50,831 bases of DNA, taken from positions 1 through 50,831 of the forward strand of contig JAIRWM010000118.1 of NCBI GenBank assembly GCA_031268975.1. The letters run 5' to 3'. Numbering within the stretch: the stretch's first letter is position 1; each line of letters begins with the position of its first letter. The stretch is from Treponema sp. (GTDB lineage Bacteria > Spirochaetota > Spirochaetia > Treponematales > Breznakiellaceae). Made by a program: the position numbers and the translations under genes. The notes under the pieces are model-generated. The model did not search any database, was not told the DNA's origin, and saw only the letters and a program-made list of their open reading frames with translations. This document shows positions 1 through 50,831 of the stretch, piece after piece.

Positions 1-8
1 GTTCTCTC

Positions 9-83
9 TTACGATGACTCCTCTACTATAGGATAGGATAGGATAGGATAGGATAGGATAGGATAGGATAGGATAGGATCCAT
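9..83 (-). CDS. Start of a leftward phase-variable gene, presently out of frame
   Basis: On the minus strand an ATG at 83-81 is preceded, nine nucleotides away, by a clean Shine-Dalgarno AAGGAG (99-94), so this looks like a genuine translation start. The start codon is followed at once by GATCC and nine TATCC units, encoding M-D-P and then I-L-S-Y-P repeats. In the frame present here translation ends at TAA (11-9) after 24 residues. Of the other two frames, one hits TAG immediately after the repeat and the other stays open to the window edge (Y-S-R-G-V-I-V-R-E-N). By arithmetic, losing one unit or gaining two would join the start to that open frame. The body of the gene lies outside the window, so its product is unknown. 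Confidence 0.6.
   Translation of the reverse strand: MDPILSYPILSYPILSYPIVEESS
31..79. repeat. Pentanucleotide tandem repeat (GGATA, 9.8 copies)
   Basis: Nine perfect GGATA units (31-75) plus GGAT (76-79); on the minus strand TATCC. The unit length is not a multiple of three, and the tract lies directly after a start codon with a good ribosome binding site. That is the arrangement of contingency loci that switch by slipped-strand mispairing. Confidence 0.95.
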
Positions 84-279
84 GGTTTCGTTCTCCTTAT
101 GAAAAAGCGTTTCCCGTATCCGCTTTACACGGATGTCCCATGATAGCACAGCCCGTGAACACACGCAACCTGTTATCGCCAAAAAATACGCTATTTTATA
201 CAATTCCCTCCTTATTTCACAATAATTCGCGTCTTTTCGCGTAATTCCCGGACACCGCCTACGCAAGCAAACCCGACCC

Positions 280-308
280 TTGACAGCAATGTGCTGCAAG
301 TATATAAC
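280..308 (+). promoter_or_regulatory. Strong sigma70-type promoter pointing at the TA module and cyclase
   Basis: TTGACA (280-285), a 17-nt spacer and TATAAC (303-308) form a near-consensus promoter. Transcription would start near 315. Its first natural target in sequence terms is the truncated copy of the cyclase start at 361-385, about 50 nt downstream. Today it would read antisense through the leftward toxin-antitoxin genes before reaching the cyclase gene. Confidence 0.7.
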
Positions 309-360
309 GGTTACAATATCGCGGCTTTTCATGCGAAAAACCGGGAACGCGGGCGAAAAA

Positions 361-385
361 GGGGGCAGTGGCGGTGAAGCAAAAG
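361..385 (+). repeat. 25-bp direct repeat, left copy (relic of cyclase gene start)
   Basis: Matches 1054-1078 in 24 of 25 positions. The single difference (368 versus 1061) turns the cyclase ATG into GTG. After position 385 the similarity stops. The right copy holds the start codon and first codons of the cyclase gene, so this copy looks like a duplicated gene start left behind when the toxin-antitoxin pair was acquired. Confidence 0.85.
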
Positions 386-390
386 ATACA

Positions 391-756
391 TCATCGGAGA
401 GGAAGCAGGTGAAGACGGACCGTATTCATATCAATAGTAACAATGGCGCCCTTTTCGAGTTCAGCAGTCAACCCGGAAAGGGCGCGAAAGACGGGCTTGA
501 AAATTTTTTCGGGACGGGCATCGGCAGTGCGGATCTGGATGACGCTTGGGCTGTCTCTGCCGGTAGACGCGAGAATGGCGCTAAAATCCAGGTCCCGTGT
601 AAGCACCGCGTAACCCTTGTCCCGCGCATACGCCATAATTTCAGTATCCGGGGCCTTTGGGCTGCCGGCGATACTCCAATGAACCGCTTCCACGCCCTGC
701 CGGGACAGCAATTCCGCCCAACGCGGAGCGAGGTTCATATCAACAAGAATTTTCAT
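391..756 (-). CDS. DUF5615 PIN-like toxin of a type II toxin-antitoxin pair
   Basis: The 121-residue protein has the layout of the DUF5615/Mut7-C PIN-like family: an N-terminal strand with acidic residue (MKILVDMNLAPRW, Asp6), a conserved helix, and the T-R-D-L-D-F acidic motif near residue 55. PIN-like toxins usually act as RNases. RNA cleavage by this protein is inference. It lies 9 nt downstream of the DUF433 gene in the same orientation, the usual order for this pair. The whole module sits between two direct repeats, so it was probably acquired. The start at 756 is the only sensible ATG. Confidence 0.85.
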   Translation of the reverse strand: MKILVDMNLAPRWAELLSRQGVEAVHWSIAGSPKAPDTEIMAYARDKGYAVLTRDLDFSAILASTGRDSPSVIQIRTADARPEKIFKPVFRALSGLTAELEKGAIVTIDMNTVRLHLLPLR

Positions 757-765
757 CCCGGTTCT

Positions 766-1002
766 TTACGCGATGGAGAGGACAAGTTCACGGCCCCCGG
801 CGAGCCAGGCGGCGTATTGAAGGGCCTGCAAAATATCTTCGCGTTCAAGATAGGGAAAATCGATAAGCAGATCTTCAACACTTTGACCTGCTCCAATCTG
901 GGAAACCACCATGCTCACCGTAACGCGCATACCGCGGATACAGGGTTTCCCTCCCATAAGGCCGGGGTCCTGAGTAATACGGTCAAATTGTCTCGTGTCC
1001 AT
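766..1002 (-). CDS. DUF433 antitoxin
   Basis: The 78-residue protein is a typical DUF433 member: it carries G-G-K-P-C-I-R-G-M-R (residues 17-26), followed by a helix-turn-helix-like region with D-F-P-Y-L-E-R-E-D-I-L-Q-A-L (about residues 49-62). DUF433 proteins are the usual partners of DUF5615 toxins, neutralising them and probably binding their own promoter. The ATG at 1002 is only 7 nt from a good -10 box and has no Shine-Dalgarno, so the mRNA may be leaderless. It is transcribed divergently from the cyclase gene. Confidence 0.85.
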   Translation of the reverse strand: MDTRQFDRITQDPGLMGGKPCIRGMRVTVSMVVSQIGAGQSVEDLLIDFPYLEREDILQALQYAAWLAGGRELVLSIA

Positions 1003-1009
1003 ACTGTAT

Positions 1010-1039
1010 GTTATACCATAAAAACCGGCGCGGCATCAA
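1010..1039 (-). promoter_or_regulatory. Promoter of the toxin-antitoxin pair
   Basis: On the minus strand TTGATG (1039-1034), an 18-nt spacer and TATAAC (1015-1010). Only seven nucleotides separate the -10 box from the antitoxin ATG, which predicts a transcript starting at or very near the start codon. Confidence 0.6.
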
Positions 1040-1053
1040 GTTCGGTTCGACGG

Positions 1054-1078
1054 GGGGGCAATGGCGGTGAAGCAAAAG
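1054..1078 (+). repeat. 25-bp direct repeat, right copy (contains cyclase start codon)
   Basis: Right-hand member of the pair with 361-385 (24 of 25 identical). It spans the G-rich ribosome binding region, the ATG at 1061 and the first six codons of the cyclase gene. Together the two copies bracket the toxin-antitoxin module. Confidence 0.85.
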
Positions 1079-2977
1079 GGTGATAAAGCCGGAACCGCGG
1101 TCAGGATACGTTTCCCCATCGGCCTGAAGCTGGTGGTTATTATTTCGGGCCTGGTGCTCTTGTCCCTGTCGCTGATCACCGCGCTGGTGTCGGTGATGGT
1201 TTCAAGTGATGTCAGGATCACCGCGGAAGACAACAACCTTACCGTCAACAGCCGTTCCGCCGCGGAGGCGGAAAGTACCCTGAACAGGATACGGTCGGGC
1301 GCGCTGGTCCTCCTGGACACGCTGGCCGCGGCGGGGGGCTCCCCGGCGCTGTCCCGGCAGGCGGCGGCCTTTTTCTTCGAGCGGAACCAGGATGTGGCGG
1401 CCATTGCCGTCGCCGCCCCCGGCGCTCCGCCCTCGGTTCTGCTGGTCAACGACCGTTTCTTCCTTGCCAACGAGACCGACGCCGCGCTGGTGGACGGTTT
1501 TCTGGCGGCCTCCGCCGGGGAGGCGGACCGGGCGGCTCTGGGGGAACCGGTTATCCTGAACGGGGCGCCGGTCTTTGGGATTCCCCTCCTCTGCCTGTTG
1601 TACCCCTGGCAGGAAGGCGGTTACGGCGAGACGGCGGCGGTTTTTTTCTCCCCCGAAGCGTTAAGCGAAACCTTCGAAACCGGGGCCAATTCGTCGTTTA
1701 TGATCAACGGCGAGGGAGACCTCCTGGTTCACCCTGAACACGAACTGGTCCGGGCCGGGGCTAATTTGTCGGGTCAGGACTTTATCCGATCCATGCGGGA
1801 AAACGCGGACCGGGGGCGAAACCGGCAGAGCCTCTACACCGGGGAAGACGGCCGGCGGTATTTCGGCGCCTTTTCCGATCTGTCCCTGGCCGGGGCGGCG
1901 GTTATTACCAATATCGAATACGATCTGGTCTTCGAGGGAATCGCCGCCACCACCCGGCGGAACGTCTATCTGACCGTCGCCGTTATCCTGGCCGCCGTTA
2001 TTTTTACCCGGCTCTTTTCCAACACGATCAGCAAACCGCTCAGGGTGCTCACCGGGGCGGCGGAACAGATCGAGGGGGGACAGTTTGAGCTTGCCCTGGA
2101 GCCCAAAACCCGGGACGAGGTGGGGGCGTTGACGGTAAGCTTCGACAGGATGAGCAAGGCTCTGGGGATATTCGGCCGTTTTACCAACCGGGAGATCGCC
2201 GTCCGGGCCATGCGGGGGGAGATTAAGCCCGGCGGCCTTCCAAAACAGGCCACGGTCTTTTTTTCCGACATCCGCTCGTTTACGGAAAAGTCCGAAAACT
2301 TCACAAAAAAATTCGGGGACGAAGCCTCCGACCGGATAGTCCACTGGCTTAACGAATATTTCACCCGCATGGTGGACTGCGTGGAAAAGACCGGCGGCGT
2401 GGTGGACAAGTTTATCGGCGATGCGGTTATGGCCCACTGGGGAACGGCCTATACCTCGGGGTCGGCGGCGGAGGACGCCTTTAACGGGGTCAGGGCCGCG
2501 CTCTTGATGCGCTCCGCCCTCCTCGAAATGAACCGGGGCCGGGTCTCCGGCGATCCGGGAAACCCGCCCATCCGCATCGGCTGCGGTATTAACTCGGGGA
2601 TCGTAACCGCAGGGCAGATAGGCAGCGAGCGGCGGATGGAGTACACGGTCATCGGCGATCCGGTAAACCTGGCCAGCCGGACCGAGGCGCTGAACAAGCC
2701 CCTGGGGACGGACATACTTATCACCGAACATACCTGGGAACTGACGGGGAACCGGATTAGGGCCGAAGAAATGCCTCCGGTCAGGGTAAAGGGAAAGGAA
2801 AAGCCCGTGCGGCTTTTCGCCGTGCTGGGGCTTGAAAACGGCGAGGACGGTCGTGGCGCGGGCGAGCCTGAGACGCTGGCGGAACTGCGGGAGCTCCTGG
2901 GCATTGAGCCGCCGGAACCGGGAACCGTCGACACGGGGATAGAAGAGAAAAAGTACAAAATTGGGGGCGGGGAGTGA
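1061..2977 (+). CDS. Membrane-bound class III adenylate/guanylate cyclase with sensor and HAMP domains
   Basis: The 638-residue protein makes a cyclic nucleotide in response to an external signal. Layout: first membrane helix about residues 22-48, a large extracytoplasmic Cache-like sensor (about 50-300), second helix about 301-320, HAMP about 320-375, and a class III catalytic domain (about 393-585). Metal ligands Asp403 (F-F-S-D-I-R-S-F) and Asp454 (F-I-G-D-A-V) are present, as are Asn536 and Arg540 (N-L-A-S-R). The substrate pair is Lys450 with Thr529, a combination known from bacterial adenylate cyclases, so ATP is the likelier substrate. It overlaps the next gene by four bases and heads a three-gene operon. 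The start at 1061 lies in a direct repeat with a poly-G tract instead of a normal Shine-Dalgarno. Confidence 0.92.
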   Translation: MAVKQKGDKAGTAVRIRFPIGLKLVVIISGLVLLSLSLITALVSVMVSSDVRITAEDNNLTVNSRSAAEAESTLNRIRSGALVLLDTLAAAGGSPALSRQAAAFFFERNQDVAAIAVAAPGAPPSVLLVNDRFFLANETDAALVDGFLAASAGEADRAALGEPVILNGAPVFGIPLLCLLYPWQEGGYGETAAVFFSPEALSETFETGANSSFMINGEGDLLVHPEHELVRAGANLSGQDFIRSMRENADRGRNRQSLYTGEDGRRYFGAFSDLSLAGAAVITNIEYDLVFEGIAATTRRNVYLTVAVILAAVIFTRLFSNTISKPLRVLTGAAEQIEGGQFELALEPKTRDEVGALTVSFDRMSKALGIFGRFTNREIAVRAMRGEIKPGGLPKQATVFFSDIRSFTEKSENFTKKFGDEASDRIVHWLNEYFTRMVDCVEKTGGVVDKFIGDAVMAHWGTAYTSGSAAEDAFNGVRAALLMRSALLEMNRGRVSGDPGNPPIRIGCGINSGIVTAGQIGSERRMEYTVIGDPVNLASRTEALNKPLGTDILITEHTWELTGNRIRAEEMPPVRVKGKEKPVRLFAVLGLENGEDGRGAGEPETLAELRELLGIEPPEPGTVDTGIEEKKYKIGGGE

Positions 2978-5763
2978 AACCGCGTTCCGGTTCCCGTGCT
3001 TCACGCATAAAAGACGGCCTCCTGTACGTTTTCTGCGGCGCCGGGATTCTGTTTTCCCTTAATCTCTTCAGGCTTGACCTCTTCAAAACCATGACGCGGC
3101 TCGCGGAGCAGCCGGTGGGAACCATCTCTTTTAAGTACCGGGCGGCCCAGCGGCGTTTCGTGGACCGGGTGCTGTGGGACCGGCTGCGGCGGGAAAGTCC
3201 GGTATACGAAGGGGACTTTATCAGAACGGCGGATCTGGCCGAGGCGACGGTCACTTTCTCAGGCGGCGTCGTCATTGAGCTTGAAGAAAACAGCCTTATC
3301 CAGATTCACGGTGACAACCGTATCGGCATTGGCGGCGGCAGTGTAAGCGCTTCCGCGAATTCCGAAAATGAACTTGTCCTTGTCTCCGGGGATAGCGTAA
3401 CCGCGATCGGCGCCGGAAGCGCGGTACGTGCCGGGGTGGATGGCGGCGATTTCACGCTCCGGGTAGTGGAGGGAACCGCCTTTTTTACCGGCGGAGGGGA
3501 AAGCGGAACCGTATCGGCGGGGGAAATTTTTGTTCTGGACGAGACCGGCGTCAGGACGCCGGGGCGGGCGGCGCATTTGTCTCCCCGGCCCCAGGCCCGT
3601 CTTCTTAATCCCCGGCCGGAAAAGCTCGAAGTCGCTTTCCGCTGGAGCCGGATAAACCTGGGTGCGGAAGAAACGGTGCGCCTTGAGGTTGCCGGAGACC
3701 GTTCCTTCCGGCGGAGCGTATTCAGCGGCGAAGTGGCCGGGGACGGAACTACGGTGGAACTGGAGCCGGGTTCCTATTTCTGGCGGCTCCTCCTCCCGGA
3801 CGATTCCGGCGCTGCTCCGCTTGACGTATCCGCCTTCAGGGTAATCGCCGCCCCCGCGCCGGTCCTCATTACCCCCGCCGAGGGCTACAACTACCAGTTC
3901 CGGCTCAAACAGCCGCAGGTGCGGTTTCAGTGGGCCGCCTTAAGCGACGCGGCTTCCTACATACTGGAGGTGGCGGACAATCCGCGGATGACCGGCCCGG
4001 CCCTTGTCCGGGAAGTCCGGGGAACCTCGTTTTACTCCCCGGAACTGGGGCCGGGAACCTGGTACTGGCAGGTACGGCCGGTGTTTCCCGCTTCCTGGGA
4101 GGGAACCGCGGGAGAGGCCCTTCCCGCGTCGTTCAGGATTATCCAAAGCGGCAGCCTGGGGGCCCCTGCGCCGCAAATTCCCCAGGACCGGAGCATGGTG
4201 AATATTGCCGCCGGGGATCTGTACTTTTCATGGCGGCCCGAAGCGGAAGCCGCTTCCTACACGATCCTTGTTTCGGCGGACCCCGATATGCGGAATCCGG
4301 CGCTTGCCGAAACGGTGCGGGATAATTTTTACTCCTATACGACCGGACGGAACATCATCGGGCCGGGACAGTATTACTGGACGGTTTTGCAGACCGATAC
4401 CGAGGGAAACAATTCGGCCCCTTCCCCGGTGCGATCCTTTACCGCTCTTGAAGGGGAAATTATCCAGCGGCCGGTCTTCCCGCCGGACGGCTATACCGCC
4501 GCCGCCGTCATGCTGCCGGATATGCGCTTTACCTGGAAGACCAACCTGCTTTCCCGGACGCGGTTCCAGATTTCCGCGGACCCCGGTTTTTTCTCTTTAG
4601 CCGTTGACGAGACGGTAAGCGGTGAAACCTTTCAGGGGCGCATCCTGCCCGAGGGGATTTGGTACTGGAGGATTCGTACCGAGGAGGGCGGCGCTGTTTT
4701 TGAAACGCCGGCCCGTTCATTTACCGCGGCCCCTCCCCTCCCCGCGCCGCCCCTTGTTACGCCCGGCCCGGGAGGACGGGTAATAGTACGGGAAGAAGGA
4801 CAGTCGGTGTTCTCCTGGGGCGCCGCGGAGGGCGCGGAGTACTATCAGTTTAAATTGTACCACGGAGAAGACCGGACTCCGGTGTATCAGAATAACCTTG
4901 TTGAGGGAACGGAACACAGCCTTTCCCTGATGAGCTATCCCGAGGGGAATTACCGCTGGACTGTTCAGGGCTTTACGCCGGAAAGTTCCCGGAACACCCG
5001 GCGGACGGGCCTGCTTTCGGAAGGCTCTTTTATCGCCAGAAAAATCCGCCCGGTAAGCCTGGACTATCCCGGTAACGGCGCCGCCATTGACGGCCTCTCC
5101 GCCTACCGCGAACCGGAGACGGCGCTCTGGAGCTCCGTCGACGAAGTGGGAACAAGCCGGTTTATCCTTTCGGCAAGACGGGATCTCTCCGGCCCGTCTG
5201 AGGCCGTTATAAACAATCCCCCTGTCCAAATCACGCTGCCCAGGCTCAGGCCGGGGGACTATTACTGGACTATACGGGCGGAAAGCTTCGATGGGTTTGA
5301 CATCAGCGCCGGAACGCCCCATTTGTTCCGGGTGCTTCCCATTCCCCTTCTGCCGCCGCCGGCGAACCGTCTGCCACAGGACGGAAGGGTTATTAACGGG
5401 ACGGAACTTAAGGAAAACAGGAATATCACGTTTTTCTGGGACGCCGTATCCGGGGCTTCCGGGTATTTATTTTCCCTGGAAAACGAAGACATGGAAGAGG
5501 TCATTGTCCGGGAAGGGCCGCTGGCGGAAACGGCCTTTACGCTTGAGGATCTAAGCCTTCTTGACGTAGGGACCTTTGTCTGGCGGGTAGAGGCCGTGTT
5601 GACGGACCCAACAGGAGAAAGGCAGGAGGAAGATGAAGAGATAATTCAGCGGGGCGAAAGCGGCGAAAACAGATTCGGTATCGCGTTTGATCTGCCCGGG
5701 CCGGCCGTACCACAAAAGCCCGGACTGCTTTACGGAAGGGAAGCCGATAATGAAAGACCATAA
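2974..5763 (+). CDS. FecR-domain protein with tandem fibronectin-like repeats
   Basis: This 929-residue protein starts at GTG inside the GTGA overlap with the cyclase gene. One N-terminal membrane segment (about residues 15-33) anchors it. A FecR-like domain follows (about 70-175, with Y-E-G-D-F-I-R-T and repeated short beta strands). The rest is six or more repeats of roughly 90-100 residues with F-x-W near the start and Y-Y-W-x-V or Y-W-R-L near the end, a fibronectin III-like pattern. It is predicted to be periplasmic or surface exposed. FecR modules in other bacteria pass signals across the envelope. Here it is co-transcribed with a receptor cyclase, so a role in signalling or envelope sensing is plausible but unproven. 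Confidence 0.85.
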   Translation: MKPRSGSRASRIKDGLLYVFCGAGILFSLNLFRLDLFKTMTRLAEQPVGTISFKYRAAQRRFVDRVLWDRLRRESPVYEGDFIRTADLAEATVTFSGGVVIELEENSLIQIHGDNRIGIGGGSVSASANSENELVLVSGDSVTAIGAGSAVRAGVDGGDFTLRVVEGTAFFTGGGESGTVSAGEIFVLDETGVRTPGRAAHLSPRPQARLLNPRPEKLEVAFRWSRINLGAEETVRLEVAGDRSFRRSVFSGEVAGDGTTVELEPGSYFWRLLLPDDSGAAPLDVSAFRVIAAPAPVLITPAEGYNYQFRLKQPQVRFQWAALSDAASYILEVADNPRMTGPALVREVRGTSFYSPELGPGTWYWQVRPVFPASWEGTAGEALPASFRIIQSGSLGAPAPQIPQDRSMVNIAAGDLYFSWRPEAEAASYTILVSADPDMRNPALAETVRDNFYSYTTGRNIIGPGQYYWTVLQTDTEGNNSAPSPVRSFTALEGEIIQRPVFPPDGYTAAAVMLPDMRFTWKTNLLSRTRFQISADPGFFSLAVDETVSGETFQGRILPEGIWYWRIRTEEGGAVFETPARSFTAAPPLPAPPLVTPGPGGRVIVREEGQSVFSWGAAEGAEYYQFKLYHGEDRTPVYQNNLVEGTEHSLSLMSYPEGNYRWTVQGFTPESSRNTRRTGLLSEGSFIARKIRPVSLDYPGNGAAIDGLSAYREPETALWSSVDEVGTSRFILSARRDLSGPSEAVINNPPVQITLPRLRPGDYYWTIRAESFDGFDISAGTPHLFRVLPIPLLPPPANRLPQDGRVINGTELKENRNITFFWDAVSGASGYLFSLENEDMEEVIVREGPLAETAFTLEDLSLLDVGTFVWRVEAVLTDPTGERQEEDEEIIQRGESGENRFGIAFDLPGPAVPQKPGLLYGREADNERP

Positions 5764-6937
5764 ACCTCTCCGCCCTTCCACCGTCCGCCCCGTTTCCCGG
5801 CGCCGCCTCTTCTTCCTGGCCGTCCTTGTCGGCCTTTCGGCGGGAACGTTCCTTTGGGGGCAGGAGGCCGAATACCGGATTGAGGCGGACGGGCGTTTTA
5901 CACAAACCCTGCGCTGGGCCGGACAGAGAGACGCGCTGTACTACGAGGTGGAGATTGAAAAACAGGCGGGGGAACAATGGGAAAAAACCGTAACCGAAAA
6001 AACGGAGTTCTCCCCCTTTGAAGTTTCCCTGGAGCCGGGGGTATACCGCTGGCGGGTCAGGGTTTACGATGTTCTGGCCAGGCCCCGCGAAGCGTCGGAC
6101 TGGATACCGTTCGAGGTCCTTATGGCAAAACAGCCGGTGCTTGAACGGTTCAGCCCGGAAGTCTTTTATGTGGACGAAGATGTTGTCTGGAACCTCACCC
6201 TTTTCGGGGACAACCTTACCGGCGGCATCGAGGTATCCCTTGTGGGTTCCCAGGGAAGGATTATACGGCCCGATACCATAACGGCGGGACGCTCGGAAGA
6301 AGATGCGAGGCTGGTTTTCAGTTATGGTAACCTGGAAGTGGGAGAATACACCGTCCACGCGGTAAATCCCGGAGGACTGACGGCCGATTTGGGAATTTTC
6401 AGAATCGCCTTTAAGAAGCCCGTGGATATTAACATTTCGGCGGGATACCGGCCCATGATTTCCCTCTACGGGCGCATCAACGAACTTTTGGAAACGAGAT
6501 TTTTCCCCGCGGGCGCTTACAGCCGCCTGAGCCTTATGTTCTTTAAGCGGCAATGGGGGTATATGGGCCTTGAAATCGAACCCTCCTGGACCTATCTTTC
6601 CGTAACCCAGGATGATTACAGCGTGTTCGCCCAGATGCCCGGCGGCACGTTCTACGGGGTTTACCAGAAGTGGTTTTCAAACCGGGTAATGGCCTTTAAC
6701 TTCCGTATAGGCGGAGGCGTGTATTCCGTGCTGGACTACCACTTTGTTTTCAGTACCGGAAAAACAGAACCGATGGCCGTCCTTATCCCGGTAGTTGCCG
6801 CGGGGGCTTCCTTTCAATGGTTTGTCAGAAAGCCCTTTTTTGTGGAAGCGGGCGTGAACTTTGCCCACCTGTTTACGGTAGACAATCCTTCGCCGGGTTA
6901 TCTCCAGCCCTTTGCCGGCGCGGGCTGGCAGTTTTAG
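5750..6937 (+). CDS. Exported protein, possible outer-membrane beta-barrel with Fn3/IPT-like N-terminus
   Basis: A 395-residue protein. The ATG at 5750 has a good G-A-A-G-G-G-A ribosome binding site and overlaps the end of the FecR gene by 14 bp. A basic N-terminus and hydrophobic segment (about residues 20-36, ending L-W-G-Q) form a signal peptide. Residues about 40-120 repeat the W-R-V-R-V fibronectin-like pattern of the upstream protein. An IPT/TIG-like segment follows (about 125-215). The last 170 residues alternate aromatic and small residues and end in A-G-W-Q-F, as outer-membrane barrels do. I do not recognise a named family. Third gene of the cyclase operon. Confidence 0.75.
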   Translation: MKDHKPLRPSTVRPVSRRRLFFLAVLVGLSAGTFLWGQEAEYRIEADGRFTQTLRWAGQRDALYYEVEIEKQAGEQWEKTVTEKTEFSPFEVSLEPGVYRWRVRVYDVLARPREASDWIPFEVLMAKQPVLERFSPEVFYVDEDVVWNLTLFGDNLTGGIEVSLVGSQGRIIRPDTITAGRSEEDARLVFSYGNLEVGEYTVHAVNPGGLTADLGIFRIAFKKPVDINISAGYRPMISLYGRINELLETRFFPAGAYSRLSLMFFKRQWGYMGLEIEPSWTYLSVTQDDYSVFAQMPGGTFYGVYQKWFSNRVMAFNFRIGGGVYSVLDYHFVFSTGKTEPMAVLIPVVAAGASFQWFVRKPFFVEAGVNFAHLFTVDNPSPGYLQPFAGAGWQF

Positions 6938-6977
6938 CGAAGCAGGCCCCGCGTAAAAATCTAACCGAAAACAAGCA

Positions 6978-7006
6978 TTGACCAAGACCCGCAAAACAGT
7001 TATGCT
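6978..7006 (+). promoter_or_regulatory. Promoter of the tRNA-Arg gene
   Basis: TTGACC (6978-6983), 17-nt spacer, TATGCT (7001-7006). Transcription would start near 7013, a few bases before the mature tRNA end. Confidence 0.75.
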
Positions 7007-7017
7007 TGCAAAATCGC

Positions 7018-7091
<74 letters not shown>

Positions 7092-7097
7092 AATTGG

Positions 7098-7113
7098 AAC
7101 CGTTTCGGTTTTT
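7098..7113 (+). terminator. Short terminator-like hairpin after tRNA-Arg
   Basis: AACCG (7098-7102), loop TTT, CGGTT (7106-7110), followed by more T residues. Short but in the right place, seven bases after the tRNA. Confidence 0.5.
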
Positions 7114-7174
7114 CAAGGATTGTTCGGGCGGATTTCAGGACAATTCTATTTCAGAATAGGCTTATGGTGTGTGT

Positions 7175-7762
7175 ATGGAACCCATTATTTTGGCGTCCGG
7201 CTCCCTCAGGCGTCAGGAATATTTCAAGCTTCTCGGGCTCCCCTTCAACATTATGCCGTCCATGCTGGACGAAACGCCCCGGCCTGGCCAAACTCCCCGT
7301 GAATATACCGAGGATATGGCGATACGAAAAATCAACAAAATCGTCGATCAGCTTAAAGGGAGGATCCCGTACTGGATATGCGGGGCCGATACGGTAATAT
7401 CCGTTGACGGTGAAATTTTCGGCAAAGCGGCGGACCGGGACAAGGCAAGGGGGATGCTGGAAAAGCTCCGGGGAAGGGAGCACGAGGTTTCGACATCCGT
7501 AGCCCTGTACAACGGCAGAAACAAGACCATAGACTGCCGTTCGGTGATGAGTACCGTTACCTTCGCCCCGCTTTCGGAAAGTGAGTTGGACTGGTATCTT
7601 GGAACGGGAGAATGGCAGGGAGTGGCCGGCGCCTACAAAATACAGGGGTTGGGAGGATGCTTTATTACCTCAATAAAGGGGTCGTACAGCGCCATTGTGG
7701 GCTTGCCCTTACGGGAATTTTATGTTATGCTCTCCGAGAACGGATATCAGTATGTCTGTTAA
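7175..7762 (+). CDS. maf: Maf-family nucleotide pyrophosphatase
   Basis: A 195-residue Maf protein, which hydrolyses non-canonical or surplus nucleoside triphosphates to monophosphates. Family marks are the N-terminal I-I-L-A-S-G-S-L-R-R-Q-E nucleotide loop (canonical S-x-S-x-R-R), the conserved C-G-A-D-T-V-I (about residues 68-74), G-K-A-A-D followed by A-R-G-M-L, and V-A-G-A-Y-K-I-Q-G near residue 150. The ATG at 7175 gives the usual family N-terminus, although an in-frame GTG lies two codons upstream. It lies between tRNA-Arg and the rpsB operon. Confidence 0.92.
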   Translation: MEPIILASGSLRRQEYFKLLGLPFNIMPSMLDETPRPGQTPREYTEDMAIRKINKIVDQLKGRIPYWICGADTVISVDGEIFGKAADRDKARGMLEKLRGREHEVSTSVALYNGRNKTIDCRSVMSTVTFAPLSESELDWYLGTGEWQGVAGAYKIQGLGGCFITSIKGSYSAIVGLPLREFYVMLSENGYQYVC

Positions 7763-7847
7763 ATGGGATAATTCCAAAATGTCGGATTTCGGAACGCTCT
7801 CAAATAATTTTCCGCTGTTTTGTATACAGTGAGACGCAGGGAAGGAT

Positions 7848-7908
7848 GATAAAAGCCGGGAACGAAAGGCCCGCTTTATCAAAACGCAGGGGGTTACCAT
7901 AAAACCCC
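7848..7908 (+). promoter_or_regulatory. Two hairpins in the rpsB leader
   Basis: A first hairpin pairs 7848-7860 with 7870-7880 (GATAAA..GC..GGG against CCCGCTTTATC, two single-base bulges). A second pairs GGGGTT (7890-7895) with AACCCC (7903-7908) and ends two bases before the Shine-Dalgarno GAGGAGG (7911-7917). Placement fits an autoregulatory S2 leader. No protein-binding evidence is available here. Confidence 0.45.
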
Positions 7909-7922
7909 GTGAGGAGGAACTT

Positions 7923-8819
7923 GTGGCAGTAGTCACCATGAAAAGCCTGCTTGAATCGGGGGTTCACTTCGGTCATCAGGTAAAACGCTGGGATCCGCGG
8001 ATGAAAAAATACATTTTCGCGGAACGTAACGGAATTCACATCATCGATCTGCAAAAAACCATTCAATCCATTAAAGACGCCTATGACGCCGTCCGCAAGA
8101 CCGTCGCGGCGGGAAAGACGGTTCTTTTTGTAGGCACAAAAAAGCAGGCGCAGCAGGCCATCCAGAAAGAGGCGGAGCGCTGCGGCATGTTCTATGTCAA
8201 CAACCGCTGGCTCGGCGGCATGCTTACGAACTTTGTCACCATCAAAAAATCCCTGCTTCGTCTTAAAAAACTCGAAAAGATGGAAGTGGACGGTTCTTTT
8301 GAAAATCTTACAAAAAAAGAAATCGCGTCTCTGGGAAAGGAACGGGCAAAGCTGCAAAAGAACCTTGGCGGCATCAAGGAAATGAAGGATCCTCCGGGCA
8401 TTCTTTTTATTATCGACACCCGGAAAGAGACTATCGCGGTAGCCGAAGCCCAGCGGATGGGCATCCCCATTGTCGCCGTTGTCGACACAAACTGCAATCC
8501 CGACGGCATCAATTACCCCATTCCCGGTAACGACGACGCCATCAGGGCAATTACCCTCTTTACCCAGATTGTCGCGAACGCCGTTGTAGAAGCGGACAAC
8601 GAAGCCGGGTTGAAAATTATCGAAACCCTTGGCGATGAAAACGAAAATATGGAAGAAATGATGAACGACGTTTCCGCGAAAGAAGAAGACCGGGAAGTCG
8701 ACATCGCATCCTACTCAACCGAAGCCGAAGTTCAGGCAAAAGAAGAGCCGGTTCCGGCGGAACCGTCCGAAGACGATCTTCCGGTTGATGTTGACAAGGT
8801 TTACGGAGAGAACACCTGA
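7923..8819 (+). CDS. rpsB: 30S ribosomal protein S2 with acidic C-terminal tail
   Basis: S2 of the small ribosomal subunit. Family signatures include [11 protein letters not shown] (residues about 9-19), R-W-L-G-G-M-L-T-N (about 98-106) and the [10 protein letters not shown] region near residue 200. The start is GTG at 7923 with Shine-Dalgarno GAGGAGG. At 298 residues it is longer than the usual roughly 240. The surplus is a C-terminal tail of about 60 residues rich in Glu and Asp. It is first in the rpsB-tsf-frr-uppS-cdsA-dxr-rseP run. Confidence 0.97.
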
Positions 8820-8831
8820 AAGGAGATACAC

Positions 8832-9692
8832 ATGGCCGAAGTTACAGCCGCGGATGTTAAAAAGCTCCGGGAAAAAACCGGCGCCGGAATGATGGAATGC
8901 AAAAACGCCCTTGTTTCCTGCGGCGGGGATTTTGCGGCGGCGGAAAAGCGGTTAAAGGAAAAGGGCCTTGCGGCGGTGGAAAAACGCGCCGGCAGGGCGA
9001 CAAACGAAGGAAAGATTTTTATTACGATACGGGGCGCTAAAGCCGTTCTTCTGGAGCTTGCCACGGAAACGGACTTTGTCGCCCGCAACCCGGAATTTAT
9101 CGCCCTTGGCGGGACTATCGCGGAGAAGGCGCTTGACGCAGGTTATACGAAACCTGTTAAAGAGCTTTCGGCCCTTGTAACCGGTTTGGCGACAAAAATC
9201 CGCGAAAACATGAGCCTTAAGCGGCTTGTCGTTATGGACGCGGCCGCCGGCGAATACATGACAAAGTACCTGCACGGGGACGGCAATATCGGCGTACTGG
9301 TCAAACTTGGCGCGGACAAAGACGGCGCTTTTGAAAACGAAGAAGTCAAAGCTTTTGCCTTTGGTCTTGCCCTTCATATCGCGGCGTTTAACCCCATGGC
9401 GATAAGCAGGGACAATATAGACCCGGCCTGGCTGAAGGAACAGGAAGAAATTTTCCGCGGCCAGATGGAGCAGGACGAGTCTGTAAAAAGCAAACCCCCC
9501 GCCGTGGTGGAAAATATCCTCAAGGGGAAGATCAACAAACTTCTCAAGGAAATCTGCCTTCTGGATCAGGGATATGTAAAAGACGAAAAGCTCAGTGTAA
9601 GCCAGGCGCTGGCGGACATAAGCCGGAAAACAGGCGCCGCCATAACCGTAAAAGACTATCTGTACTACAAGGTAGGATCGGAAGATGCATAG
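8832..9692 (+). CDS. tsf: Translation elongation factor Ts
   Basis: EF-Ts, the nucleotide exchange factor that recycles EF-Tu. The N-terminal UBA-like segment V-K-K-L-R-E-K-T-G-A-G-M-M-E-C-K-N-A-L and the core motif T-D-F-V-A-R-N (about residues 79-85) are clear. The length of 286 residues is normal. The ATG at 8832 follows an AAGGAGA site 12 bp after rpsB. The 3' end overlaps frr by eight bases. Confidence 0.97.
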   Translation: MAEVTAADVKKLREKTGAGMMECKNALVSCGGDFAAAEKRLKEKGLAAVEKRAGRATNEGKIFITIRGAKAVLLELATETDFVARNPEFIALGGTIAEKALDAGYTKPVKELSALVTGLATKIRENMSLKRLVVMDAAAGEYMTKYLHGDGNIGVLVKLGADKDGAFENEEVKAFAFGLALHIAAFNPMAISRDNIDPAWLKEQEEIFRGQMEQDESVKSKPPAVVENILKGKINKLLKEICLLDQGYVKDEKLSVSQALADISRKTGAAITVKDYLYYKVGSEDA

Positions 9693-10239
9693 TGTTATCG
9701 CTTCCGCCGAAGAGCGGATGAAAAAAACCGTCTCAAGTCTCAAGGAAGGCTATGCCGCCCTTCGTACCGGCCGCGCTTCCGCTTCCCTGTTTGACAAAAT
9801 CCGGGTGGACTATTACGGCGAAAAAACCCCGCTTGCCCAGACCGCGAACATTTCAACGCCGGAAGCCAGGCTTATTGTTATACAGCCCTGGGACAAGGCG
9901 CTTATCGGTGAAATCGAAAAAGCGATTCGTTCATCGGAACTTTCCCTTAATCCCAGCAACGACGGCAAAGTAATACGCGTCGCCATTCCCCCGCTGACGG
10001 AAGAACGGCGGAAAGAACTGGTAAAGCTGGCGAAAAACCAGGCTGAACAGAGCCGGGTTTCCGTACGCAATATCCGCAGGGACGGCAACGACGAAATAAA
10101 GAAGCTGCTTAAAGACGGGGAATTAACCGAAGACGAAGAAGCCAAATCTTCGGAGGAACTTCAAAAAGTAACCGATTCGTACATCACAAAAATCAATCAG
10201 GTACTGGAAGAAAAAGAAACGGAAATAATGGAAGTGTAA
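9685..10239 (+). CDS. frr: Ribosome recycling factor
   Basis: A 184-residue ribosome recycling factor, which splits post-termination ribosomes together with EF-G. Signatures: R-T-G-R-A-S-A-S-L-F near residue 30, the L-N-P-S-N-D-G-K-V-I-R segment near residue 90, and the R-R-D-G-N-D-E-I-K-K-L stretch near residue 130. It is translationally coupled to tsf (overlap) and to uppS (its TAA overlaps the next ATG). Confidence 0.97.
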   Translation: MHSVIASAEERMKKTVSSLKEGYAALRTGRASASLFDKIRVDYYGEKTPLAQTANISTPEARLIVIQPWDKALIGEIEKAIRSSELSLNPSNDGKVIRVAIPPLTEERRKELVKLAKNQAEQSRVSVRNIRRDGNDEIKKLLKDGELTEDEEAKSSEELQKVTDSYITKINQVLEEKETEIMEV

Positions 10240-10985
10240 TGTCCCCAGAACCAAATCTCCGGGCGGCGGCTCTGGACTCCGCCGCGTCCATGATAATCCC
10301 GGCCCATGTCGGGATTATCATGGACGGAAACGGCCGGTGGGCTGAAAAACGAAAACTTATCCGTTCCCAAGGTCACCTTGAGGGTTTGAAAGCGGCAAAA
10401 CGTATTGTGAAAGCCGCGAGCGACGCGGGGGTGCGGTTCCTGACGCTTTATGTTTTTTCTACGGAAAACTGGAAACGCGCCTCGGAAGAAGTCGGTTTTA
10501 TTATGGGACTGGTCAAACAGTATCTTCGGGGGGAGCTGGATTTTTACCGGGAAAACCACATACGGATACGGCACGCCGGAGATCCCGCGGGACTGCCGCC
10601 GGATATCGCCAGAGAACTGGAGTCGGCGTGCAGGGAAACCTGTTCGTTTTCCGGGCTTCAGGTAATTTTGGCCCTTAACTACGGCGGCCGGGATGAAATT
10701 GTACGGGCCGCGAGAAAAATTTTGGACGCGGCCGGAAACGGCGGAATGCCGCTGATAACCGAAAAAACCTTTCACTCATTTCTCGATAACCCGGACGTAC
10801 CGGATCCGGATCTTATTATACGGAGCGCCGGGGAATACAGGACAAGCAATTTTTTGCTGTGGGAAGGAGCGTATTCGGAGTACTATGTTTCCGACATCCT
10901 TTGGCCCGACTGGACGGAAACGGAATTTGACGGCGCGCTCAAAGCGTACCGGGAGCGCGGTCGCAAATTTGGCGGCGCCCGGTGA
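10239..10985 (+). CDS. uppS: Undecaprenyl diphosphate synthase (cis-prenyltransferase)
   Basis: Builds the C55 lipid carrier used for cell-wall and surface polysaccharide synthesis. H-V-G-I-I-M-D-G-N-G-R-W-A (catalytic Asp29) is canonical. Later motifs include F-S-T-E-N-W-x-R near residue 73, L-N-Y-G-G-R-x-E near 147 and D-L-I-I-R-x-x-G-E near 190. It has 248 residues. The start overlaps the frr stop codon (TAATG) and the end overlaps cdsA by GTGA. Confidence 0.96.
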   Translation: MSPEPNLRAAALDSAASMIIPAHVGIIMDGNGRWAEKRKLIRSQGHLEGLKAAKRIVKAASDAGVRFLTLYVFSTENWKRASEEVGFIMGLVKQYLRGELDFYRENHIRIRHAGDPAGLPPDIARELESACRETCSFSGLQVILALNYGGRDEIVRAARKILDAAGNGGMPLITEKTFHSFLDNPDVPDPDLIIRSAGEYRTSNFLLWEGAYSEYYVSDILWPDWTETEFDGALKAYRERGRKFGGAR

Positions 10986-11836
10986 ATAAAATCATCCAGC
11001 GGCTGCTTATTTTTTTTATGGGGATTCCCGCCATTGTCGCGCTTATCGTGTTTTTTCCCCAATACAACCATCTGGCGGTTAACATCGCGGTTATAGCGGT
11101 AAGCTCCATGGGCGCCGCCGAGTTTTCCCACATGCTCAGAAAAAAGCAGTTTGCCGTTTCCGCCCCGGAAGCTGCGGTTCTCGGCGCGCTCAGTCCCCTT
11201 TCCATGACGCTCTCGGTGAGCTTCGGCATTTCAAGCCAGTTAACGCCGGCGTTTTTTATCGTAGGCGCTTCATGGCTTTTGGCATCGGGGATTTTCTTTC
11301 ACAAAAACGGAGATTTTTCGCAGGTGCTGAACCGCCTCGCGGCCGGTTTTTCCGTAATGATGTATCCGGGACATTTTTTAAGCTGGATAATACGGATGTC
11401 ACTTTTTAAACATTCTGTAATAGTCATATTGATATTTATTCTTACGGTTATGGCAAATGATTCCGCGGCCTGGGCTTTTGGAATACTGTTCGGAAAGGGC
11501 AACCGGGGAATTTTCTCTGTCAGCCCCAATAAAAGCATTGCAGGATTCGCCGCCGGTCTTTTGGCGTCCGTTGCCGTATGCGTGCTTGCCGTCTGCCTAA
11601 TCCCCGCAGCGTTTGTGCCCGACAAGCTTCACTGGCTTCCGGCCGGAATCTTTCTCGGTTTTTTTTCCGGGATTGCCGTCAGCCTGGGGGATCTCGCCGA
11701 ATCTGCCATAAAAAGATGCTGCGACGTAAAAGATTCCGGGTTCCTTATACCGGGACGCGGAGGAGTGCTCGACTCGGTTGACTCCGTTGCTTTTACCGCT
11801 CCCGTTTTCTTTATGCTGTACCGTTTCTTTTTTTAA
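10982..11836 (+). CDS. cdsA: Phosphatidate cytidylyltransferase
   Basis: CDP-diacylglycerol synthase, an integral membrane enzyme making the precursor of all bacterial phospholipids. It has 284 residues, about seven or eight hydrophobic segments, and the family signature near the C-terminus (S-A-I-K-R, V-K-D-S-G, L-I-P-G). The start is GTG in a GTGA overlap with uppS. Oddity: the usual P-G-H-G-G-x-x-D-R-x-D ending of the signature reads P-G-R-G-G-V-L-D-S-V-D here, so His and Arg at two conserved places are replaced, while the two Asp residues remain. Confidence 0.93.
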   Translation: MNKIIQRLLIFFMGIPAIVALIVFFPQYNHLAVNIAVIAVSSMGAAEFSHMLRKKQFAVSAPEAAVLGALSPLSMTLSVSFGISSQLTPAFFIVGASWLLASGIFFHKNGDFSQVLNRLAAGFSVMMYPGHFLSWIIRMSLFKHSVIVILIFILTVMANDSAAWAFGILFGKGNRGIFSVSPNKSIAGFAAGLLASVAVCVLAVCLIPAAFVPDKLHWLPAGIFLGFFSGIAVSLGDLAESAIKRCCDVKDSGFLIPGRGGVLDSVDSVAFTAPVFFMLYRFFF

Positions 11837-11926
11837 TGAAACTGTTCGATAACTTCAGGTATCGGGCAGCTTCCACTGGAATATCAATGTCCCGCCCGGG
11901 AATTGACAAGGGGGGTTTGTTTATAC

Positions 11927-13066
11927 ATGAAAAAGAAAGTAGCCGTGCTTGGAGCAACAGGCTCGGTTGGAAAAAACGCGCTGGATGTGCTGCGGGAAGG
12001 AAAAGATTTTTTTGAACCGGTCCTTTTTACCTGTCATACAAACAGGGAGGATCTGCTAAAACTTGGAAGGGAATTTCCTTCCGCGATGCTTGCCCTCTCC
12101 GCCGAGCCTGATGGAGCTGCCCGGACGGCGGAAATTTCGCATTACGGCCGGAGCGGGCTTTTGCGGGCAATTCTTTCCTGCGGCGCGGATATTGCCGTCA
12201 ACGGCATCGCCGGCGGAGCGGGACTTGAGCCGTCAATGACGGTACTTGAATCGGGAGCGAACCTCGCGCTGGCAAACAAGGAAACCATCGTTATGGCGGG
12301 TTCTCTTGTGTTCGAAAAAGCCCATTCAAAAAACGTGACCGTACTTCCGGTTGATTCCGAACATTCGGCGATTTTTAACCTCTGCGAGGCCCACGGGCGG
12401 GAAAATATAGACGAAGTCCTTTTAACCGCTTCCGGCGGGCCGTTTCGTGACCATACCGGCGAACAGTTAAAAAACGTAACGCGGGAAGAAGCCCTGACCC
12501 ACCCGGTCTGGAAGATGGGGCAAAAAATTACCGTGGACTGCGCGACGCTGGCAAACAAGGGGCTGGAGGTAATCGAATCGGCGATCCTTTTTGATCTTGA
12601 TCCGTCACAAATTACCGTCGTCATCCATCCGCAGAGCATTATTCATTCCATGGTACGGCTTAAAGACGGAGTTGTTTATGCCCAGCTTTCACGGCCGGAC
12701 ATGAGGCTCCCCATTCACGACACCCTGTATTGGCCTGAGCTCCAGAGCTGTCCCTTCGGCAGGCTGAGTTTTGACAACCTTTCCCTGAGCTTTGAAAAAC
12801 CCGACTATAAAAAGTTTCCCCTGCTTGCTCTTGCCTGCCAGGCCGCCAAACAGGACGGGCTGTATCCGGCGGTGTACAACGCCGCCAACGAAGCGGCGGT
12901 CGAAGCGTTTCTTTCCAACAGGGTTGTTTTTCTTGAAATATCGCGTATTGTTGAGTATGTTTTACAAAAAGACTGGAGCGGCGCGGCAAAAGACATCCAA
13001 ACCGTTCTGGAAGCGGATTCGCGCGCCAAAGACGCGGCGAATAGCTATGTGGCCGCATTAAGGTAA
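11927..13066 (+). CDS. dxr: 1-deoxy-D-xylulose 5-phosphate reductoisomerase
   Basis: Second enzyme of the MEP isoprenoid pathway; converts DXP to MEP with NADPH. The 379-residue protein has the Rossmann motif G-A-T-G-S-V-G-K at residues 10-17, A-N-K-E-T-I-V-M-A-G, the metal site in P-V-D-S-E-H-S-A-I-F and the P-x-H-P-V-W-x-M-G-x-K-I-T-V-D-x-A-T motif. I chose ATG 11927 because it has an AAGGGGGG site and gives the family N-terminus; an upstream in-frame TTG at 11903 is poor. Same pathway output as uppS two genes upstream. Confidence 0.96.
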   Translation: MKKKVAVLGATGSVGKNALDVLREGKDFFEPVLFTCHTNREDLLKLGREFPSAMLALSAEPDGAARTAEISHYGRSGLLRAILSCGADIAVNGIAGGAGLEPSMTVLESGANLALANKETIVMAGSLVFEKAHSKNVTVLPVDSEHSAIFNLCEAHGRENIDEVLLTASGGPFRDHTGEQLKNVTREEALTHPVWKMGQKITVDCATLANKGLEVIESAILFDLDPSQITVVIHPQSIIHSMVRLKDGVVYAQLSRPDMRLPIHDTLYWPELQSCPFGRLSFDNLSLSFEKPDYKKFPLLALACQAAKQDGLYPAVYNAANEAAVEAFLSNRVVFLEISRIVEYVLQKDWSGAAKDIQTVLEADSRAKDAANSYVAALR

Positions 13067-13076
13067 GGCAGGCAGA

Positions 13077-14441
13077 ATGACCCTTCTAACCGTAGTAAAA
13101 ATCGCGCTTGGACTTTTTGGTCTTGGCATTGTTGTTTTTGTCCATGAACTGGGACATTTTCTCGCCGCCCGGTTTTCCGGCATCGGCGTGGAAGCTTTTT
13201 CAATCGGCTGGGGAAAGCCTGTCCTTAAAAAAAAGATAGGGGAAGTTGAATACCGGCTTGGCATGTTTCCCATCGGCGGCTACTGCAAAATGAAAGGGGA
13301 AAACAGCTACGAAGAAGCCTGGAAAAACCGGAAAGACAACAAGGAGTCCGATACTTCATCTTTTTACGGCGCCCATCCGGCAAAGCGTATCCTCGTTGCT
13401 TTTGCCGGACCGTTTTTCAACTTTCTTTTTTCGGTTCTTGTTCTTTCTGTTTTGTGGGGAGTCGGTTTTACCGTGGAAACCCTGGAAAACCGCATCGTTC
13501 TCCTTTCCGACATAGACGGCGGATCCCATCCGTCGGACAGGGCCGGGCTTGTCTCAGGGGACTTTATCCTTGAGATTGGCGGAAAGCCGGTAAATAACTA
13601 CAGCGATATACGGGAAAACATCGGGTTAAATCCCGGCAAAACGCTCAGTGTAAAAGTGGACCGGGACGGCGGCATTTTGGATCTTTCCGTTACCCCCGAT
13701 CTTGAAAAAAGCGGGGAAGGCAAAATAGGCGTATACTACTGGGTAACTCCGCTGATTCGTTCAGTCGCGCCGGACAGTCCCGCGGAAAAGGCCGGGCTCA
13801 GGGCGGGCGACACCATCGTCAGCATGAACGGCAGTCCCCTGCCCTACACGGTGGCCGCGTTCCGTATTTTTAACGACGCCCGGCCGGAAAACTTCCCGGT
13901 CGAATATGAGCGCGGCGGGAGCGTTTTTTCCACGGAACTGACCGGAGTAACTTATGTTTCGGGCTCACCGGAAACGGGCGTTGAATACCCGTCCATTACC
14001 TACAAAACCCCTTCCCTTCCGCCGCCACAGGCGCTTGTTACCGGAATACGGGAATCGGTAAAAACACTGGTCGTTTCGGGAAAAAGCCTGGCGCTTCTTT
14101 TTAAAGGCATCGATCTTACCCAGGCGGTTTCCGGGCCGGCCCGGATTACCTACATGGTCGGCGATGTCGCCGCCCAGGGCTTTGGGCAAAGCTTCAGCAC
14201 CGGACTCAGTACCGCGGGCAGTTTTTTGGCCCTCATCTCCATCGCCCTTTGTTTTATGAACTTACTGCCCCTGCCCATTCTGGACGGGGGGCTTATCGTA
14301 CTTTCGTTTGTGGAAGGGTTAATCGGCCGGCCGCTTAACCCCAGGTTTATATCAATATTCCAGACTGCCGGGGTTGTAATTATTTTCGGACTTATGCTTT
14401 TTTCTGTTTTTAATGATATACTCTTTTTCACGAATCGTTAA
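13077..14441 (+). CDS. rseP: RseP-type site-2 intramembrane zinc protease
   Basis: A 454-residue membrane metalloprotease. The zinc site H-E-L-G-H is at residues 23-27 inside the first membrane helix, and the third ligand motif L-P-I-L-D-G-G lies in a C-terminal helix near residue 402. Two PDZ-like domains occupy about residues 125-300 (one with A-G-L-R-A-G-D-T-I). Such proteases cleave anti-sigma factors or leftover signal peptides within the membrane. Its place after dxr is conserved in many bacteria. No anti-sigma factor is visible nearby. Confidence 0.95.
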   Translation: MTLLTVVKIALGLFGLGIVVFVHELGHFLAARFSGIGVEAFSIGWGKPVLKKKIGEVEYRLGMFPIGGYCKMKGENSYEEAWKNRKDNKESDTSSFYGAHPAKRILVAFAGPFFNFLFSVLVLSVLWGVGFTVETLENRIVLLSDIDGGSHPSDRAGLVSGDFILEIGGKPVNNYSDIRENIGLNPGKTLSVKVDRDGGILDLSVTPDLEKSGEGKIGVYYWVTPLIRSVAPDSPAEKAGLRAGDTIVSMNGSPLPYTVAAFRIFNDARPENFPVEYERGGSVFSTELTGVTYVSGSPETGVEYPSITYKTPSLPPPQALVTGIRESVKTLVVSGKSLALLFKGIDLTQAVSGPARITYMVGDVAAQGFGQSFSTGLSTAGSFLALISIALCFMNLLPLPILDGGLIVLSFVEGLIGRPLNPRFISIFQTAGVVIIFGLMLFSVFNDILFFTNR

Positions 14442-14452
14442 AGGAATGAAAA

Positions 14453-15070
14453 ATGAGGCACAAAATACCCTGTTTTTGCGACAATACGTTCACCGTGGAT
14501 GTTCCGGAGGAAATAAACCTCGACGAACAGCCTCAGTATGTTGAAGACATATTATCCGGCATTTTTATGAATTTTACCTGCACAAGCTGTGGAAAAAAAC
14601 ACAAGCCCGAATTTCCCCTGACCGTCCATTGGCCAAGTAAGAGGGTAAGCCTTGAAGTTATCCCCGAACTTGAACGGGGAAGCTTCTACCGGCGAAAGGA
14701 AGAAGAAGACGCCGTAAAAGAAACGGTTATCGGTTATCCGGAGCTGGCGGAGCGCGTCGCCGCATTAAAGAGCGATCTTGTTCCCGAAGCCCTTGAAGCC
14801 ATTAAATACTACCTGCTTGTCAAGGCCGACGAGACATACCCGGAAGAAGATATTTCCGTGTGGTTCCAGAATAAATCGGGGGACAGCCTTGAATTCCACA
14901 TTCACGGCATAAAGCAGGATGAAGTGGCGGTTATGAAAGTACCCGCCGCCCTTTACGAAAAAACCCTTACCGACTTTAAAAAAAATCCGAAAACGGATCC
15001 GTTTGGATCCCTCAGGGTAAAAACATACCTTTCAATACAGAACATTCTACGCCCCGACGAGCTAAAATAA
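14453..15070 (+). CDS. CpXC-domain protein
   Basis: A 205-residue soluble protein with Cys pairs C-F-C (residues 6-8) and C-T-S-C-G (about 43-47), the pattern of the CpXC domain, which probably binds a metal. The remainder is acidic and shows no catalytic motif that I recognise. It starts 11 bp after rseP with an AAGGAATG-like site and is last in this operon. Function unknown. Confidence 0.75.
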   Translation: MRHKIPCFCDNTFTVDVPEEINLDEQPQYVEDILSGIFMNFTCTSCGKKHKPEFPLTVHWPSKRVSLEVIPELERGSFYRRKEEEDAVKETVIGYPELAERVAALKSDLVPEALEAIKYYLLVKADETYPEEDISVWFQNKSGDSLEFHIHGIKQDEVAVMKVPAALYEKTLTDFKKNPKTDPFGSLRVKTYLSIQNILRPDELK

Positions 15071-15147
15071 GCAGCCGTGGCGCGGCACAAACAGCCGTCG
15101 TCCCGGAACAGGCCGTTAACACGGACCGGCGCCGGCATGGCGTCTGC

Positions 15148-15432
15148 CTAAATCCTGACTTTGGGATTAACCGCGGTGAAATCCGATTCGACAAGGGCCC
15201 TGAGATCGGCGACAGCCTCTTCCTCGTCCGGGCCGTCCGCCTTAATGACAACTTCATCGTTTTCGCAGACATTTAACAGGATAACTTTGAGTATGGCTTT
15301 GGCGTTGGCGCTTTTTTCTCCCTTGCGGATTTCAACGGAAGACTGGTACAATTTCGCCGTTCTTACAAACACGTCCGCTGGCCGTGAATGCAGCCCTGTT
15401 TCGTTTTTTACGACAACGGTGGTTTCTTTCAT
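15148..15432 (-). CDS. HPr-family phosphocarrier protein
   Basis: A 94-residue HPr, carrying phosphate from enzyme I to sugar-specific IIA proteins. The active His15 sits in G-L-H-S-R-P-A. The second conserved site reads N-A-K-A-I-L (residues 43-48), so the Ser46 that HPr kinase phosphorylates in many HPr proteins is Ala here. The end of the protein is slightly longer than usual. It has its own promoter (15485-15458) and faces away from the IIB-like gene. Enzyme I and a complete galactitol-type PTS lie just beyond, so this HPr probably serves that relay. Confidence 0.92.
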   Translation of the reverse strand: MKETTVVVKNETGLHSRPADVFVRTAKLYQSSVEIRKGEKSANAKAILKVILLNVCENDEVVIKADGPDEEEAVADLRALVESDFTAVNPKVRI

Positions 15433-15457
15433 AAAGCCGTATCTCCCGCCCTGCTGT

Positions 15458-15485
15458 GTTGTATGACATCATCACGCGAAGTCAA
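15458..15485 (-). promoter_or_regulatory. Promoter of the HPr gene
   Basis: Minus strand TTGACT (15485-15480), 16-nt spacer, TACAAC (15463-15458). It lies back to back with the promoter of the IIB-like gene, leaving only about 30 bp between the two -35 boxes. Confidence 0.6.
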
Positions 15486-15513
15486 ACGTATCATGCGGAC
15501 AAGTGTAAAGCCA

Positions 15514-15542
15514 TTGCCATATCCTGTCAATATGATTATACT
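15514..15542 (+). promoter_or_regulatory. Promoter of the cysteine-less IIB gene
   Basis: TTGCCA (15514-15519), 17-nt spacer, TATACT (15537-15542). The ATG follows only nine bases after the -10 box and no Shine-Dalgarno can be seen, predicting a leaderless or nearly leaderless mRNA. Confidence 0.65.
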
Positions 15543-15551
15543 TACCACCGT

Positions 15552-15833
15552 ATGAAGAAAATTTTACTTGCAGCCGGAACCGGCATTTATGTAAAGGTGC
15601 TGGATAAACTCGAAACCGGGTTAAAAAAAAGAGGGCTTGAAAAACAGTATTCCGTTACCAAATGCAGGGTTCCGGAATTAAAAAAACAGGCTTCCGGGTT
15701 CGACCTCGTTATCCGCACGGCCCTGCTTACGGAAACGGTGGACAAACCGGTTATCAACGGCATAGCCCTGGCGACAGGCGGCCAGGCCGCGGAAACCGTC
15801 CTCGATGAAATCGCCGCCGCCATAAAAGCTTAG
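15552..15833 (+). CDS. Galactitol-type PTS IIB-like protein lacking the catalytic cysteine
   Basis: A 93-residue protein that aligns along its length with the IIB at 18055-18342. Both begin M-K-[KR]-I-L-L-A, share K-K-R-G-L near residue 30, [KQ]-C-[RK] near residue 40 and the F-D-[LI] core strand. IIB proteins carry phosphate on the Cys of A-C-G-T at position 8. Here that residue is Ala (A-A-G-T), and the following A-T-S-T loop is replaced by I-Y-V-K-V. It therefore cannot work by the normal cysteine phosphate route. A regulatory or decoy role is inference. Convergent with, and overlapping by four bases, the next gene. Confidence 0.8.
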   Translation: MKKILLAAGTGIYVKVLDKLETGLKKRGLEKQYSVTKCRVPELKKQASGFDLVIRTALLTETVDKPVINGIALATGGQAAETVLDEIAAAIKA

Positions 15834-16375
15834 TCCGTTTTTTCATCCGCGGTTTTTTCCGGGTTGGGTTCGCCCGGATCTGTTCCGGCTTCGCGGGGCC
15901 GCGACAGTCCCAGTTTGGCCCTTCCCCTGAACCGGAGCGAATCGGGATGTATTTTCCGTTCCAGATAATCAAATTCCGCAAGCAGATCTTTTTTGTCGTT
16001 AAAAAGCGAATAAACGACCCAAAACGATCCCTGCCGCTTTTCGGAATCGGCCAGCCGTACCAGTACCTGGTAATCCGGCGTTACTACCTTTACCCGGAAT
16101 TTTGTGAGCAGGGCTATCTCAAAGCGTTTTTCGCCAAAAGAAGAAAAAACAATTTCGGTATCATTGACCGTAATAAGCCGGGGATTGGCCTTGCGAAAAA
16201 ATGAATTCGCCAGCGCGTAAACGCAGACCGCCGCGGCGGCCGCCCAAAGGGGAGCGTAAGCGGGCGCGAAAATAAGCCGGTAAACGGCGTAACAGAGAAT
16301 TCCAATCAGGATATAATTGACTAAAACAATTTTGTTTCTGTACGCGGTCTTTTCAAATTCATACTTTCGTTCCAC
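15830..16375 (-). CDS. Small membrane protein with two transmembrane helices, unknown function
   Basis: A 181-residue protein with a GTG start and a GAGG site about eight bases upstream. Two hydrophobic helices lie at about residues 17-36 and 39-57. They are followed by a beta-rich soluble part resembling the PH-like domains of YcxB/PH_2-type membrane proteins (R-L-I-T-V-N-D-T-E-I-V-F), and a Pro/Glu-rich tail. I cannot assign a family with confidence. It follows the PTS IIC gene but a strong terminator separates them. Confidence 0.65.
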   Translation of the reverse strand: MERKYEFEKTAYRNKIVLVNYILIGILCYAVYRLIFAPAYAPLWAAAAAVCVYALANSFFRKANPRLITVNDTEIVFSSFGEKRFEIALLTKFRVKVVTPDYQVLVRLADSEKRQGSFWVVYSLFNDKKDLLAEFDYLERKIHPDSLRFRGRAKLGLSRPREAGTDPGEPNPEKTADEKTD

Positions 16376-16392
16376 GCGGCCGCCTCACTTGT

Positions 16393-16428
16393 AAAAAAAT
16401 CCGCCGCGGTACGGCGGCGGATTTTTTT
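16393..16428 (-). terminator. Bidirectional Rho-independent terminator after the PTS IIC gene
   Basis: A GC-rich stem (16399-16407 with 16414-16422) with a six-base loop, flanked by seven A residues on one side and seven T residues on the other. It can therefore end transcripts on either strand. It most plausibly ends the PTS transcript coming from the right. Confidence 0.9.
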
Positions 16429-16438
16429 CAGCACACTT

Positions 16439-17896
16439 TTACGATTCGGCCCTGGCTTCTTTCCTGATAAGCGCGCGGTTCCACACCGCGAGTCCCACGG
16501 AAATGACAAGCAGTATGATTATGCCGAGCCATTTAAATTTGACAATGTTGATCATCGCCCAGGTAAGCGGATTGGAACCGTCGCAGATACTGGAGAAATT
16601 GCCGGCAAACACACCGGGAGCGTAGGTCGCCGGCTCCGCCCTCGCGGCGGTCGTCATTAAAAGTTCCACAAGGCTGCTTCCGCAGTAGAACATGACGATC
16701 ATTACAACGGCGCCGATGATCAGAGAGCGGAAAAAGTCGCCTTTTGTGATCGGGATAATAAGCACAAAAATATACGGGATAACCGCGAGATCGGCAAAAG
16801 GCAGCATGCGGTTACCGGGAAGGATCACCGCGAGGAAAATCGAGACGGGTACCAGAATCAACGCGCAGGTAAGGCAGATCGGATGCCCGATGCCTATGGC
16901 GGAGTCAAGCCCGATATACAGCGTCCCTTTCCCCTTAAAGTGCTTTTCGATAAAGCTCTGCGCCGCCTCTGAAACGGGAATGAGCCCTTCCATGAGCAGA
17001 GCGGCCATTTTTGGGATAAGCACCAGCGCCGCGCCCATTTGAACGGCCATCTGCACAACGGACATTCCTATCGCTATGTCGCCCCTCGGGCCGTGCAGTA
17101 CAAAACCTCCGTCGGGTATCGACCAGAACGGAATGCCCGCGATCCCTCCTATGATAAGGCCGAAAACGACGCCGATAAGCACCGGTTCCCCGAATACGCC
17201 AAGCCGTTTTTGAATCACATCCATGTCCACTTTGATTTTGTTGATTCCGGGGATTTTGTCCAAAACCAGGTTGACAACCGCCGCTATGGGCACAAAGGCC
17301 GCCGTAAAACCATGCGGTATGGAAATGCCGGGAAGCTCATTGTACTTGCCGAGCCCCGCGGCGGTCCGGTCGGCGATAACCATAACGATTACCATGTTGA
17401 GCGCGGCGGCCGCCAAACCCATCGCGTAGGCGGAGCCCCCGCTTATTCCCGCCAGTGACGCGAGACTGTTGACCATGGCGCCGGTAAAGGCAAAGTGCCA
17501 ATAGTTCCAGATATCGACGTTGACGGTCTGGGTGGTTCCGGTGATGAGCATGATCGCGTTTACCAGAATGCCGACGGGTATAATCAACTTCCCGATATTG
17601 GAGGCGAACGCGATTGCGGAGGCCGGCACCCAGCCGATATCAATGGCGTCCATTGACAGATTGTATTTGGCGACCATTGCCTGGACGGCGGGCCCCAGCG
17701 AACCGCCGATTATGCCGGTAGCGAGATTTAACCCCACAAAACCGACTCCGACGATAAGACCTGCCCGCAGAGCCCGTCCTACAGGCGCTCCTAAAATAAT
17801 GCCAAGAATGAAGATGATGATTGGCATCATCACTGACGCGCCGGGAGCCGAAATGTAGCCGAAAAGTTTAATAACGATGTCCAAAACATTTTGCAT
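16439..17896 (-). CDS. PTS galactitol-type permease, IIC component
   Basis: A 485-residue integral membrane protein of the GatC family, the sugar channel of a phosphotransferase system. About ten hydrophobic segments are visible. Typical stretches are P-I-I-I-F-I-L-G-I-I-L-G near residue 25, A-G-L-I-V-G-V-G-F-V-G-L-N near 45 and I-S-G-G-S-A-Y-A-M-G near 155. Galactitol is the founding substrate, but relatives carry other polyols and pentoses, so the sugar is not fixed. A Shine-Dalgarno AGGAGG precedes the ATG. It follows IIB on the same strand and ends at a strong terminator. Confidence 0.93.
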   Translation of the reverse strand: MQNVLDIVIKLFGYISAPGASVMMPIIIFILGIILGAPVGRALRAGLIVGVGFVGLNLATGIIGGSLGPAVQAMVAKYNLSMDAIDIGWVPASAIAFASNIGKLIIPVGILVNAIMLITGTTQTVNVDIWNYWHFAFTGAMVNSLASLAGISGGSAYAMGLAAAALNMVIVMVIADRTAAGLGKYNELPGISIPHGFTAAFVPIAAVVNLVLDKIPGINKIKVDMDVIQKRLGVFGEPVLIGVVFGLIIGGIAGIPFWSIPDGGFVLHGPRGDIAIGMSVVQMAVQMGAALVLIPKMAALLMEGLIPVSEAAQSFIEKHFKGKGTLYIGLDSAIGIGHPICLTCALILVPVSIFLAVILPGNRMLPFADLAVIPYIFVLIIPITKGDFFRSLIIGAVVMIVMFYCGSSLVELLMTTAARAEPATYAPGVFAGNFSSICDGSNPLTWAMINIVKFKWLGIIILLVISVGLAVWNRALIRKEARAES

Positions 17897-17971
17897 GGCG
17901 ATAGCCTCCTCTTAAAGTGGTCTTCACCGCGCCTGATCCAGGCAGGCGGGCCTTAAAAAAACACTGGCGAT

Positions 17972-18013
17972 CCGGGGACCGTCCAAACAAGTTTTCAAAC
18001 TTCCCGGACAGCC
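17972..18013. repeat. Dispersed palindromic repeat, family A, copy 1
   Basis: An imperfect hairpin (GTCC..AAGTTT against AAACTT..GGAC) between the IIB and IIC genes. Its right arm, 17996-18013, is identical over 18 nt to the reverse complement of 20672-20689 in the IIA leader, and shares its outer part with the element at 31376. Confidence 0.7.
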
Positions 18014-18054
18014 CCTGTTTCAGGTTCGCGGGGTTTTCACCCGAAAAACGTACC

Positions 18055-18342
18055 TTATTCCTTCTTGATGAGTTCCGCTATTTCGTCCCAAACCTTCTCC
18101 GCGCCGACCCCCGTTAAAAGGGGAAGTCCGTTTATCGAGGGAATTGTTACCCCCGCCGGCGGCTTCGCGTTGGCGATCAAAATATCGAAGTTTGCCACCT
18201 TTGAAGGTATTTCCGCTATTTTACATTGACTGCATGTGTACTTTCCCGCAAGGCCTCTTTTTTTCATTGCGTCATTGAGGCGGCTGGTAACCACGGTCGA
18301 AGTGGCGACCGCCGTACCGCAGGCAAGCAGGATTCTTTTCAT
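18055..18342 (-). CDS. PTS galactitol-type IIB component
   Basis: A 95-residue cytoplasmic IIB with the intact phosphocysteine loop A-C-G-T-A-V-A-T-S-T (Cys8). It accepts phosphate from IIA and gives it to the incoming sugar in IIC. The start at 18342 has a strong AGGAGG six bases upstream. It lies between enzyme I and IIC in one transcription direction. Upstream (18343-18440) is AT-rich and holds a possible promoter of its own (TTGACT, 17 nt, TACCAT on the minus strand). Confidence 0.92.
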   Translation of the reverse strand: MKRILLACGTAVATSTVVTSRLNDAMKKRGLAGKYTCSQCKIAEIPSKVANFDILIANAKPPAGVTIPSINGLPLLTGVGAEKVWDEIAELIKKE

Positions 18343-18440
18343 GTAAAACCTCCTGTGAATTAAACTAAATTCAGAAAATGGTATATCTGTTTTATACAAA
18401 AGTCAATTAAAAAAAATATTTTTTGACATATGAGGCTCTT

Positions 18441-20159
18441 TCATTGGACAGACGCCAAATATGCCTTGACTTCGTCTTCCGTGGACAGCGAAGCGGCTTT
18501 TTTCGCCGTTTCCCGGCATGCCGCGCGGGACAGGCTTCGTATCCGGGCCACGGTCTGGGGAATAAGCTGGGGAGCGACGCTCAATTCTTCCACCCCCAGA
18601 CCGACAAGAACCGGCAGCGCCAGGGGATTCCCCGCCAGTTCGCCGCAGACACCGGCCCAGATACCGTTTTTTTCCGCGGCGGCGCCCGTCATGCCGACGG
18701 CCCGCAGCAGCGCGGGGCTCAGGGTTTGATAGTACGAGCTTACTTCCCCGTTATCGCGGTCCACGCACAGCATGTACTGGGTCAGATCGTTTGTCCCCAT
18801 GCTGACAAAGGCCGCTTCCCCGCTCAGCTCGTCCGCGAGAAGAACCGCCGCGGGGGTTTCGATCATCACACCCAGCGGCGGATCCGGCCTGTAGGGGACG
18901 GCTCTTCCGGCAAGTTCCGCGGCGGCTTTGGCGGCAAGTTCCTTTGCCCGGCGGAATTCCGTCAGCGAGGAAATCATCGGAAACATAATCCTGATATCAC
19001 CGTGAACGGCGGCCCGGAGCAGGGCGCGGAGCTGGGTCAGAAAAAGATCCTCGTATTTAAGACAAAGCCGTATTCCCCGGAGCCCCAGAAACGGATTTTT
19101 TTCTTTTTGCAGGGCAAGAGCTTTTACTTCCTTGTCGCCGCCTATGTCAAGAGTTCTGATGATCAGCATGCCGCCATTGAGTTTTTTTGCCGCTTCCGCG
19201 TAGACACGGTACTGTTCTTCTTCATCGGGAAGATTTCCCCCTAAAAAGAGAAATTCGGTACGAAAAAGGCCGACGCTTTTCGCGCCGAACTCCACGGCGT
19301 TTACCAAATCGCCAATAGATCCTATGTTTGCCGAGACAACTATTTTTTTGCCGTCGACGGTAACACATTCCAGATCTTTCATCCGGAAAAGCTCTTCCTG
19401 CCGCCTCCGGTATTGATCCGCCGCTTTTTCCAGTTCCGCTTTTTTTTCGCCAGCGGGATTGACATAAACAAGCGCTTTTTCAAAATCCCTGAGATCCAGA
19501 ACAACGTCGTCGTTTTCCTCAACCTGGTTCATTATCCCCGCCGTTCCGACGGCGGCCGGCAGGGAAAGGCTTTTTGCCAGAATCGCCACATGGGAGGTAA
19601 GGCCGCCTTTTTCGGTAACAAAACCCCTGATGTTTTTTTTGTCCATCAACACGGTATCCGACGGAAAAAGTTCTACGGCGGCGACAATGCTTTCAGGCGG
19701 CAGGGACGAAAGGGAATGTTCTTCGATTCCCAGAAGATTCCTCTGTACCCGTTTACAAACGTCGGAAAGGTCCGCAAGGCGCTGGGCATTGTAGGAATCT
19801 TCGTCCATTCCGGAAAAAAGTCCTTCGTATGTTTTATAAACGGCGTCTACGGCGGTTTCGGCACGGCAGGACCCTTGATCGATCCTGTCGTACATTTCCG
19901 CCCTGAAGTCGTCGTCTTCCAGTATGGTCATCTGGGCGCGGAAAATATGCCCGTACTCTTCCCCCAGCGAGGCGGAAGAAGTATTTTTGATTTTTTCAAG
20001 TTCCGCTTTTGACGAAGAGAACGCTTTGTCCAGCCGGTTTTTTTCTTCGGCGGGGGGTTTAAACAGCGCCGGATCGCAGCTTAAATCAGGCAGCCTGAAA
20101 ACACAGGCCCTCCCCGCGACAATGCCCGGAGACGCAGTGAGACCGGCAAGCGTTTTCAT
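18441..20159 (-). CDS. ptsI: PTS enzyme I (phosphoenolpyruvate-protein phosphotransferase)
   Basis: A 572-residue enzyme I that moves phosphate from PEP to HPr. The phosphohistidine lies in G-G-L-T-S-H-V-A-I (His190). PEP-binding motifs include F-R-T-E-F-L-F and I-M-F-P-M-I near residue 375, and G-V-C-G-E-L-A-G-N near residue 510. It starts one base from the end of the IIA gene, so the two are coupled. Placement inside a sugar-specific PTS operon suggests a dedicated or only copy, which the window cannot tell. Confidence 0.96.
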   Translation of the reverse strand: MKTLAGLTASPGIVAGRACVFRLPDLSCDPALFKPPAEEKNRLDKAFSSSKAELEKIKNTSSASLGEEYGHIFRAQMTILEDDDFRAEMYDRIDQGSCRAETAVDAVYKTYEGLFSGMDEDSYNAQRLADLSDVCKRVQRNLLGIEEHSLSSLPPESIVAAVELFPSDTVLMDKKNIRGFVTEKGGLTSHVAILAKSLSLPAAVGTAGIMNQVEENDDVVLDLRDFEKALVYVNPAGEKKAELEKAADQYRRRQEELFRMKDLECVTVDGKKIVVSANIGSIGDLVNAVEFGAKSVGLFRTEFLFLGGNLPDEEEQYRVYAEAAKKLNGGMLIIRTLDIGGDKEVKALALQKEKNPFLGLRGIRLCLKYEDLFLTQLRALLRAAVHGDIRIMFPMISSLTEFRRAKELAAKAAAELAGRAVPYRPDPPLGVMIETPAAVLLADELSGEAAFVSMGTNDLTQYMLCVDRDNGEVSSYYQTLSPALLRAVGMTGAAAEKNGIWAGVCGELAGNPLALPVLVGLGVEELSVAPQLIPQTVARIRSLSRAACRETAKKAASLSTEDEVKAYLASVQ

Positions 20160-20647
20160 CAGGAATTTTTATCCTTCATTTTTTCCCCTACGGACTTGTA
20201 CAGAATATCGTACATCTCTTTCGCGGAAGGAGCCTTTAAAACGGCGTCCAGGGTATCGTTATCCGAATAGGCGTTTATAAGCACATCAAGAAGAAACCCT
20301 ATCTTCTTTTTTTCTTTAAGCGCAAACATGGAAACAAGCTGAACCGGTATTTTTTCGTCAGGATCGCCCATTGAGGAGAATTCTACCGGATGGGCGAGCC
20401 GGGCAAACAACAGTACCGATTCGTTGACATGCTCAGCGTCCGTATGCGGGATGGCGATTTTATGGCCTTCCATGGGAAGGCCCGAGGGATACAGCCGTTC
20501 ACGTTCAAGAATGGCCTCGCAGAAGCTGTCTTTTACATAGCCCCGCGAAAACAGTATGCCGCACATCGCCGACAGGGCTTCTTCCCTGGTTTTTACGTCA
20601 AGCCGTTCAAGAACACAGTTTTCCTTGAGGATTTCCCCTATCTCCAT
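20159..20647 (-). CDS. PTS IIA component (fructose/galactitol-type)
   Basis: A 162-residue IIA of the fructose/mannitol/Ntr fold. The phosphohistidine is His68 in A-I-P-H-T-D, preceded by P-S-G-L-P-M-E-G-H, as in GatA-type proteins. I chose ATG 20647 because AGGAG lies seven bases upstream; the reading frame extends further upstream but through a hairpin leader. First gene of the IIA-EI-IIB-IIC run, it passes phosphate from HPr to IIB. Confidence 0.92.
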   Translation of the reverse strand: MEIGEILKENCVLERLDVKTREEALSAMCGILFSRGYVKDSFCEAILERERLYPSGLPMEGHKIAIPHTDAEHVNESVLLFARLAHPVEFSSMGDPDEKIPVQLVSMFALKEKKKIGFLLDVLINAYSDNDTLDAVLKAPSAKEMYDILYKSVGEKMKDKNS

Positions 20648-20671
20648 GCAAAACTCCTGTTGCCGAATGTC

Positions 20672-20727
20672 GGGGCTGTCCGGGAAGTTGGTGCGCAAAC
20701 TACGTTTGCGACTTCCCGGACAGTCCC
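20672..20727. repeat. Dispersed palindromic repeat, family A, copy 2, in the IIA leader
   Basis: A long hairpin. The 16-bp outer stem pairs 20673-20688 with 20711-20726 (one G-T pair). The 7-bp inner stem pairs 20694-20700 with 20704-20710 and closes on a 3-nt loop. It lies in the transcribed leader between the promoter and the IIA gene, so it could act on transcript fate. The shared sequence with copies at 17972 and 31376 marks it as a dispersed element. Confidence 0.8.
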
Positions 20728-20741
20728 ATATTTTCTCACTC

Positions 20742-20770
20742 ATGATACAAGCGCTTTTTCATTTTGTCAA
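20742..20770 (-). promoter_or_regulatory. Promoter of the IIA-enzyme I operon
   Basis: Minus strand TTGACA (20770-20765), 17-nt spacer, TATCAT (20747-20742): a near-consensus sigma70-type promoter. The transcript would carry the family A hairpin (20672-20727) in its leader. Confidence 0.8.
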
Positions 20771-20805
20771 ATAAAAAAGAAAAAATTAGCATTTGCAAAG
20801 GTTAG

Positions 20806-20834
20806 TTGCCAAAAAATGACAAAAAAGGTAGTAT
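20806..20834 (+). promoter_or_regulatory. Promoter of the HAD phosphatase gene
   Basis: TTGCCA (20806-20811), 17-nt spacer, TAGTAT (20829-20834), divergent from the PTS promoter. The start codon is about 70 bp downstream with GGGGAGGAAG as binding site. Confidence 0.55.
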
Positions 20835-20905
20835 ACGGACATGATAAGCACGAGAGGGCGCCGCAAAAGCGCGGTACAATCCGGCCGGGGAGGAAGCGGC
20901 GTTTC

Positions 20906-21601
20906 ATGAAAAAAGCCTATGTTTTTGACCTTGACGGCACCCTGGCAAACAGCATTTTTGACATAGGGGACAGCGTCAACCATTTGTTAACCCAGCGGGG
21001 GCTGCCGAACCACAGTTACGAGGAATATCTTACGTACATGGGTATGGGTATCGGCGTTACCCTGAGCAAGGCCATGCCCGGCTACGACAGCCTTCCCCCG
21101 GAAGAACAGGCGGGCCTGCGCAGGGCCTATACGGTCCACAACGAAGCGCACTGCCTTGACAAGACAAAGCCTTACGACGGCATAGTCGAAGCCCTGTCGG
21201 CTCTGTCCCGGGCCGGCGCCGTACTGGGTATTTATACCAACAAGCCGGAAGTGCTGGGCAAAAAAATCGCGGCGCAACTTTTCGCGGATATTGAATTTAA
21301 ATTTGTCCTTGGCGGCGTTGAAGGCAAAACAATGAAGCCGAACCCGGAGCGGGTTTTGACGGAACTTGAAAAGCTTGGCATTGACCCGGCGGAAACCGTG
21401 TTCGTCGGGGACGGCGGCGTAGACATTGCCACCGGCAAAAACGGCGGCATGGTTTCCTGCGGGGTATTGTGGGGATTCAAGGGCAGGGAAGATATCAAGG
21501 ACGCCGATGTGATTATCGCCCATCCTTCGGAACTTTTGTATATCGCCCGGGACGGCGCCGGTTCGCAGGCGGCTAACCGGCTTGCCGGGCAAGCCCTTTG
21601 A
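20906..21601 (+). CDS. HAD-family phosphatase, phosphoglycolate phosphatase-like
   Basis: A 231-residue HAD hydrolase. Motif I is F-D-L-D-G-T-L (nucleophile Asp8), motif II T-N-K-P near residue 113, motif III K-P-N-P near residue 143 and motif IV G-D-G-G-V-D near residue 168. A helical cap lies between I and II. The fold matches Gph-type enzymes that dephosphorylate small sugar or glycolate phosphates; the true substrate is not evident. The start at 20906 has GGAGGAAG upstream. Being next to Rpe suggests pentose phosphate or glycolate clean-up. It overlaps the convergent rpe gene by 29 bp. Confidence 0.88.
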   Translation: MKKAYVFDLDGTLANSIFDIGDSVNHLLTQRGLPNHSYEEYLTYMGMGIGVTLSKAMPGYDSLPPEEQAGLRRAYTVHNEAHCLDKTKPYDGIVEALSALSRAGAVLGIYTNKPEVLGKKIAAQLFADIEFKFVLGGVEGKTMKPNPERVLTELEKLGIDPAETVFVGDGGVDIATGKNGGMVSCGVLWGFKGREDIKDADVIIAHPSELLYIARDGAGSQAANRLAGQAL

Positions 21602-22247
21602 GGCTCCGCACCGCCGCCTTGTGATCCGGGGCGCTGAAAAAAGCGTTTCCCGCAACGATAACGTCGGCGCCGCTTTCTATTACCGTGAGGGCGTTATCCA
21701 TTGTGATGCCGCCGTCGATTGAAAGAAGGTAATGGCAGTTCCGTTCTTTCCTCAGGGCGGCAAGCTTTGAAAGCTTGTCCAGGCACGAGGGAATCATCTT
21801 CTGGCCGCCGAAACCGGGATTAACCGAAAGGACAAGTACCTGTTCAAGCTCGGGCAGAAGCTCTTCAAGAACGCCCACCGGCGTTCCCGGCACGATGCAA
21901 ATTCCCGCTTTCATGCCGGCGCTTTTTATGCTCTGGATGATACGGTGGGAGTGAACGGCGGCCTCCGCGTGAAATGTAAAATAATCGGCTCCCGCTTCGG
22001 CGAAGCTTTCGACATAATCCTGGGGATTGTCCACCATAAGGTGGCAGTCCAGCACAAGCTTTGTCAGCGGGCGAATGTCGGCGACGGTTTTCGCGCAGAA
22101 GCTTAAATTTTTCGCGAAATGGCCGTCCATGACATCCACATGGATCCATTCGGCCCCCGCCTCCCCTACAAGTTTAACGGCGTCCGCGAGATTCGAAAAA
22201 TTCGCGGAAAGCATTGAAGGCGCCACAATGGCTGGTTTCCTGGTCAT
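21573..22247 (-). CDS. rpe: Ribulose-phosphate 3-epimerase
   Basis: A 224-residue TIM-barrel enzyme interconverting ribulose 5-phosphate and xylulose 5-phosphate. Clear signatures are A-P-S-M-L-S-A-N-F near the start, H-V-D-V-M-D-G-H-F near residue 36, L-D-C-H-L-M-V near 66, V-N-P-G-F-G-G-Q near 142 and S-I-D-G-G-I near 176. It directly follows the SorC-type regulator, so the sugar handled by the PTS may enter the pentose phosphate pathway. Confidence 0.96.
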   Translation of the reverse strand: MTRKPAIVAPSMLSANFSNLADAVKLVGEAGAEWIHVDVMDGHFAKNLSFCAKTVADIRPLTKLVLDCHLMVDNPQDYVESFAEAGADYFTFHAEAAVHSHRIIQSIKSAGMKAGICIVPGTPVGVLEELLPELEQVLVLSVNPGFGGQKMIPSCLDKLSKLAALRKERNCHYLLSIDGGITMDNALTVIESGADVIVAGNAFFSAPDHKAAVRSLKGLARQAG

Positions 22248-22253
22248 ACTCCA

Positions 22254-23198
22254 TCATCCATAAAAACTGATTATCTGTAAAGCGGTCAATTCATCCGTAA
22301 AAAGATCGGTTATCAATTTCCCTTTTAACGCCGCGTGAATGGCCTTGGCTTTCTGCCGGCCGCAGGCTATGCCGATACGCCGTTTGATATTCAAAAAAGC
22401 GGCGGTATCTATGCCCACGACCCGTTTGTTGATCGGGATATCCATAAACCGCCCTTCACTGTCGTAATGGTAACCGCAGAGGTGCCCGCAGGAACCGGCG
22501 TTAAAAATTTCCCGCGCGTCCTGTGGAGAAAGAAAACCGGCCCGTACCATGACGCTGTCTTCCGGCAAATCAGAACTGAGGCCCACAAGGGCAATGTCAA
22601 GAAGCGCGGTTTTTTCCACCGTTTCCCGGATCCCCGGTTCTGAAAACAAAGCCCGTTTAAGCTCGGCCGTTTTAACCAAAAGGGGCGACAGAAACGGATA
22701 CAGCCGGCCGTTGACCTTTTCCGCCAAAATACGTCCAAGCTCCGAGCCGTCATAAAACAGGGCGGAGGCGCCGATTCCTCCCACAAGCTGGACCACGCTG
22801 CAGTCAACCAGTGCGGCTTTTGAAAGCTGCCGTATGGTATGGTACAGGGCGGTTCCCCAGGAAATGCCGATGTTCATTTTGTTTTCCAGCACGGAAGAAA
22901 GAAATTTGGCGGCTTCAAGACAGGTTTTGTAAAGTGACAGGGGATAGTCGCTTTCGTTGGGGACAACGCAGGCCATATTCAGCCCGTACCGCTCCACAAG
23001 ACGGCGGCTTGTTTCCGACGAAAAAAAGGAATTGTCGTTGATTCGTATCTCCACGATTCCTTTTTCACGGCATTCTTTAAGGATATTCGCGACGGTCGGC
23101 CGGGAAATTTTGTACAGCTTTGCTATTTCCGACTGGGACATGGAATCCAGATAATAATGTTTCGCTGTCTGTACCAAAAATTCAAACGACTTGGTCAT
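22254..23198 (-). CDS. SorC-family sugar-responsive transcription regulator
   Basis: A 314-residue protein with an N-terminal helix-turn-helix (M-S-Q-S-E-I-A-K-L-Y-K-I-S-R-P-T-V, about residues 20-36) and a long effector domain typical of SorC/DeoR-type sugar-phosphate sensors (G-I-S-W-G-T-A-L near residue 110, V-G-I-D near 275). Such proteins control sugar PTS and catabolic operons. Its binding site is AAGGA five bases before the ATG. It sits between rpe and the dehydrogenase genes on the same strand, which makes it the obvious regulator of the whole island. Confidence 0.9.
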   Translation of the reverse strand: MTKSFEFLVQTAKHYYLDSMSQSEIAKLYKISRPTVANILKECREKGIVEIRINDNSFFSSETSRRLVERYGLNMACVVPNESDYPLSLYKTCLEAAKFLSSVLENKMNIGISWGTALYHTIRQLSKAALVDCSVVQLVGGIGASALFYDGSELGRILAEKVNGRLYPFLSPLLVKTAELKRALFSEPGIRETVEKTALLDIALVGLSSDLPEDSVMVRAGFLSPQDAREIFNAGSCGHLCGYHYDSEGRFMDIPINKRVVGIDTAAFLNIKRRIGIACGRQKAKAIHAALKGKLITDLFTDELTALQIISFYG

Positions 23199-23237
23199 TT
23201 TTTCCTTTTAATTTTTTGACAACACGGTTTTTTTCCC

Positions 23238-23249
23238 TGACAACTGTCA
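23238..23249. promoter_or_regulatory. TGACA palindrome, candidate operator upstream of the SorC-type gene
   Basis: TGACAACTGTCA reads as TGACAGTTGTCA on the other strand: a 5-bp inverted repeat around two bases. A further TTGAC half-site lies at 23216-23220. It lies between the E2 gene and the regulator gene. Assigning it to the SorC protein is inference. Confidence 0.4.
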
Positions 23250-23272
23250 AACTCACACCCGCGCGCTCCTCC

Positions 23273-24544
23273 TTACGCGATAATCAGAAGCGGCGCTTCA
23301 AGCAGCTCTTTTACATTTTTCAGGAACAGCGCCGATTCGGCGCCGTCAATGATACGGTGATCAAAAGCCAGGGAAAGACCCATTTTTTTTCTGTTCACGA
23401 CTTTTTCGCCGTCAAGTTTAAGTTCGTCCTCAATCGCGCAGACGCCAAGTATGCCCGCTTCCGGCGGATTGATAATCGGCGTGAAAGAAGTGATTCCGAA
23501 CATGCCCACATTGGAAACGGTAAAGGTTCCGCCGGACATTTCTTCCGGAGAAAGTTTTCCCTGCCGGGCTTTCGCGGCGGCGGCGGCGGCGGCGGCGGAA
23601 ATTTCCCGCAGTCCCATACACTGCGCGCGGCGGATAACCGGCACAAGAAGGCCCCTGTCTGTGGCGACCGCCACTCCGAGGTTGACCGCTCCCCTGTAGA
23701 CCAGCTCTTCCCCCTCCAGTACCGCGTTCATCCGGGGATGGGCGGCAAGGGCCCTGGCCGCCGCAGTCAGCACGAAATCGTTAACGGTGATCTTCGCGGA
23801 AACTCCGTGAGATGCAAGCCCGGCGTTGAGTTCTTCCCTGACGGAAAGCATTGCGGTAACGTCAACCCTGGTATTCTCGGTAACTTCCGGAATGGTCAGC
23901 CTGCTTTCCAGCATGCGTTTCCCGGTAATTTTCTGGATGCCGGTAAGGGGAATCCGCGTATCGGCGTCCCCGGCGGCATGCCGCGCCGCGAGGTCCGCGC
24001 TGAAGATCTTGCCGCCGAAGCCCGAACCGGTAACGCCGGAAAGGGAAATTCCTTCCCGTTCGGCTATGCGCCGGGCAAGCGGCGTGGCGGCCGGCAAAAC
24101 GGCTTCCACGTCGGCGCGGGTTATTTCGCCGTAGCGGCCGCCGGGAACAAGCGAGTCCGGGGCAACGCCCCCCGCCTTTGCCAGTGCCCTGGCCGCGGGC
24201 GACATTCGCGGACGTCCGCCTGGACGGTTCTCCTCCGCGGCCTTCCCCGGAACGGTTACCGCCTGGGCCTCCACAGGCGAACCCGGCGCGGCGGGAACGG
24301 CTTCGCCGGCTTTTCCAATCCAGGCCATAACCCTGGTAACCGGGACGATATCGCCCGGATGATACAATATGGCAAGTATCACCCCGTCATAATCCGATTC
24401 AAGTTCCATGGTGGACTTGTCGGTTTCAATGAGCGCGACCACATCCCCTTTTTTTACCTCGTCGCCCTGCTTTACCCGCCATTCAAGAATCGAACCTTCT
24501 TCCATTGCCATGCCCGTTTTCGGCATGATGATTGAGTCGGCCAT
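23273..24544 (-). CDS. Dihydrolipoyl acyltransferase (E2) of a pyruvate/acetoin dehydrogenase-type complex
   Basis: A 423-residue E2. The lipoyl domain occupies residues about 1-78, with the lipoylated Lys in I-E-T-D-K-S-T-M-E. A peripheral-subunit-binding domain follows (about 118-155, R-M-S-P-A-A-R-A-L-A-K). The catalytic domain fills the rest, with D-H-R-I-I-D-G-A near the end. The E2 moves acyl groups to CoA. A run of about eight Ala codons made of a GCC-type triplet repeat (23575-23598) interrupts the catalytic domain. It lies 9 bp after E1-beta. No E3 gene is present in the window. Confidence 0.93.
   Translation of the reverse strand: MADSIIMPKTGMAMEEGSILEWRVKQGDEVKKGDVVALIETDKSTMELESDYDGVILAILYHPGDIVPVTRVMAWIGKAGEAVPAAPGSPVEAQAVTVPGKAAEENRPGGRPRMSPAARALAKAGGVAPDSLVPGGRYGEITRADVEAVLPAATPLARRIAEREGISLSGVTGSGFGGKIFSADLAARHAAGDADTRIPLTGIQKITGKRMLESRLTIPEVTENTRVDVTAMLSVREELNAGLASHGVSAKITVNDFVLTAAARALAAHPRMNAVLEGEELVYRGAVNLGVAVATDRGLLVPVIRRAQCMGLREISAAAAAAAAKARQGKLSPEEMSGGTFTVSNVGMFGITSFTPIINPPEAGILGVCAIEDELKLDGEKVVNRKKMGLSLAFDHRIIDGAESALFLKNVKELLEAPLLIIA
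23575..23598. repeat. Trinucleotide repeat (CGG, 8 copies) inside the E2 gene
   Basis: Eight CGG triplets encode a poly-alanine run in the E2 catalytic domain. Changes in copy number keep the frame, so length variation would alter only the alanine count. Confidence 0.85.
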
Positions 24545-24553
24545 TTTTCGCTC

Positions 24554-25534
24554 CTACAACAGCGATTCAAGCGCCGCGGTGATTTTTTCTTCCGTGGGAA
24601 CCACCTGGGCTTCAAGACGCGGATTATAGGGAATCGGGGTGTCAAGCCCGCCCAGCCTTTTAACCGGAGCTTCAAGATAAAAAAAAGCGTCGCTGTCCGC
24701 TATGACGCTGACAATTTCGCCGCCAAAACCGCCTGTCTGCGGAGCTTCGTATACTACAAGAACCCTTCCGCTTTTTTTTGCCGAAGTGATGATCGTTTCC
24801 CGGTCGAGGGGAACCAGTGTACGCACATCGACCACTTCAACAGAGATTCCCCTGGTTTCAAAATCCCCGGCAACCTTGAGGCACCGGGGAACCATGCGCC
24901 CATAGGTGATTATCGAGACATCATTACCCCGGCGTTTCACATCCGCCTTTCCAAGGGGGACGATATAATCGTCGCCGGGATCGGGAACGGGCCCCTTTGT
25001 TCTATACAACAGCTTTTGTTCGAGAAACACCACCGGATTGGGATCGTAAATTGACGCTTTAAGAAGCCCCTTGGCGTCATAGGGAGTTGAAGGAACAACC
25101 ACTTTGAGACCCGGCGTATTGGCAACCCAGGCTTCCGGGCTCTGACTGTGCTGTTCGGCCGCGCCTGTTCCGGATCCGCCCGGCGCCCGCAGCACCATCG
25201 GCACGGAGCCTTGTCCGCCGAACTGGAAACGGTTTTTCGCCGCCTGGTTAACAAGCTGTTCCAGTGCGAGGGTGATAAAATCACTGAACATGATTTCCAC
25301 GATGGGCAGCATTCCCGTCATGGCGGCCCCGACAGCGCAGCCGGTAATGCCCAGCTCGGAAATCGGCGTATCCAGCACCCGCTGTCCGCCGAACTCTTCC
25401 ACCATTCCCCGGCTTACTCCAAAGGCTCCGCCATAAACGCCCACGTCCTCGCCCATGAGGACTATCCGTTTATCTTTCCGCATTTCCTCGCACATGGCTT
25501 CTTTAATGGCCTCGGCATAGGTGATTTCACGCAT
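24554..25534 (-). CDS. E1 beta subunit of a pyruvate/acetoin dehydrogenase-type complex
   Basis: A 326-residue thiamine-diphosphate enzyme subunit. It has the family start [19 protein letters not shown] near residue 27, [11 protein letters not shown] near 56 and [11 protein letters not shown] near 235. With E1 alpha it decarboxylates a 2-oxo acid or cleaves acetoin. The sequence alone does not settle which; absence of a neighbouring acetoin-type regulator makes pyruvate at least as likely. Confidence 0.93.
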
Positions 25535-25543
25535 ACTGGTCTC

Positions 25544-26545
25544 CTACAACACAAAGCCGTTTTTCGCTTCGACGTTCCGCATATCCCCGTCCGCGTACAC
25601 ATCGTCAAAGATACGGTCGATGGAAAGTTCCGGTGATGATTCCGCAAAAGCAACCGCGGCGGCGATATCGTCCCGGGCCTGTTTGTCCAGCAGGTCAAGT
25701 TCATCGCCTGTAAAGATTCTTTCACGGATAAGGTATTCCCGGCAGCGCTTAATGGGGCACTTTTCTTTCCAGGCGTTTACCTCTTCTTTTGTCCGGTAAA
25801 GCTGCGGATCGCTTTTTGAATGACCCATCCAGCGGTACGTATTGAGAACCATAAACATGGGACCGTTTTCAAGTACATATCCGCGGCATTTTTTTGTTTC
25901 TTCGTAAATGGCAAGCACGTCGTTTCCGTCCAGCGCGATGCCTTTCATTCCGTAAGAAGAAGCGCGGACTGATATATCCGTGATACGCATGGATTTGCTG
26001 ATGTGGGTGGACATGCCGTACAGATTGTTTGTACAGACAAAAAGCACCGGCAGTTTCCAGACCGCCGCGAGGTTCATTGATTCATGGAAAGCGCCTTCGT
26101 TCGTGGCGCCGTCGCCGAAAAAACTTACCGTGATGTTTGGACGTCCGAAATACTTTTGGGAAAACGCCGCCCCGACGGCGACAGGAATGCCCCCGCCCAC
26201 CACTCCGTTGGCCCCAAGGCTCCCTACGGAAAAATCGGCGATATGCATACATCCCCCTTTCCCTTTGCAGTATCCCGTTTCTTTTCCGAGGAACTCGGCC
26301 ATCATGCGTTTTATGTCCATCCCCTTTCCGATAGCCTGATTATGACCCCGGTGGGTCTGGGCGATCATGTCCTCTTTTTCAAGGGCCATACAAACACCGA
26401 TCCCGGTAGCTTCTTCGCCTATACAAAAATGGGCGGTTCCATGAACCCTGCCCTCCACAAAAAGCCTGGCCGCGGTTTCTTCAAAAGTACGTGTCTGCGC
26501 CATCTTGAGGTATAATTCCCCGTACAGCTCTTTGGACAACTTCAT
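25544..26545 (-). CDS. E1 alpha subunit of a pyruvate/acetoin dehydrogenase-type complex
   Basis: A 333-residue subunit with the thiamine-diphosphate motif G-D-G-A-T-N-E-G (near residue 160) ending in C-T-N-N, and the H-R-G-H active-site loop near residue 84. Start choice: ATG 26545 has AGGAGG nine bases upstream, better than the TTG two codons earlier. First of the three dehydrogenase genes, with a good promoter and a perfect palindrome in the leader. The regulator and rpe genes lie downstream on the same strand and could be read through. Confidence 0.93.
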   Translation of the reverse strand: MKLSKELYGELYLKMAQTRTFEETAARLFVEGRVHGTAHFCIGEEATGIGVCMALEKEDMIAQTHRGHNQAIGKGMDIKRMMAEFLGKETGYCKGKGGCMHIADFSVGSLGANGVVGGGIPVAVGAAFSQKYFGRPNITVSFFGDGATNEGAFHESMNLAAVWKLPVLFVCTNNLYGMSTHISKSMRITDISVRASSYGMKGIALDGNDVLAIYEETKKCRGYVLENGPMFMVLNTYRWMGHSKSDPQLYRTKEEVNAWKEKCPIKRCREYLIRERIFTGDELDLLDKQARDDIAAAVAFAESSPELSIDRIFDDVYADGDMRNVEAKNGFVL

Positions 26546-26582
26546 TCCCAAAATCCTCCTTGGGGAATTTTTACAGGCCGCG

Positions 26583-26608
26583 GTTCCAAAATCCGGGAAT
26601 TTTGGAAC
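26583..26608. promoter_or_regulatory. Perfect 10-bp palindrome in the dehydrogenase operon leader
   Basis: GTTCCAAAAT (26583-26592) pairs with ATTTTGGAAC (26599-26608) around CCGGGA. It sits just downstream of the predicted transcription start and upstream of the ribosome binding site. It could be an operator or an RNA hairpin. Confidence 0.6.
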
Positions 26609-26617
26609 TTTTCCTCC

Positions 26618-26646
26618 AAACTACTGGATAATCACGGCTTTGTCAA
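26618..26646 (-). promoter_or_regulatory. Promoter of the dehydrogenase operon
   Basis: Minus strand TTGACA (26646-26641), 17-nt spacer, TAGTTT (26623-26618). Confidence 0.65.
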
Positions 26647-26822
26647 TTGTAAGCCGGTGTCTGCCAATCTTTACATTTGCAATGGAAAATTCCACGCGAA
26701 CATTAAACCGGCCTGTAACCGGGGCGTTGTTATAACTCACCTTACGCAAAAGCCAGAGATTGTGTAATTCGCGGACCGCTTTTCCTCCCCTTCCGTAAAA
26801 TGCCGGTTTTTATTATACTTAC

Positions 26823-28886
26823 ATGATTGACAATATGATAAATCTGTCATTATATCCACGCCGCGCCGCGGGAAAGTTTCCGTTTGTCCAGGCACTGATC
26901 TTGTGCCTGTGCGCTCCGCTTTTTGCCCAAAACGTTCCCTCAGGCGGACACCGGGGAGCGGTGACCGTTATGCTTCCCGCCGGAGAGGGCCGGGTGTACA
27001 GCGCCGGCGCCGACGGGTTTTTGGGACTGTGGGAGCCCGGAGAAGGCGCCCTGGACCGCTTCCAGATAAGCCCCTGGGCCATAAGCCACATGGTGCTCAG
27101 GCCGGACGGCGCAGGGGATGTCCCGGGCGGGGAAGGCTCCGCGCGGATAACGCAGCTTGCCGTCGCGGAAAGCGGCGGATCGGGCAGATACCGGATATCG
27201 GTCTGGGATTACTCGTCAAAAACAAAGCTTTTTTCGCTGCCGCTTGACGACCCGGCGGTATTTCTTTCCTACTCGGCCTCCGGGACGTTTCTTATGGTGG
27301 CCACGTCAGGAGCGGCGGGACTTATGCTGCTGGATCCGGAAAACGGAACCGCTCTTGAAGTCCCGCCGGTGACAGATCGCGTAACCTTTGCCGTCACCGG
27401 CAAATCAGAAAAATCCATGCTCAGTTATTCTCCTTCGGGGGTTCTTTCCTATTGGGATTTCGCTACCGGCGGGGAAATACGCCGCTTTACCGTTTCCCGC
27501 GGCCTTGGTTCCGTACTGCTTTTCGGCTCCCGGCGTTTTTTCGCGGGAATCGGCGCCGACGGGCTTTCGGTATTTGACGCTGTTTCCGGCGGTCTTATCG
27601 CCCGGGACCGGTTGATCACCCGGGGAACGCTCGCCGCCGCCGATCCCGAAAGCACGGAATTTTTCGTGTTTCAGCCGAACCGGGTCACCCGGTATTTTCT
27701 CAACAGCATGGGGAGCATTAATAGCTCCGAGCAGCGCGCCATTCCCCAAACGCCGGGGGGCGTCAACAGCTTTTTACCGTCGGGCGGCCGAATTGTTCTG
27801 GGCGGTTCCCAGGGAAGGTTGTTTGAGCTTGCGCAGGCGGACGGGAAAACCGTCCTGACGCCGTTTCCCTCCGAAAATCAGACGCGCGTTACCCAGGCGG
27901 CGGTATCGGGCCCCTTCATCTCGTTTTTTGGGGATGATAAAACCCTGGGGATCATTCCCGCGGACTACCGGGAGCTTGAAGCCGGAACGGAGCTGGTTCT
28001 TTTATCCAACGCGGATTCCTACACCCGCATAACCCCCGCAGATCCCCCGGATCCGGAAACGGGGCGCTTTATCTTTTGGCAGAACGCCAATACGCGGATA
28101 TTTCCAGCCCTGTGGCGGGCGGAAACCGCCGGCGGGAAGCCGCTGCTTGAACGGAAAAACATTCTTTCCAAACTGCCTCTGCGGTCAAATCTCCGTTCAG
28201 TTTCAATATTCGGGGATACGGCGCTTTTCCTTACCATGCGGGGTGTTTTGGCGGCGGCGTCCATCGCCGGGGATCCCGACGGTTCGCCTGTTTTTAACCA
28301 TCAGGCGCCGGCCGCTTCCGACGCGGCGTTTCTCAACGACAGGGAAATCATCATCGGGCAGGGTGCCGTTTCCGGCCCTTCGTTCATACGGCTTCTTGTC
28401 GAAAACGGGGAAACGGTTCCGATGCAAATATCCGATCAGGCTTGTCTGCTGTTATACCGGGGAAAAACCGCTCTCTACGGGGTTACGACCGGCAGAGAAA
28501 GCCCCTCCCCGGCCAAAGGAGTACGGGTATTCACGCGCATTGTCAGGTTTAGCGGCGCCGGGCCGGAGTTCGTCGCGGATTACGCGGGGGAGGATCAAGA
28601 TGTTTCTCTGACCGAGTCGGCGTTTCCCACGGCAAACCTTGGCGGGGAAACCGTGTCGGCTTACGCCCCGAAGGGGCCGGTGCTGTTTGAGAGGAGTCCG
28701 GGGTTTCCTTCTCAAGTCATGGACGGCGGATCTTCCGTTGTCGTTCTTGACACCGAAGGAAACATTATCTGGTACAATCCCGAGACGGGAAGCATTCGGG
28801 CGCGGTTCAGCCTTTACAAGGACTTCTGGAGTCTGGAAGCGGACGGGATAAAAACAGAAGGGCCCGCCATAAAGGGAAAGCCCTGA
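26823..28886 (+). CDS. Exported beta-propeller-like (WD40-like) protein
   Basis: A large protein (687 residues if ATG 26823 is used). A signal peptide covers about residues 18-36 (hydrophobic, ending P-L-F-A-Q). The mature part holds repeated blades with W-D and G-x-D-G-x-L-x-x-W patterns near residues 40-75 and again around 130 and 210, as in WD40/PQQ-like propellers. No lipobox is seen. The start is uncertain: a TATACT box at 26814-26819 lies only three bases before ATG 26823, so ATG 26835 is as likely. No enzyme motif was recognised; a periplasmic binding or scaffold role is a guess. Confidence 0.75.
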   Translation: MIDNMINLSLYPRRAAGKFPFVQALILCLCAPLFAQNVPSGGHRGAVTVMLPAGEGRVYSAGADGFLGLWEPGEGALDRFQISPWAISHMVLRPDGAGDVPGGEGSARITQLAVAESGGSGRYRISVWDYSSKTKLFSLPLDDPAVFLSYSASGTFLMVATSGAAGLMLLDPENGTALEVPPVTDRVTFAVTGKSEKSMLSYSPSGVLSYWDFATGGEIRRFTVSRGLGSVLLFGSRRFFAGIGADGLSVFDAVSGGLIARDRLITRGTLAAADPESTEFFVFQPNRVTRYFLNSMGSINSSEQRAIPQTPGGVNSFLPSGGRIVLGGSQGRLFELAQADGKTVLTPFPSENQTRVTQAAVSGPFISFFGDDKTLGIIPADYRELEAGTELVLLSNADSYTRITPADPPDPETGRFIFWQNANTRIFPALWRAETAGGKPLLERKNILSKLPLRSNLRSVSIFGDTALFLTMRGVLAAASIAGDPDGSPVFNHQAPAASDAAFLNDREIIIGQGAVSGPSFIRLLVENGETVPMQISDQACLLLYRGKTALYGVTTGRESPSPAKGVRVFTRIVRFSGAGPEFVADYAGEDQDVSLTESAFPTANLGGETVSAYAPKGPVLFERSPGFPSQVMDGGSSVVVLDTEGNIIWYNPETGSIRARFSLYKDFWSLEADGIKTEGPAIKGKP

Positions 28887-28917
28887 GGACGGGCGGAAAG
28901 CGGCCGGTGCCCCAGGG

Positions 28918-28955
28918 TAGGGCCGATTAGCGTCAAGTTAATTAGCGTTGCCCTA
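28918..28955. repeat. Dispersed palindromic repeat, family B, degenerate copy
   Basis: Outer arms TAGGGC/GCCCTA and inner ATTA/TAAT surround the loop GCGTCAAGT. The same loop and flanks recur at 49333-49371. It lies between two convergent genes and supplies the stop codon of the ComFB gene, so it may serve as a weak terminator, though no T-tract follows. Confidence 0.6.
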
Positions 28956-29246
28956 GTCGTGGGAGGGGTTTTTCCGGACCTTTTCGATCGCTTTGGCAAC
29001 CTCTTCCCGGACCGTCTTCGCGTACGCCGTTTCGTTCATGGCCTGGGCGGTGTACATGGTCCCCAGCAATGATACCCGGTACAGCGGCTTGACCGCGTTC
29101 AGGGCCATGGCGGCCATATCCAGCACACATTCGTTACAGCGGCATATGCCCGTACCGGATTCAAGCTGGCGGCCCAGCTCCGTAATCACTATTTTTTCAG
29201 CTTCGTTTGTCAGTATGTCGAAATTGTACGAATCCGCAAAAACCAT
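28953..29246 (-). CDS. ComFB-domain protein
   Basis: A 97-residue protein with the hallmark I-C-R-C-N-E-C-V-L-D-M-A-A-M-A-L-N (about residues 34-50) of the late-competence ComFB family, including its Cys cluster. A GGGGGGAG site precedes the ATG. ComFB domains have lately been described as cyclic-dinucleotide receptors in cyanobacteria and others; whether that holds here is untested. It is last in the rpsF-ssb-rpsR-rplI-dnaB direction, 23 bp after dnaB, so it is probably co-transcribed with replication and ribosome genes. Confidence 0.85.
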   Translation of the reverse strand: MVFADSYNFDILTNEAEKIVITELGRQLESGTGICRCNECVLDMAAMALNAVKPLYRVSLLGTMYTAQAMNETAYAKTVREEVAKAIEKVRKNPSHD

Positions 29247-29269
29247 AACTCCCCCCTCTGTATTTTTTT

Positions 29270-30607
29270 TCAGCGATGCGCCCTGTCTAACGGGGCGAAC
29301 TTCGCGTATTCCCTGACAAAGGCGACTTTGACTTCGCCGACAGGGCCGTTTCGCTGTTTGGCGATTATCAGCTCCGCGGTGCTGCCGTCGTCATCCCCGT
29401 TTTCATCCGCCTTTGCGCTTGGTTCCCGGCTCCTCTGGATAAAGATCACCACGTCCGCGTCCTGCTCTATGGCGCCCGAGGCGCGTATGCTTGCCAGGTT
29501 CGGCCGTTCTTTTTCGGCTTCCCGGGTCAGCTGGGAAAGCGCCACGATGGGTATGCCCAATTCACGCGCAAGTCCTTTAAGGGATCGTGATATTTCCTCA
29601 AGTTGTTCATGCCGTTGTATACGGGTATTTTCCGATGTTATAAGGGTAAGGTAATCAATAAAAATAATTTCAACTTTTTCCTGTGTCCGCAGCCGCCGCG
29701 CCTGAACGCGCAGATCCATAATCGTAATGCCCGGTATGTCCACAATGTACAGGGGCGCTTCGTAAAGCCTTCCCGCCGCCTGCATAAGATTGTTGTAGTC
29801 CTCGGGCTTTAACAGCCGCGCCTTTATCCGTTCAGAGCCTATATTCGCTTCCGCGGAAATCAGGCGCAGCCCAAGGGCCAAATCGGACATTTCAAGAGAA
29901 AAAAAAGCGGCAGGAGTTTTTTTTACCATGGTGATATAAGATGCCATGCTCAGCGCAAGGGCGGTTTTTCCCATTGACGGGCGGGCCCCGATGATGATTA
30001 ATTCGGATTTCTGAAAACCCGAGGTAAGCCTGTCAAGATCGTCGAAACCGGAAGGTATGCCGGAATACTTTTCTTTGGACTGGTACAGTTCCTGTATTTT
30101 GTCGATGGTGTCGGGCATGACCTCTTTCATGCTTTTTACCGATACGACATGCCTGTTTTCGGCAAGCTCAAAGATCTTTTTCTGGGTATCTTCCAGGACA
30201 ACCCGTGATTCCACCGATTCGTCAAACGACCGGGCGTTTACGTCGGCTGAAACGCGGATCAGGGAACGCCTTAAGGAACAGTCCTGTACGATTTTGGCGT
30301 AATAATCAATATTGGCGCTGGACGGCACCACATTGGTAAGGGAGGCCACATACGAAGGCCCCCCCGCCCCATCAAGCTCCCCGGCCTGGCGGAGTTCGGC
30401 GACAACGGTAATGATATCCGCCTTCTGCCGGCCCTGGTTAAAAAGGTTTATTATCGCCCTATACACCCTGCGGTTGGCGTTGGAATAAAAATCGTCGGGC
30501 GTAAGGTAGCGGACGGCCGTGGCGATGGAGTCGTTGTCAAGCAGCATGGCTCCCAGAGCGGCCTGTTCCGCCTCATCGTTATGAGGCGGAACCTTGTCTT
30601 TGAGCAT
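29270..30607 (-). CDS. dnaB: Replicative DNA helicase
   Basis: The hexameric fork helicase, 445 residues. The N-terminal domain begins with the typical P-P-H-N-D-E-A-E-Q-A-x-L-G. The RecA-like motor has Walker A G-A-R-P-S-M-G-K-T (about residues 202-210), Walker B I-I-F-I-D-Y-L, the Q-L-T-R loop and the S-G-A-I-E-Q-D-A-D region with an arginine finger further on. It starts three bases after the rplI stop codon with only a weak binding site, which suggests translational coupling. No intein is seen. Confidence 0.97.
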   Translation of the reverse strand: MLKDKVPPHNDEAEQAALGAMLLDNDSIATAVRYLTPDDFYSNANRRVYRAIINLFNQGRQKADIITVVAELRQAGELDGAGGPSYVASLTNVVPSSANIDYYAKIVQDCSLRRSLIRVSADVNARSFDESVESRVVLEDTQKKIFELAENRHVVSVKSMKEVMPDTIDKIQELYQSKEKYSGIPSGFDDLDRLTSGFQKSELIIIGARPSMGKTALALSMASYITMVKKTPAAFFSLEMSDLALGLRLISAEANIGSERIKARLLKPEDYNNLMQAAGRLYEAPLYIVDIPGITIMDLRVQARRLRTQEKVEIIFIDYLTLITSENTRIQRHEQLEEISRSLKGLARELGIPIVALSQLTREAEKERPNLASIRASGAIEQDADVVIFIQRSREPSAKADENGDDDGSTAELIIAKQRNGPVGEVKVAFVREYAKFAPLDRAHR

Positions 30608-30610
30608 GGC

Positions 30611-31315
30611 TTATTCTGAATCGCTCCCCGCTTCTCCCGGATCGCCGGAATCTTCCTCCGGCCCGGCTGCTTCTTCCCGCGCGGCGGGTTCCGGCTGTCC
30701 GGCCGCTTCTTCCGGTACTTCGGGTTCAGCCGAAACGGCGGGGGGTTCCGGGCTCTCCGCCCCTGCCCCGCCGGTATCCGCCGGAGGCGAAGACTGGGGT
30801 TCTCCGGGGAACTCTTCCGGACGTCTTCTGCGTCCCCGTGCCGGTGCGGCCGGCGTTTCGGCCTTTATCGCCTGGCCTTCCACGGTTATCGTACATTCGG
30901 CCTGGGCGTTTTCGTACAGTTTAACCGTTACTTTGTACTTGCCGACGCTTTTGAAGGAATTTCCCGGAAGTTCTATCCGTTTCCGTTCAACCTGGAATCC
31001 CTGTTTCGCCAGTTCTTCCATAATGGTCTGGCTTGTTACCGCCCCGTAGAGTTTTCCGTTGGCCCCGGCGGGCATGGTAATAACCAGGGAAAGGGCTTCA
31101 AGCGTCTCTTTAAGTCCCGCCGCGCCCTGACGTTTAACGGCCTTGCGGGCTTCTATCTCATCCCGGCGGGCTTCGAAAATCCTCACCGTTTTATCGGTAT
31201 ACGGAAGCGCGATACCCCGCGGAAAAAGGTAATTCCTCGCGTATCCCTTTGCGACGTCCTTGACATCCCCTTCTTCTCCCAAAGGCGCAAGATCTTTGTT
31301 TAAAATTACTTTCAT
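30611..31315 (-). CDS. rplI: 50S ribosomal protein L9 with long acidic tail
   Basis: The first roughly 150 residues are a standard L9 (M-K-V-I-L-N-K-D-L-A-P-L-G, with G-D-V-K-D-V-A-x-G-Y-A-R-N-Y-L near residue 16). The protein then continues for about 80 more residues rich in Pro, Glu, Ala, Gly and Ser, ending S-D-S-E. L9 usually stops near 150 residues. The tail is likely unstructured. GGAG lies upstream of the ATG. Confidence 0.95.
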   Translation of the reverse strand: MKVILNKDLAPLGEEGDVKDVAKGYARNYLFPRGIALPYTDKTVRIFEARRDEIEARKAVKRQGAAGLKETLEALSLVITMPAGANGKLYGAVTSQTIMEELAKQGFQVERKRIELPGNSFKSVGKYKVTVKLYENAQAECTITVEGQAIKAETPAAPARGRRRRPEEFPGEPQSSPPADTGGAGAESPEPPAVSAEPEVPEEAAGQPEPAAREEAAGPEEDSGDPGEAGSDSE

Positions 31316-31375
31316 GTTCCGAACTCCATGCTCGTAAAATGAACCGGCGCCAGGGCCGGTCCGCGCGATAATTTG

Positions 31376-31427
31376 GGCTGTCCGAAAAGCCAGACCTTCA
31401 GTCTGTAAAAAACCTGTCTGGACAGCC
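31376..31427. repeat. Dispersed palindromic repeat, family A, copy 3
   Basis: Outer arms GGCTGTCC (31376-31383) and GGACAGCC (31420-31427), with an inner CAGAC/GTCTG hairpin. It sits between rplI and the upstream membrane protein gene. The outer arm matches the copies at 17972 and 20672 over about ten bases; the inside has diverged. Confidence 0.6.
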
Positions 31428-31453
31428 AGGCAAAGAACGCGAGATACCCGCGT

Positions 31454-32419
31454 TCACGCCCCCGGAGTAGGGGGCGGCCCCGAACCGGCTGCCCTGATGG
31501 GCACCCAGTTCTCTATAATTCCCGCCAATATCAGAATGCCCAGAAGAAACGCGTTTATTCCGGGCCTGAACAACAGAATAAGCAGGATCAGGTTGGCCGC
31601 AAGCCGGTAAAACGGCGGAAGTCTGATCAAAAAATAAAGGGCTATACCGCCGCCCTGAGCCAGATACAATATAGCGCAGAGTATCAGGATATTCCATGCC
31701 CCCGCCTCCAGCGCCTCAAGTCCCGCCGTTTTCCCGACAAGCACCGCCCCAAGGGAAAATGACAGCACCCAGATAAGAAACCGGCCGTTTTTGAAGCTCA
31801 CAAGACCCGCGTCCGGTTTTTCATGCCGGAATACCCACATAATAAAAACGGCAAGCTGGCGGCTTACGGCGAAAAAGAACAACACCGAAACCAAAACGCC
31901 CCCGCGTATTCCCAAATACTCGAGTGAAAGGATAAATTCCCCGATATCAAGCCCCGTATTGCCATATACCGCTTCCAGGTTCGAGACCAAAAAACGGACA
32001 AACTCCCGGTTTTCCATGACCGCGAGAAAACCCGGAATAATTACCGCCGACGCAGCCAGAGCCCCAACGGCAAGGCGGTACACCGGGGGAATGGAAACAA
32101 ACAACGCGCGCTTTCCTTTCCCCGCATTGATCCAGCAAAAGACGACAACCATCACGGTATAATACAGGCCGTTCCAGACCAGAATTACCGGATCGGCCTG
32201 CCCTCCCCGCCAGACGGAAAAAAGCAAAAACCCGTTTCCCAGAACCGCCAGAAAGGCGGCAAACCACAGCGGCCGCTCCCCGCCGAAAAAACCCGCCAGG
32301 GCCAGGGGAAGCAGGAACAGGACGCCGACGGCGCCCATGCGGATAAGGGAAACCGAAAGAACCGCCGCGCCCGCGGCGATTCCGACGGAAACAAATTTTC
32401 CGCCCTCGTTTGATCCCAT
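31454..32419 (-). CDS. DUF2232-like (YybS-type) polytopic membrane protein
   Basis: A 321-residue protein with about eight hydrophobic helices across its length and no catalytic motif. I place the start at ATG 32419, which overlaps the end of rpsR by seven codons' worth of frame change rather than extending into it. The position between rpsR and rplI, and the L-A-G-F-F-G-G / Y-F-L-I-R-L-P-P-F-Y patterns, match DUF2232 proteins found next to rpsR and rplI in many bacteria. Function unknown. Confidence 0.75.
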   Translation of the reverse strand: MGSNEGGKFVSVGIAAGAAVLSVSLIRMGAVGVLFLLPLALAGFFGGERPLWFAAFLAVLGNGFLLFSVWRGGQADPVILVWNGLYYTVMVVVFCWINAGKGKRALFVSIPPVYRLAVGALAASAVIIPGFLAVMENREFVRFLVSNLEAVYGNTGLDIGEFILSLEYLGIRGGVLVSVLFFFAVSRQLAVFIMWVFRHEKPDAGLVSFKNGRFLIWVLSFSLGAVLVGKTAGLEALEAGAWNILILCAILYLAQGGGIALYFLIRLPPFYRLAANLILLILLFRPGINAFLLGILILAGIIENWVPIRAAGSGPPPTPGA

Positions 32420-32424
32420 GCCCG

Positions 32425-32745
32425 CTATTCTGCCACAAACGGCAGGATGGCGATGATCCTGGCCCGTTTTATGGCAAGCGCCAACGCCCGCTGGTGTTTT
32501 GCGCAGGTTCCCGTGATCCGCCGGGGAAGAATTTTCCCCCGTTCGGTAATGAACTTCCGAAGCATATCGGAGTCCTTGTAATCGATTTTCAGCTTCTGCG
32601 TACAAAAGCGGCAGACTTTTTTCTTGAAAAAGACCTTGCCCCTGCTCCGGCCGGTTTTGTCGTCAATGTCACGGCCGTCCATCTGGGCGTCCACACCCCT
32701 GTCCTGCCGGGGCGGGCGTTCGTCGTTATTTCTTTCGTCAGACAT
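32425..32745 (-). CDS. rpsR: 30S ribosomal protein S18
   Basis: A 106-residue S18. The core [33 protein letters not shown] and [13 protein letters not shown] is textbook. About 35 extra charged residues precede it, more than usual. S18 pairs with S6, encoded two genes upstream. An 83-bp gap separates it from ssb. Confidence 0.95.
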
Positions 32746-32828
32746 ACATACTCCTGTAAATGGAACCCTTCCGAAAACTGAAGTTTTTCAGAAAGCTTCT
32801 TTTTGGAAAACTGCAATAGAAAAGTGCC

Positions 32829-33275
32829 TTAAAACGGAACATCATCGGTAAAGTCATCGCCGCCCGCCGGCGTTCCTCCGGCCGGAGGAACGCCCTGCTC
32901 TTGCCGCGCGGGGCCGGGAGAAGAAGCGCCGCCGAACGAAGAGCCGCCGGCGGATCCGCCCAAAAGCTGGACGTTGTTGGCGACTATTTCCACCTTCGAT
33001 CGGTTTTGGCCGTCCTGTTCCCAGCGATCCTGGCGGAGTTCGCCGTCCACACCCACCATTTTACCCTTTACCAAATATTGGTTCAGGCTTTCCCCCTGGC
33101 GTCCCCACAGGACAATGTCGAAAAAATTCGGCTCGTCCACCCACTGATCGCCGGATTTTTTGCGGCGGTTAACGGCAATGGAAAACTTGCAGACAGCCTG
33201 ACCGTTCGCGGTGTACTTTAGCTCGGCGTCTCTGGTTAACCTTCCGATTAAGACAACGTGATTTAAATCTACCAT
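32829..33275 (-). CDS. ssb: Single-stranded DNA-binding protein
   Basis: A 148-residue SSB. The N-terminal OB fold has N-H-V-V-L-I-G-R-L-T-R-D-A-E-L and W-V-D-E-P-N-F-F-D-I-V-L-W-G. A Gly/Pro/Ala-rich linker leads to the acidic tip ending D-D-V-P-F, which binds repair and replication partners. Four bases separate it from rpsF; grouping with rpsF and rpsR is widely conserved. Confidence 0.96.
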   Translation of the reverse strand: MVDLNHVVLIGRLTRDAELKYTANGQAVCKFSIAVNRRKKSGDQWVDEPNFFDIVLWGRQGESLNQYLVKGKMVGVDGELRQDRWEQDGQNRSKVEIVANNVQLLGGSAGGSSFGGASSPGPARQEQGVPPAGGTPAGGDDFTDDVPF

Positions 33276-33279
33276 GGGG

Positions 33280-33561
33280 TTATTCCTCGATTTTTACAAA
33301 AAGATATCTGAGCAAATTGGGGTTGAGTTTGAAAATCCGGTCTAATTCCGTAATTTTTTCAGGATGTGCTTTAAGGGTAAACAGCACATACCTGCCCCGC
33401 CTTCTTTTTTTTATTTCGTAGGCAAGGTCGCGGTCTCCGGTTTCATCTGTTTTGACGATTTCCGCCCCCTGGGCGGCAAGGTCGGCAAGCACGGCTTCCC
33501 GGCCTGTTTTGTACAGGTCTTCTTCCAGCGGGAAAATGACAGTCAGTTCGTACTGACGCAT
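33280..33561 (-). CDS. rpsF: 30S ribosomal protein S6
   Basis: A 93-residue S6 with M-R-Q-Y-E-L-T-V-I-F-P and K-R-R-R-G-R-Y-V-L-F near residue 52. First gene of the operon that runs through ssb, rpsR, rplI and dnaB. Its ribosome binding site AAGGAGG lies inside a possible leader hairpin. Confidence 0.95.
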   Translation of the reverse strand: MRQYELTVIFPLEEDLYKTGREAVLADLAAQGAEIVKTDETGDRDLAYEIKKRRRGRYVLFTLKAHPEKITELDRIFKLNPNLLRYLFVKIEE

Positions 33562-33568
33562 AGGTCCT

Positions 33569-33584
33569 CCTTACGGACACAAGG
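33569..33584 (-). promoter_or_regulatory. Leader hairpin with CCG loop at the rpsF ribosome binding site
   Basis: On the minus strand CCTT (33584-33581) can pair with AAGG (33572-33569), the first half of the Shine-Dalgarno, leaving loop GTGTCCGT that contains CCG. S6:S18 leaders in other bacteria present a CCG to the S6:S18 pair near the binding site. The stem is short, and GTCC/GGAC is an alternative pairing. Confidence 0.35.
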
Positions 33585-33641
33585 TACAGCCGGGAAACCG
33601 GCCGTTTGGCCCGCCGTGACGGCGGACAAAGAGGTAAGGCC

Positions 33642-34139
33642 ATGGTATACCATGCGGAAGACTTTGTCAAACCCCCGGAAAGTGCCGATAGTATGTTCAT
33701 GGACAAACACATGAACTTTGAGGACAGTATATTCATCCTCAATGTACGCATACGAATGGTTCAGGATATGCTTATTCTGGACGCCGATCCAGATCTTTTT
33801 CTCTCCAAAACCATGGAAGACCTGGCTTTTGTCGACCGGTGCCACGAATCGCTGCTTTCCAGCCTCAGGGACAACGAACGGCTTATAGAACGGGATGAAC
33901 AACTGTACAATCTTTCCGAGTCGGAACGGCTGTTCTGCGAACTCCTTTTTGAATTATCCCACGGGGAAACCGGTTTTTCCTTCGCACTGGACCAGGTCAT
34001 GCGGGAATCGGTGTCCAGTATGAGAAACAAGTCTCTTGAACGCCGCAGATCCATCGGAGACGTTATCGTTGAATCCAGGAATTCAAACCTTGAACCCGTA
34101 GTAAGCTACGACGAACTCCACGAACTTCTGAGCGGCTAA
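33642..34139 (+). CDS. Conserved-looking hypothetical protein, helical
   Basis: A 165-residue cytoplasmic protein rich in charged helices, with no signal peptide or membrane segment. The ATG at 33642 has GAGG and AAGG upstream. The stretch from about residue 60 to 110 (acidic and leucine rich) is probably coiled. I do not recognise a family. It overlaps rsmD by one base (TAATG), so the two are translated together, and its promoter region overlaps that of the ribosomal operon on the other strand. Confidence 0.75.
   Translation: MVYHAEDFVKPPESADSMFMDKHMNFEDSIFILNVRIRMVQDMLILDADPDLFLSKTMEDLAFVDRCHESLLSSLRDNERLIERDEQLYNLSESERLFCELLFELSHGETGFSFALDQVMRESVSSMRNKSLERRRSIGDVIVESRNSNLEPVVSYDELHELLSG
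33644..33670 (-). promoter_or_regulatory. Possible promoter of the rpsF operon
   Basis: Minus strand TTGACA (33670-33665) and TATACC (33649-33644) with a short 15-nt spacer. It overlaps the start of the divergent gene at 33642. Confidence 0.4.
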
Positions 34140-34726
34140 TGCGTATTTCAGGCGGAACCCTCGCAGGAAGGAAAGTCGCCGTCCCTCCGGGCATAATCCG
34201 GCCTTCGATGGACCGTATGAGGGAATCCGTTTTTGCCGCTTTGGGGGATCTTGGCGGCTTGTCGTTTCTCGATCTTTTTTCCGGGTCCGGGGTTATCGCC
34301 CTGGAGGCCGCTTCCAGAGGCGCGTCCCCGGTGGAAGCTGTGGAAGCAGACAGGAAAAAAGCAAAAACGCTTTTGTCAAATACGGCGATTTCTCCGATAG
34401 CGATACAGTGCCATTTTATATCCTCAGAGCTTTATGTAAAAAGATCAAAAAAAAAATTCAATATCATTTTCTGCGATCCGCCTTTTCCGTACAAATATAA
34501 ATCGCAGCTTGTTCTTTCCATAGGAGCTTCACTTATGTACCACATCGATGAAAATCCCGGTAACTTTGCGGAGACATCAACGCTTCTTATACACCGCCCA
34601 AGATCCGAGCAGCTTGACCTTTCATCTGAAACGATCCGGCTTTCAATCACAGAAACGCGCCACTACGGAAATTCATCCGTGGATTTTATTAAAAGTTATC
34701 GCCAGACAAAAAAAATACTTGACTAA
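34139..34726 (+). CDS. rsmD: 16S rRNA (guanine966-N2)-methyltransferase RsmD
   Basis: A 195-residue SAM-dependent methyltransferase. The start M-R-I-S-G-G-T-L-A-G-R-K, R-P-[ST]-M-D-R-M-R-E-S-V-F near residue 22, SAM motif F-L-D-L-F-S-G-S-G near residue 43 and catalytic D-P-P-F near residue 117 are typical. It modifies the small-subunit rRNA, in keeping with the neighbouring ribosomal genes. Confidence 0.93.
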   Translation: MRISGGTLAGRKVAVPPGIIRPSMDRMRESVFAALGDLGGLSFLDLFSGSGVIALEAASRGASPVEAVEADRKKAKTLLSNTAISPIAIQCHFISSELYVKRSKKKFNIIFCDPPFPYKYKSQLVLSIGASLMYHIDENPGNFAETSTLLIHRPRSEQLDLSSETIRLSITETRHYGNSSVDFIKSYRQTKKILD

Positions 34727-34814
34727 TTAAATAATATATACTATTTTTTCCTAAAGAGTGATTGAAATTTTGCGGATAAGGAGTGATAATTCTAATCAGG
34801 TTCGAAAAAGCATA

Positions 34815-35144
34815 ATGGATTATAAAAAGATCTTTGAACGGTTTGATGACCAGAATGGGTTTGTAAAAACTACTTTCGGGACTGAAATCAATGTAACCCA
34901 AAAAGCCGCTCTTAACCGCAGGGGTAACGTACTCTTCAATTCCGGCCGGATTGAAGAAGCCTGCAGGATCTTTTTAACTACCGGTTATTCCGACGGTATC
35001 TCCCGTGTGGGAGATTGCTACAAGTCCCAGGGCAGAGTCCTGGAAGCGCTTAGGATGTACTGGATGGCTCCGGATCGCACAAAGGCAGAACCGATTATCA
35101 TGCAGCTTTCGGAAATCATTCGACATTTTATTCATGAGGAGTAA
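34815..35144 (+). CDS. Small TPR-like hypothetical protein
   Basis: A 109-residue protein. ATG 34815 gives M-D-Y-K-K-I-F-E-R-F; no good binding site precedes it, although AAGGAG lies about 35 bases upstream. The second half has helices of TPR type (G-N-V-L-F-N-S-G-R-I-E-E-A, then G-D-C-Y-K-S-Q-G-R-V-L-E-A). It stops two bases before the larger TPR gene, so they form one transcript. A promoter is possible at 34720-34748 (TTGACT, 17 nt, TATTTT). Function unknown. Confidence 0.7.
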   Translation: MDYKKIFERFDDQNGFVKTTFGTEINVTQKAALNRRGNVLFNSGRIEEACRIFLTTGYSDGISRVGDCYKSQGRVLEALRMYWMAPDRTKAEPIIMQLSEIIRHFIHEE

Positions 35145-35146
35145 AT

Positions 35147-36367
35147 ATGAGTGAGGTTGTCAACTCGGTACAGGATGATATTTCCGAGGACCACGGCGGT
35201 CCCCGGGGCGGAGAGCTTTCCACCGGGACGTTCAGCTCAGAACAATCATCGCGAATCTTTTCAACCTTTGTTGAAGATCAAGAAACGGCCGGACAAGTCG
35301 AGGATATTTCCGATTGGTCAAAACGGGGATATCAGTTTCTCAAAGAAAACAGAATCGAAGACGCGCTTGTTTTTTTCAGGAAAATTCTCGACGTCGATGA
35401 AAACAACAATTATGCCCTGGTTGGACTGGGGGACGCCTCCCGCAAACGGGGCGCGTACAGGGATGCGGTCGAATATTACAGCCGCTGTCTTGACTACCAT
35501 CCGGGGAACAACTATGCCCTTTTCGGGCTCGCCGACTGTTACAAAACGCTGAATCAGTATCACAAGGCGATTGAAATCTGGGAACAATACCTGCTTCATG
35601 ACGACAAAAACATCACCGTTCTTACCCGGGTAGCCGACGCGTACCGGAAAGTGCGGGATTTCCGGCGTTCAAAAGAAGTGTATCTTAAGGTGCTGGAAAT
35701 GGAAGACATGAACCCCTACGCGATTATCGGCCTGGGGCATCTGCATTACGATTTCAAGGAATACCGGGAAGCCCTGCGTTACTGGGAAAAAATGCTTGAA
35801 CAAAACGGGGAAAACGCGGATATCCGTATTTTAACGTCAATCGGAAACTGCCATCGCAAGCTTAAAGCCTTTGGCGACGGCATCCCCTATTTTGAACAGG
35901 CCCTCCGGCGGGATCCCGCGAACTTTTACGCCCTTTTTGGCCTCGCGGACTGTTACCGGGGACTCAACAAACAAAACCGTTCGCTTGAGTACTGGAACCG
36001 CATACTCGAACAGGATCCCCGAAACAAGGTAATTTTGACCAGGGCCGGAGACGCTTACCGGAGCATGAACGACTTTGACAATTCCACAGAGTATTACCGG
36101 CGGGCGCTGAATATTGAATTCGACACCTATGCCGTACTGGGGCTGGCCGTTGTTTCCAAATCACAGAATAAATACGACGAAGCCATTACATCCTTAAGGC
36201 GCCTTATTCAGCAGGACCCAAGAAACTACCGGCTTTACGTGGAGCTTTCCGACTGCTGTACGAGAAAAGGCGACAGGCACAGCGCCATTGAAGCGTTGTG
36301 CGAGTTTCAGAAATTCGGGGTACGGAATATAAAAGTAAACGAACTGCTGGAAAAATACAGGAATTGA
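35147..36367 (+). CDS. Tetratricopeptide repeat protein
   Basis: A 406-residue protein made mostly of tandem TPR units of 34 residues (about nine, from residue 60 to the end). They show the repeated pattern Y-A-L-x-G-L-x-D-x-Y-R/K-x-x-x-x-[YF] and D-P-x-N. A polar N-terminal 55 residues precede them. There is no signal peptide, so it is a cytoplasmic protein-binding scaffold. It overlaps the rlmN start by four bases. Partner unknown; co-transcription with rlmN and near rsmD hints at ribosome-related work. Confidence 0.85.
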   Translation: MSEVVNSVQDDISEDHGGPRGGELSTGTFSSEQSSRIFSTFVEDQETAGQVEDISDWSKRGYQFLKENRIEDALVFFRKILDVDENNNYALVGLGDASRKRGAYRDAVEYYSRCLDYHPGNNYALFGLADCYKTLNQYHKAIEIWEQYLLHDDKNITVLTRVADAYRKVRDFRRSKEVYLKVLEMEDMNPYAIIGLGHLHYDFKEYREALRYWEKMLEQNGENADIRILTSIGNCHRKLKAFGDGIPYFEQALRRDPANFYALFGLADCYRGLNKQNRSLEYWNRILEQDPRNKVILTRAGDAYRSMNDFDNSTEYYRRALNIEFDTYAVLGLAVVSKSQNKYDEAITSLRRLIQQDPRNYRLYVELSDCCTRKGDRHSAIEALCEFQKFGVRNIKVNELLEKYRN

Positions 36368-37407
36368 ACGAAGAAAAGATACTTACGGCTCTGGACGAAG
36401 GAGAGCTTGAAAAACTGCTTTCTCCCGCGCCTTCTTTCAGGGCCCGTCAGCTTTTCAAATGGATCTACCGGGATGTTTTGTCGTTTGACGAAATGACAAA
36501 CCTGCCGGTTTCTTTTCGTGACGAGTTAAAAAAACGCTTTATACTTTGCGACAGCGCCGTAAAAAAGCGGCTTGTGGACGAAGACGGCACGGTGAAGCTT
36601 CTTGTCGCTTTCTCAGGTGGAGCGGGCGCCGAAGCGGTGCTGCTCAAAGACGGCAAAGGCAGATGTACGGCCTGTCTTTCCGTACAGGCCGGATGCCCGG
36701 TCGGATGCGTTTTTTGCAAAACGGGTTCGCTTGGATTTTCGCGCAGCCTTCAAGCCCATGAAATAACCGAACAGTTTTTGCACCTTTCACGGGAATCTTC
36801 CGCGCCGATAGGAAACATTGTTGTTATGGGCATGGGCGAACCGTTTTTTAACCTTGACGCGCTGAGGAAAGCCCTGTTCCTTGTCGGCAAGGGGAAGGGA
36901 TTGTCGCCGCGCCGTTTTACCGTTTCCACCTCCGGCATTCCCCGGGGAATTCTTGACCTGTCCGAAAACGGCCCAAAGGCCGAGCTGGCGTTTTCCCTTG
37001 TATCGGCGCGGGAGGATTTGCGCGGCCGCCTTATGCCCGGCGTCCGGGAATTTTCCCTGGCGGAAATAAAAAACGCCCTGGGCATATACCAGAAAAAAAA
37101 CGGCCGCCGGATTACGCTTGAAGCCGTTCTGCTTGGCGGGATCAACACCGGGCCGGAAGACGCCCGCGCCATTCTTGATTTTGCGCGGGGCCTTTTTGTC
37201 GTGGTTAACGTTATCCCATGGAACCCGGTAAACGGCCTCTGCTTTGAAGGAAAGCCCCTGCGGGAGCCGGACGCTTGTGAGACAGAGACCTTTATACGGA
37301 CATTGGAACAGGGCGGGCAGAACGTGACAAGGCGCTTTCGTAAAGGACGGGGCGTTTGCGGCGCCTGCGGACAACTGGGGCAGCGCCTACAACAGGGCGG
37401 AAATTAA
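36364..37407 (+). CDS. rlmN: Dual-specificity RNA methyltransferase RlmN
   Basis: A radical-SAM enzyme that methylates C2 of an adenosine in 23S rRNA and in some tRNAs. The iron-sulphur motif C-P-V-G-C-V-F-C is clear (near residue 112), followed by M-G-M-G-E-P near residue 158. A conserved Cys near the C-terminus (V-C-G-A-C-G-Q-L) provides the catalytic thiol. I place the start at TTG 36364, in a TTGA overlap with the TPR gene and preceded by AGGA, giving 347 residues. The frame continues further upstream inside the TPR gene. The 3' end overlaps the convergent gene. Confidence 0.93.
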   Translation: MNEEKILTALDEGELEKLLSPAPSFRARQLFKWIYRDVLSFDEMTNLPVSFRDELKKRFILCDSAVKKRLVDEDGTVKLLVAFSGGAGAEAVLLKDGKGRCTACLSVQAGCPVGCVFCKTGSLGFSRSLQAHEITEQFLHLSRESSAPIGNIVVMGMGEPFFNLDALRKALFLVGKGKGLSPRRFTVSTSGIPRGILDLSENGPKAELAFSLVSAREDLRGRLMPGVREFSLAEIKNALGIYQKKNGRRITLEAVLLGGINTGPEDARAILDFARGLFVVVNVIPWNPVNGLCFEGKPLREPDACETETFIRTLEQGGQNVTRRFRKGRGVCGACGQLGQRLQQGGN

Positions 37408-38226
37408 AACCTGAACGGCGCCGATAAGAGCGCCAAGAACGGCCCCGAAAAGGTTGATCCATTTCAACTCTCCGGCCAGAAGGTCAAGTATTATCCCCTC
37501 GACCTTGAGCATATCAAGTTTGTTGATGCGATCCCGCACCAGCGTCCTGACATTAACCGAGTCAAGAATCGCGGAAACCTGTTCCGGGCGTATGCCGTCC
37601 CTTTCGACGCGCACGGCGGCCTTTTCAAGGCTGTCCCCGAAAAACGACAACAGTTTTTTCCGGGGCTCTTCACTCCTGAGCATCGTTTCAAATTCGCAAA
37701 GAAGGTCTTCGATTACCTCGGGCATTTTCTCATTCACCGTCGTATCGTACCCCCCGGCGGTAACGAAAAAGCGCTGGAATACGTTCATTGAAAGAATGAT
37801 TTTGTTAATAAACGCCCTGCCGTGGCTTTCAAGAATCGAACGTATTTTCGGCGTCGAGAGAAAAACGGCAAGTTCCGAAACCGCGCCGGAGTACCATTGT
37901 TCCGCCTTTTTACCCGCCGCCGACAGAAAAATCCCGCGAAGCTTTTCCCGTACGTCGCCCCGGGCAAGGTGTTCGGAGATCACCTCCGGGGTAAAAAGCT
38001 CCCGCTCAACCATCGCGCCTATGCTGTCAGCCAGACGCCGCCGCTGCCGGGGCAGTATGCCCGGAGTAAACGGCAGCCTGATTCCGGCAACGGTTATTTC
38101 CGTAAGGGGGCGGAAAAGCATCCGCACCGCGACGGCGTTTGTCACATAGCCTATGACGGCGCCTGCAAGCGGGGCGATAATAAAAGAAAGCCGGTCGTTC
38201 ACAATCAAAGCGGAGGCGGATTCCAT
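37387..38226 (-). CDS. DUF445-family membrane protein
   Basis: A 279-residue protein with N-terminal and C-terminal membrane helices and a helical middle. Family marks are I-G-Y-V-T-N-A-V-A-V-R-M-L-F-R-P near residue 25 and G-I-L-P-R-Q-R near residue 57, as in YheB-type DUF445 proteins. It overlaps the SH3-like lipoprotein gene upstream by 22 bp, implying coupling. Its role in the cell is not known. Confidence 0.88.
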   Translation of the reverse strand: MESASALIVNDRLSFIIAPLAGAVIGYVTNAVAVRMLFRPLTEITVAGIRLPFTPGILPRQRRRLADSIGAMVERELFTPEVISEHLARGDVREKLRGIFLSAAGKKAEQWYSGAVSELAVFLSTPKIRSILESHGRAFINKIILSMNVFQRFFVTAGGYDTTVNEKMPEVIEDLLCEFETMLRSEEPRKKLLSFFGDSLEKAAVRVERDGIRPEQVSAILDSVNVRTLVRDRINKLDMLKVEGIILDLLAGELKWINLFGAVLGALIGAVQVLISALL

Positions 38227-38612
38227 GCGCCCGCCGCCGTACCCGCTTTTTCTTCAGTGTCGTAAACATCGACAACCGTTTCGGGAAGCCAGCCGGAATG
38301 GGCCCCTTCAACAAAAACCCAGTATCCCGAAGCTTCGCCGTTTTGGACAAGGCGTCGTTCAAGAACACGCAGTACGGTTTTTTCCCGGACATACCCCAGA
38401 GAAACGCCGTCCGGCGACGGCTCGTTCATGATCCGGGTGTAAGAAACGTTTACGACACAGTAGCCGATAACCGGCCGGGAAAGCGGAGGAGTAACCGGGG
38501 GGTCGGATATTTTCCGTTCGCCGGGGGAGCAGGCGGACAGGGCAAGAAAAATCAGCGGAAAAAGAAACGGTTTTCCGCCTTGAAGACGGCCCGTTTTCCG
38601 GGTTATGATCAT
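38205..38612 (-). CDS. Lipoprotein with SH3-like domain
   Basis: A 135-residue protein beginning at ATG 38612. A hydrophobic signal ends in a lipobox L-S-A-C (about residue 28). A bacterial SH3-like region follows (about residues 50-115, V-N-V-S-Y-T-R-I and G-Y-W-V-F-V-E-G). Such domains often bind peptidoglycan. The start codon shares the palindrome ATGATCAT with the start of the divergent omptin gene. A TATACT box lies ten bases upstream and no Shine-Dalgarno is seen. Confidence 0.75.
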   Translation of the reverse strand: MIITRKTGRLQGGKPFLFPLIFLALSACSPGERKISDPPVTPPLSRPVIGYCVVNVSYTRIMNEPSPDGVSLGYVREKTVLRVLERRLVQNGEASGYWVFVEGAHSGWLPETVVDVYDTEEKAGTAAGAWNPPPL

Positions 38613-39606
38613 ATCGGTGAGAAGTATAGCGATAATCGGCGTTTTCGTCATCCTCATTCCGGGTTTTTTATGCGCGGAAGGGGAAAAAAAGCCGCCGCGT
38701 GTCTTTTCCGTAAACACGGAACTGGGTGTTATTTACGGGACATCTTACGAAATATTGTATGACGGCTCTTTTTCGGACCGCTATCTCAGCGAACTGCAAT
38801 GGAACATAAAGCCGCTTTTTTTCGCGGGGCTTTCCGTTGAATTTGCCCCCAGGGATATCCTTGAACAACTTTCTTTCTTCGCCGGACTGGAAATAAAGTC
38901 GGGTCTGCCCATGGAAACCGGAGTTGTTGAGGACAGAGACTGGTTCCCCAGGGTACCCGCGGCGCCCGGCGCCCTTACCCATTTTTCCTCCCACGAAAAT
39001 CGTACAAAGGCGGCGTTTCTCGCCGACCTCGCCGCGGGCGTTTCTTTTCCGCTTGGCAGAATAACCGCCTTAAAACTGTCTGCCGTTTTTTCGTATATGT
39101 TTTTCAAATATGAGGCGTGGAACGGCTATTACCAATATGGATCAAACGGGGACAAAGACACGGGTGACGACTGCGTTCCCTGGGAGCCCGGTTTTGCCAG
39201 ATTTCCCCTGCCCGGCCTGGTAATGGACTATACCCAGCACTGGTTTATCCTGTATCCCGCCGTGACTCTTGTTGTCCGCGAGCGGCGCGTTTCGTTTTCC
39301 ATTTCCGTCGCGGTAAGCCCCGCCGTCCTCTGTGTCGCCTTTGACAATCATTTTCTGCGGCACTTCTTGACCCACGAAATTATGTACGGGGGAATATTTT
39401 TTGAACCGGAAGCGCGCTTGGGCTTTTCGATTACCGATTCCCTGGTCCTCGGGATTTCCGCCTCGTACCGGTATATCGGCGGGACGCGGGGAAACAGCTT
39501 TTACACAGACACCGCCAGTGGAGCGGACACGCCCTGGATGAAAGACGTCTCGGGAGCGGGTTACCGGGCGTTTCAGGGAAAAGTGGTGTTCAAGATAGGT
39601 TTTTAA
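38605..39606 (+). CDS. Omptin-family outer-membrane aspartyl protease
   Basis: A 333-residue exported beta-barrel. The signal peptide covers about residues 1-23 (ending F-L-C-A). Catalytic features of omptins are present: E-D-R-D-W gives the Asp110-x-Asp112 pair, L-T-H-F-S-S-H follows at about 124-130, and F-D-N-H gives Asp247 and His249, matching the Asp83/Asp85 and Asp210/His212 pairs of OmpT with similar spacing. The protein ends in Phe, as barrels do. Start uncertain: ATG 38605 overlaps the divergent gene start, and GTG 38617 would give a neater signal peptide. Omptins are best known from proteobacteria. Confidence 0.82.
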   Translation: MIISVRSIAIIGVFVILIPGFLCAEGEKKPPRVFSVNTELGVIYGTSYEILYDGSFSDRYLSELQWNIKPLFFAGLSVEFAPRDILEQLSFFAGLEIKSGLPMETGVVEDRDWFPRVPAAPGALTHFSSHENRTKAAFLADLAAGVSFPLGRITALKLSAVFSYMFFKYEAWNGYYQYGSNGDKDTGDDCVPWEPGFARFPLPGLVMDYTQHWFILYPAVTLVVRERRVSFSISVAVSPAVLCVAFDNHFLRHFLTHEIMYGGIFFEPEARLGFSITDSLVLGISASYRYIGGTRGNSFYTDTASGADTPWMKDVSGAGYRAFQGKVVFKIGF

Positions 39607-40045
39607 AAAGTCTGTCGGTATACCGGAAGATCGCGGGAAAAAGCAGGCGGTCCGAATCGGCAATATCAAGATTTTTCAGTTCGCCGGGCGTTACCCAGCG
39701 GTATTCCGAATGTTCGTTGAGGGAAACGTCTTCGCTTAACAGGGTAACGCGCAGGGCGATCAGCGTAAAACGGGTTTTGCCGTGGTTGAATTTGGCGAAC
39801 CCTATGCGCGGACCGGCTTCAACGGGAACGGAAAGCTCTTCGAGGTATTCACGCTTAACGGTATCTTCATAGCTTTCTCCGGACCGCACCTTGCCGCCGG
39901 GAAATTCCCATTTGCCGCCAAGGTCTCCTCCGGGAAGACGGCGGGCCGTAAAAATCCGGAAAGGCTCCGTGTCGCCGGAGCCCGGCCGCGGGCCTTCCCT
40001 GACGGCAATACCGGCCACGGATTCGCGTTCCAAAATTTCCGCCAT
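39590..40045 (-). CDS. Nudix hydrolase, MutT-like
   Basis: A 151-residue Nudix protein with the complete box G-G-K-V-R-S-G-E-S-Y-E-D, then R-E-Y-L-E-E-L, preceded by W-E-F-P. The layout resembles MutT/CTP-pyrophosphohydrolases that clean damaged nucleotides. The exact substrate cannot be read from the sequence. It overlaps the end of the omptin gene by 17 bp in convergent orientation. Confidence 0.9.
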   Translation of the reverse strand: MAEILERESVAGIAVREGPRPGSGDTEPFRIFTARRLPGGDLGGKWEFPGGKVRSGESYEDTVKREYLEELSVPVEAGPRIGFAKFNHGKTRFTLIALRVTLLSEDVSLNEHSEYRWVTPGELKNLDIADSDRLLFPAIFRYTDRLFKNLS

Positions 40046-40051
40046 TGCGGT

Positions 40052-40462
40052 TTAGAGGAACAGTACCGGGGAAAAAATAAAGTGCAGCACCGCCGCCGCA
40101 ATGGAAACAAACCCGGCGAGTTTTCTGTTTTTTTCGACAATACGGCCGATTTTTTCGGCGGCCTCCGACTGTACCGTGGTACGATTCCGGTAATATTCAA
40201 AAACAAGAATAAGGCCTCCGGCGAGGTTTGCCAGCGCCGGAACAATATCGCCGATTATCAGAAGGTTTCCATCCGCCCTTATGGGAGAAAGTATTTTTAA
40301 CAGACCGGTAAAAATGGAAGCCGCGCCCAGAGCGAGCCTGAAAACCTCGTTATTGAAGCTGAGTGAAAAACCGCCGCCGTCCCGGGTTTCTTCACCCCGG
40401 AAAGCGAGGATATACCCCGTTATCGCGTTTAAAAGAATTGTTAAAAAATAAAAAGGCAGCAT
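40052..40462 (-). CDS. Small four-helix membrane protein, unknown function
   Basis: A 136-residue protein starting at ATG 40462. Hydrophobic segments lie at about residues 3-20, 40-58, 65-86 and 115-134. No conserved motif was recognised. An extended -10 box (TGTTATACT, TATACT at 40474-40469) lies only six bases before the ATG and there is no Shine-Dalgarno, so the mRNA may be leaderless. Confidence 0.65.
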   Translation of the reverse strand: MLPFYFLTILLNAITGYILAFRGEETRDGGGFSLSFNNEVFRLALGAASIFTGLLKILSPIRADGNLLIIGDIVPALANLAGGLILVFEYYRNRTTVQSEAAEKIGRIVEKNRKLAGFVSIAAAVLHFIFSPVLFL

Positions 40463-40510
40463 ACGGAGAGTATAACACCTTATCGCCAAAAAGAAAAGGC
40501 ATCGCCGATG

Positions 40511-41056
40511 TCAGCGGGGATTGGTTTTGAGAAGGACCGGCTGGCTATCCAAAACGGCCAGTATTAAAAGGGTTTTTCCGGTTACGGGGGCGATAAAACG
40601 GTACACTTCTTCGTTTTCAAGGCTAAAGTACAGGGTTTCGCGGTACAGGGTCTCTACGGAATTTTCCGGGGAAACGGCGACGGCAACCGCTCCCGTATAC
40701 GGATCCGGCCCGGTGACGGTTTTTTTCAGGGTGATATAGGATTTATCCCCGCCTTTGACCGCGGAAACGACAATTTCGGTATCCAGTATCCGCGCCCTGC
40801 TGTCGCTCTTGAGAAGCGAAAACAGAACTATCGCTGCGCAGATAGTGATTATCGAGAGAAACGTAAACATACGGGGCTTTGTCGCGGTAAGGGTACGGAA
40901 AAGTCCCTGTCTTTTCAAAACAGTCTGTTCGTTTAACAAGCGGACTTCCGGCGACGCCTTTTCCAGCCGCCGTTCCCTCGAATAGTAAAACGTCACCCTG
41001 CCGTCGTTGTAGTCCACGGAGGGGGCCGGGCTGTCGGTCTTTTTTTCCTTGTCCAT
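40511..41056 (-). CDS. Single-pass membrane protein, unknown function
   Basis: A 181-residue protein with a charged N-terminal 65 residues, one membrane helix (about 66-83) and a beta-rich C-terminal part of about 95 residues that would lie outside the membrane. No family recognised. It begins 12 bp after the NAD(P)HX repair gene on the same strand. Confidence 0.7.
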   Translation of the reverse strand: MDKEKKTDSPAPSVDYNDGRVTFYYSRERRLEKASPEVRLLNEQTVLKRQGLFRTLTATKPRMFTFLSIITICAAIVLFSLLKSDSRARILDTEIVVSAVKGGDKSYITLKKTVTGPDPYTGAVAVAVSPENSVETLYRETLYFSLENEEVYRFIAPVTGKTLLILAVLDSQPVLLKTNPR

Positions 41057-41068
41057 AAAACTCCCCGC

Positions 41069-42706
41069 TTACCGGCCGGCGGCACCAACCGTCCGGAGGG
41101 ACAAAACGTCCCCGCCCGGCCCTTCCAGCCAGGCGGAACCCGCGACACGCGAAGCCAGGCCGGCAAGCTCAACCGGATCGCTGAATGCGGCGCCTCTTTT
41201 GCGGCCTGTTTCCACAAGCAGCGCGGCCGCGGCGACGGCGGCGAAAAACAAACTGTCTCCGCCGCCTGAAAAAGCGCCTTGCGCGCGCAGACGGGCCGCG
41301 AGGGCGGCGCAAAACCCCGCCAGAAGGTCCCCGCTTCCCCCGGAAGCGAGCACCGGGAGCATTCCGTCAACATACGCCACGTTCCCGGAGCCGGGGGCCG
41401 CTATCACCGTTACATGGCTTTTGAAAACCAGCACGGCATTAAACCCGCAAGCCATCCGGGAAATCAACCCGGGTTTGGCGAGAAGCGTTTCGGCGCTTAC
41501 GCCGCTGAGCGCCTCAAGTTCTCCCGGATGGGGAGTGAGGATCGTCATTCCGTTAAAGCGGGGTTTCTTCCCCTGCCCGGAAAAGTATTCGTGTGCCAGG
41601 GCTATGCCGTCCGCGTCAAGCACCAGAGGGATCCCCCGCTCCTCCTGTTCAAGCGCCCGCGCAAGCGCGACACCGTGACGTTTGTCCCTGCCCCAGCCGG
41701 GGCCGAGCAGCACGGCGTCGGGCCTGAAACGCGCCTTGCCGTCCTTATCCGCCCTGGAAGCGGGAACAACCATAATCCCGTCCGCGCCCGGCGCCAGTAC
41801 GGGGTACAGTTCATCGTCCACGACAAGCCGTACCAGCCCCGCCCCGGCGGCGGACGCGCCCTTTGCCGCGATACGGCCGGCGCCGCAGCTTCCGTAATCG
41901 CAGGCGTGTATTTCCACAAGCCCGCGGCTGTATTTGTACGCGCCGGCCGGCACTGCCGGAATAAGGGCGCGGGCGGCTTTCCATCCGAAAAGAACAGTTT
42001 CCGCCGGGCCTCCGCCGTAGAGGGCAAGAAGCTGTTTGGGGAAAATACCCCGGACAGGAACAATCACCCCGCAAAAACTTCTCAGCGCGGGGGTATAGAC
42101 GGCTTTTTTTACCGGTTCTATGGCAAGGGTAAGCCCCGCCCGGACCACCGAAGCGCCGGGAGTGAAATCATCGGTACAGCCGGAAGCCATGTCGATTGAC
42201 ACTACAAGAGATTCACTCCGGCGCAGTCCGTTGACGGCCTGTACCATTTCCAGCGAAACGCCGGACAGGGGCCCCTGTAAGCCGGTTCCCGCGATGCCGT
42301 CTATGACGATGCCGGCGTTCTTTATCAGCTCTTCCCGCTCCTTCGTATCGTTCCAGAGATGAACCGGCACGCCCATTGCCTTGAGGGTAGTTACGGCCTG
42401 TGAACGGGGATCGTCCCCGGACGGTTCCCGGCTTAAAAGAACGGCGGTTTTTTTTTCACGGCAGAAGCGTTTCAGCAAAAGCGCGCGGAGCATAACAAGC
42501 GCATCGGCGCCGTTGTTTCCGGGGCCGGCCATTACAAGGACGGCGGGCCTGCTTCGCGTGCCTTCCGGCCGCTTCCACAGATACCGCAGCATCCGCTCCG
42601 CACAGGCCCTGCCGGCTGCTTCCACCAGGGCGGAAGGGCCCAGGCCCCAGGAACAGGACGCCTCGCGGTCAACGCCCAACGAGTCTTCAAAAGACACAAG
42701 CCTCAC
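41069..42706 (-). CDS. nnr: Bifunctional NAD(P)HX epimerase / ADP-dependent dehydratase
   Basis: A 545-residue fusion that repairs hydrated NADH and NADPH. The N-terminal half (about 1-220) is a YjeF-N epimerase (G-P-G-N-N-G-A-D-A, I-D-G-I-x-G-T-G). The C-terminal half is a ribokinase-like dehydratase with L-T-P-H-P-G-E near residue 375 and the G-S-G-D catalytic loop near residue 445. The start is GTG 42706 inside a GTGA overlap with the upstream lipoprotein gene. Confidence 0.94.
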   Translation of the reverse strand: MRLVSFEDSLGVDREASCSWGLGPSALVEAAGRACAERMLRYLWKRPEGTRSRPAVLVMAGPGNNGADALVMLRALLLKRFCREKKTAVLLSREPSGDDPRSQAVTTLKAMGVPVHLWNDTKEREELIKNAGIVIDGIAGTGLQGPLSGVSLEMVQAVNGLRRSESLVVSIDMASGCTDDFTPGASVVRAGLTLAIEPVKKAVYTPALRSFCGVIVPVRGIFPKQLLALYGGGPAETVLFGWKAARALIPAVPAGAYKYSRGLVEIHACDYGSCGAGRIAAKGASAAGAGLVRLVVDDELYPVLAPGADGIMVVPASRADKDGKARFRPDAVLLGPGWGRDKRHGVALARALEQEERGIPLVLDADGIALAHEYFSGQGKKPRFNGMTILTPHPGELEALSGVSAETLLAKPGLISRMACGFNAVLVFKSHVTVIAAPGSGNVAYVDGMLPVLASGGSGDLLAGFCAALAARLRAQGAFSGGGDSLFFAAVAAAALLVETGRKRGAAFSDPVELAGLASRVAGSAWLEGPGGDVLSLRTVGAAGR

Positions 42707-43923
42707 AGGTTCATTTCTCCAAGCAGATGATCGGTGCGCCACCATACAAGCCGGGCGTCCCAGTTCGTCGCTACGAGACCAGAAAGAATGCCTTCCGCGG
42801 ACAGGTTGAACGTATTGTATTCCAGTTCATCATTTTTTACCTGGATAAAACCGAGTCGTTGTTCGCGGGAACCGGCGGTCAGAACCAGAAGCGAGTATCC
42901 GCTGTCCACCGGAAAATAAAGAAAAACCCGGTCGTTTTTTATCACCCCAAGCATGACATAAAACATCCGCTGGGTAACTTTCTGATTGTTTTCCACGGTG
43001 GTATGTTCAAAAAACGGAACGTTTACCGATTCTTCGTAAGCGCCGTTTTCAACATTCATAATCCAGATAACCGACGAATCCGGAACGGCCGGAGCGTTTG
43101 CCTCGGCGGCGGCGTAATAATCGACTTTCAAAAACAGCTTTCTTGTGTCGGGCGCGGCGATGATTGAATCCACCGACGAAAAAGAAGAACCGTTGTTTCC
43201 GGAAGCGGGAATGCTGTCCCGTCGTAAATGCACCAGGTACAGCAGCGTGCCTTCGGAATTGAACCAGTAAATGTTCCAGCCGGAAGAGAGCAGGCAGACA
43301 ACGGCGATTTCGTCGTTAAGCGACGCGTAAATTCCCGATATCCGGGGAAACGGCTTTCCCCCAACGCCTTCCTGACCGAGAAAATTGACAAAGCGCCCTG
43401 AATCGTCAAAATGGAGCACGGCTGAATCAAGCAGGGCTTTCTCTTCGTTGTCGAAGATCTTTCTGTCCGGCTCTACCTTGTCTACCGCGTAAATATGCTT
43501 TTTTGAGTCCACGGTGATAAAACCCGGCTCCCGCAGCGGATAGGCTATGGACCAGCGGGTCGCCACCCCCTCGTCTTCAATGCCGTGCCGCAGGGTTATC
43601 GGGGGCGGGCTTTCCAGATCGTTGTAAATGACAAACAACAAATCACCAAATGACGTATACCGGACGATTTTCTTTCCAAAGGTGTCCGATATGTAAAAAA
43701 GGCCGTCCCGCATGGCAAGACTTGCCCGGTGATCCGAAATGGCGCTGATCATGTTGGAAAGATTTACCTGATTGTCCAGCGGTCCGATTTCAAGGCCGAA
43801 AAGATCCGTCCGCGCCACGGAAGATATCCTCCCCCGGGAACAGGCCGAAAGAAACAAAAAACCGGCAATCACCGGGACGGCAAGCAGCAATCCCCGGGTC
43901 CGGGCGGGTAAAAAGCGTTTCAT
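42703..43923 (-). CDS. Lipoprotein with beta-propeller-like repeats
   Basis: A 406-residue exported lipoprotein with a signal peptide and lipobox L-S-A-C (about residue 28). Repeated strands of the type G-x-x-Y-I-S-D-x-x-x-x-x-I-V-R-Y and H-I-Y-A-V-D-K suggest an NHL-like propeller. I recall similar proteins annotated only as hypothetical in spirochaetes. A TACATT box with TGC in front lies seven bases before the ATG and there is no Shine-Dalgarno. It is divergent from secA, 88 bp apart. Confidence 0.8.
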
Positions 43924-43977
43924 CACGGCTAATGTAGCATTTTTCGCCGGTTGTGGATATACGGCCTTTCCCGCGTA

Positions 43978-44006
43978 TTGCCCCTGGCGGGCACTTGGGG
44001 TACAGT
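43978..44006 (+). promoter_or_regulatory. secA promoter
   Basis: TTGCCC (43978-43983), 17-nt spacer, TACAGT (44001-44006), then only five bases before the ATG at 44012. No binding site lies between them. Confidence 0.6.
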
Positions 44007-44011
44007 ACAGT

Positions 44012-46774
44012 ATGCTTGAAAAGCTTATAAAAGCGGTTTTTGGATCCCAGCATGAGCGGGATCTAAAAAAAATGCTCCCCCTGCTCCACGCGGTCAACGA
44101 AAAGGAACACTGGGCGGCGGCCCTTCCCGCGGAAGAATTCCCGCGGCAGACGGAGAGCTTCCGCGCCCGTCACGGCGGCGGCGAAAGTCTTGACGATATG
44201 CTCCCCGAAGCCTTTGCCCTGGCGCGGGAGGCAAGCCGGCGTATGCTCGGGGAACGGCCCTACGATGTTCAGATTCTCGGTTCCGTCGTACTGCATCAGG
44301 GCAAAATCGTCGAAATGAAGACCGGCGAAGGTAAAACCCTCATGAGCGTTGCCGCGGCGTACCTTAACGCCATACCCGGCCGGGGCGTCCACATTGTCAC
44401 GGTAAACGACTACCTCGCCGGCCGGGACGCGGAATGGATGCAGCCCGTATACGGTTATCTGGGCCTTTCCGTGGGAAAAATCCTTTCCGACATGGACAAC
44501 GAAAGAAGAAAGGAAAATTACCGCAAAGACATTACATACGGAACAAACAACGAATTCGGGTTTGATTACCTTCGTGACAACATGCGCTGGGATTTGGACG
44601 GACGGGTCCAGCGGGGCCATGTGTTCTGTATTGTCGATGAGATTGACTCTATCCTTATTGACGAAGCCAGGACGCCCCTTATCATCTCAGGCGCCGCCGA
44701 AGACGATACCTTTAAATACGCCGAAGTAGACAAACTGCTTTCCACCCTGGAAGAGGTGCGGAAAAAAGACAACGGCGACTATCCTGACGAAACCCAGGGG
44801 GAAGAGGTTGTCGGGGATTACAAGCTGAACGAAAAAAACAAAAACATTTCGTTTACAAACGACGGCATGGGGAAAATCGAACTCCTGCTGCAAAAGCGCA
44901 ACCTTATCGCCGGCGCCATTGTGGACGAGCAGAATTTTGAATACCTCCATTACTTTACCCAGGCCCTGCGCGCCCATAAACTGTTCCACATAGACGTTGA
45001 CTATGTCGTCCAGGACGGCCTTGTTCAGATTGTCGATGAATTTACCGGACGCATACTTCACGGACGGCGGTATTCAGACGGCCTTCACCAGGCCATTGAA
45101 GCCAAAGAACGGATTAAGATCGCCCAGCGGAACAGAACCCTGGCGACCATTACGTTCCAGAATTTTTTCCGGCTGTACGAAAAAATTTCCGGCATGACCG
45201 GAACCGCCGACACGGAAGCCGTGGAGTTCAACAAGATCTACAACCTTGACGTTGTGGTTATTCCGACAAACCTGCCGGTAATCCGTGAAGACGAAAACGA
45301 CGTTGTGTATCTGAACGAACCGGACAAATACGACGCCCTGTGCGATGAAATTGCCGAAGCCTACAAAAAAGGCCAGCCGCTTCTTGTGGGAACGGTCTCC
45401 ATAGAAAAGTCGGAAAAAGTCTCTTCCCTGCTTACCCGCAGGGGCGTGCGCCACGAAGTGCTGAACGCGAAAAACCATGCCCGTGAAGCGTCGATTATCG
45501 CCGAAGCCGGATCAAAGAGCGCAGTAACCATTGCCACAAACATGGCCGGGCGCGGTACCGACATAAAGCTTGGAGGCAGCCCGGAACACCGGGCCAGAAA
45601 ACGCGCCGGTACGGAAGCTTCCCCGGAACAGTACGCGCGGATTTACGCTGAAGAATACGCAAAATGGAAAGCCGATTATGAAGAGATAAAATCCCTGGGC
45701 GGCCTTTACGTTATCGGTACCGAACGCCACGAAAGCCGCCGTATCGACAACCAGCTTCGCGGACGTTCAGGCCGTCAGGGCGACCCCGGCCGGTCCAAGT
45801 TCTTTATTTCAATGGACGACGACCTGATGAGGCTTTTCGGGGAAAACATTAAAGGCATTATGTCGCGGATGGGAATGCAGGCCGGTGAGCCCATTTACCA
45901 TCCCTGGCTTAACAAAAGCATTGAAAACGCCCAGAAAAAAGTCGAAGAGCGCAACTTTGAAATTCGAAAACATCTTCTGGAATACGACGACGTTTTAAAC
46001 CAGCAGAGAAAGTTTATTTATGATCAACGGGACGCCATTTTACGCGATACCGATTTAAAAAAACGGATCAACGATACGACGTCCGCGATGATTGCCGACG
46101 TGCTGGCCGTTTTCACGGCGGAAAGCAAAAAAGATTCCCAGCAGGCCCTGAGCGGGCTGCTGGAATTCCTTAAGCAGAAATTTAATTATGTTCCGCCTTT
46201 CACCGCTTCTGAAAAAGAAATCGTAAACAACATCGAATCCATGGAACAGATCCTTGTTTCGGATCTGGAAAAAGACATAGAGGAAAAAGAAGCGCTTCTT
46301 GGAAGCGCGGCGATTAACGCTTTTATACGCGCCCAGTACCTTCAGTTCATTGATCGTAAATGGCTTGACCATCTGGAAAACATGGAAGCGCTGCGGGAAG
46401 CGGTTTATCTTCGGGGCTATGCCCAGAAAAACCCCCTCACTGAATACAAACTTGAAGGGTTCCAAATATTCGAGACCATGCTTGATACAATACGGGAAGA
46501 GATCGCTTCGCGGGTACATCTTGTGCGCATACAGAGGGCGGAAGAACGGGAAACGCGTACCGGGCCGGCAGTACAGGCCCAGACAGCCAACCACAGCGCC
46601 GTTACGGCGTTCGGCCGGGGACAGGCGCCGGGAAAACACGGCCCGCCCGCCGGGCCTCAGGCCCGCTCCATGCCCGACAGCGCGACGGTGGTCCGTTCAC
46701 AGCCAAAAGTCGGCCGCAACGATCCCTGCCCCTGCGGATCGGGGAAAAAGTACAAGCATTGTCACGGACGGTAG
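44012..46774 (+). CDS. secA: Preprotein translocase ATPase SecA
   Basis: The 920-residue motor of the Sec export pathway. Walker A is M-K-T-G-E-G-K-T (near residue 102) and the DEAD-like motif follows at [18 protein letters not shown] lies in the second motor domain, and N[11 protein letters not shown] later. The C-terminal zinc motif [12 protein letters not shown] is complete. ATG 44012 gives the family N-terminus ([11 protein letters not shown]). Its promoter lies so close that the transcript may have no leader. It ends seven bases from the convergent SPOR protein gene. Confidence 0.97.
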
Positions 46775-46781
46775 TCCGCGG

Positions 46782-48089
46782 CTATTCCCCTCTCCTGATA
46801 AACGCGTCCGAGTAGCCCGAGCCCCTGAAGCGCCTGAGCAGCGCGCCGGATTCGCCGTGGTTTACCGGGCCCACAAGAATCCGGTAGATCGGCCGATCCG
46901 CGCTGCCGGTACATTGGACAGCGAGCGGAAGGTTTTTCTCGATTTTGGTTATTTCAAATTCGACGGCCTCGGTTTTACTGTACGCGCCAAGCTGGAGATA
47001 ATATTTTCCCGATTCCAGTTCACCGACCGACGGTATGCTGAATACTCCGGGGATGACGTTGTACGCGGGCGCAAGCGGATTAACAGAACGTATCGGCGGT
47101 TCTTCAAAAACCGGGGGAGTTTCTTCCACAACGGGGGGCCGTTCTTCGGTGGGAACAAGGGTGATAACGCTTTCCGCGTCGAGATACGGTATTTTTTCCT
47201 CGGGAAGAGAAGCTTCGCCCGCGGCCCACAGGTCGTCAGGTTCCGGAACAGCTTCCGCCATAACGACCTCGGCTTCTTCAAGAGATTTTCCTTCCGGAAC
47301 GGCGGTAATGATAACCGTTTCCGCGGACACGGGATCGAAATAACTGTCAACTTCCGCCGGCTCTTTCGCCGCCGGCTCTGCAGCCGCCTTTTCCGGCTGT
47401 TTTTCGGTCACGACCGGCACGTCCGGTTCCACTGCCGGCGGTTCTTCCCGGAAAGGAGTTTCTTCTACAATGGGAGGAGCTACGAACACTACCGCCGGTT
47501 CTTCCGGCTGTTCGGTTACCTCAGGCACGCCGGGTTCCGCCGCTTTTTCCGCGACAGGCGGCGTTTTCGCGGCGTCCGCCGGGGGGTAGTGCGGAATAAC
47601 TATCACGGGGGGAATTTCATCCGGGACGGACGGCCCCCGGTAGGTTTCAAGGGCCGCTTCCGGATCATAGTCAGGATCGCCTGAGCGAAGGCTTTCTTCG
47701 CCGAACCGGGAAAACGCGATTGGATCCGCAGGCTGGATCATCCGTATCCGCCCTATTGATCGGCTCTGTAACCCTACGGCGTCCGCGCTTTCTCTGGATA
47801 CGACGGCCAAAAGGCCCGGCGAGTCAAGGCCGGCGGCCACGATGCCCCGGACCGTTTTCCCGGTTTCAAGGTTTGTTATGTCCACAATGGTATTTCGGGG
47901 AAACGAATTTGTCGCCACGTAAAACCCCGAATCGGGAAGTTCCCCGCCGGAAGAGACGGCGGCGGCGCCTTCCCACACAGAAGCGTTCACAAGGGACAGC
48001 AGCAGTAAAACGCAAACCGTTCCAAAAGCCGTTTTTTTCACTTTGGATTGTACGCTGCCTTTGGCAGCCTGCGCGTGGTTTTTCATCAT
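46782..48089 (-). CDS. RlpA-like envelope protein with SPOR domain
   Basis: A 435-residue exported protein. The signal peptide spans about residues 18-38. Residues about 50-115 form a double-psi-beta-barrel-like part (V-A-T-N-S-F-P-R-N-T-I-V-D-I-T-N-L). A long Pro/Glu/Val-rich linker (about 125-340) leads to a C-terminal SPOR domain (Y-Y-L-Q-L-G-A-Y-S ... Y-R-I-L-V-G-P) that binds denuded peptidoglycan. RlpA proteins have this order. It lacks a lipobox, unlike classical RlpA. It starts two bases after the upstream exported protein gene ends. Confidence 0.85.
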   Translation of the reverse strand: MMKNHAQAAKGSVQSKVKKTAFGTVCVLLLLSLVNASVWEGAAAVSSGGELPDSGFYVATNSFPRNTIVDITNLETGKTVRGIVAAGLDSPGLLAVVSRESADAVGLQSRSIGRIRMIQPADPIAFSRFGEESLRSGDPDYDPEAALETYRGPSVPDEIPPVIVIPHYPPADAAKTPPVAEKAAEPGVPEVTEQPEEPAVVFVAPPIVEETPFREEPPAVEPDVPVVTEKQPEKAAAEPAAKEPAEVDSYFDPVSAETVIITAVPEGKSLEEAEVVMAEAVPEPDDLWAAGEASLPEEKIPYLDAESVITLVPTEERPPVVEETPPVFEEPPIRSVNPLAPAYNVIPGVFSIPSVGELESGKYYLQLGAYSKTEAVEFEITKIEKNLPLAVQCTGSADRPIYRILVGPVNHGESGALLRRFRGSGYSDAFIRRGE

Positions 48090-48090
48090 G

Positions 48091-48588
48091 TTATCCTCTT
48101 TGTCTTAATTGGGGGACAAGTTTTTCCGCGTTCTTTTTCACTTCGAGAAATTCGTCATGCGCATCAATCCGGGAGTTTCCGGCGCAGGAGGTTTCGAATA
48201 AAAGCGTTTCGTTTGATACGCTGAATACCCGTAAATATACTGTTTGGGGTTTTTCCAGGCCGCTGCCCCGGTATTCAAGCAGGGCCATGACAAAATAGTC
48301 GGCGCCGCCGTTTTTCGCTTCGTCAAATTCCGTCCGCGCCCTGTCCGGAAGCTTTTCACCGGATTTTTCGAAGATTCCCGCGTCCGGAATTCTCATAACC
48401 GGGGCGTTTGACACGATATGACCGGCCTCGAAAAACACGTCCATCATTCCGCTCTCCCACAGTGAAGAAGACTGTGACTGTCCGTCTTCTTCGGGGAGCC
48501 CCGCCTCTATGATCAAAAACGAGACCGTGGCGGCGGAAAGCGCGCCCGACGCGAGAACCATACCCAGCAATAAAATCAACTTTTTCAT
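48091..48588 (-). CDS. Exported protein of unknown function
   Basis: A 165-residue protein with a clear signal peptide (M-K-K-L-I-L-L-L-G-M-V-L-A-S-G-A-L-S-A, cleavage near residue 20). The mature part is a mixed alpha/beta domain with no motif that I recognise. GGGGA precedes the ATG. It is paired with the SPOR protein gene, so a cell-wall role is a reasonable guess. Confidence 0.75.
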   Translation of the reverse strand: MKKLILLLGMVLASGALSAATVSFLIIEAGLPEEDGQSQSSSLWESGMMDVFFEAGHIVSNAPVMRIPDAGIFEKSGEKLPDRARTEFDEAKNGGADYFVMALLEYRGSGLEKPQTVYLRVFSVSNETLLFETSCAGNSRIDAHDEFLEVKKNAEKLVPQLRQRG

Positions 48589-48602
48589 ACGTCCCCTATT
48601 TC

Positions 48603-48624
48603 CACGCGGCCGTCCCGCCGCGTG
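48603..48624. promoter_or_regulatory. Perfect palindrome in the leader of the exported protein gene
   Basis: CACGCGGC (48603-48610) and GCCGCGTG (48617-48624) around six bases, just upstream of the GGGGA binding site of the 48588 gene and within the 110-bp divergent region shared with the NusG paralogue. Operator or RNA hairpin. Confidence 0.5.
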
Positions 48625-48698
48625 TAGAACAAAACCCGAAACACATCCACGATCCCCCCATCTATCCTATCGGAAAATTTCCTGTTAATAATTAGGTG

Positions 48699-49241
48699 AT
48701 GAAGTACTACGCGATGCAGGTAAAAACAAGGGGAGAGGAAAAATTCATACGGCTTTTCAGGGCGCTGTATCCGGAATGCACGCTGCCGATCTACTTTCCC
48801 AAACGGAGACTTTCCGTGCGGCGGAAAGGCGCCATGACCCAGACTACCCCGGCGGTGTTTCCCGGCTACATTTTTCTGGAAATTGACGACGACGACTCCG
48901 TATACAAATACCACTGGTCTTTCAGGCGGACCGACGGCTTTTTCCGGTTTTTAAAATCAAACCAGAATATCAGGGCGCTGTCGGGAAAAGACCTGGAAAC
49001 GGCGCTTCATTTTATCAAAAAAACCGGGCCGCTGGCGGGTATTTCCCGGGTTTACTTTGACGAAAATTTCCGTATTGTTGTCGTTGAAGGCCCCCTTGCC
49101 GGGCTTGAGGGAAATATCATTAAGGTCGATAAAAGAAAAGGGAGGGCGAAAATCAAACTTGACCTGTACGACGATTCCTTTGCCATTGATTTGGGGTTTG
49201 AACTGATAGAACCCGCCGCCCGGTCACATCTGGTCTACTAA
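48699..49241 (+). CDS. LoaP/NusG-paralogue transcription antiterminator
   Basis: A 180-residue NusG-family protein. The N-terminal NGN domain has M-K-Y-Y-A-M-Q-V-K-T and the core F-P-G-Y-I-F-L-E-I. A linker leads to a KOW domain (V-V-V-E-G-P-L-A-G-L-E-G, near residue 130). The N-terminus, the spacing and the position directly ahead of a polysaccharide gene resemble LoaP/UpxY-type specialised NusG paralogues rather than housekeeping NusG, which normally sits with ribosomal genes. An in-frame GTG lies one codon upstream. A TAATAA box ends seven bases before the ATG. Confidence 0.85.
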   Translation: MKYYAMQVKTRGEEKFIRLFRALYPECTLPIYFPKRRLSVRRKGAMTQTTPAVFPGYIFLEIDDDDSVYKYHWSFRRTDGFFRFLKSNQNIRALSGKDLETALHFIKKTGPLAGISRVYFDENFRIVVVEGPLAGLEGNIIKVDKRKGRAKIKLDLYDDSFAIDLGFELIEPAARSHLVY

Positions 49242-49283
49242 GGAAGCACTGATTCATTCAATCGGGAATAAATTAGTGCTTCC
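49242..49283 (+). repeat. Hairpin directly after the NusG-paralogue gene
   Basis: GGAAGCACTGATT (49242-49254) pairs with AATTAGTGCTTCC (49271-49283), one G-T pair, with a 16-nt loop. It starts at the base after the stop codon. No T-tract follows, so it is not a typical terminator. Confidence 0.75.
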
Positions 49284-49332
49284 CTAATGTAGATTTTTCG
49301 CAGTTTTCCGCAGGAAAACGAGAAAAATAATG

Positions 49333-49371
49333 GGGTAACGCTGATTAGCGTCAAGTTAATCAGCGTTACCC
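49333..49371 (+). repeat. Perfect 15-bp hairpin before the dehydratase gene (repeat family B)
   Basis: GGGTAACGCTGATTA (49333-49347) pairs completely with 49357-49371 around loop GCGTCAAGT. The loop and inner arms recur at 28918-28955. It lies 22 bp upstream of the next start codon. Confidence 0.8.
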
Positions 49372-49392
49372 TAAAAGGTGCGTTTAAAAAGC

Positions 49393-50831
49393 ATGACGGA
49401 TAAAAACGAGGGCTTCGGCAGCCGGGGCGGCCGGGTCTACATTATCGGCGCCGGTTTCGCCGGCCAAACCCTCGCGAAGGAAATCAACTCAAAAGCCGTT
49501 TTCGGCCGGGTTGTGGCCTTTCTGGACGACGACGGTGAAAAAATAGGCCGTAAAATTGACGGCATACCCGTACTGGGCCCCATCCGGGACGTCGCCCAGC
49601 TCTTGCGGATGAACCCCGCCGACGAGGCCATTATCGCCATCCCCAGCGCATCCCGGGAATATTTGGCGGAACTGCACGGTATTCTGAAAAAAGCCGGTTT
49701 CCAGCGGATCCTTATACTCCCCGGCATTTCTCAAATTATTGAGGGCGACGCCCACCTGATACAGACCCGGTCTATCGATCCCCAGGATCTTTTGGGAAGA
49801 ACACCGGTGGCGGTAAACCTTAAAGAAAGCCTTGCCTACCTCAGGGGGAAACGGGTACTGGTAACCGGCGCGGGCGGATCCATCGGCAGCGAACTGTGCC
49901 GTCAGCTTCTTTCCGGCGGGGCTTCCCGGCTGTACCTTTTCGGACACGGGGAAAATTCCATCTACCTTATCGACCGGGAACTTAGGCTGCTGCAGGAAGC
50001 GGGCGTGGGAGAAAAAGCCGCGCTGATCCCGGTTATCGGCGACCTTAAAGACAGAGACTATATTCATTACATTCTGAAAAAACTCAAGGCGGACGTCGTT
50101 TTCCATACCGCAGCTTACAAGCATGTCCCGATGATGGAAGAAAACCCGGTGGCGGCGGTTGAAAACAATGTTTTCGGCACCAAAAACCTTATCGACGCCG
50201 CCAAAGCCTGCGGCGTAAAACGTTTTGTCCATATCACGACGGACAAGGCGGTTGAACCGGTATCCATGTACGGCGTTTCAAAATATTTGTGCGAGCGGCT
50301 TGTGCTTGAAAACCGGCAGGACCAGCAGGCCGCAGAACCCGCGCGTTTTATGGCGGTTCGTTTCGGCAACGTCCTCGGTTCCCGGGGATCGATTATGCTT
50401 CTTTTTCAAAGCCAGATTGAAAAGGGCGGCCCCCTTACCGTAACCCATCCCGGCATGAAACGCTGGTTTATGACCATTCCCGAAGCCTGTTCCCTGGTAC
50501 TTAAGGCCGGAGGTGTCGGCGAAAACCGGGGGCTGTACCTGCTGGATATGGGCGAGCCTGTCCGCATAAAAGACATCGCCGAACAAATGATACGGTTCTA
50601 CGGCTTTGAGCCCGAACGGGACATCAAGATAGAGTACATCGGAAGCCGCCCCGGCGAGCGTCTTGACGAAAAACTATGGGCGGATGATGAAGAGCCGGAA
50701 ACGACCGCGTTCAACCGTATTCTGAAACTGAAACGGAAATGTCCGTATTCAATGGATTTTACAAAGCTCTTTAAAAAGCTTGAGCCGGTTATCCGCTTTG
50801 ATCCGCAAAACGCCGATGCCTACCGGAACAG
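49393..50831 (+). CDS. CapD/FlaA1-type nucleotide-sugar 4,6-dehydratase (3' end beyond window)
   Basis: About 479 residues are visible before the window ends. The first 135 residues form a Rossmann-like sensor domain (V-Y-I-I-G-A-G-F-A-G). Next comes the SDR domain with V-T-G-A-G-G-S-I-G-S-E (near residue 157), H-T-A-A-Y-K-H-V-P and T-T-D-K-A-V. Such enzymes make 4-keto-6-deoxy UDP-sugars for surface polysaccharides or protein glycans. Unlike most two-domain members it has no membrane helices at the start. Its catalytic loop reads M-Y-G-V-S-K, with Tyr where long members usually have Met. Probably the first structural gene of a polysaccharide locus. Confidence 0.92.
   Translation, partial: MTDKNEGFGSRGGRVYIIGAGFAGQTLAKEINSKAVFGRVVAFLDDDGEKIGRKIDGIPVLGPIRDVAQLLRMNPADEAIIAIPSASREYLAELHGILKKAGFQRILILPGISQIIEGDAHLIQTRSIDPQDLLGRTPVAVNLKESLAYLRGKRVLVTGAGGSIGSELCRQLLSGGASRLYLFGHGENSIYLIDRELRLLQEAGVGEKAALIPVIGDLKDRDYIHYILKKLKADVVFHTAAYKHVPMMEENPVAAVENNVFGTKNLIDAAKACGVKRFVHITTDKAVEPVSMYGVSKYLCERLVLENRQDQQAAEPARFMAVRFGNVLGSRGSIMLLFQSQIEKGGPLTVTHPGMKRWFMTIPEACSLVLKAGGVGENRGLYLLDMGEPVRIKDIAEQMIRFYGFEPERDIKIEYIGSRPGERLDEKLWADDEEPETTAFNRILKLKRKCPYSMDFTKLFKKLEPVIRFDPQNADAYRN

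What the first reader, a model, noticed from the sequence alone, without database searches (positions are those of the whole stretch)
9..99. Contingency locus: pentanucleotide repeat right at a start codon, currently off
Seen: AAGGAG, nine bases, ATG, GATCC, then nine TATCC units; the present frame ends 24 codons in. One of the three downstream frames stays open to the window edge, and arithmetic shows that 8 or 11 units would connect to it, while 9 (as here) or 10 give early stops. Known: such repeats in other bacteria switch surface or restriction genes by slippage. The repeat would also form an I-L-S-Y-P tract at the protein start. The gene beyond the edge is unknown.
Basis: partly seen in the sequence, partly recalled or inferred. 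Interest (0 to 1): 0.7.

Follow-up and report, generated by a model that had tools for sequence, protein, structure and literature searches.

The report
Pentanucleotide repeat switch at gene start
Right after the start codon of a gene that runs off the end of this contig sits a short DNA stutter (nine copies of TATCC) that can gain or lose copies and so switch the gene on or off; sister genes in the same genome and family carry the same kind of switch in front of surface lipoproteins and a sugar transferase.

Summary
On the minus strand: AAGGAG (98-93), nine bases, ATG (83-81), GATCC, nine perfect TATCC units (75-31), then 30 nt to the contig edge. The 52-bp perfect period-5 run is far beyond chance (best of 60 first-order Markov resamplings: 18 bp). 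With nine units the frame stops after 24 codons; 8 or 11 units reach the only frame still open at the edge. That frame is only 10 codons long, so its openness alone proves nothing, and the gene body was not found.

The contingency reading is nevertheless well supported by analogues. The same genome has a contig end with AAAGGAG-ATG-8 nt-(AACCAAC)16, whose exact 107-nt overlap leads into a contig with a PF04488 glycosyltransferase in one frame. Another contig end reads AGGAGG-ATG-leader-(GTTCTCC)6. In 16 internal family loci, (GTTCTCC)n sits between a Shine-Dalgarno/ATG/leader and a signal peptide: 5 in frame, 11 out, close to one third.

Best explanation: a slipped-strand translational on/off switch of a surface or envelope gene, out of phase in this assembly. 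New member of a known kind (Opa-like anatomy). The family-wide repertoire, including CT arrays abutting sigma-54-like promoters, is the more interesting result.

The parts
140..168 (-). weak sigma-70-like promoter candidate (TTGCGT, 17 nt, TATCAT with TG one base before it)
   Evidence: read by eye from the sequence; 8 of 12 consensus matches, below the scan threshold; inference only
93..98 (-). Shine-Dalgarno sequence AAGGAG, nine bases before ATG
81..83 (-). ATG start codon of the putative gene (M D P ...)
76..80 (-). [quoted passage not shown]
31..75 (-). nine perfect TATCC units (the whole perfect period-5 run is 28-79); encodes I-L-S-Y-P repeats in every frame
1..30 (-). post-array stretch; frame YSRGVIVREN open to the contig edge (reached with 8 or 11 units); the current frame stops at TAA, the third at TAG

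Best explanation
The repeat is a translational phase-variation (contingency) switch. Slipped-strand mispairing during replication adds or removes TATCC units just after the start codon. With 8, 11, 14 ... units the ribosome reads through into the gene beyond the contig edge; with 9 (this assembly) or 10 it meets an early stop. The gene most likely encodes a cell-surface or envelope protein: a signal-peptide or lipoprotein gene like those behind the (GTTCTCC)n and poly-C tracts, or an envelope-glycan enzyme like the glycosyltransferase behind (AACCAAC)n in the same genome. Shown: the anatomy, the frame arithmetic and the analogous loci. Inferred: that a gene continues past the edge, its product class, and that the unit number varies in the population.
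For: Anatomy and frame arithmetic. Own genome: C121 minus-strand end reads AAAGGAG-AATTTT-ATG-CATAACTT-(AACCAAC)16 and overlaps the start of C47 exactly over 107 nt; C47 continues into LIPKRIHYCW..., PF04488 glycosyltransferase, E 1.6e-15; with C121's array length the frame is off. C12 end: AGGAGG-ATG-MKASGTQRPIHDSMRS-(GTTCTCC)6. C124: AAGGAG-ATG-MKAFRHFVYRTEKSTQ-C12-lipoprotein signal peptide, off. C103: AAGGAG-ATG-leader-C21-LVAASSC lipoprotein, off. Family: (GTTCTCC)3+ in 16 of 200 genomes, control 0. Of 27 arrays read, 16 are internal and have an SD start, a leader and a following ORF of at least 190 aa with a signal-peptide-like segment; 5 are in frame, 11 out; 7 arrays lie at contig ends, as expected if such genes break assemblies. 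Closely related G020 genes carry 7, 9 and 11 units between near-identical flanks, so array length changes over short evolutionary distance.
Against: Only 30 nt beyond the array are held, so no gene body is seen. No homologue of this locus was found in 200 genomes of the family. No second allele of this array is held. TATCC/GGATA arrays in other bacteria are often intergenic.
Confidence: 0.8

Rival explanations
1. The array is an intergenic microsatellite that happens to sit behind a start-like sequence, or drives only a 24-codon peptide; no gene follows.
For: No gene body seen; TATCC/GGATA arrays elsewhere are often intergenic; post-array frame only 10 codons.
Against: AAGGAG-N9-ATG directly before the array has a chance of about 0.001; several sister loci in the same genome have this anatomy with real genes behind them.
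Confidence: 0.12
2. The working strand is the plus strand: GGATA units act as repeated ribosome-binding or 5'-UTR sequence for a gene on the right, as in GGATA arrays directly before lipoprotein start codons in Candidatus Endomicrobiellum agilis.
For: Endomicrobiellum loci (L061, L063, L089) have (GGATA)nGGTATG before lipoprotein starts; plus strand here reads GGATAGGATCCATGG.
Against: Plus-strand ORFs after the array are 6, 14, 30 and 34 codons (read; the last two), and the next plus-strand gene starts at 1061.
Confidence: 0.04
3. The repeat tract at the contig end is an assembly artefact.
For: Contig ends are error-prone; poly-G or poly-C ends in C31 and C50 of this assembly look artificial.
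Against: The array lies 27 nt inside the end with unique flanks on both sides and no mismatch; assembly breaks at genuine arrays are common here (7 of 27 heptamer arrays at contig ends).
Confidence: 0.04

Closest known systems
Neisseria opa genes: (CTCTT)n in the signal-sequence-coding 5' end (PMC13183285)
   Same: pentanucleotide repeat near the 5' end of a coding region; frame set by copy number; several loci in mixed phase per genome (for the heptamer relatives here)
   Different: unit TATCC placed 5 nt after ATG; gene product unknown; no sequence relation tested or expected; other organism group
(AACCAAC)n glycosyltransferase locus of the same genome (C121/C47)
   Same: A-rich SD ending in AAGGAG, ATG, leader of 5-8 nt, non-triplet array, out of phase
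   Different: heptanucleotide unit, known downstream gene (PF04488)
(GTTCTCC)n lipoprotein loci of the same bacterial family
   Same: SD-ATG-leader-array, then in 16 internal loci a signal peptide; on and off states; assemblies break there
   Different: heptanucleotide unit, usually longer leader (5-31 codons)
Homopolymer-controlled phase variation in Treponema pallidum (named from memory; SSR-mediated repertoire mentioned in PMC11868660)
   Same: spirochaete surface genes under SSR control
   Different: poly-G tracts, mostly in promoters; not tested here

Membership tests
SSR contingency locus (translational, Opa-type) | long perfect short-unit tandem repeat beyond chance | tested here: met
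   52-bp perfect run against at most 18 bp in 60 resamplings
SSR contingency locus (translational, Opa-type) | unit length not a multiple of three, so slippage shifts the frame | tested here: met
   5-nt unit; n = 8, 11 against 9, 10 arithmetic checked
SSR contingency locus (translational, Opa-type) | array inside the 5' end of a translated frame (SD and start codon before it) | tested here: met
   AAGGAG-N9-ATG-GATCC-array; chance about 0.001; translation itself not measured
SSR contingency locus (translational, Opa-type) | a gene body in one of the frames behind the array | not testable with these tools
   contig ends 30 nt beyond the array; no overlapping contig
SSR contingency locus (translational, Opa-type) | repeat number varies between cells or strains | not testable with these tools
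   no reads and no second strain held; sister loci in G020 differ (7, 9, 11 units)
(GTTCTCC)n lipoprotein switch group of this bacterial family | same repeat unit | tested here: not met
   unit is TATCC
(GTTCTCC)n lipoprotein switch group of this bacterial family | signal peptide directly behind the array | not testable with these tools
   only YSRGVIVREN is visible

The most novel reading that the evidence does not exclude
The locus is one of a large, so far undescribed repertoire of repeat-length switches in a family of (by inference termite-gut) spirochaetes. It combines translational switches of several units (TATCC, GTTCTCC, AACCAAC, poly-C) with (CT)n arrays placed immediately downstream of sigma-54-like -24/-12 promoters of lipoprotein and transporter genes, so that surface composition is varied at both transcriptional and translational levels in a non-pathogenic symbiont.
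Probability: 0.55. Interest if true: 0.65.

Novelty: new member of a known kind. Interest (0 to 1): 0.5.

Why it matters
Repeat-based phase variation is mostly studied in pathogens facing immune systems. Here a spirochaete family that is probably symbiotic carries a dense set of such switches in front of surface genes, and short-read assemblies often break exactly at them, so these genes are easily missed. It gives a concrete, testable set of loci for asking what selects for surface switching outside pathogenesis (phage, protist hosts or gut competition).

Tried and rejected
Linking C108 to another contig: no shared 14-mer end; C12's GGAGAAC/GTTCTCC end was considered because C108 starts GTTCTC, but the overlap is 6 nt and C108's plus strand carries no signal peptide, so dropped. 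Homology of the leader region with C12 (shared GCTATCATGG and TTTCATAAGG): local alignment not above shuffles, dropped. Synteny: genes upstream of the neighbouring cyclase in 11 relatives are not conserved, so they do not reveal the missing gene. Family-wide DNA and degenerate-pattern searches for the flank or for YSRGVIVREN found only self. The degenerate ATAGG array in relative G019 is intergenic. Rfam found only a tRNA in the window. Plasmid search: no match. Literature searches for phase variation in termite treponemes found nothing relevant in the held library.

Full report
WHAT IS THERE. The window is one complete contig (C108 of 213) of a 2.78-Mb draft genome. On its minus strand, just inside the left edge, stands AAGGAG, nine bases, ATG (83-81), GATCC, nine exact TATCC units (75-31) and 30 further bases. 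TRF reports it as the only period-5 array of the window. The perfect period-5 run of 52 bp compares with at most 18 bp in 60 first-order Markov resamplings. AAGGAG-N5..10-ATG occurs four times in 50.8 kb on both strands, so its position directly before the array is not a likely accident (about 0.001, my arithmetic). The last fact is weak by itself: ten codons stay open by chance in most random frames.

THE GENE BEYOND THE EDGE was not found. No other contig shares the last 14 bases with up to one mismatch. The flank has no homologue in 200 genomes of the family, a degenerate pattern for the visible frame hits only itself, and the neighbourhood of the adjacent cyclase is not conserved. TATCCx4 is unique to this locus in the genome and among 98 relatives.

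WHY A SWITCH IS STILL THE BEST READING. I read stretches of 100 further contigs of the same genome (1.06 Mb in all with the window) and found loci of the same plan. C121 (minus strand, contig end) reads AAAGGAG-AATTTT-ATG-CATAACTT-(AACCAAC)16 and overlaps C47 exactly over 107 nt; C47 leads into a PF04488 glycosyltransferase in one frame; with C121's array length the frame is off. The join is inferred: 102 of the 107 nt are repeat. C12 ends AGGAGG-ATG-16-codon leader-(GTTCTCC)6. C124 has AAGGAG-ATG-MKAFRHFVYRTEKSTQ-C12-lipoprotein signal peptide, off. C103 has AAGGAG-ATG-leader-C21-lipoprotein signal peptide, off. C111 has C13 before the signal peptide of a PF00691 (OmpA) protein; with the ATG at GAGGGATG I count it in frame (sequence; count by hand).

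THE FAMILY. (GTTCTCC)3+ occurs in 16 of 200 genomes of the family, control 0. Of 27 such arrays read, 7 lie at contig ends, 16 are internal with an SD start, a leader and a following ORF of at least 190 aa with a signal-peptide-like segment, and 4 have no such gene. Of the 16, 5 are in frame and 11 out, close to one third (states depend on my choice of start codon). Three related genes of G020 have 7, 9 and 11 units between very similar flanks, so copy number changes over short times. This is the pattern of translational contingency loci. The well-studied analogue is Neisseria opa, whose CTCTT repeats lie in the signal-sequence region and set the frame (PMC13183285).

MECHANISM. Slipped-strand mispairing changes the unit number; each step shifts the frame by two; one state in three reads through. 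Shown: anatomy, frame arithmetic, sister loci. Inferred: the gene beyond the edge, its surface or envelope nature, and slippage at this locus.

LIMITS. No reads, no second strain. That the genome is a termite-gut spirochaete is inference: a single-contig relative, G063, has 4,059,867 bp, the length I remember for Treponema primitia ZAS-2; this was not tested.

SIDE RESULT. TGGCACGN4TTGCT, a sigma-54 -24/-12 consensus, followed directly by CT repeats occurs in 42 of 200 family genomes, with 0 for the reversed control. In the 655 kb of this genome sampled by then, the only two CT arrays of six or more units are both at such sites and the only two such sites both carry CT arrays. The genes downstream, where one is seen, are mostly lipoproteins; one is an ABC-transporter-like ATPase. 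The genome encodes sigma-54 (PF04552, E 5.3e-53). I found no description of this arrangement in the held library.

Noticed in passing
G000:C1:11035-11092, C23:11567-11614, C175:12876 on, C202:36-59; also L212-L227: Sigma-54-like promoters (TGGCACGN4TTGCT) followed at once by (CT)5-25 arrays, upstream mostly of lipoprotein genes (one ABC-transporter-like ATPase); 42 of 200 family genomes, reversed control 0; own genome has rpoN. Possible transcription-level repeat switch or rheostat.
   Followed up: partly
L142:6785-6826 (G000:C12) and L169-L176, L232-L249: Family of (GTTCTCC)n switches between start codon/leader and lipoprotein signal peptides, mixed in- and out-of-frame states, often at contig ends.
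   Followed up: yes
L285:6-118 (G000:C121) and L254:1-102 (G000:C47): (AACCAAC)n array directly after ATG of a PF04488 glycosyltransferase; the two contigs overlap exactly by 107 nt.
   Followed up: yes
L288:6080-6091, L272:368-388, L276:5472-5484, L120:9747-9807, L114:194-203, L116:2925-2935: Poly-C/poly-G tracts near the 5' ends of secreted-protein genes or inside genes (a sugar-binding protein in L116), several out of frame; leader MKAFRHF(L/V)YRT(D/E) shared by C50 and C124. Some contig-end poly-G may be sequencing artefact.
   Followed up: partly
window 361-385 and 1054-1078: 25-bp near-identical direct repeat (GGGGGCA(G/A)TGGCGGTGAAGCAAAAG), matching the start of the cyclase gene, flanks a DUF5615 (PIN-like)/DUF433 toxin-antitoxin-like pair at 391-1002 minus; suggests the pair was inserted with duplication of the cyclase start.
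   Followed up: partly
window 220-254: Palindromic intergenic element AATTCGCGTCTTTTCGCGTAATT with relatives in four other genomes of the family (L108-L112), probably a dispersed intergenic repeat.
   Followed up: no
L061, L063, L089: Candidatus Endomicrobiellum agilis TA26: (GGATA)n arrays lie directly at the ribosome-binding position before start codons of genes that look like lipoproteins, same unit as here on the other strand.
   Followed up: partly
L130 start (G000:C150): Contig begins inside a long 7-residue protein repeat (TIIISML), another assembly break at a tandem repeat.
   Followed up: no

Follow-up and report, generated by a model that had tools for sequence, protein, structure and literature searches.

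A conserved EIIB-Gat paralogue without its phospho-cysteine, usually encoded beside HPr in Treponema-type genomes: a candidate PTS regulator

A 93-residue EIIB-Gat-type protein that has lost the phospho-cysteine, here called IIB', is encoded next to HPr in a contig from a Treponema sp., and its gene is under strong purifying selection and is not decaying. We use "the window" for the whole stretch of DNA that was analyzed (50,831 nucleotides). Our preferred reading, to which we would give a probability of roughly 45%, is by analogy with the Crh protein of Bacillus: IIB' may be a phosphorylation-dead EIIB-Gat paralogue that was kept as a regulator reading IIA (or HPr).

Gene organization and family membership

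The features of the window that bear on IIB' are listed here.

15148 to 15432, minus strand: HPr, with the GLHSRPA motif and His15 present, and with Ala at position 46
15502 to 15530, minus strand: predicted HPr promoter, TTGACA-N17-TACACT, interleaved with the IIB' promoter
15514 to 15542, plus strand: predicted IIB' promoter, TTGCCA-N17-TATACT, the -10 box ending 9 nt before the ATG in a leaderless layout
15552 to 15833, plus strand: coding sequence of IIB', a 93-aa EIIB-Gat-type protein without the phospho-cysteine
15830 to 16375, minus strand: 181-aa protein, a predicted membrane hairpin and PH-like barrel, converging on IIB' with a 4-base overlap
16439 to 17896, minus strand: IIC, an EIIC-Gat permease
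18055 to 18342, minus strand: working IIB, an EIIB-Gat protein with Cys8 (CGTAVATST)
18441 to 20159, minus strand: Enzyme I (EI), named from sequence and context, with orthologues matched
20159 to 20647, minus strand: IIA of the EIIA-2 type, its start set after a 32-residue non-conserved extension

The minus strand thus carries IIA, EI, IIB, IIC and the 181-aa membrane protein in that order, followed by IIB' on the plus strand and by HPr, again on the minus strand. The IIB' frame opens at the ATG at 15552 and runs through 93 codons and a stop to 15833, with no internal stops. A preliminary description of this DNA had placed the gene at 15514 to 15833; the end is correct, but 15514 is where the -35 box, TTGCCA, begins. 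The same description had IIB' aligning end to end with the working IIB, and this is borne out by 43% identity across residues 1-92, nearly the whole length, which identifies the working IIB as a paralogue of IIB'.

With the Pfam profile PF02302 (cut-off 23.6 bits), IIB' scores 17.0 bits and the working IIB 30.7; both miss the PRK10310 cut-off of 95, with 15.2 and 41.3, respectively. The best sequence matches of IIB' are EIIB proteins, and a profile based on IIB' picks up canonical IIBs with scores of up to 70 bits. The predicted structure (mean pLDDT 88) has the EIIB fold, and at E values of 0.001 or less it matches only two PDB structures, the EIIB 3czc (top match, E 6.6e-5) and the galactitol EIIB 5gqs (E 1.8e-4, TM 0.78). 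Homology and predicted fold together place IIB' in the EIIB superfamily by descent. Membership in another family with an active site of its own, which the preliminary description had named as an outcome that would count against it, was rejected, the remaining Pfam matches being single and weak. Also discarded were 7op4 and 7onc (SAKe6BE), which head the PDB profile search but are repeat proteins matched only in several tiny pieces.

Loss of the phosphate chemistry

IIB' resembles EIIB-Gat/GatB (PF02302, PRK10310; PDB 1tvm, 5gqs) in length, in predicted fold and in the motif C38-[KR]-V/I-x-E, but it differs in having no phospho-cysteine, a P-loop region that is two residues shorter and no T-S-T, and in falling under both curated cut-offs. 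In the window, Cys8 of the working IIB is replaced by Ala, and the loop CGTAVATSTV has become AGTGIYVK, two residues fewer, which agrees with the change at Cys8 and in the phosphate loop that had been described before.

These changes are not peculiar to the window. We aligned nine IIB' sequences with ten canonical IIBs of group 1, an alignment in which the exact placement of gaps depends on the aligner. The phosphate-loop cysteine expected of a working EIIB-Gat phosphocarrier is Ala or Gly in all nine IIB' proteins. The CGxxxATST loop is equally lost, all nine having neither T-S-T nor two of the residues in the A-T-S-T-V stretch that follows the loop. All nine also carry one additional residue near G76-G77, at an aligner-dependent place. 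Nine alignment positions are fixed to different residues in IIB' and in group-1 IIB, and sixteen residues are invariant and identical across both groups, among them R27-G28-L29, C38, E42, D51, N69-G70 and E81.

The invariance of Cys38 raises the question of whether IIB' carries phosphate on another residue. Cys38 is present in 9/9 IIB' proteins, as such a role would predict. However, it is just as invariant in the ten canonical group-1 IIBs and so looks inherited, and the phosphate-loop region is shortened with the loss of T-S-T; we consider phosphate transfer through another residue quite unlikely. The P-loop of canonical EIIB proteins contacts their partners, and with this loop remodelled, partner recognition by IIB' may have changed completely.

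Distribution, selection and phylogeny

A three-row profile run against 195 genomes from this family returned 33 places in 21 genomes. Nine of these places, in nine Treponema-type MAGs with seven genus codes (G000, G001, G012, G126, G134, G147, G200, G203 and G211), are IIB' orthologues. Their frames are all open and 93 to 97 aa long, and each has Ala or Gly in place of the cysteine; at the 24 other IIB-like places the cysteine is always present. The isolate codes of the IIB' genomes probably point to termite guts. Scanning GTDB contigs yielded 273 pattern matches and six relatives, all six already among the nine. In a phylum-wide sample of 392 genomes, seven had a match; the genome of the window was the only one with IIB', and the cysteine is present at all six of the remaining readable places. 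One place in that sample (G338), a short stretch with two stops, was counted as a chance match. No IIB' was found in the viral contigs searched, and a plasmid search gave 23 records with a best identity of 39%, of which three were read, all with the cysteine. The absence of IIB' from G201, G138 and G002 is unproven, these assemblies being 77%, 68% and 62% complete, respectively. G133 was rejected as a true absence: its contig stops just past an ORF of the HAD hydrolase type, and a similar ORF abuts IIB' in G134.

Pairwise dN/dS for IIB' ranges from 0.040 to 0.178 among pairs with unsaturated synonymous change. In the codon model, the log-likelihood is -1778.4 with omega free and -1780.4, -1783.6 and -1947.6 with omega fixed at 0.1, 0.05 and 1, the fixed runs also holding kappa at 2. 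The overall value is about 0.05-0.1; selection on HPr is similar, and on IIB it is tighter (about 0.05). At 0.2-0.6 changes per site, neutral simulations limited to point changes left the frame open in 4 to 18% of runs. The window's IIB' falls below the Pfam cut-off, which might suggest decay or a frame that is open by chance, but the nine open frames, the low omega and the conserved promoters described below leave this barely credible, and the pseudogene reading is rejected by dN/dS and the codon model. The earlier judgement that the gene is intact and not obviously decaying therefore stands, and the two checks proposed with it, a search of relatives and a test for purifying selection, both came out in its favor, with no broken copy among the orthologues. 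IIB' combines a lost phospho-residue with continuing purifying selection, the pairing expected of a Crh-like phosphorylation-dead PTS regulator.

In the tree, the nine IIB' proteins form a single clade (support 100/99) beside group-1 IIB, with a stem of 1.02 changes per column and tips of 0.013-0.44; the joint clade of IIB' and group-1 IIB has weak support (40/0). Within the IIB' clade, G001 pairs with G147 and not with G000, which belongs to the same genus as G001. Compared over identical genome pairs, the proportion of synonymous differences (pS) is lower in IIB' than in IIB (G000-G126, 0.57 vs 0.83; G000-G200, 0.48 vs 0.74). Transfer or recombination is a possible source of both the pairing and the lower synonymous divergence.

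Relationship to the transporter genes

In most genomes, IIB' is found beside HPr and/or the IIC-IIB genes, and in the window and in G012, G126, G200 and G211 it adjoins the 181-aa gene, IIC and IIB. This setting would suit a decoy of the transporter, in which IIB' fills the IIB site of the operon's IIC, or competes with IIB by titrating IIA~P, and so throttles uptake of the operon's own sugar. The residues common to IIB' and the working IIB (R27-G28-L29, C38, E42 and N69-G70) would also fit such a role. We nevertheless regard it as improbable, since IIB' persists in G001 and G147, whose assemblies, each 82% complete, yielded no matching copy of IIB, IIC or the 181-aa gene. A single G001 contig carries the whole IIA-EI-PGP-Rpe-SorC block; at the place of IIB-IIC in the window, its EI is followed by an unrelated ORF that by eye resembles cysteine synthase. 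Across the whole G001 assembly, EI (78%), IIA (78%) and HPr (79%) have clear matches, the only IIB match is IIB' itself, the best IIC match is only 34%, and the 181-aa gene was not found. Other PTS transporters are present in this genome, which carries three other EIIC-Gat genes. In G147, IIB' is kept and HPr is cut by the contig end; besides IIB, IIC and the 181-aa gene, matching EI and IIA were not found in the assembly. This may reflect assembly incompleteness, or EI and IIA may not be required partners.

At this level of completeness, neither absence carries much weight by itself. G001 makes the better case, since the sequence at either end of the missing block is visible, and as this genome keeps IIB', HPr, EI and IIA without a detectable IIB, IIC or 181-aa gene, IIC is unlikely to be an obligatory partner. 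The suggestion that IIB' acts as a regulator or decoy of the PTS thus retains its basis in a conserved, selected, cysteine-less gene and loses IIC as a necessary partner. A regulator that reads IIA or HPr is favored over a transporter decoy by this gene content.

The 181-aa protein was present in 9 of the 13 genomes searched, mostly beside an IIC of the window type. Its structure is predicted with a pLDDT of 74, and its PDB matches to PH domains are weak. The G133 copy forms an in-frame fusion with a HAD-type hydrolase that resembles the ORF beside IIB' in G134. RseP and HPr are separated by a conserved CpXC-type gene (PF14353; 14453-15070) in the window, G012, G134, G138, G211 and G004.

A putative regulator and its known counterparts

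Crh of Bacillus is an HPr paralogue that lacks the active-site histidine, is conserved and has a regulatory role. IIB' is similar in being a phosphocarrier paralogue that is conserved despite the loss of its phosphorylation residue; it differs in being an EIIB rather than an HPr, in having no known kinase site, and in that its regulatory role is putative. On this model, an EIIB-Gat gene would have been duplicated and its phosphate chemistry lost once, before the orthologue lineages split, after which the protein was kept for a different job. It would still bind a PTS partner, most likely IIA and possibly HPr. Binding would depend on the phosphorylation state of the partner, and IIB' could thereby either restrain phosphate flow or pass the state of the PTS to another target.

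Against the Crh-like reading, IIB' lies on a different contig from HPr in G200 and G203, and in G203 it is beside neither HPr nor IIC nor IIB. The partner of IIB' may lie outside the PTS. One such alternative is that IIB' regulates a target outside the relay, such as a transcription factor, an enzyme or a membrane protein, with the EIIB scaffold serving as a plain binding domain. The free-standing gene in G203 and the persistence of IIB' without detected IIB and IIC in G001 and G147 would fit this, and there is precedent in MtlR and other PRD regulators, which use an EIIB-Gat-like domain in regulation (PMC8560693). As described there, however, the MtlR domain is part of a DNA-binding protein and keeps Cys419 (PMC8560693), in contrast to the free-standing, cysteine-less IIB'. 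The usual neighbors of IIB' are also PTS genes (HPr in 7/9 genomes) and no regulator is tied to it, so we hold a target outside the relay to be doubtful.

Phosphorylation-dead paralogues are a known kind in principle, and our literature searches turned up no description of this EIIB family. Nor did a cysteine-less stand-alone EIIB appear in them, but subscription journals were thinly covered, so that the evidence of novelty is weak. Paralogues such as Crh are a model for the change from carrier to regulator. A conserved EIIB counterpart would carry this change into the sugar-specific arm of the PTS, and would offer a clean spirochaete case of one duplication, one loss and long conservation.

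Interleaved promoters of IIB' and HPr

The preliminary description had credited IIB' with a good promoter of its own, and the site indeed scores 10 of 12; equally good sites occur at about 1.7e-4 per strand position (17 in the window, both strands). It had passed over the overlap of this promoter with that of HPr: the two -35 boxes are 5 bases apart, each within the spacer of the other. IIB' is divergent from HPr in 7/9 genomes, with an intergenic distance of 54 to 119 bases, and six of the seven HPr-linked orthologues have a 9 to 10 of 12 promoter at the equivalent place. The seventh, in G211, has TTGTTT-N17-TAAACT (7 of 12, by eye). Eight HPr loci lack an adjacent IIB', and there the equivalent place has no site of 9 or more, the best being 7.5 (G138). 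In G138, the place held by IIB' elsewhere is occupied by a canonical IIB, immediately upstream of HPr and in the same orientation (L077 806-1446), and a possible relic of an away-facing promoter remains (TTGTTT-N16-TATACT).

The start of IIB' had also been described as set for leaderless translation, and the 9-nt spacing from the -10 box to the ATG in the window fits this, given the predicted transcription start. The spacing is 7 to 10 nt in G000, G001, G012 and G147 and 7 nt in the weak G211 case; G126 and G134 have leaders of about 55-62 nt, with a purine-rich stretch ahead of the ATG. The HPr -10 box is likewise 6-7 nt from its own ATG in 11 of the 15 loci examined (69 nt in the window). 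With short spacings on the HPr side and leaders in G126 and G134, the leaderless layout is a habit of the locus, neither specific to IIB' nor universal.

The interleaved promoters should have room for only one polymerase, so that strong transcription of HPr would lower that of IIB', and vice versa. In E. coli, bidirectional promoters are opposed pairs on the same DNA that can be used by one polymerase at a time, and they are reported to show no competition at basal levels and compete only under strong activation of one side (PMC12825309). The HPr/IIB' pair differs from the E. coli promoters as presented there in its interleaved -35 boxes, and is known from sequence alone.

An extension of the regulator reading, which we regard as unlikely in its full form, is that IIB' is the output arm of a transport-independent PTS, in which HPr, EI and IIA would feed a phosphate-blind EIIB that reads the state of IIA by binding, and the interleaved, often leaderless promoters would set the HPr:IIB' ratio.

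Classical Gram-positive HPr has a serine at position 46. Of ten aligned HPr sequences, eight have Thr at this position, and those of the window and G211 have Ala. A second overlapping divergent promoter-like pair is found in the window at 26812-26856, between an ORF starting at 26823 on the plus strand and one starting at 26551 on the minus strand.
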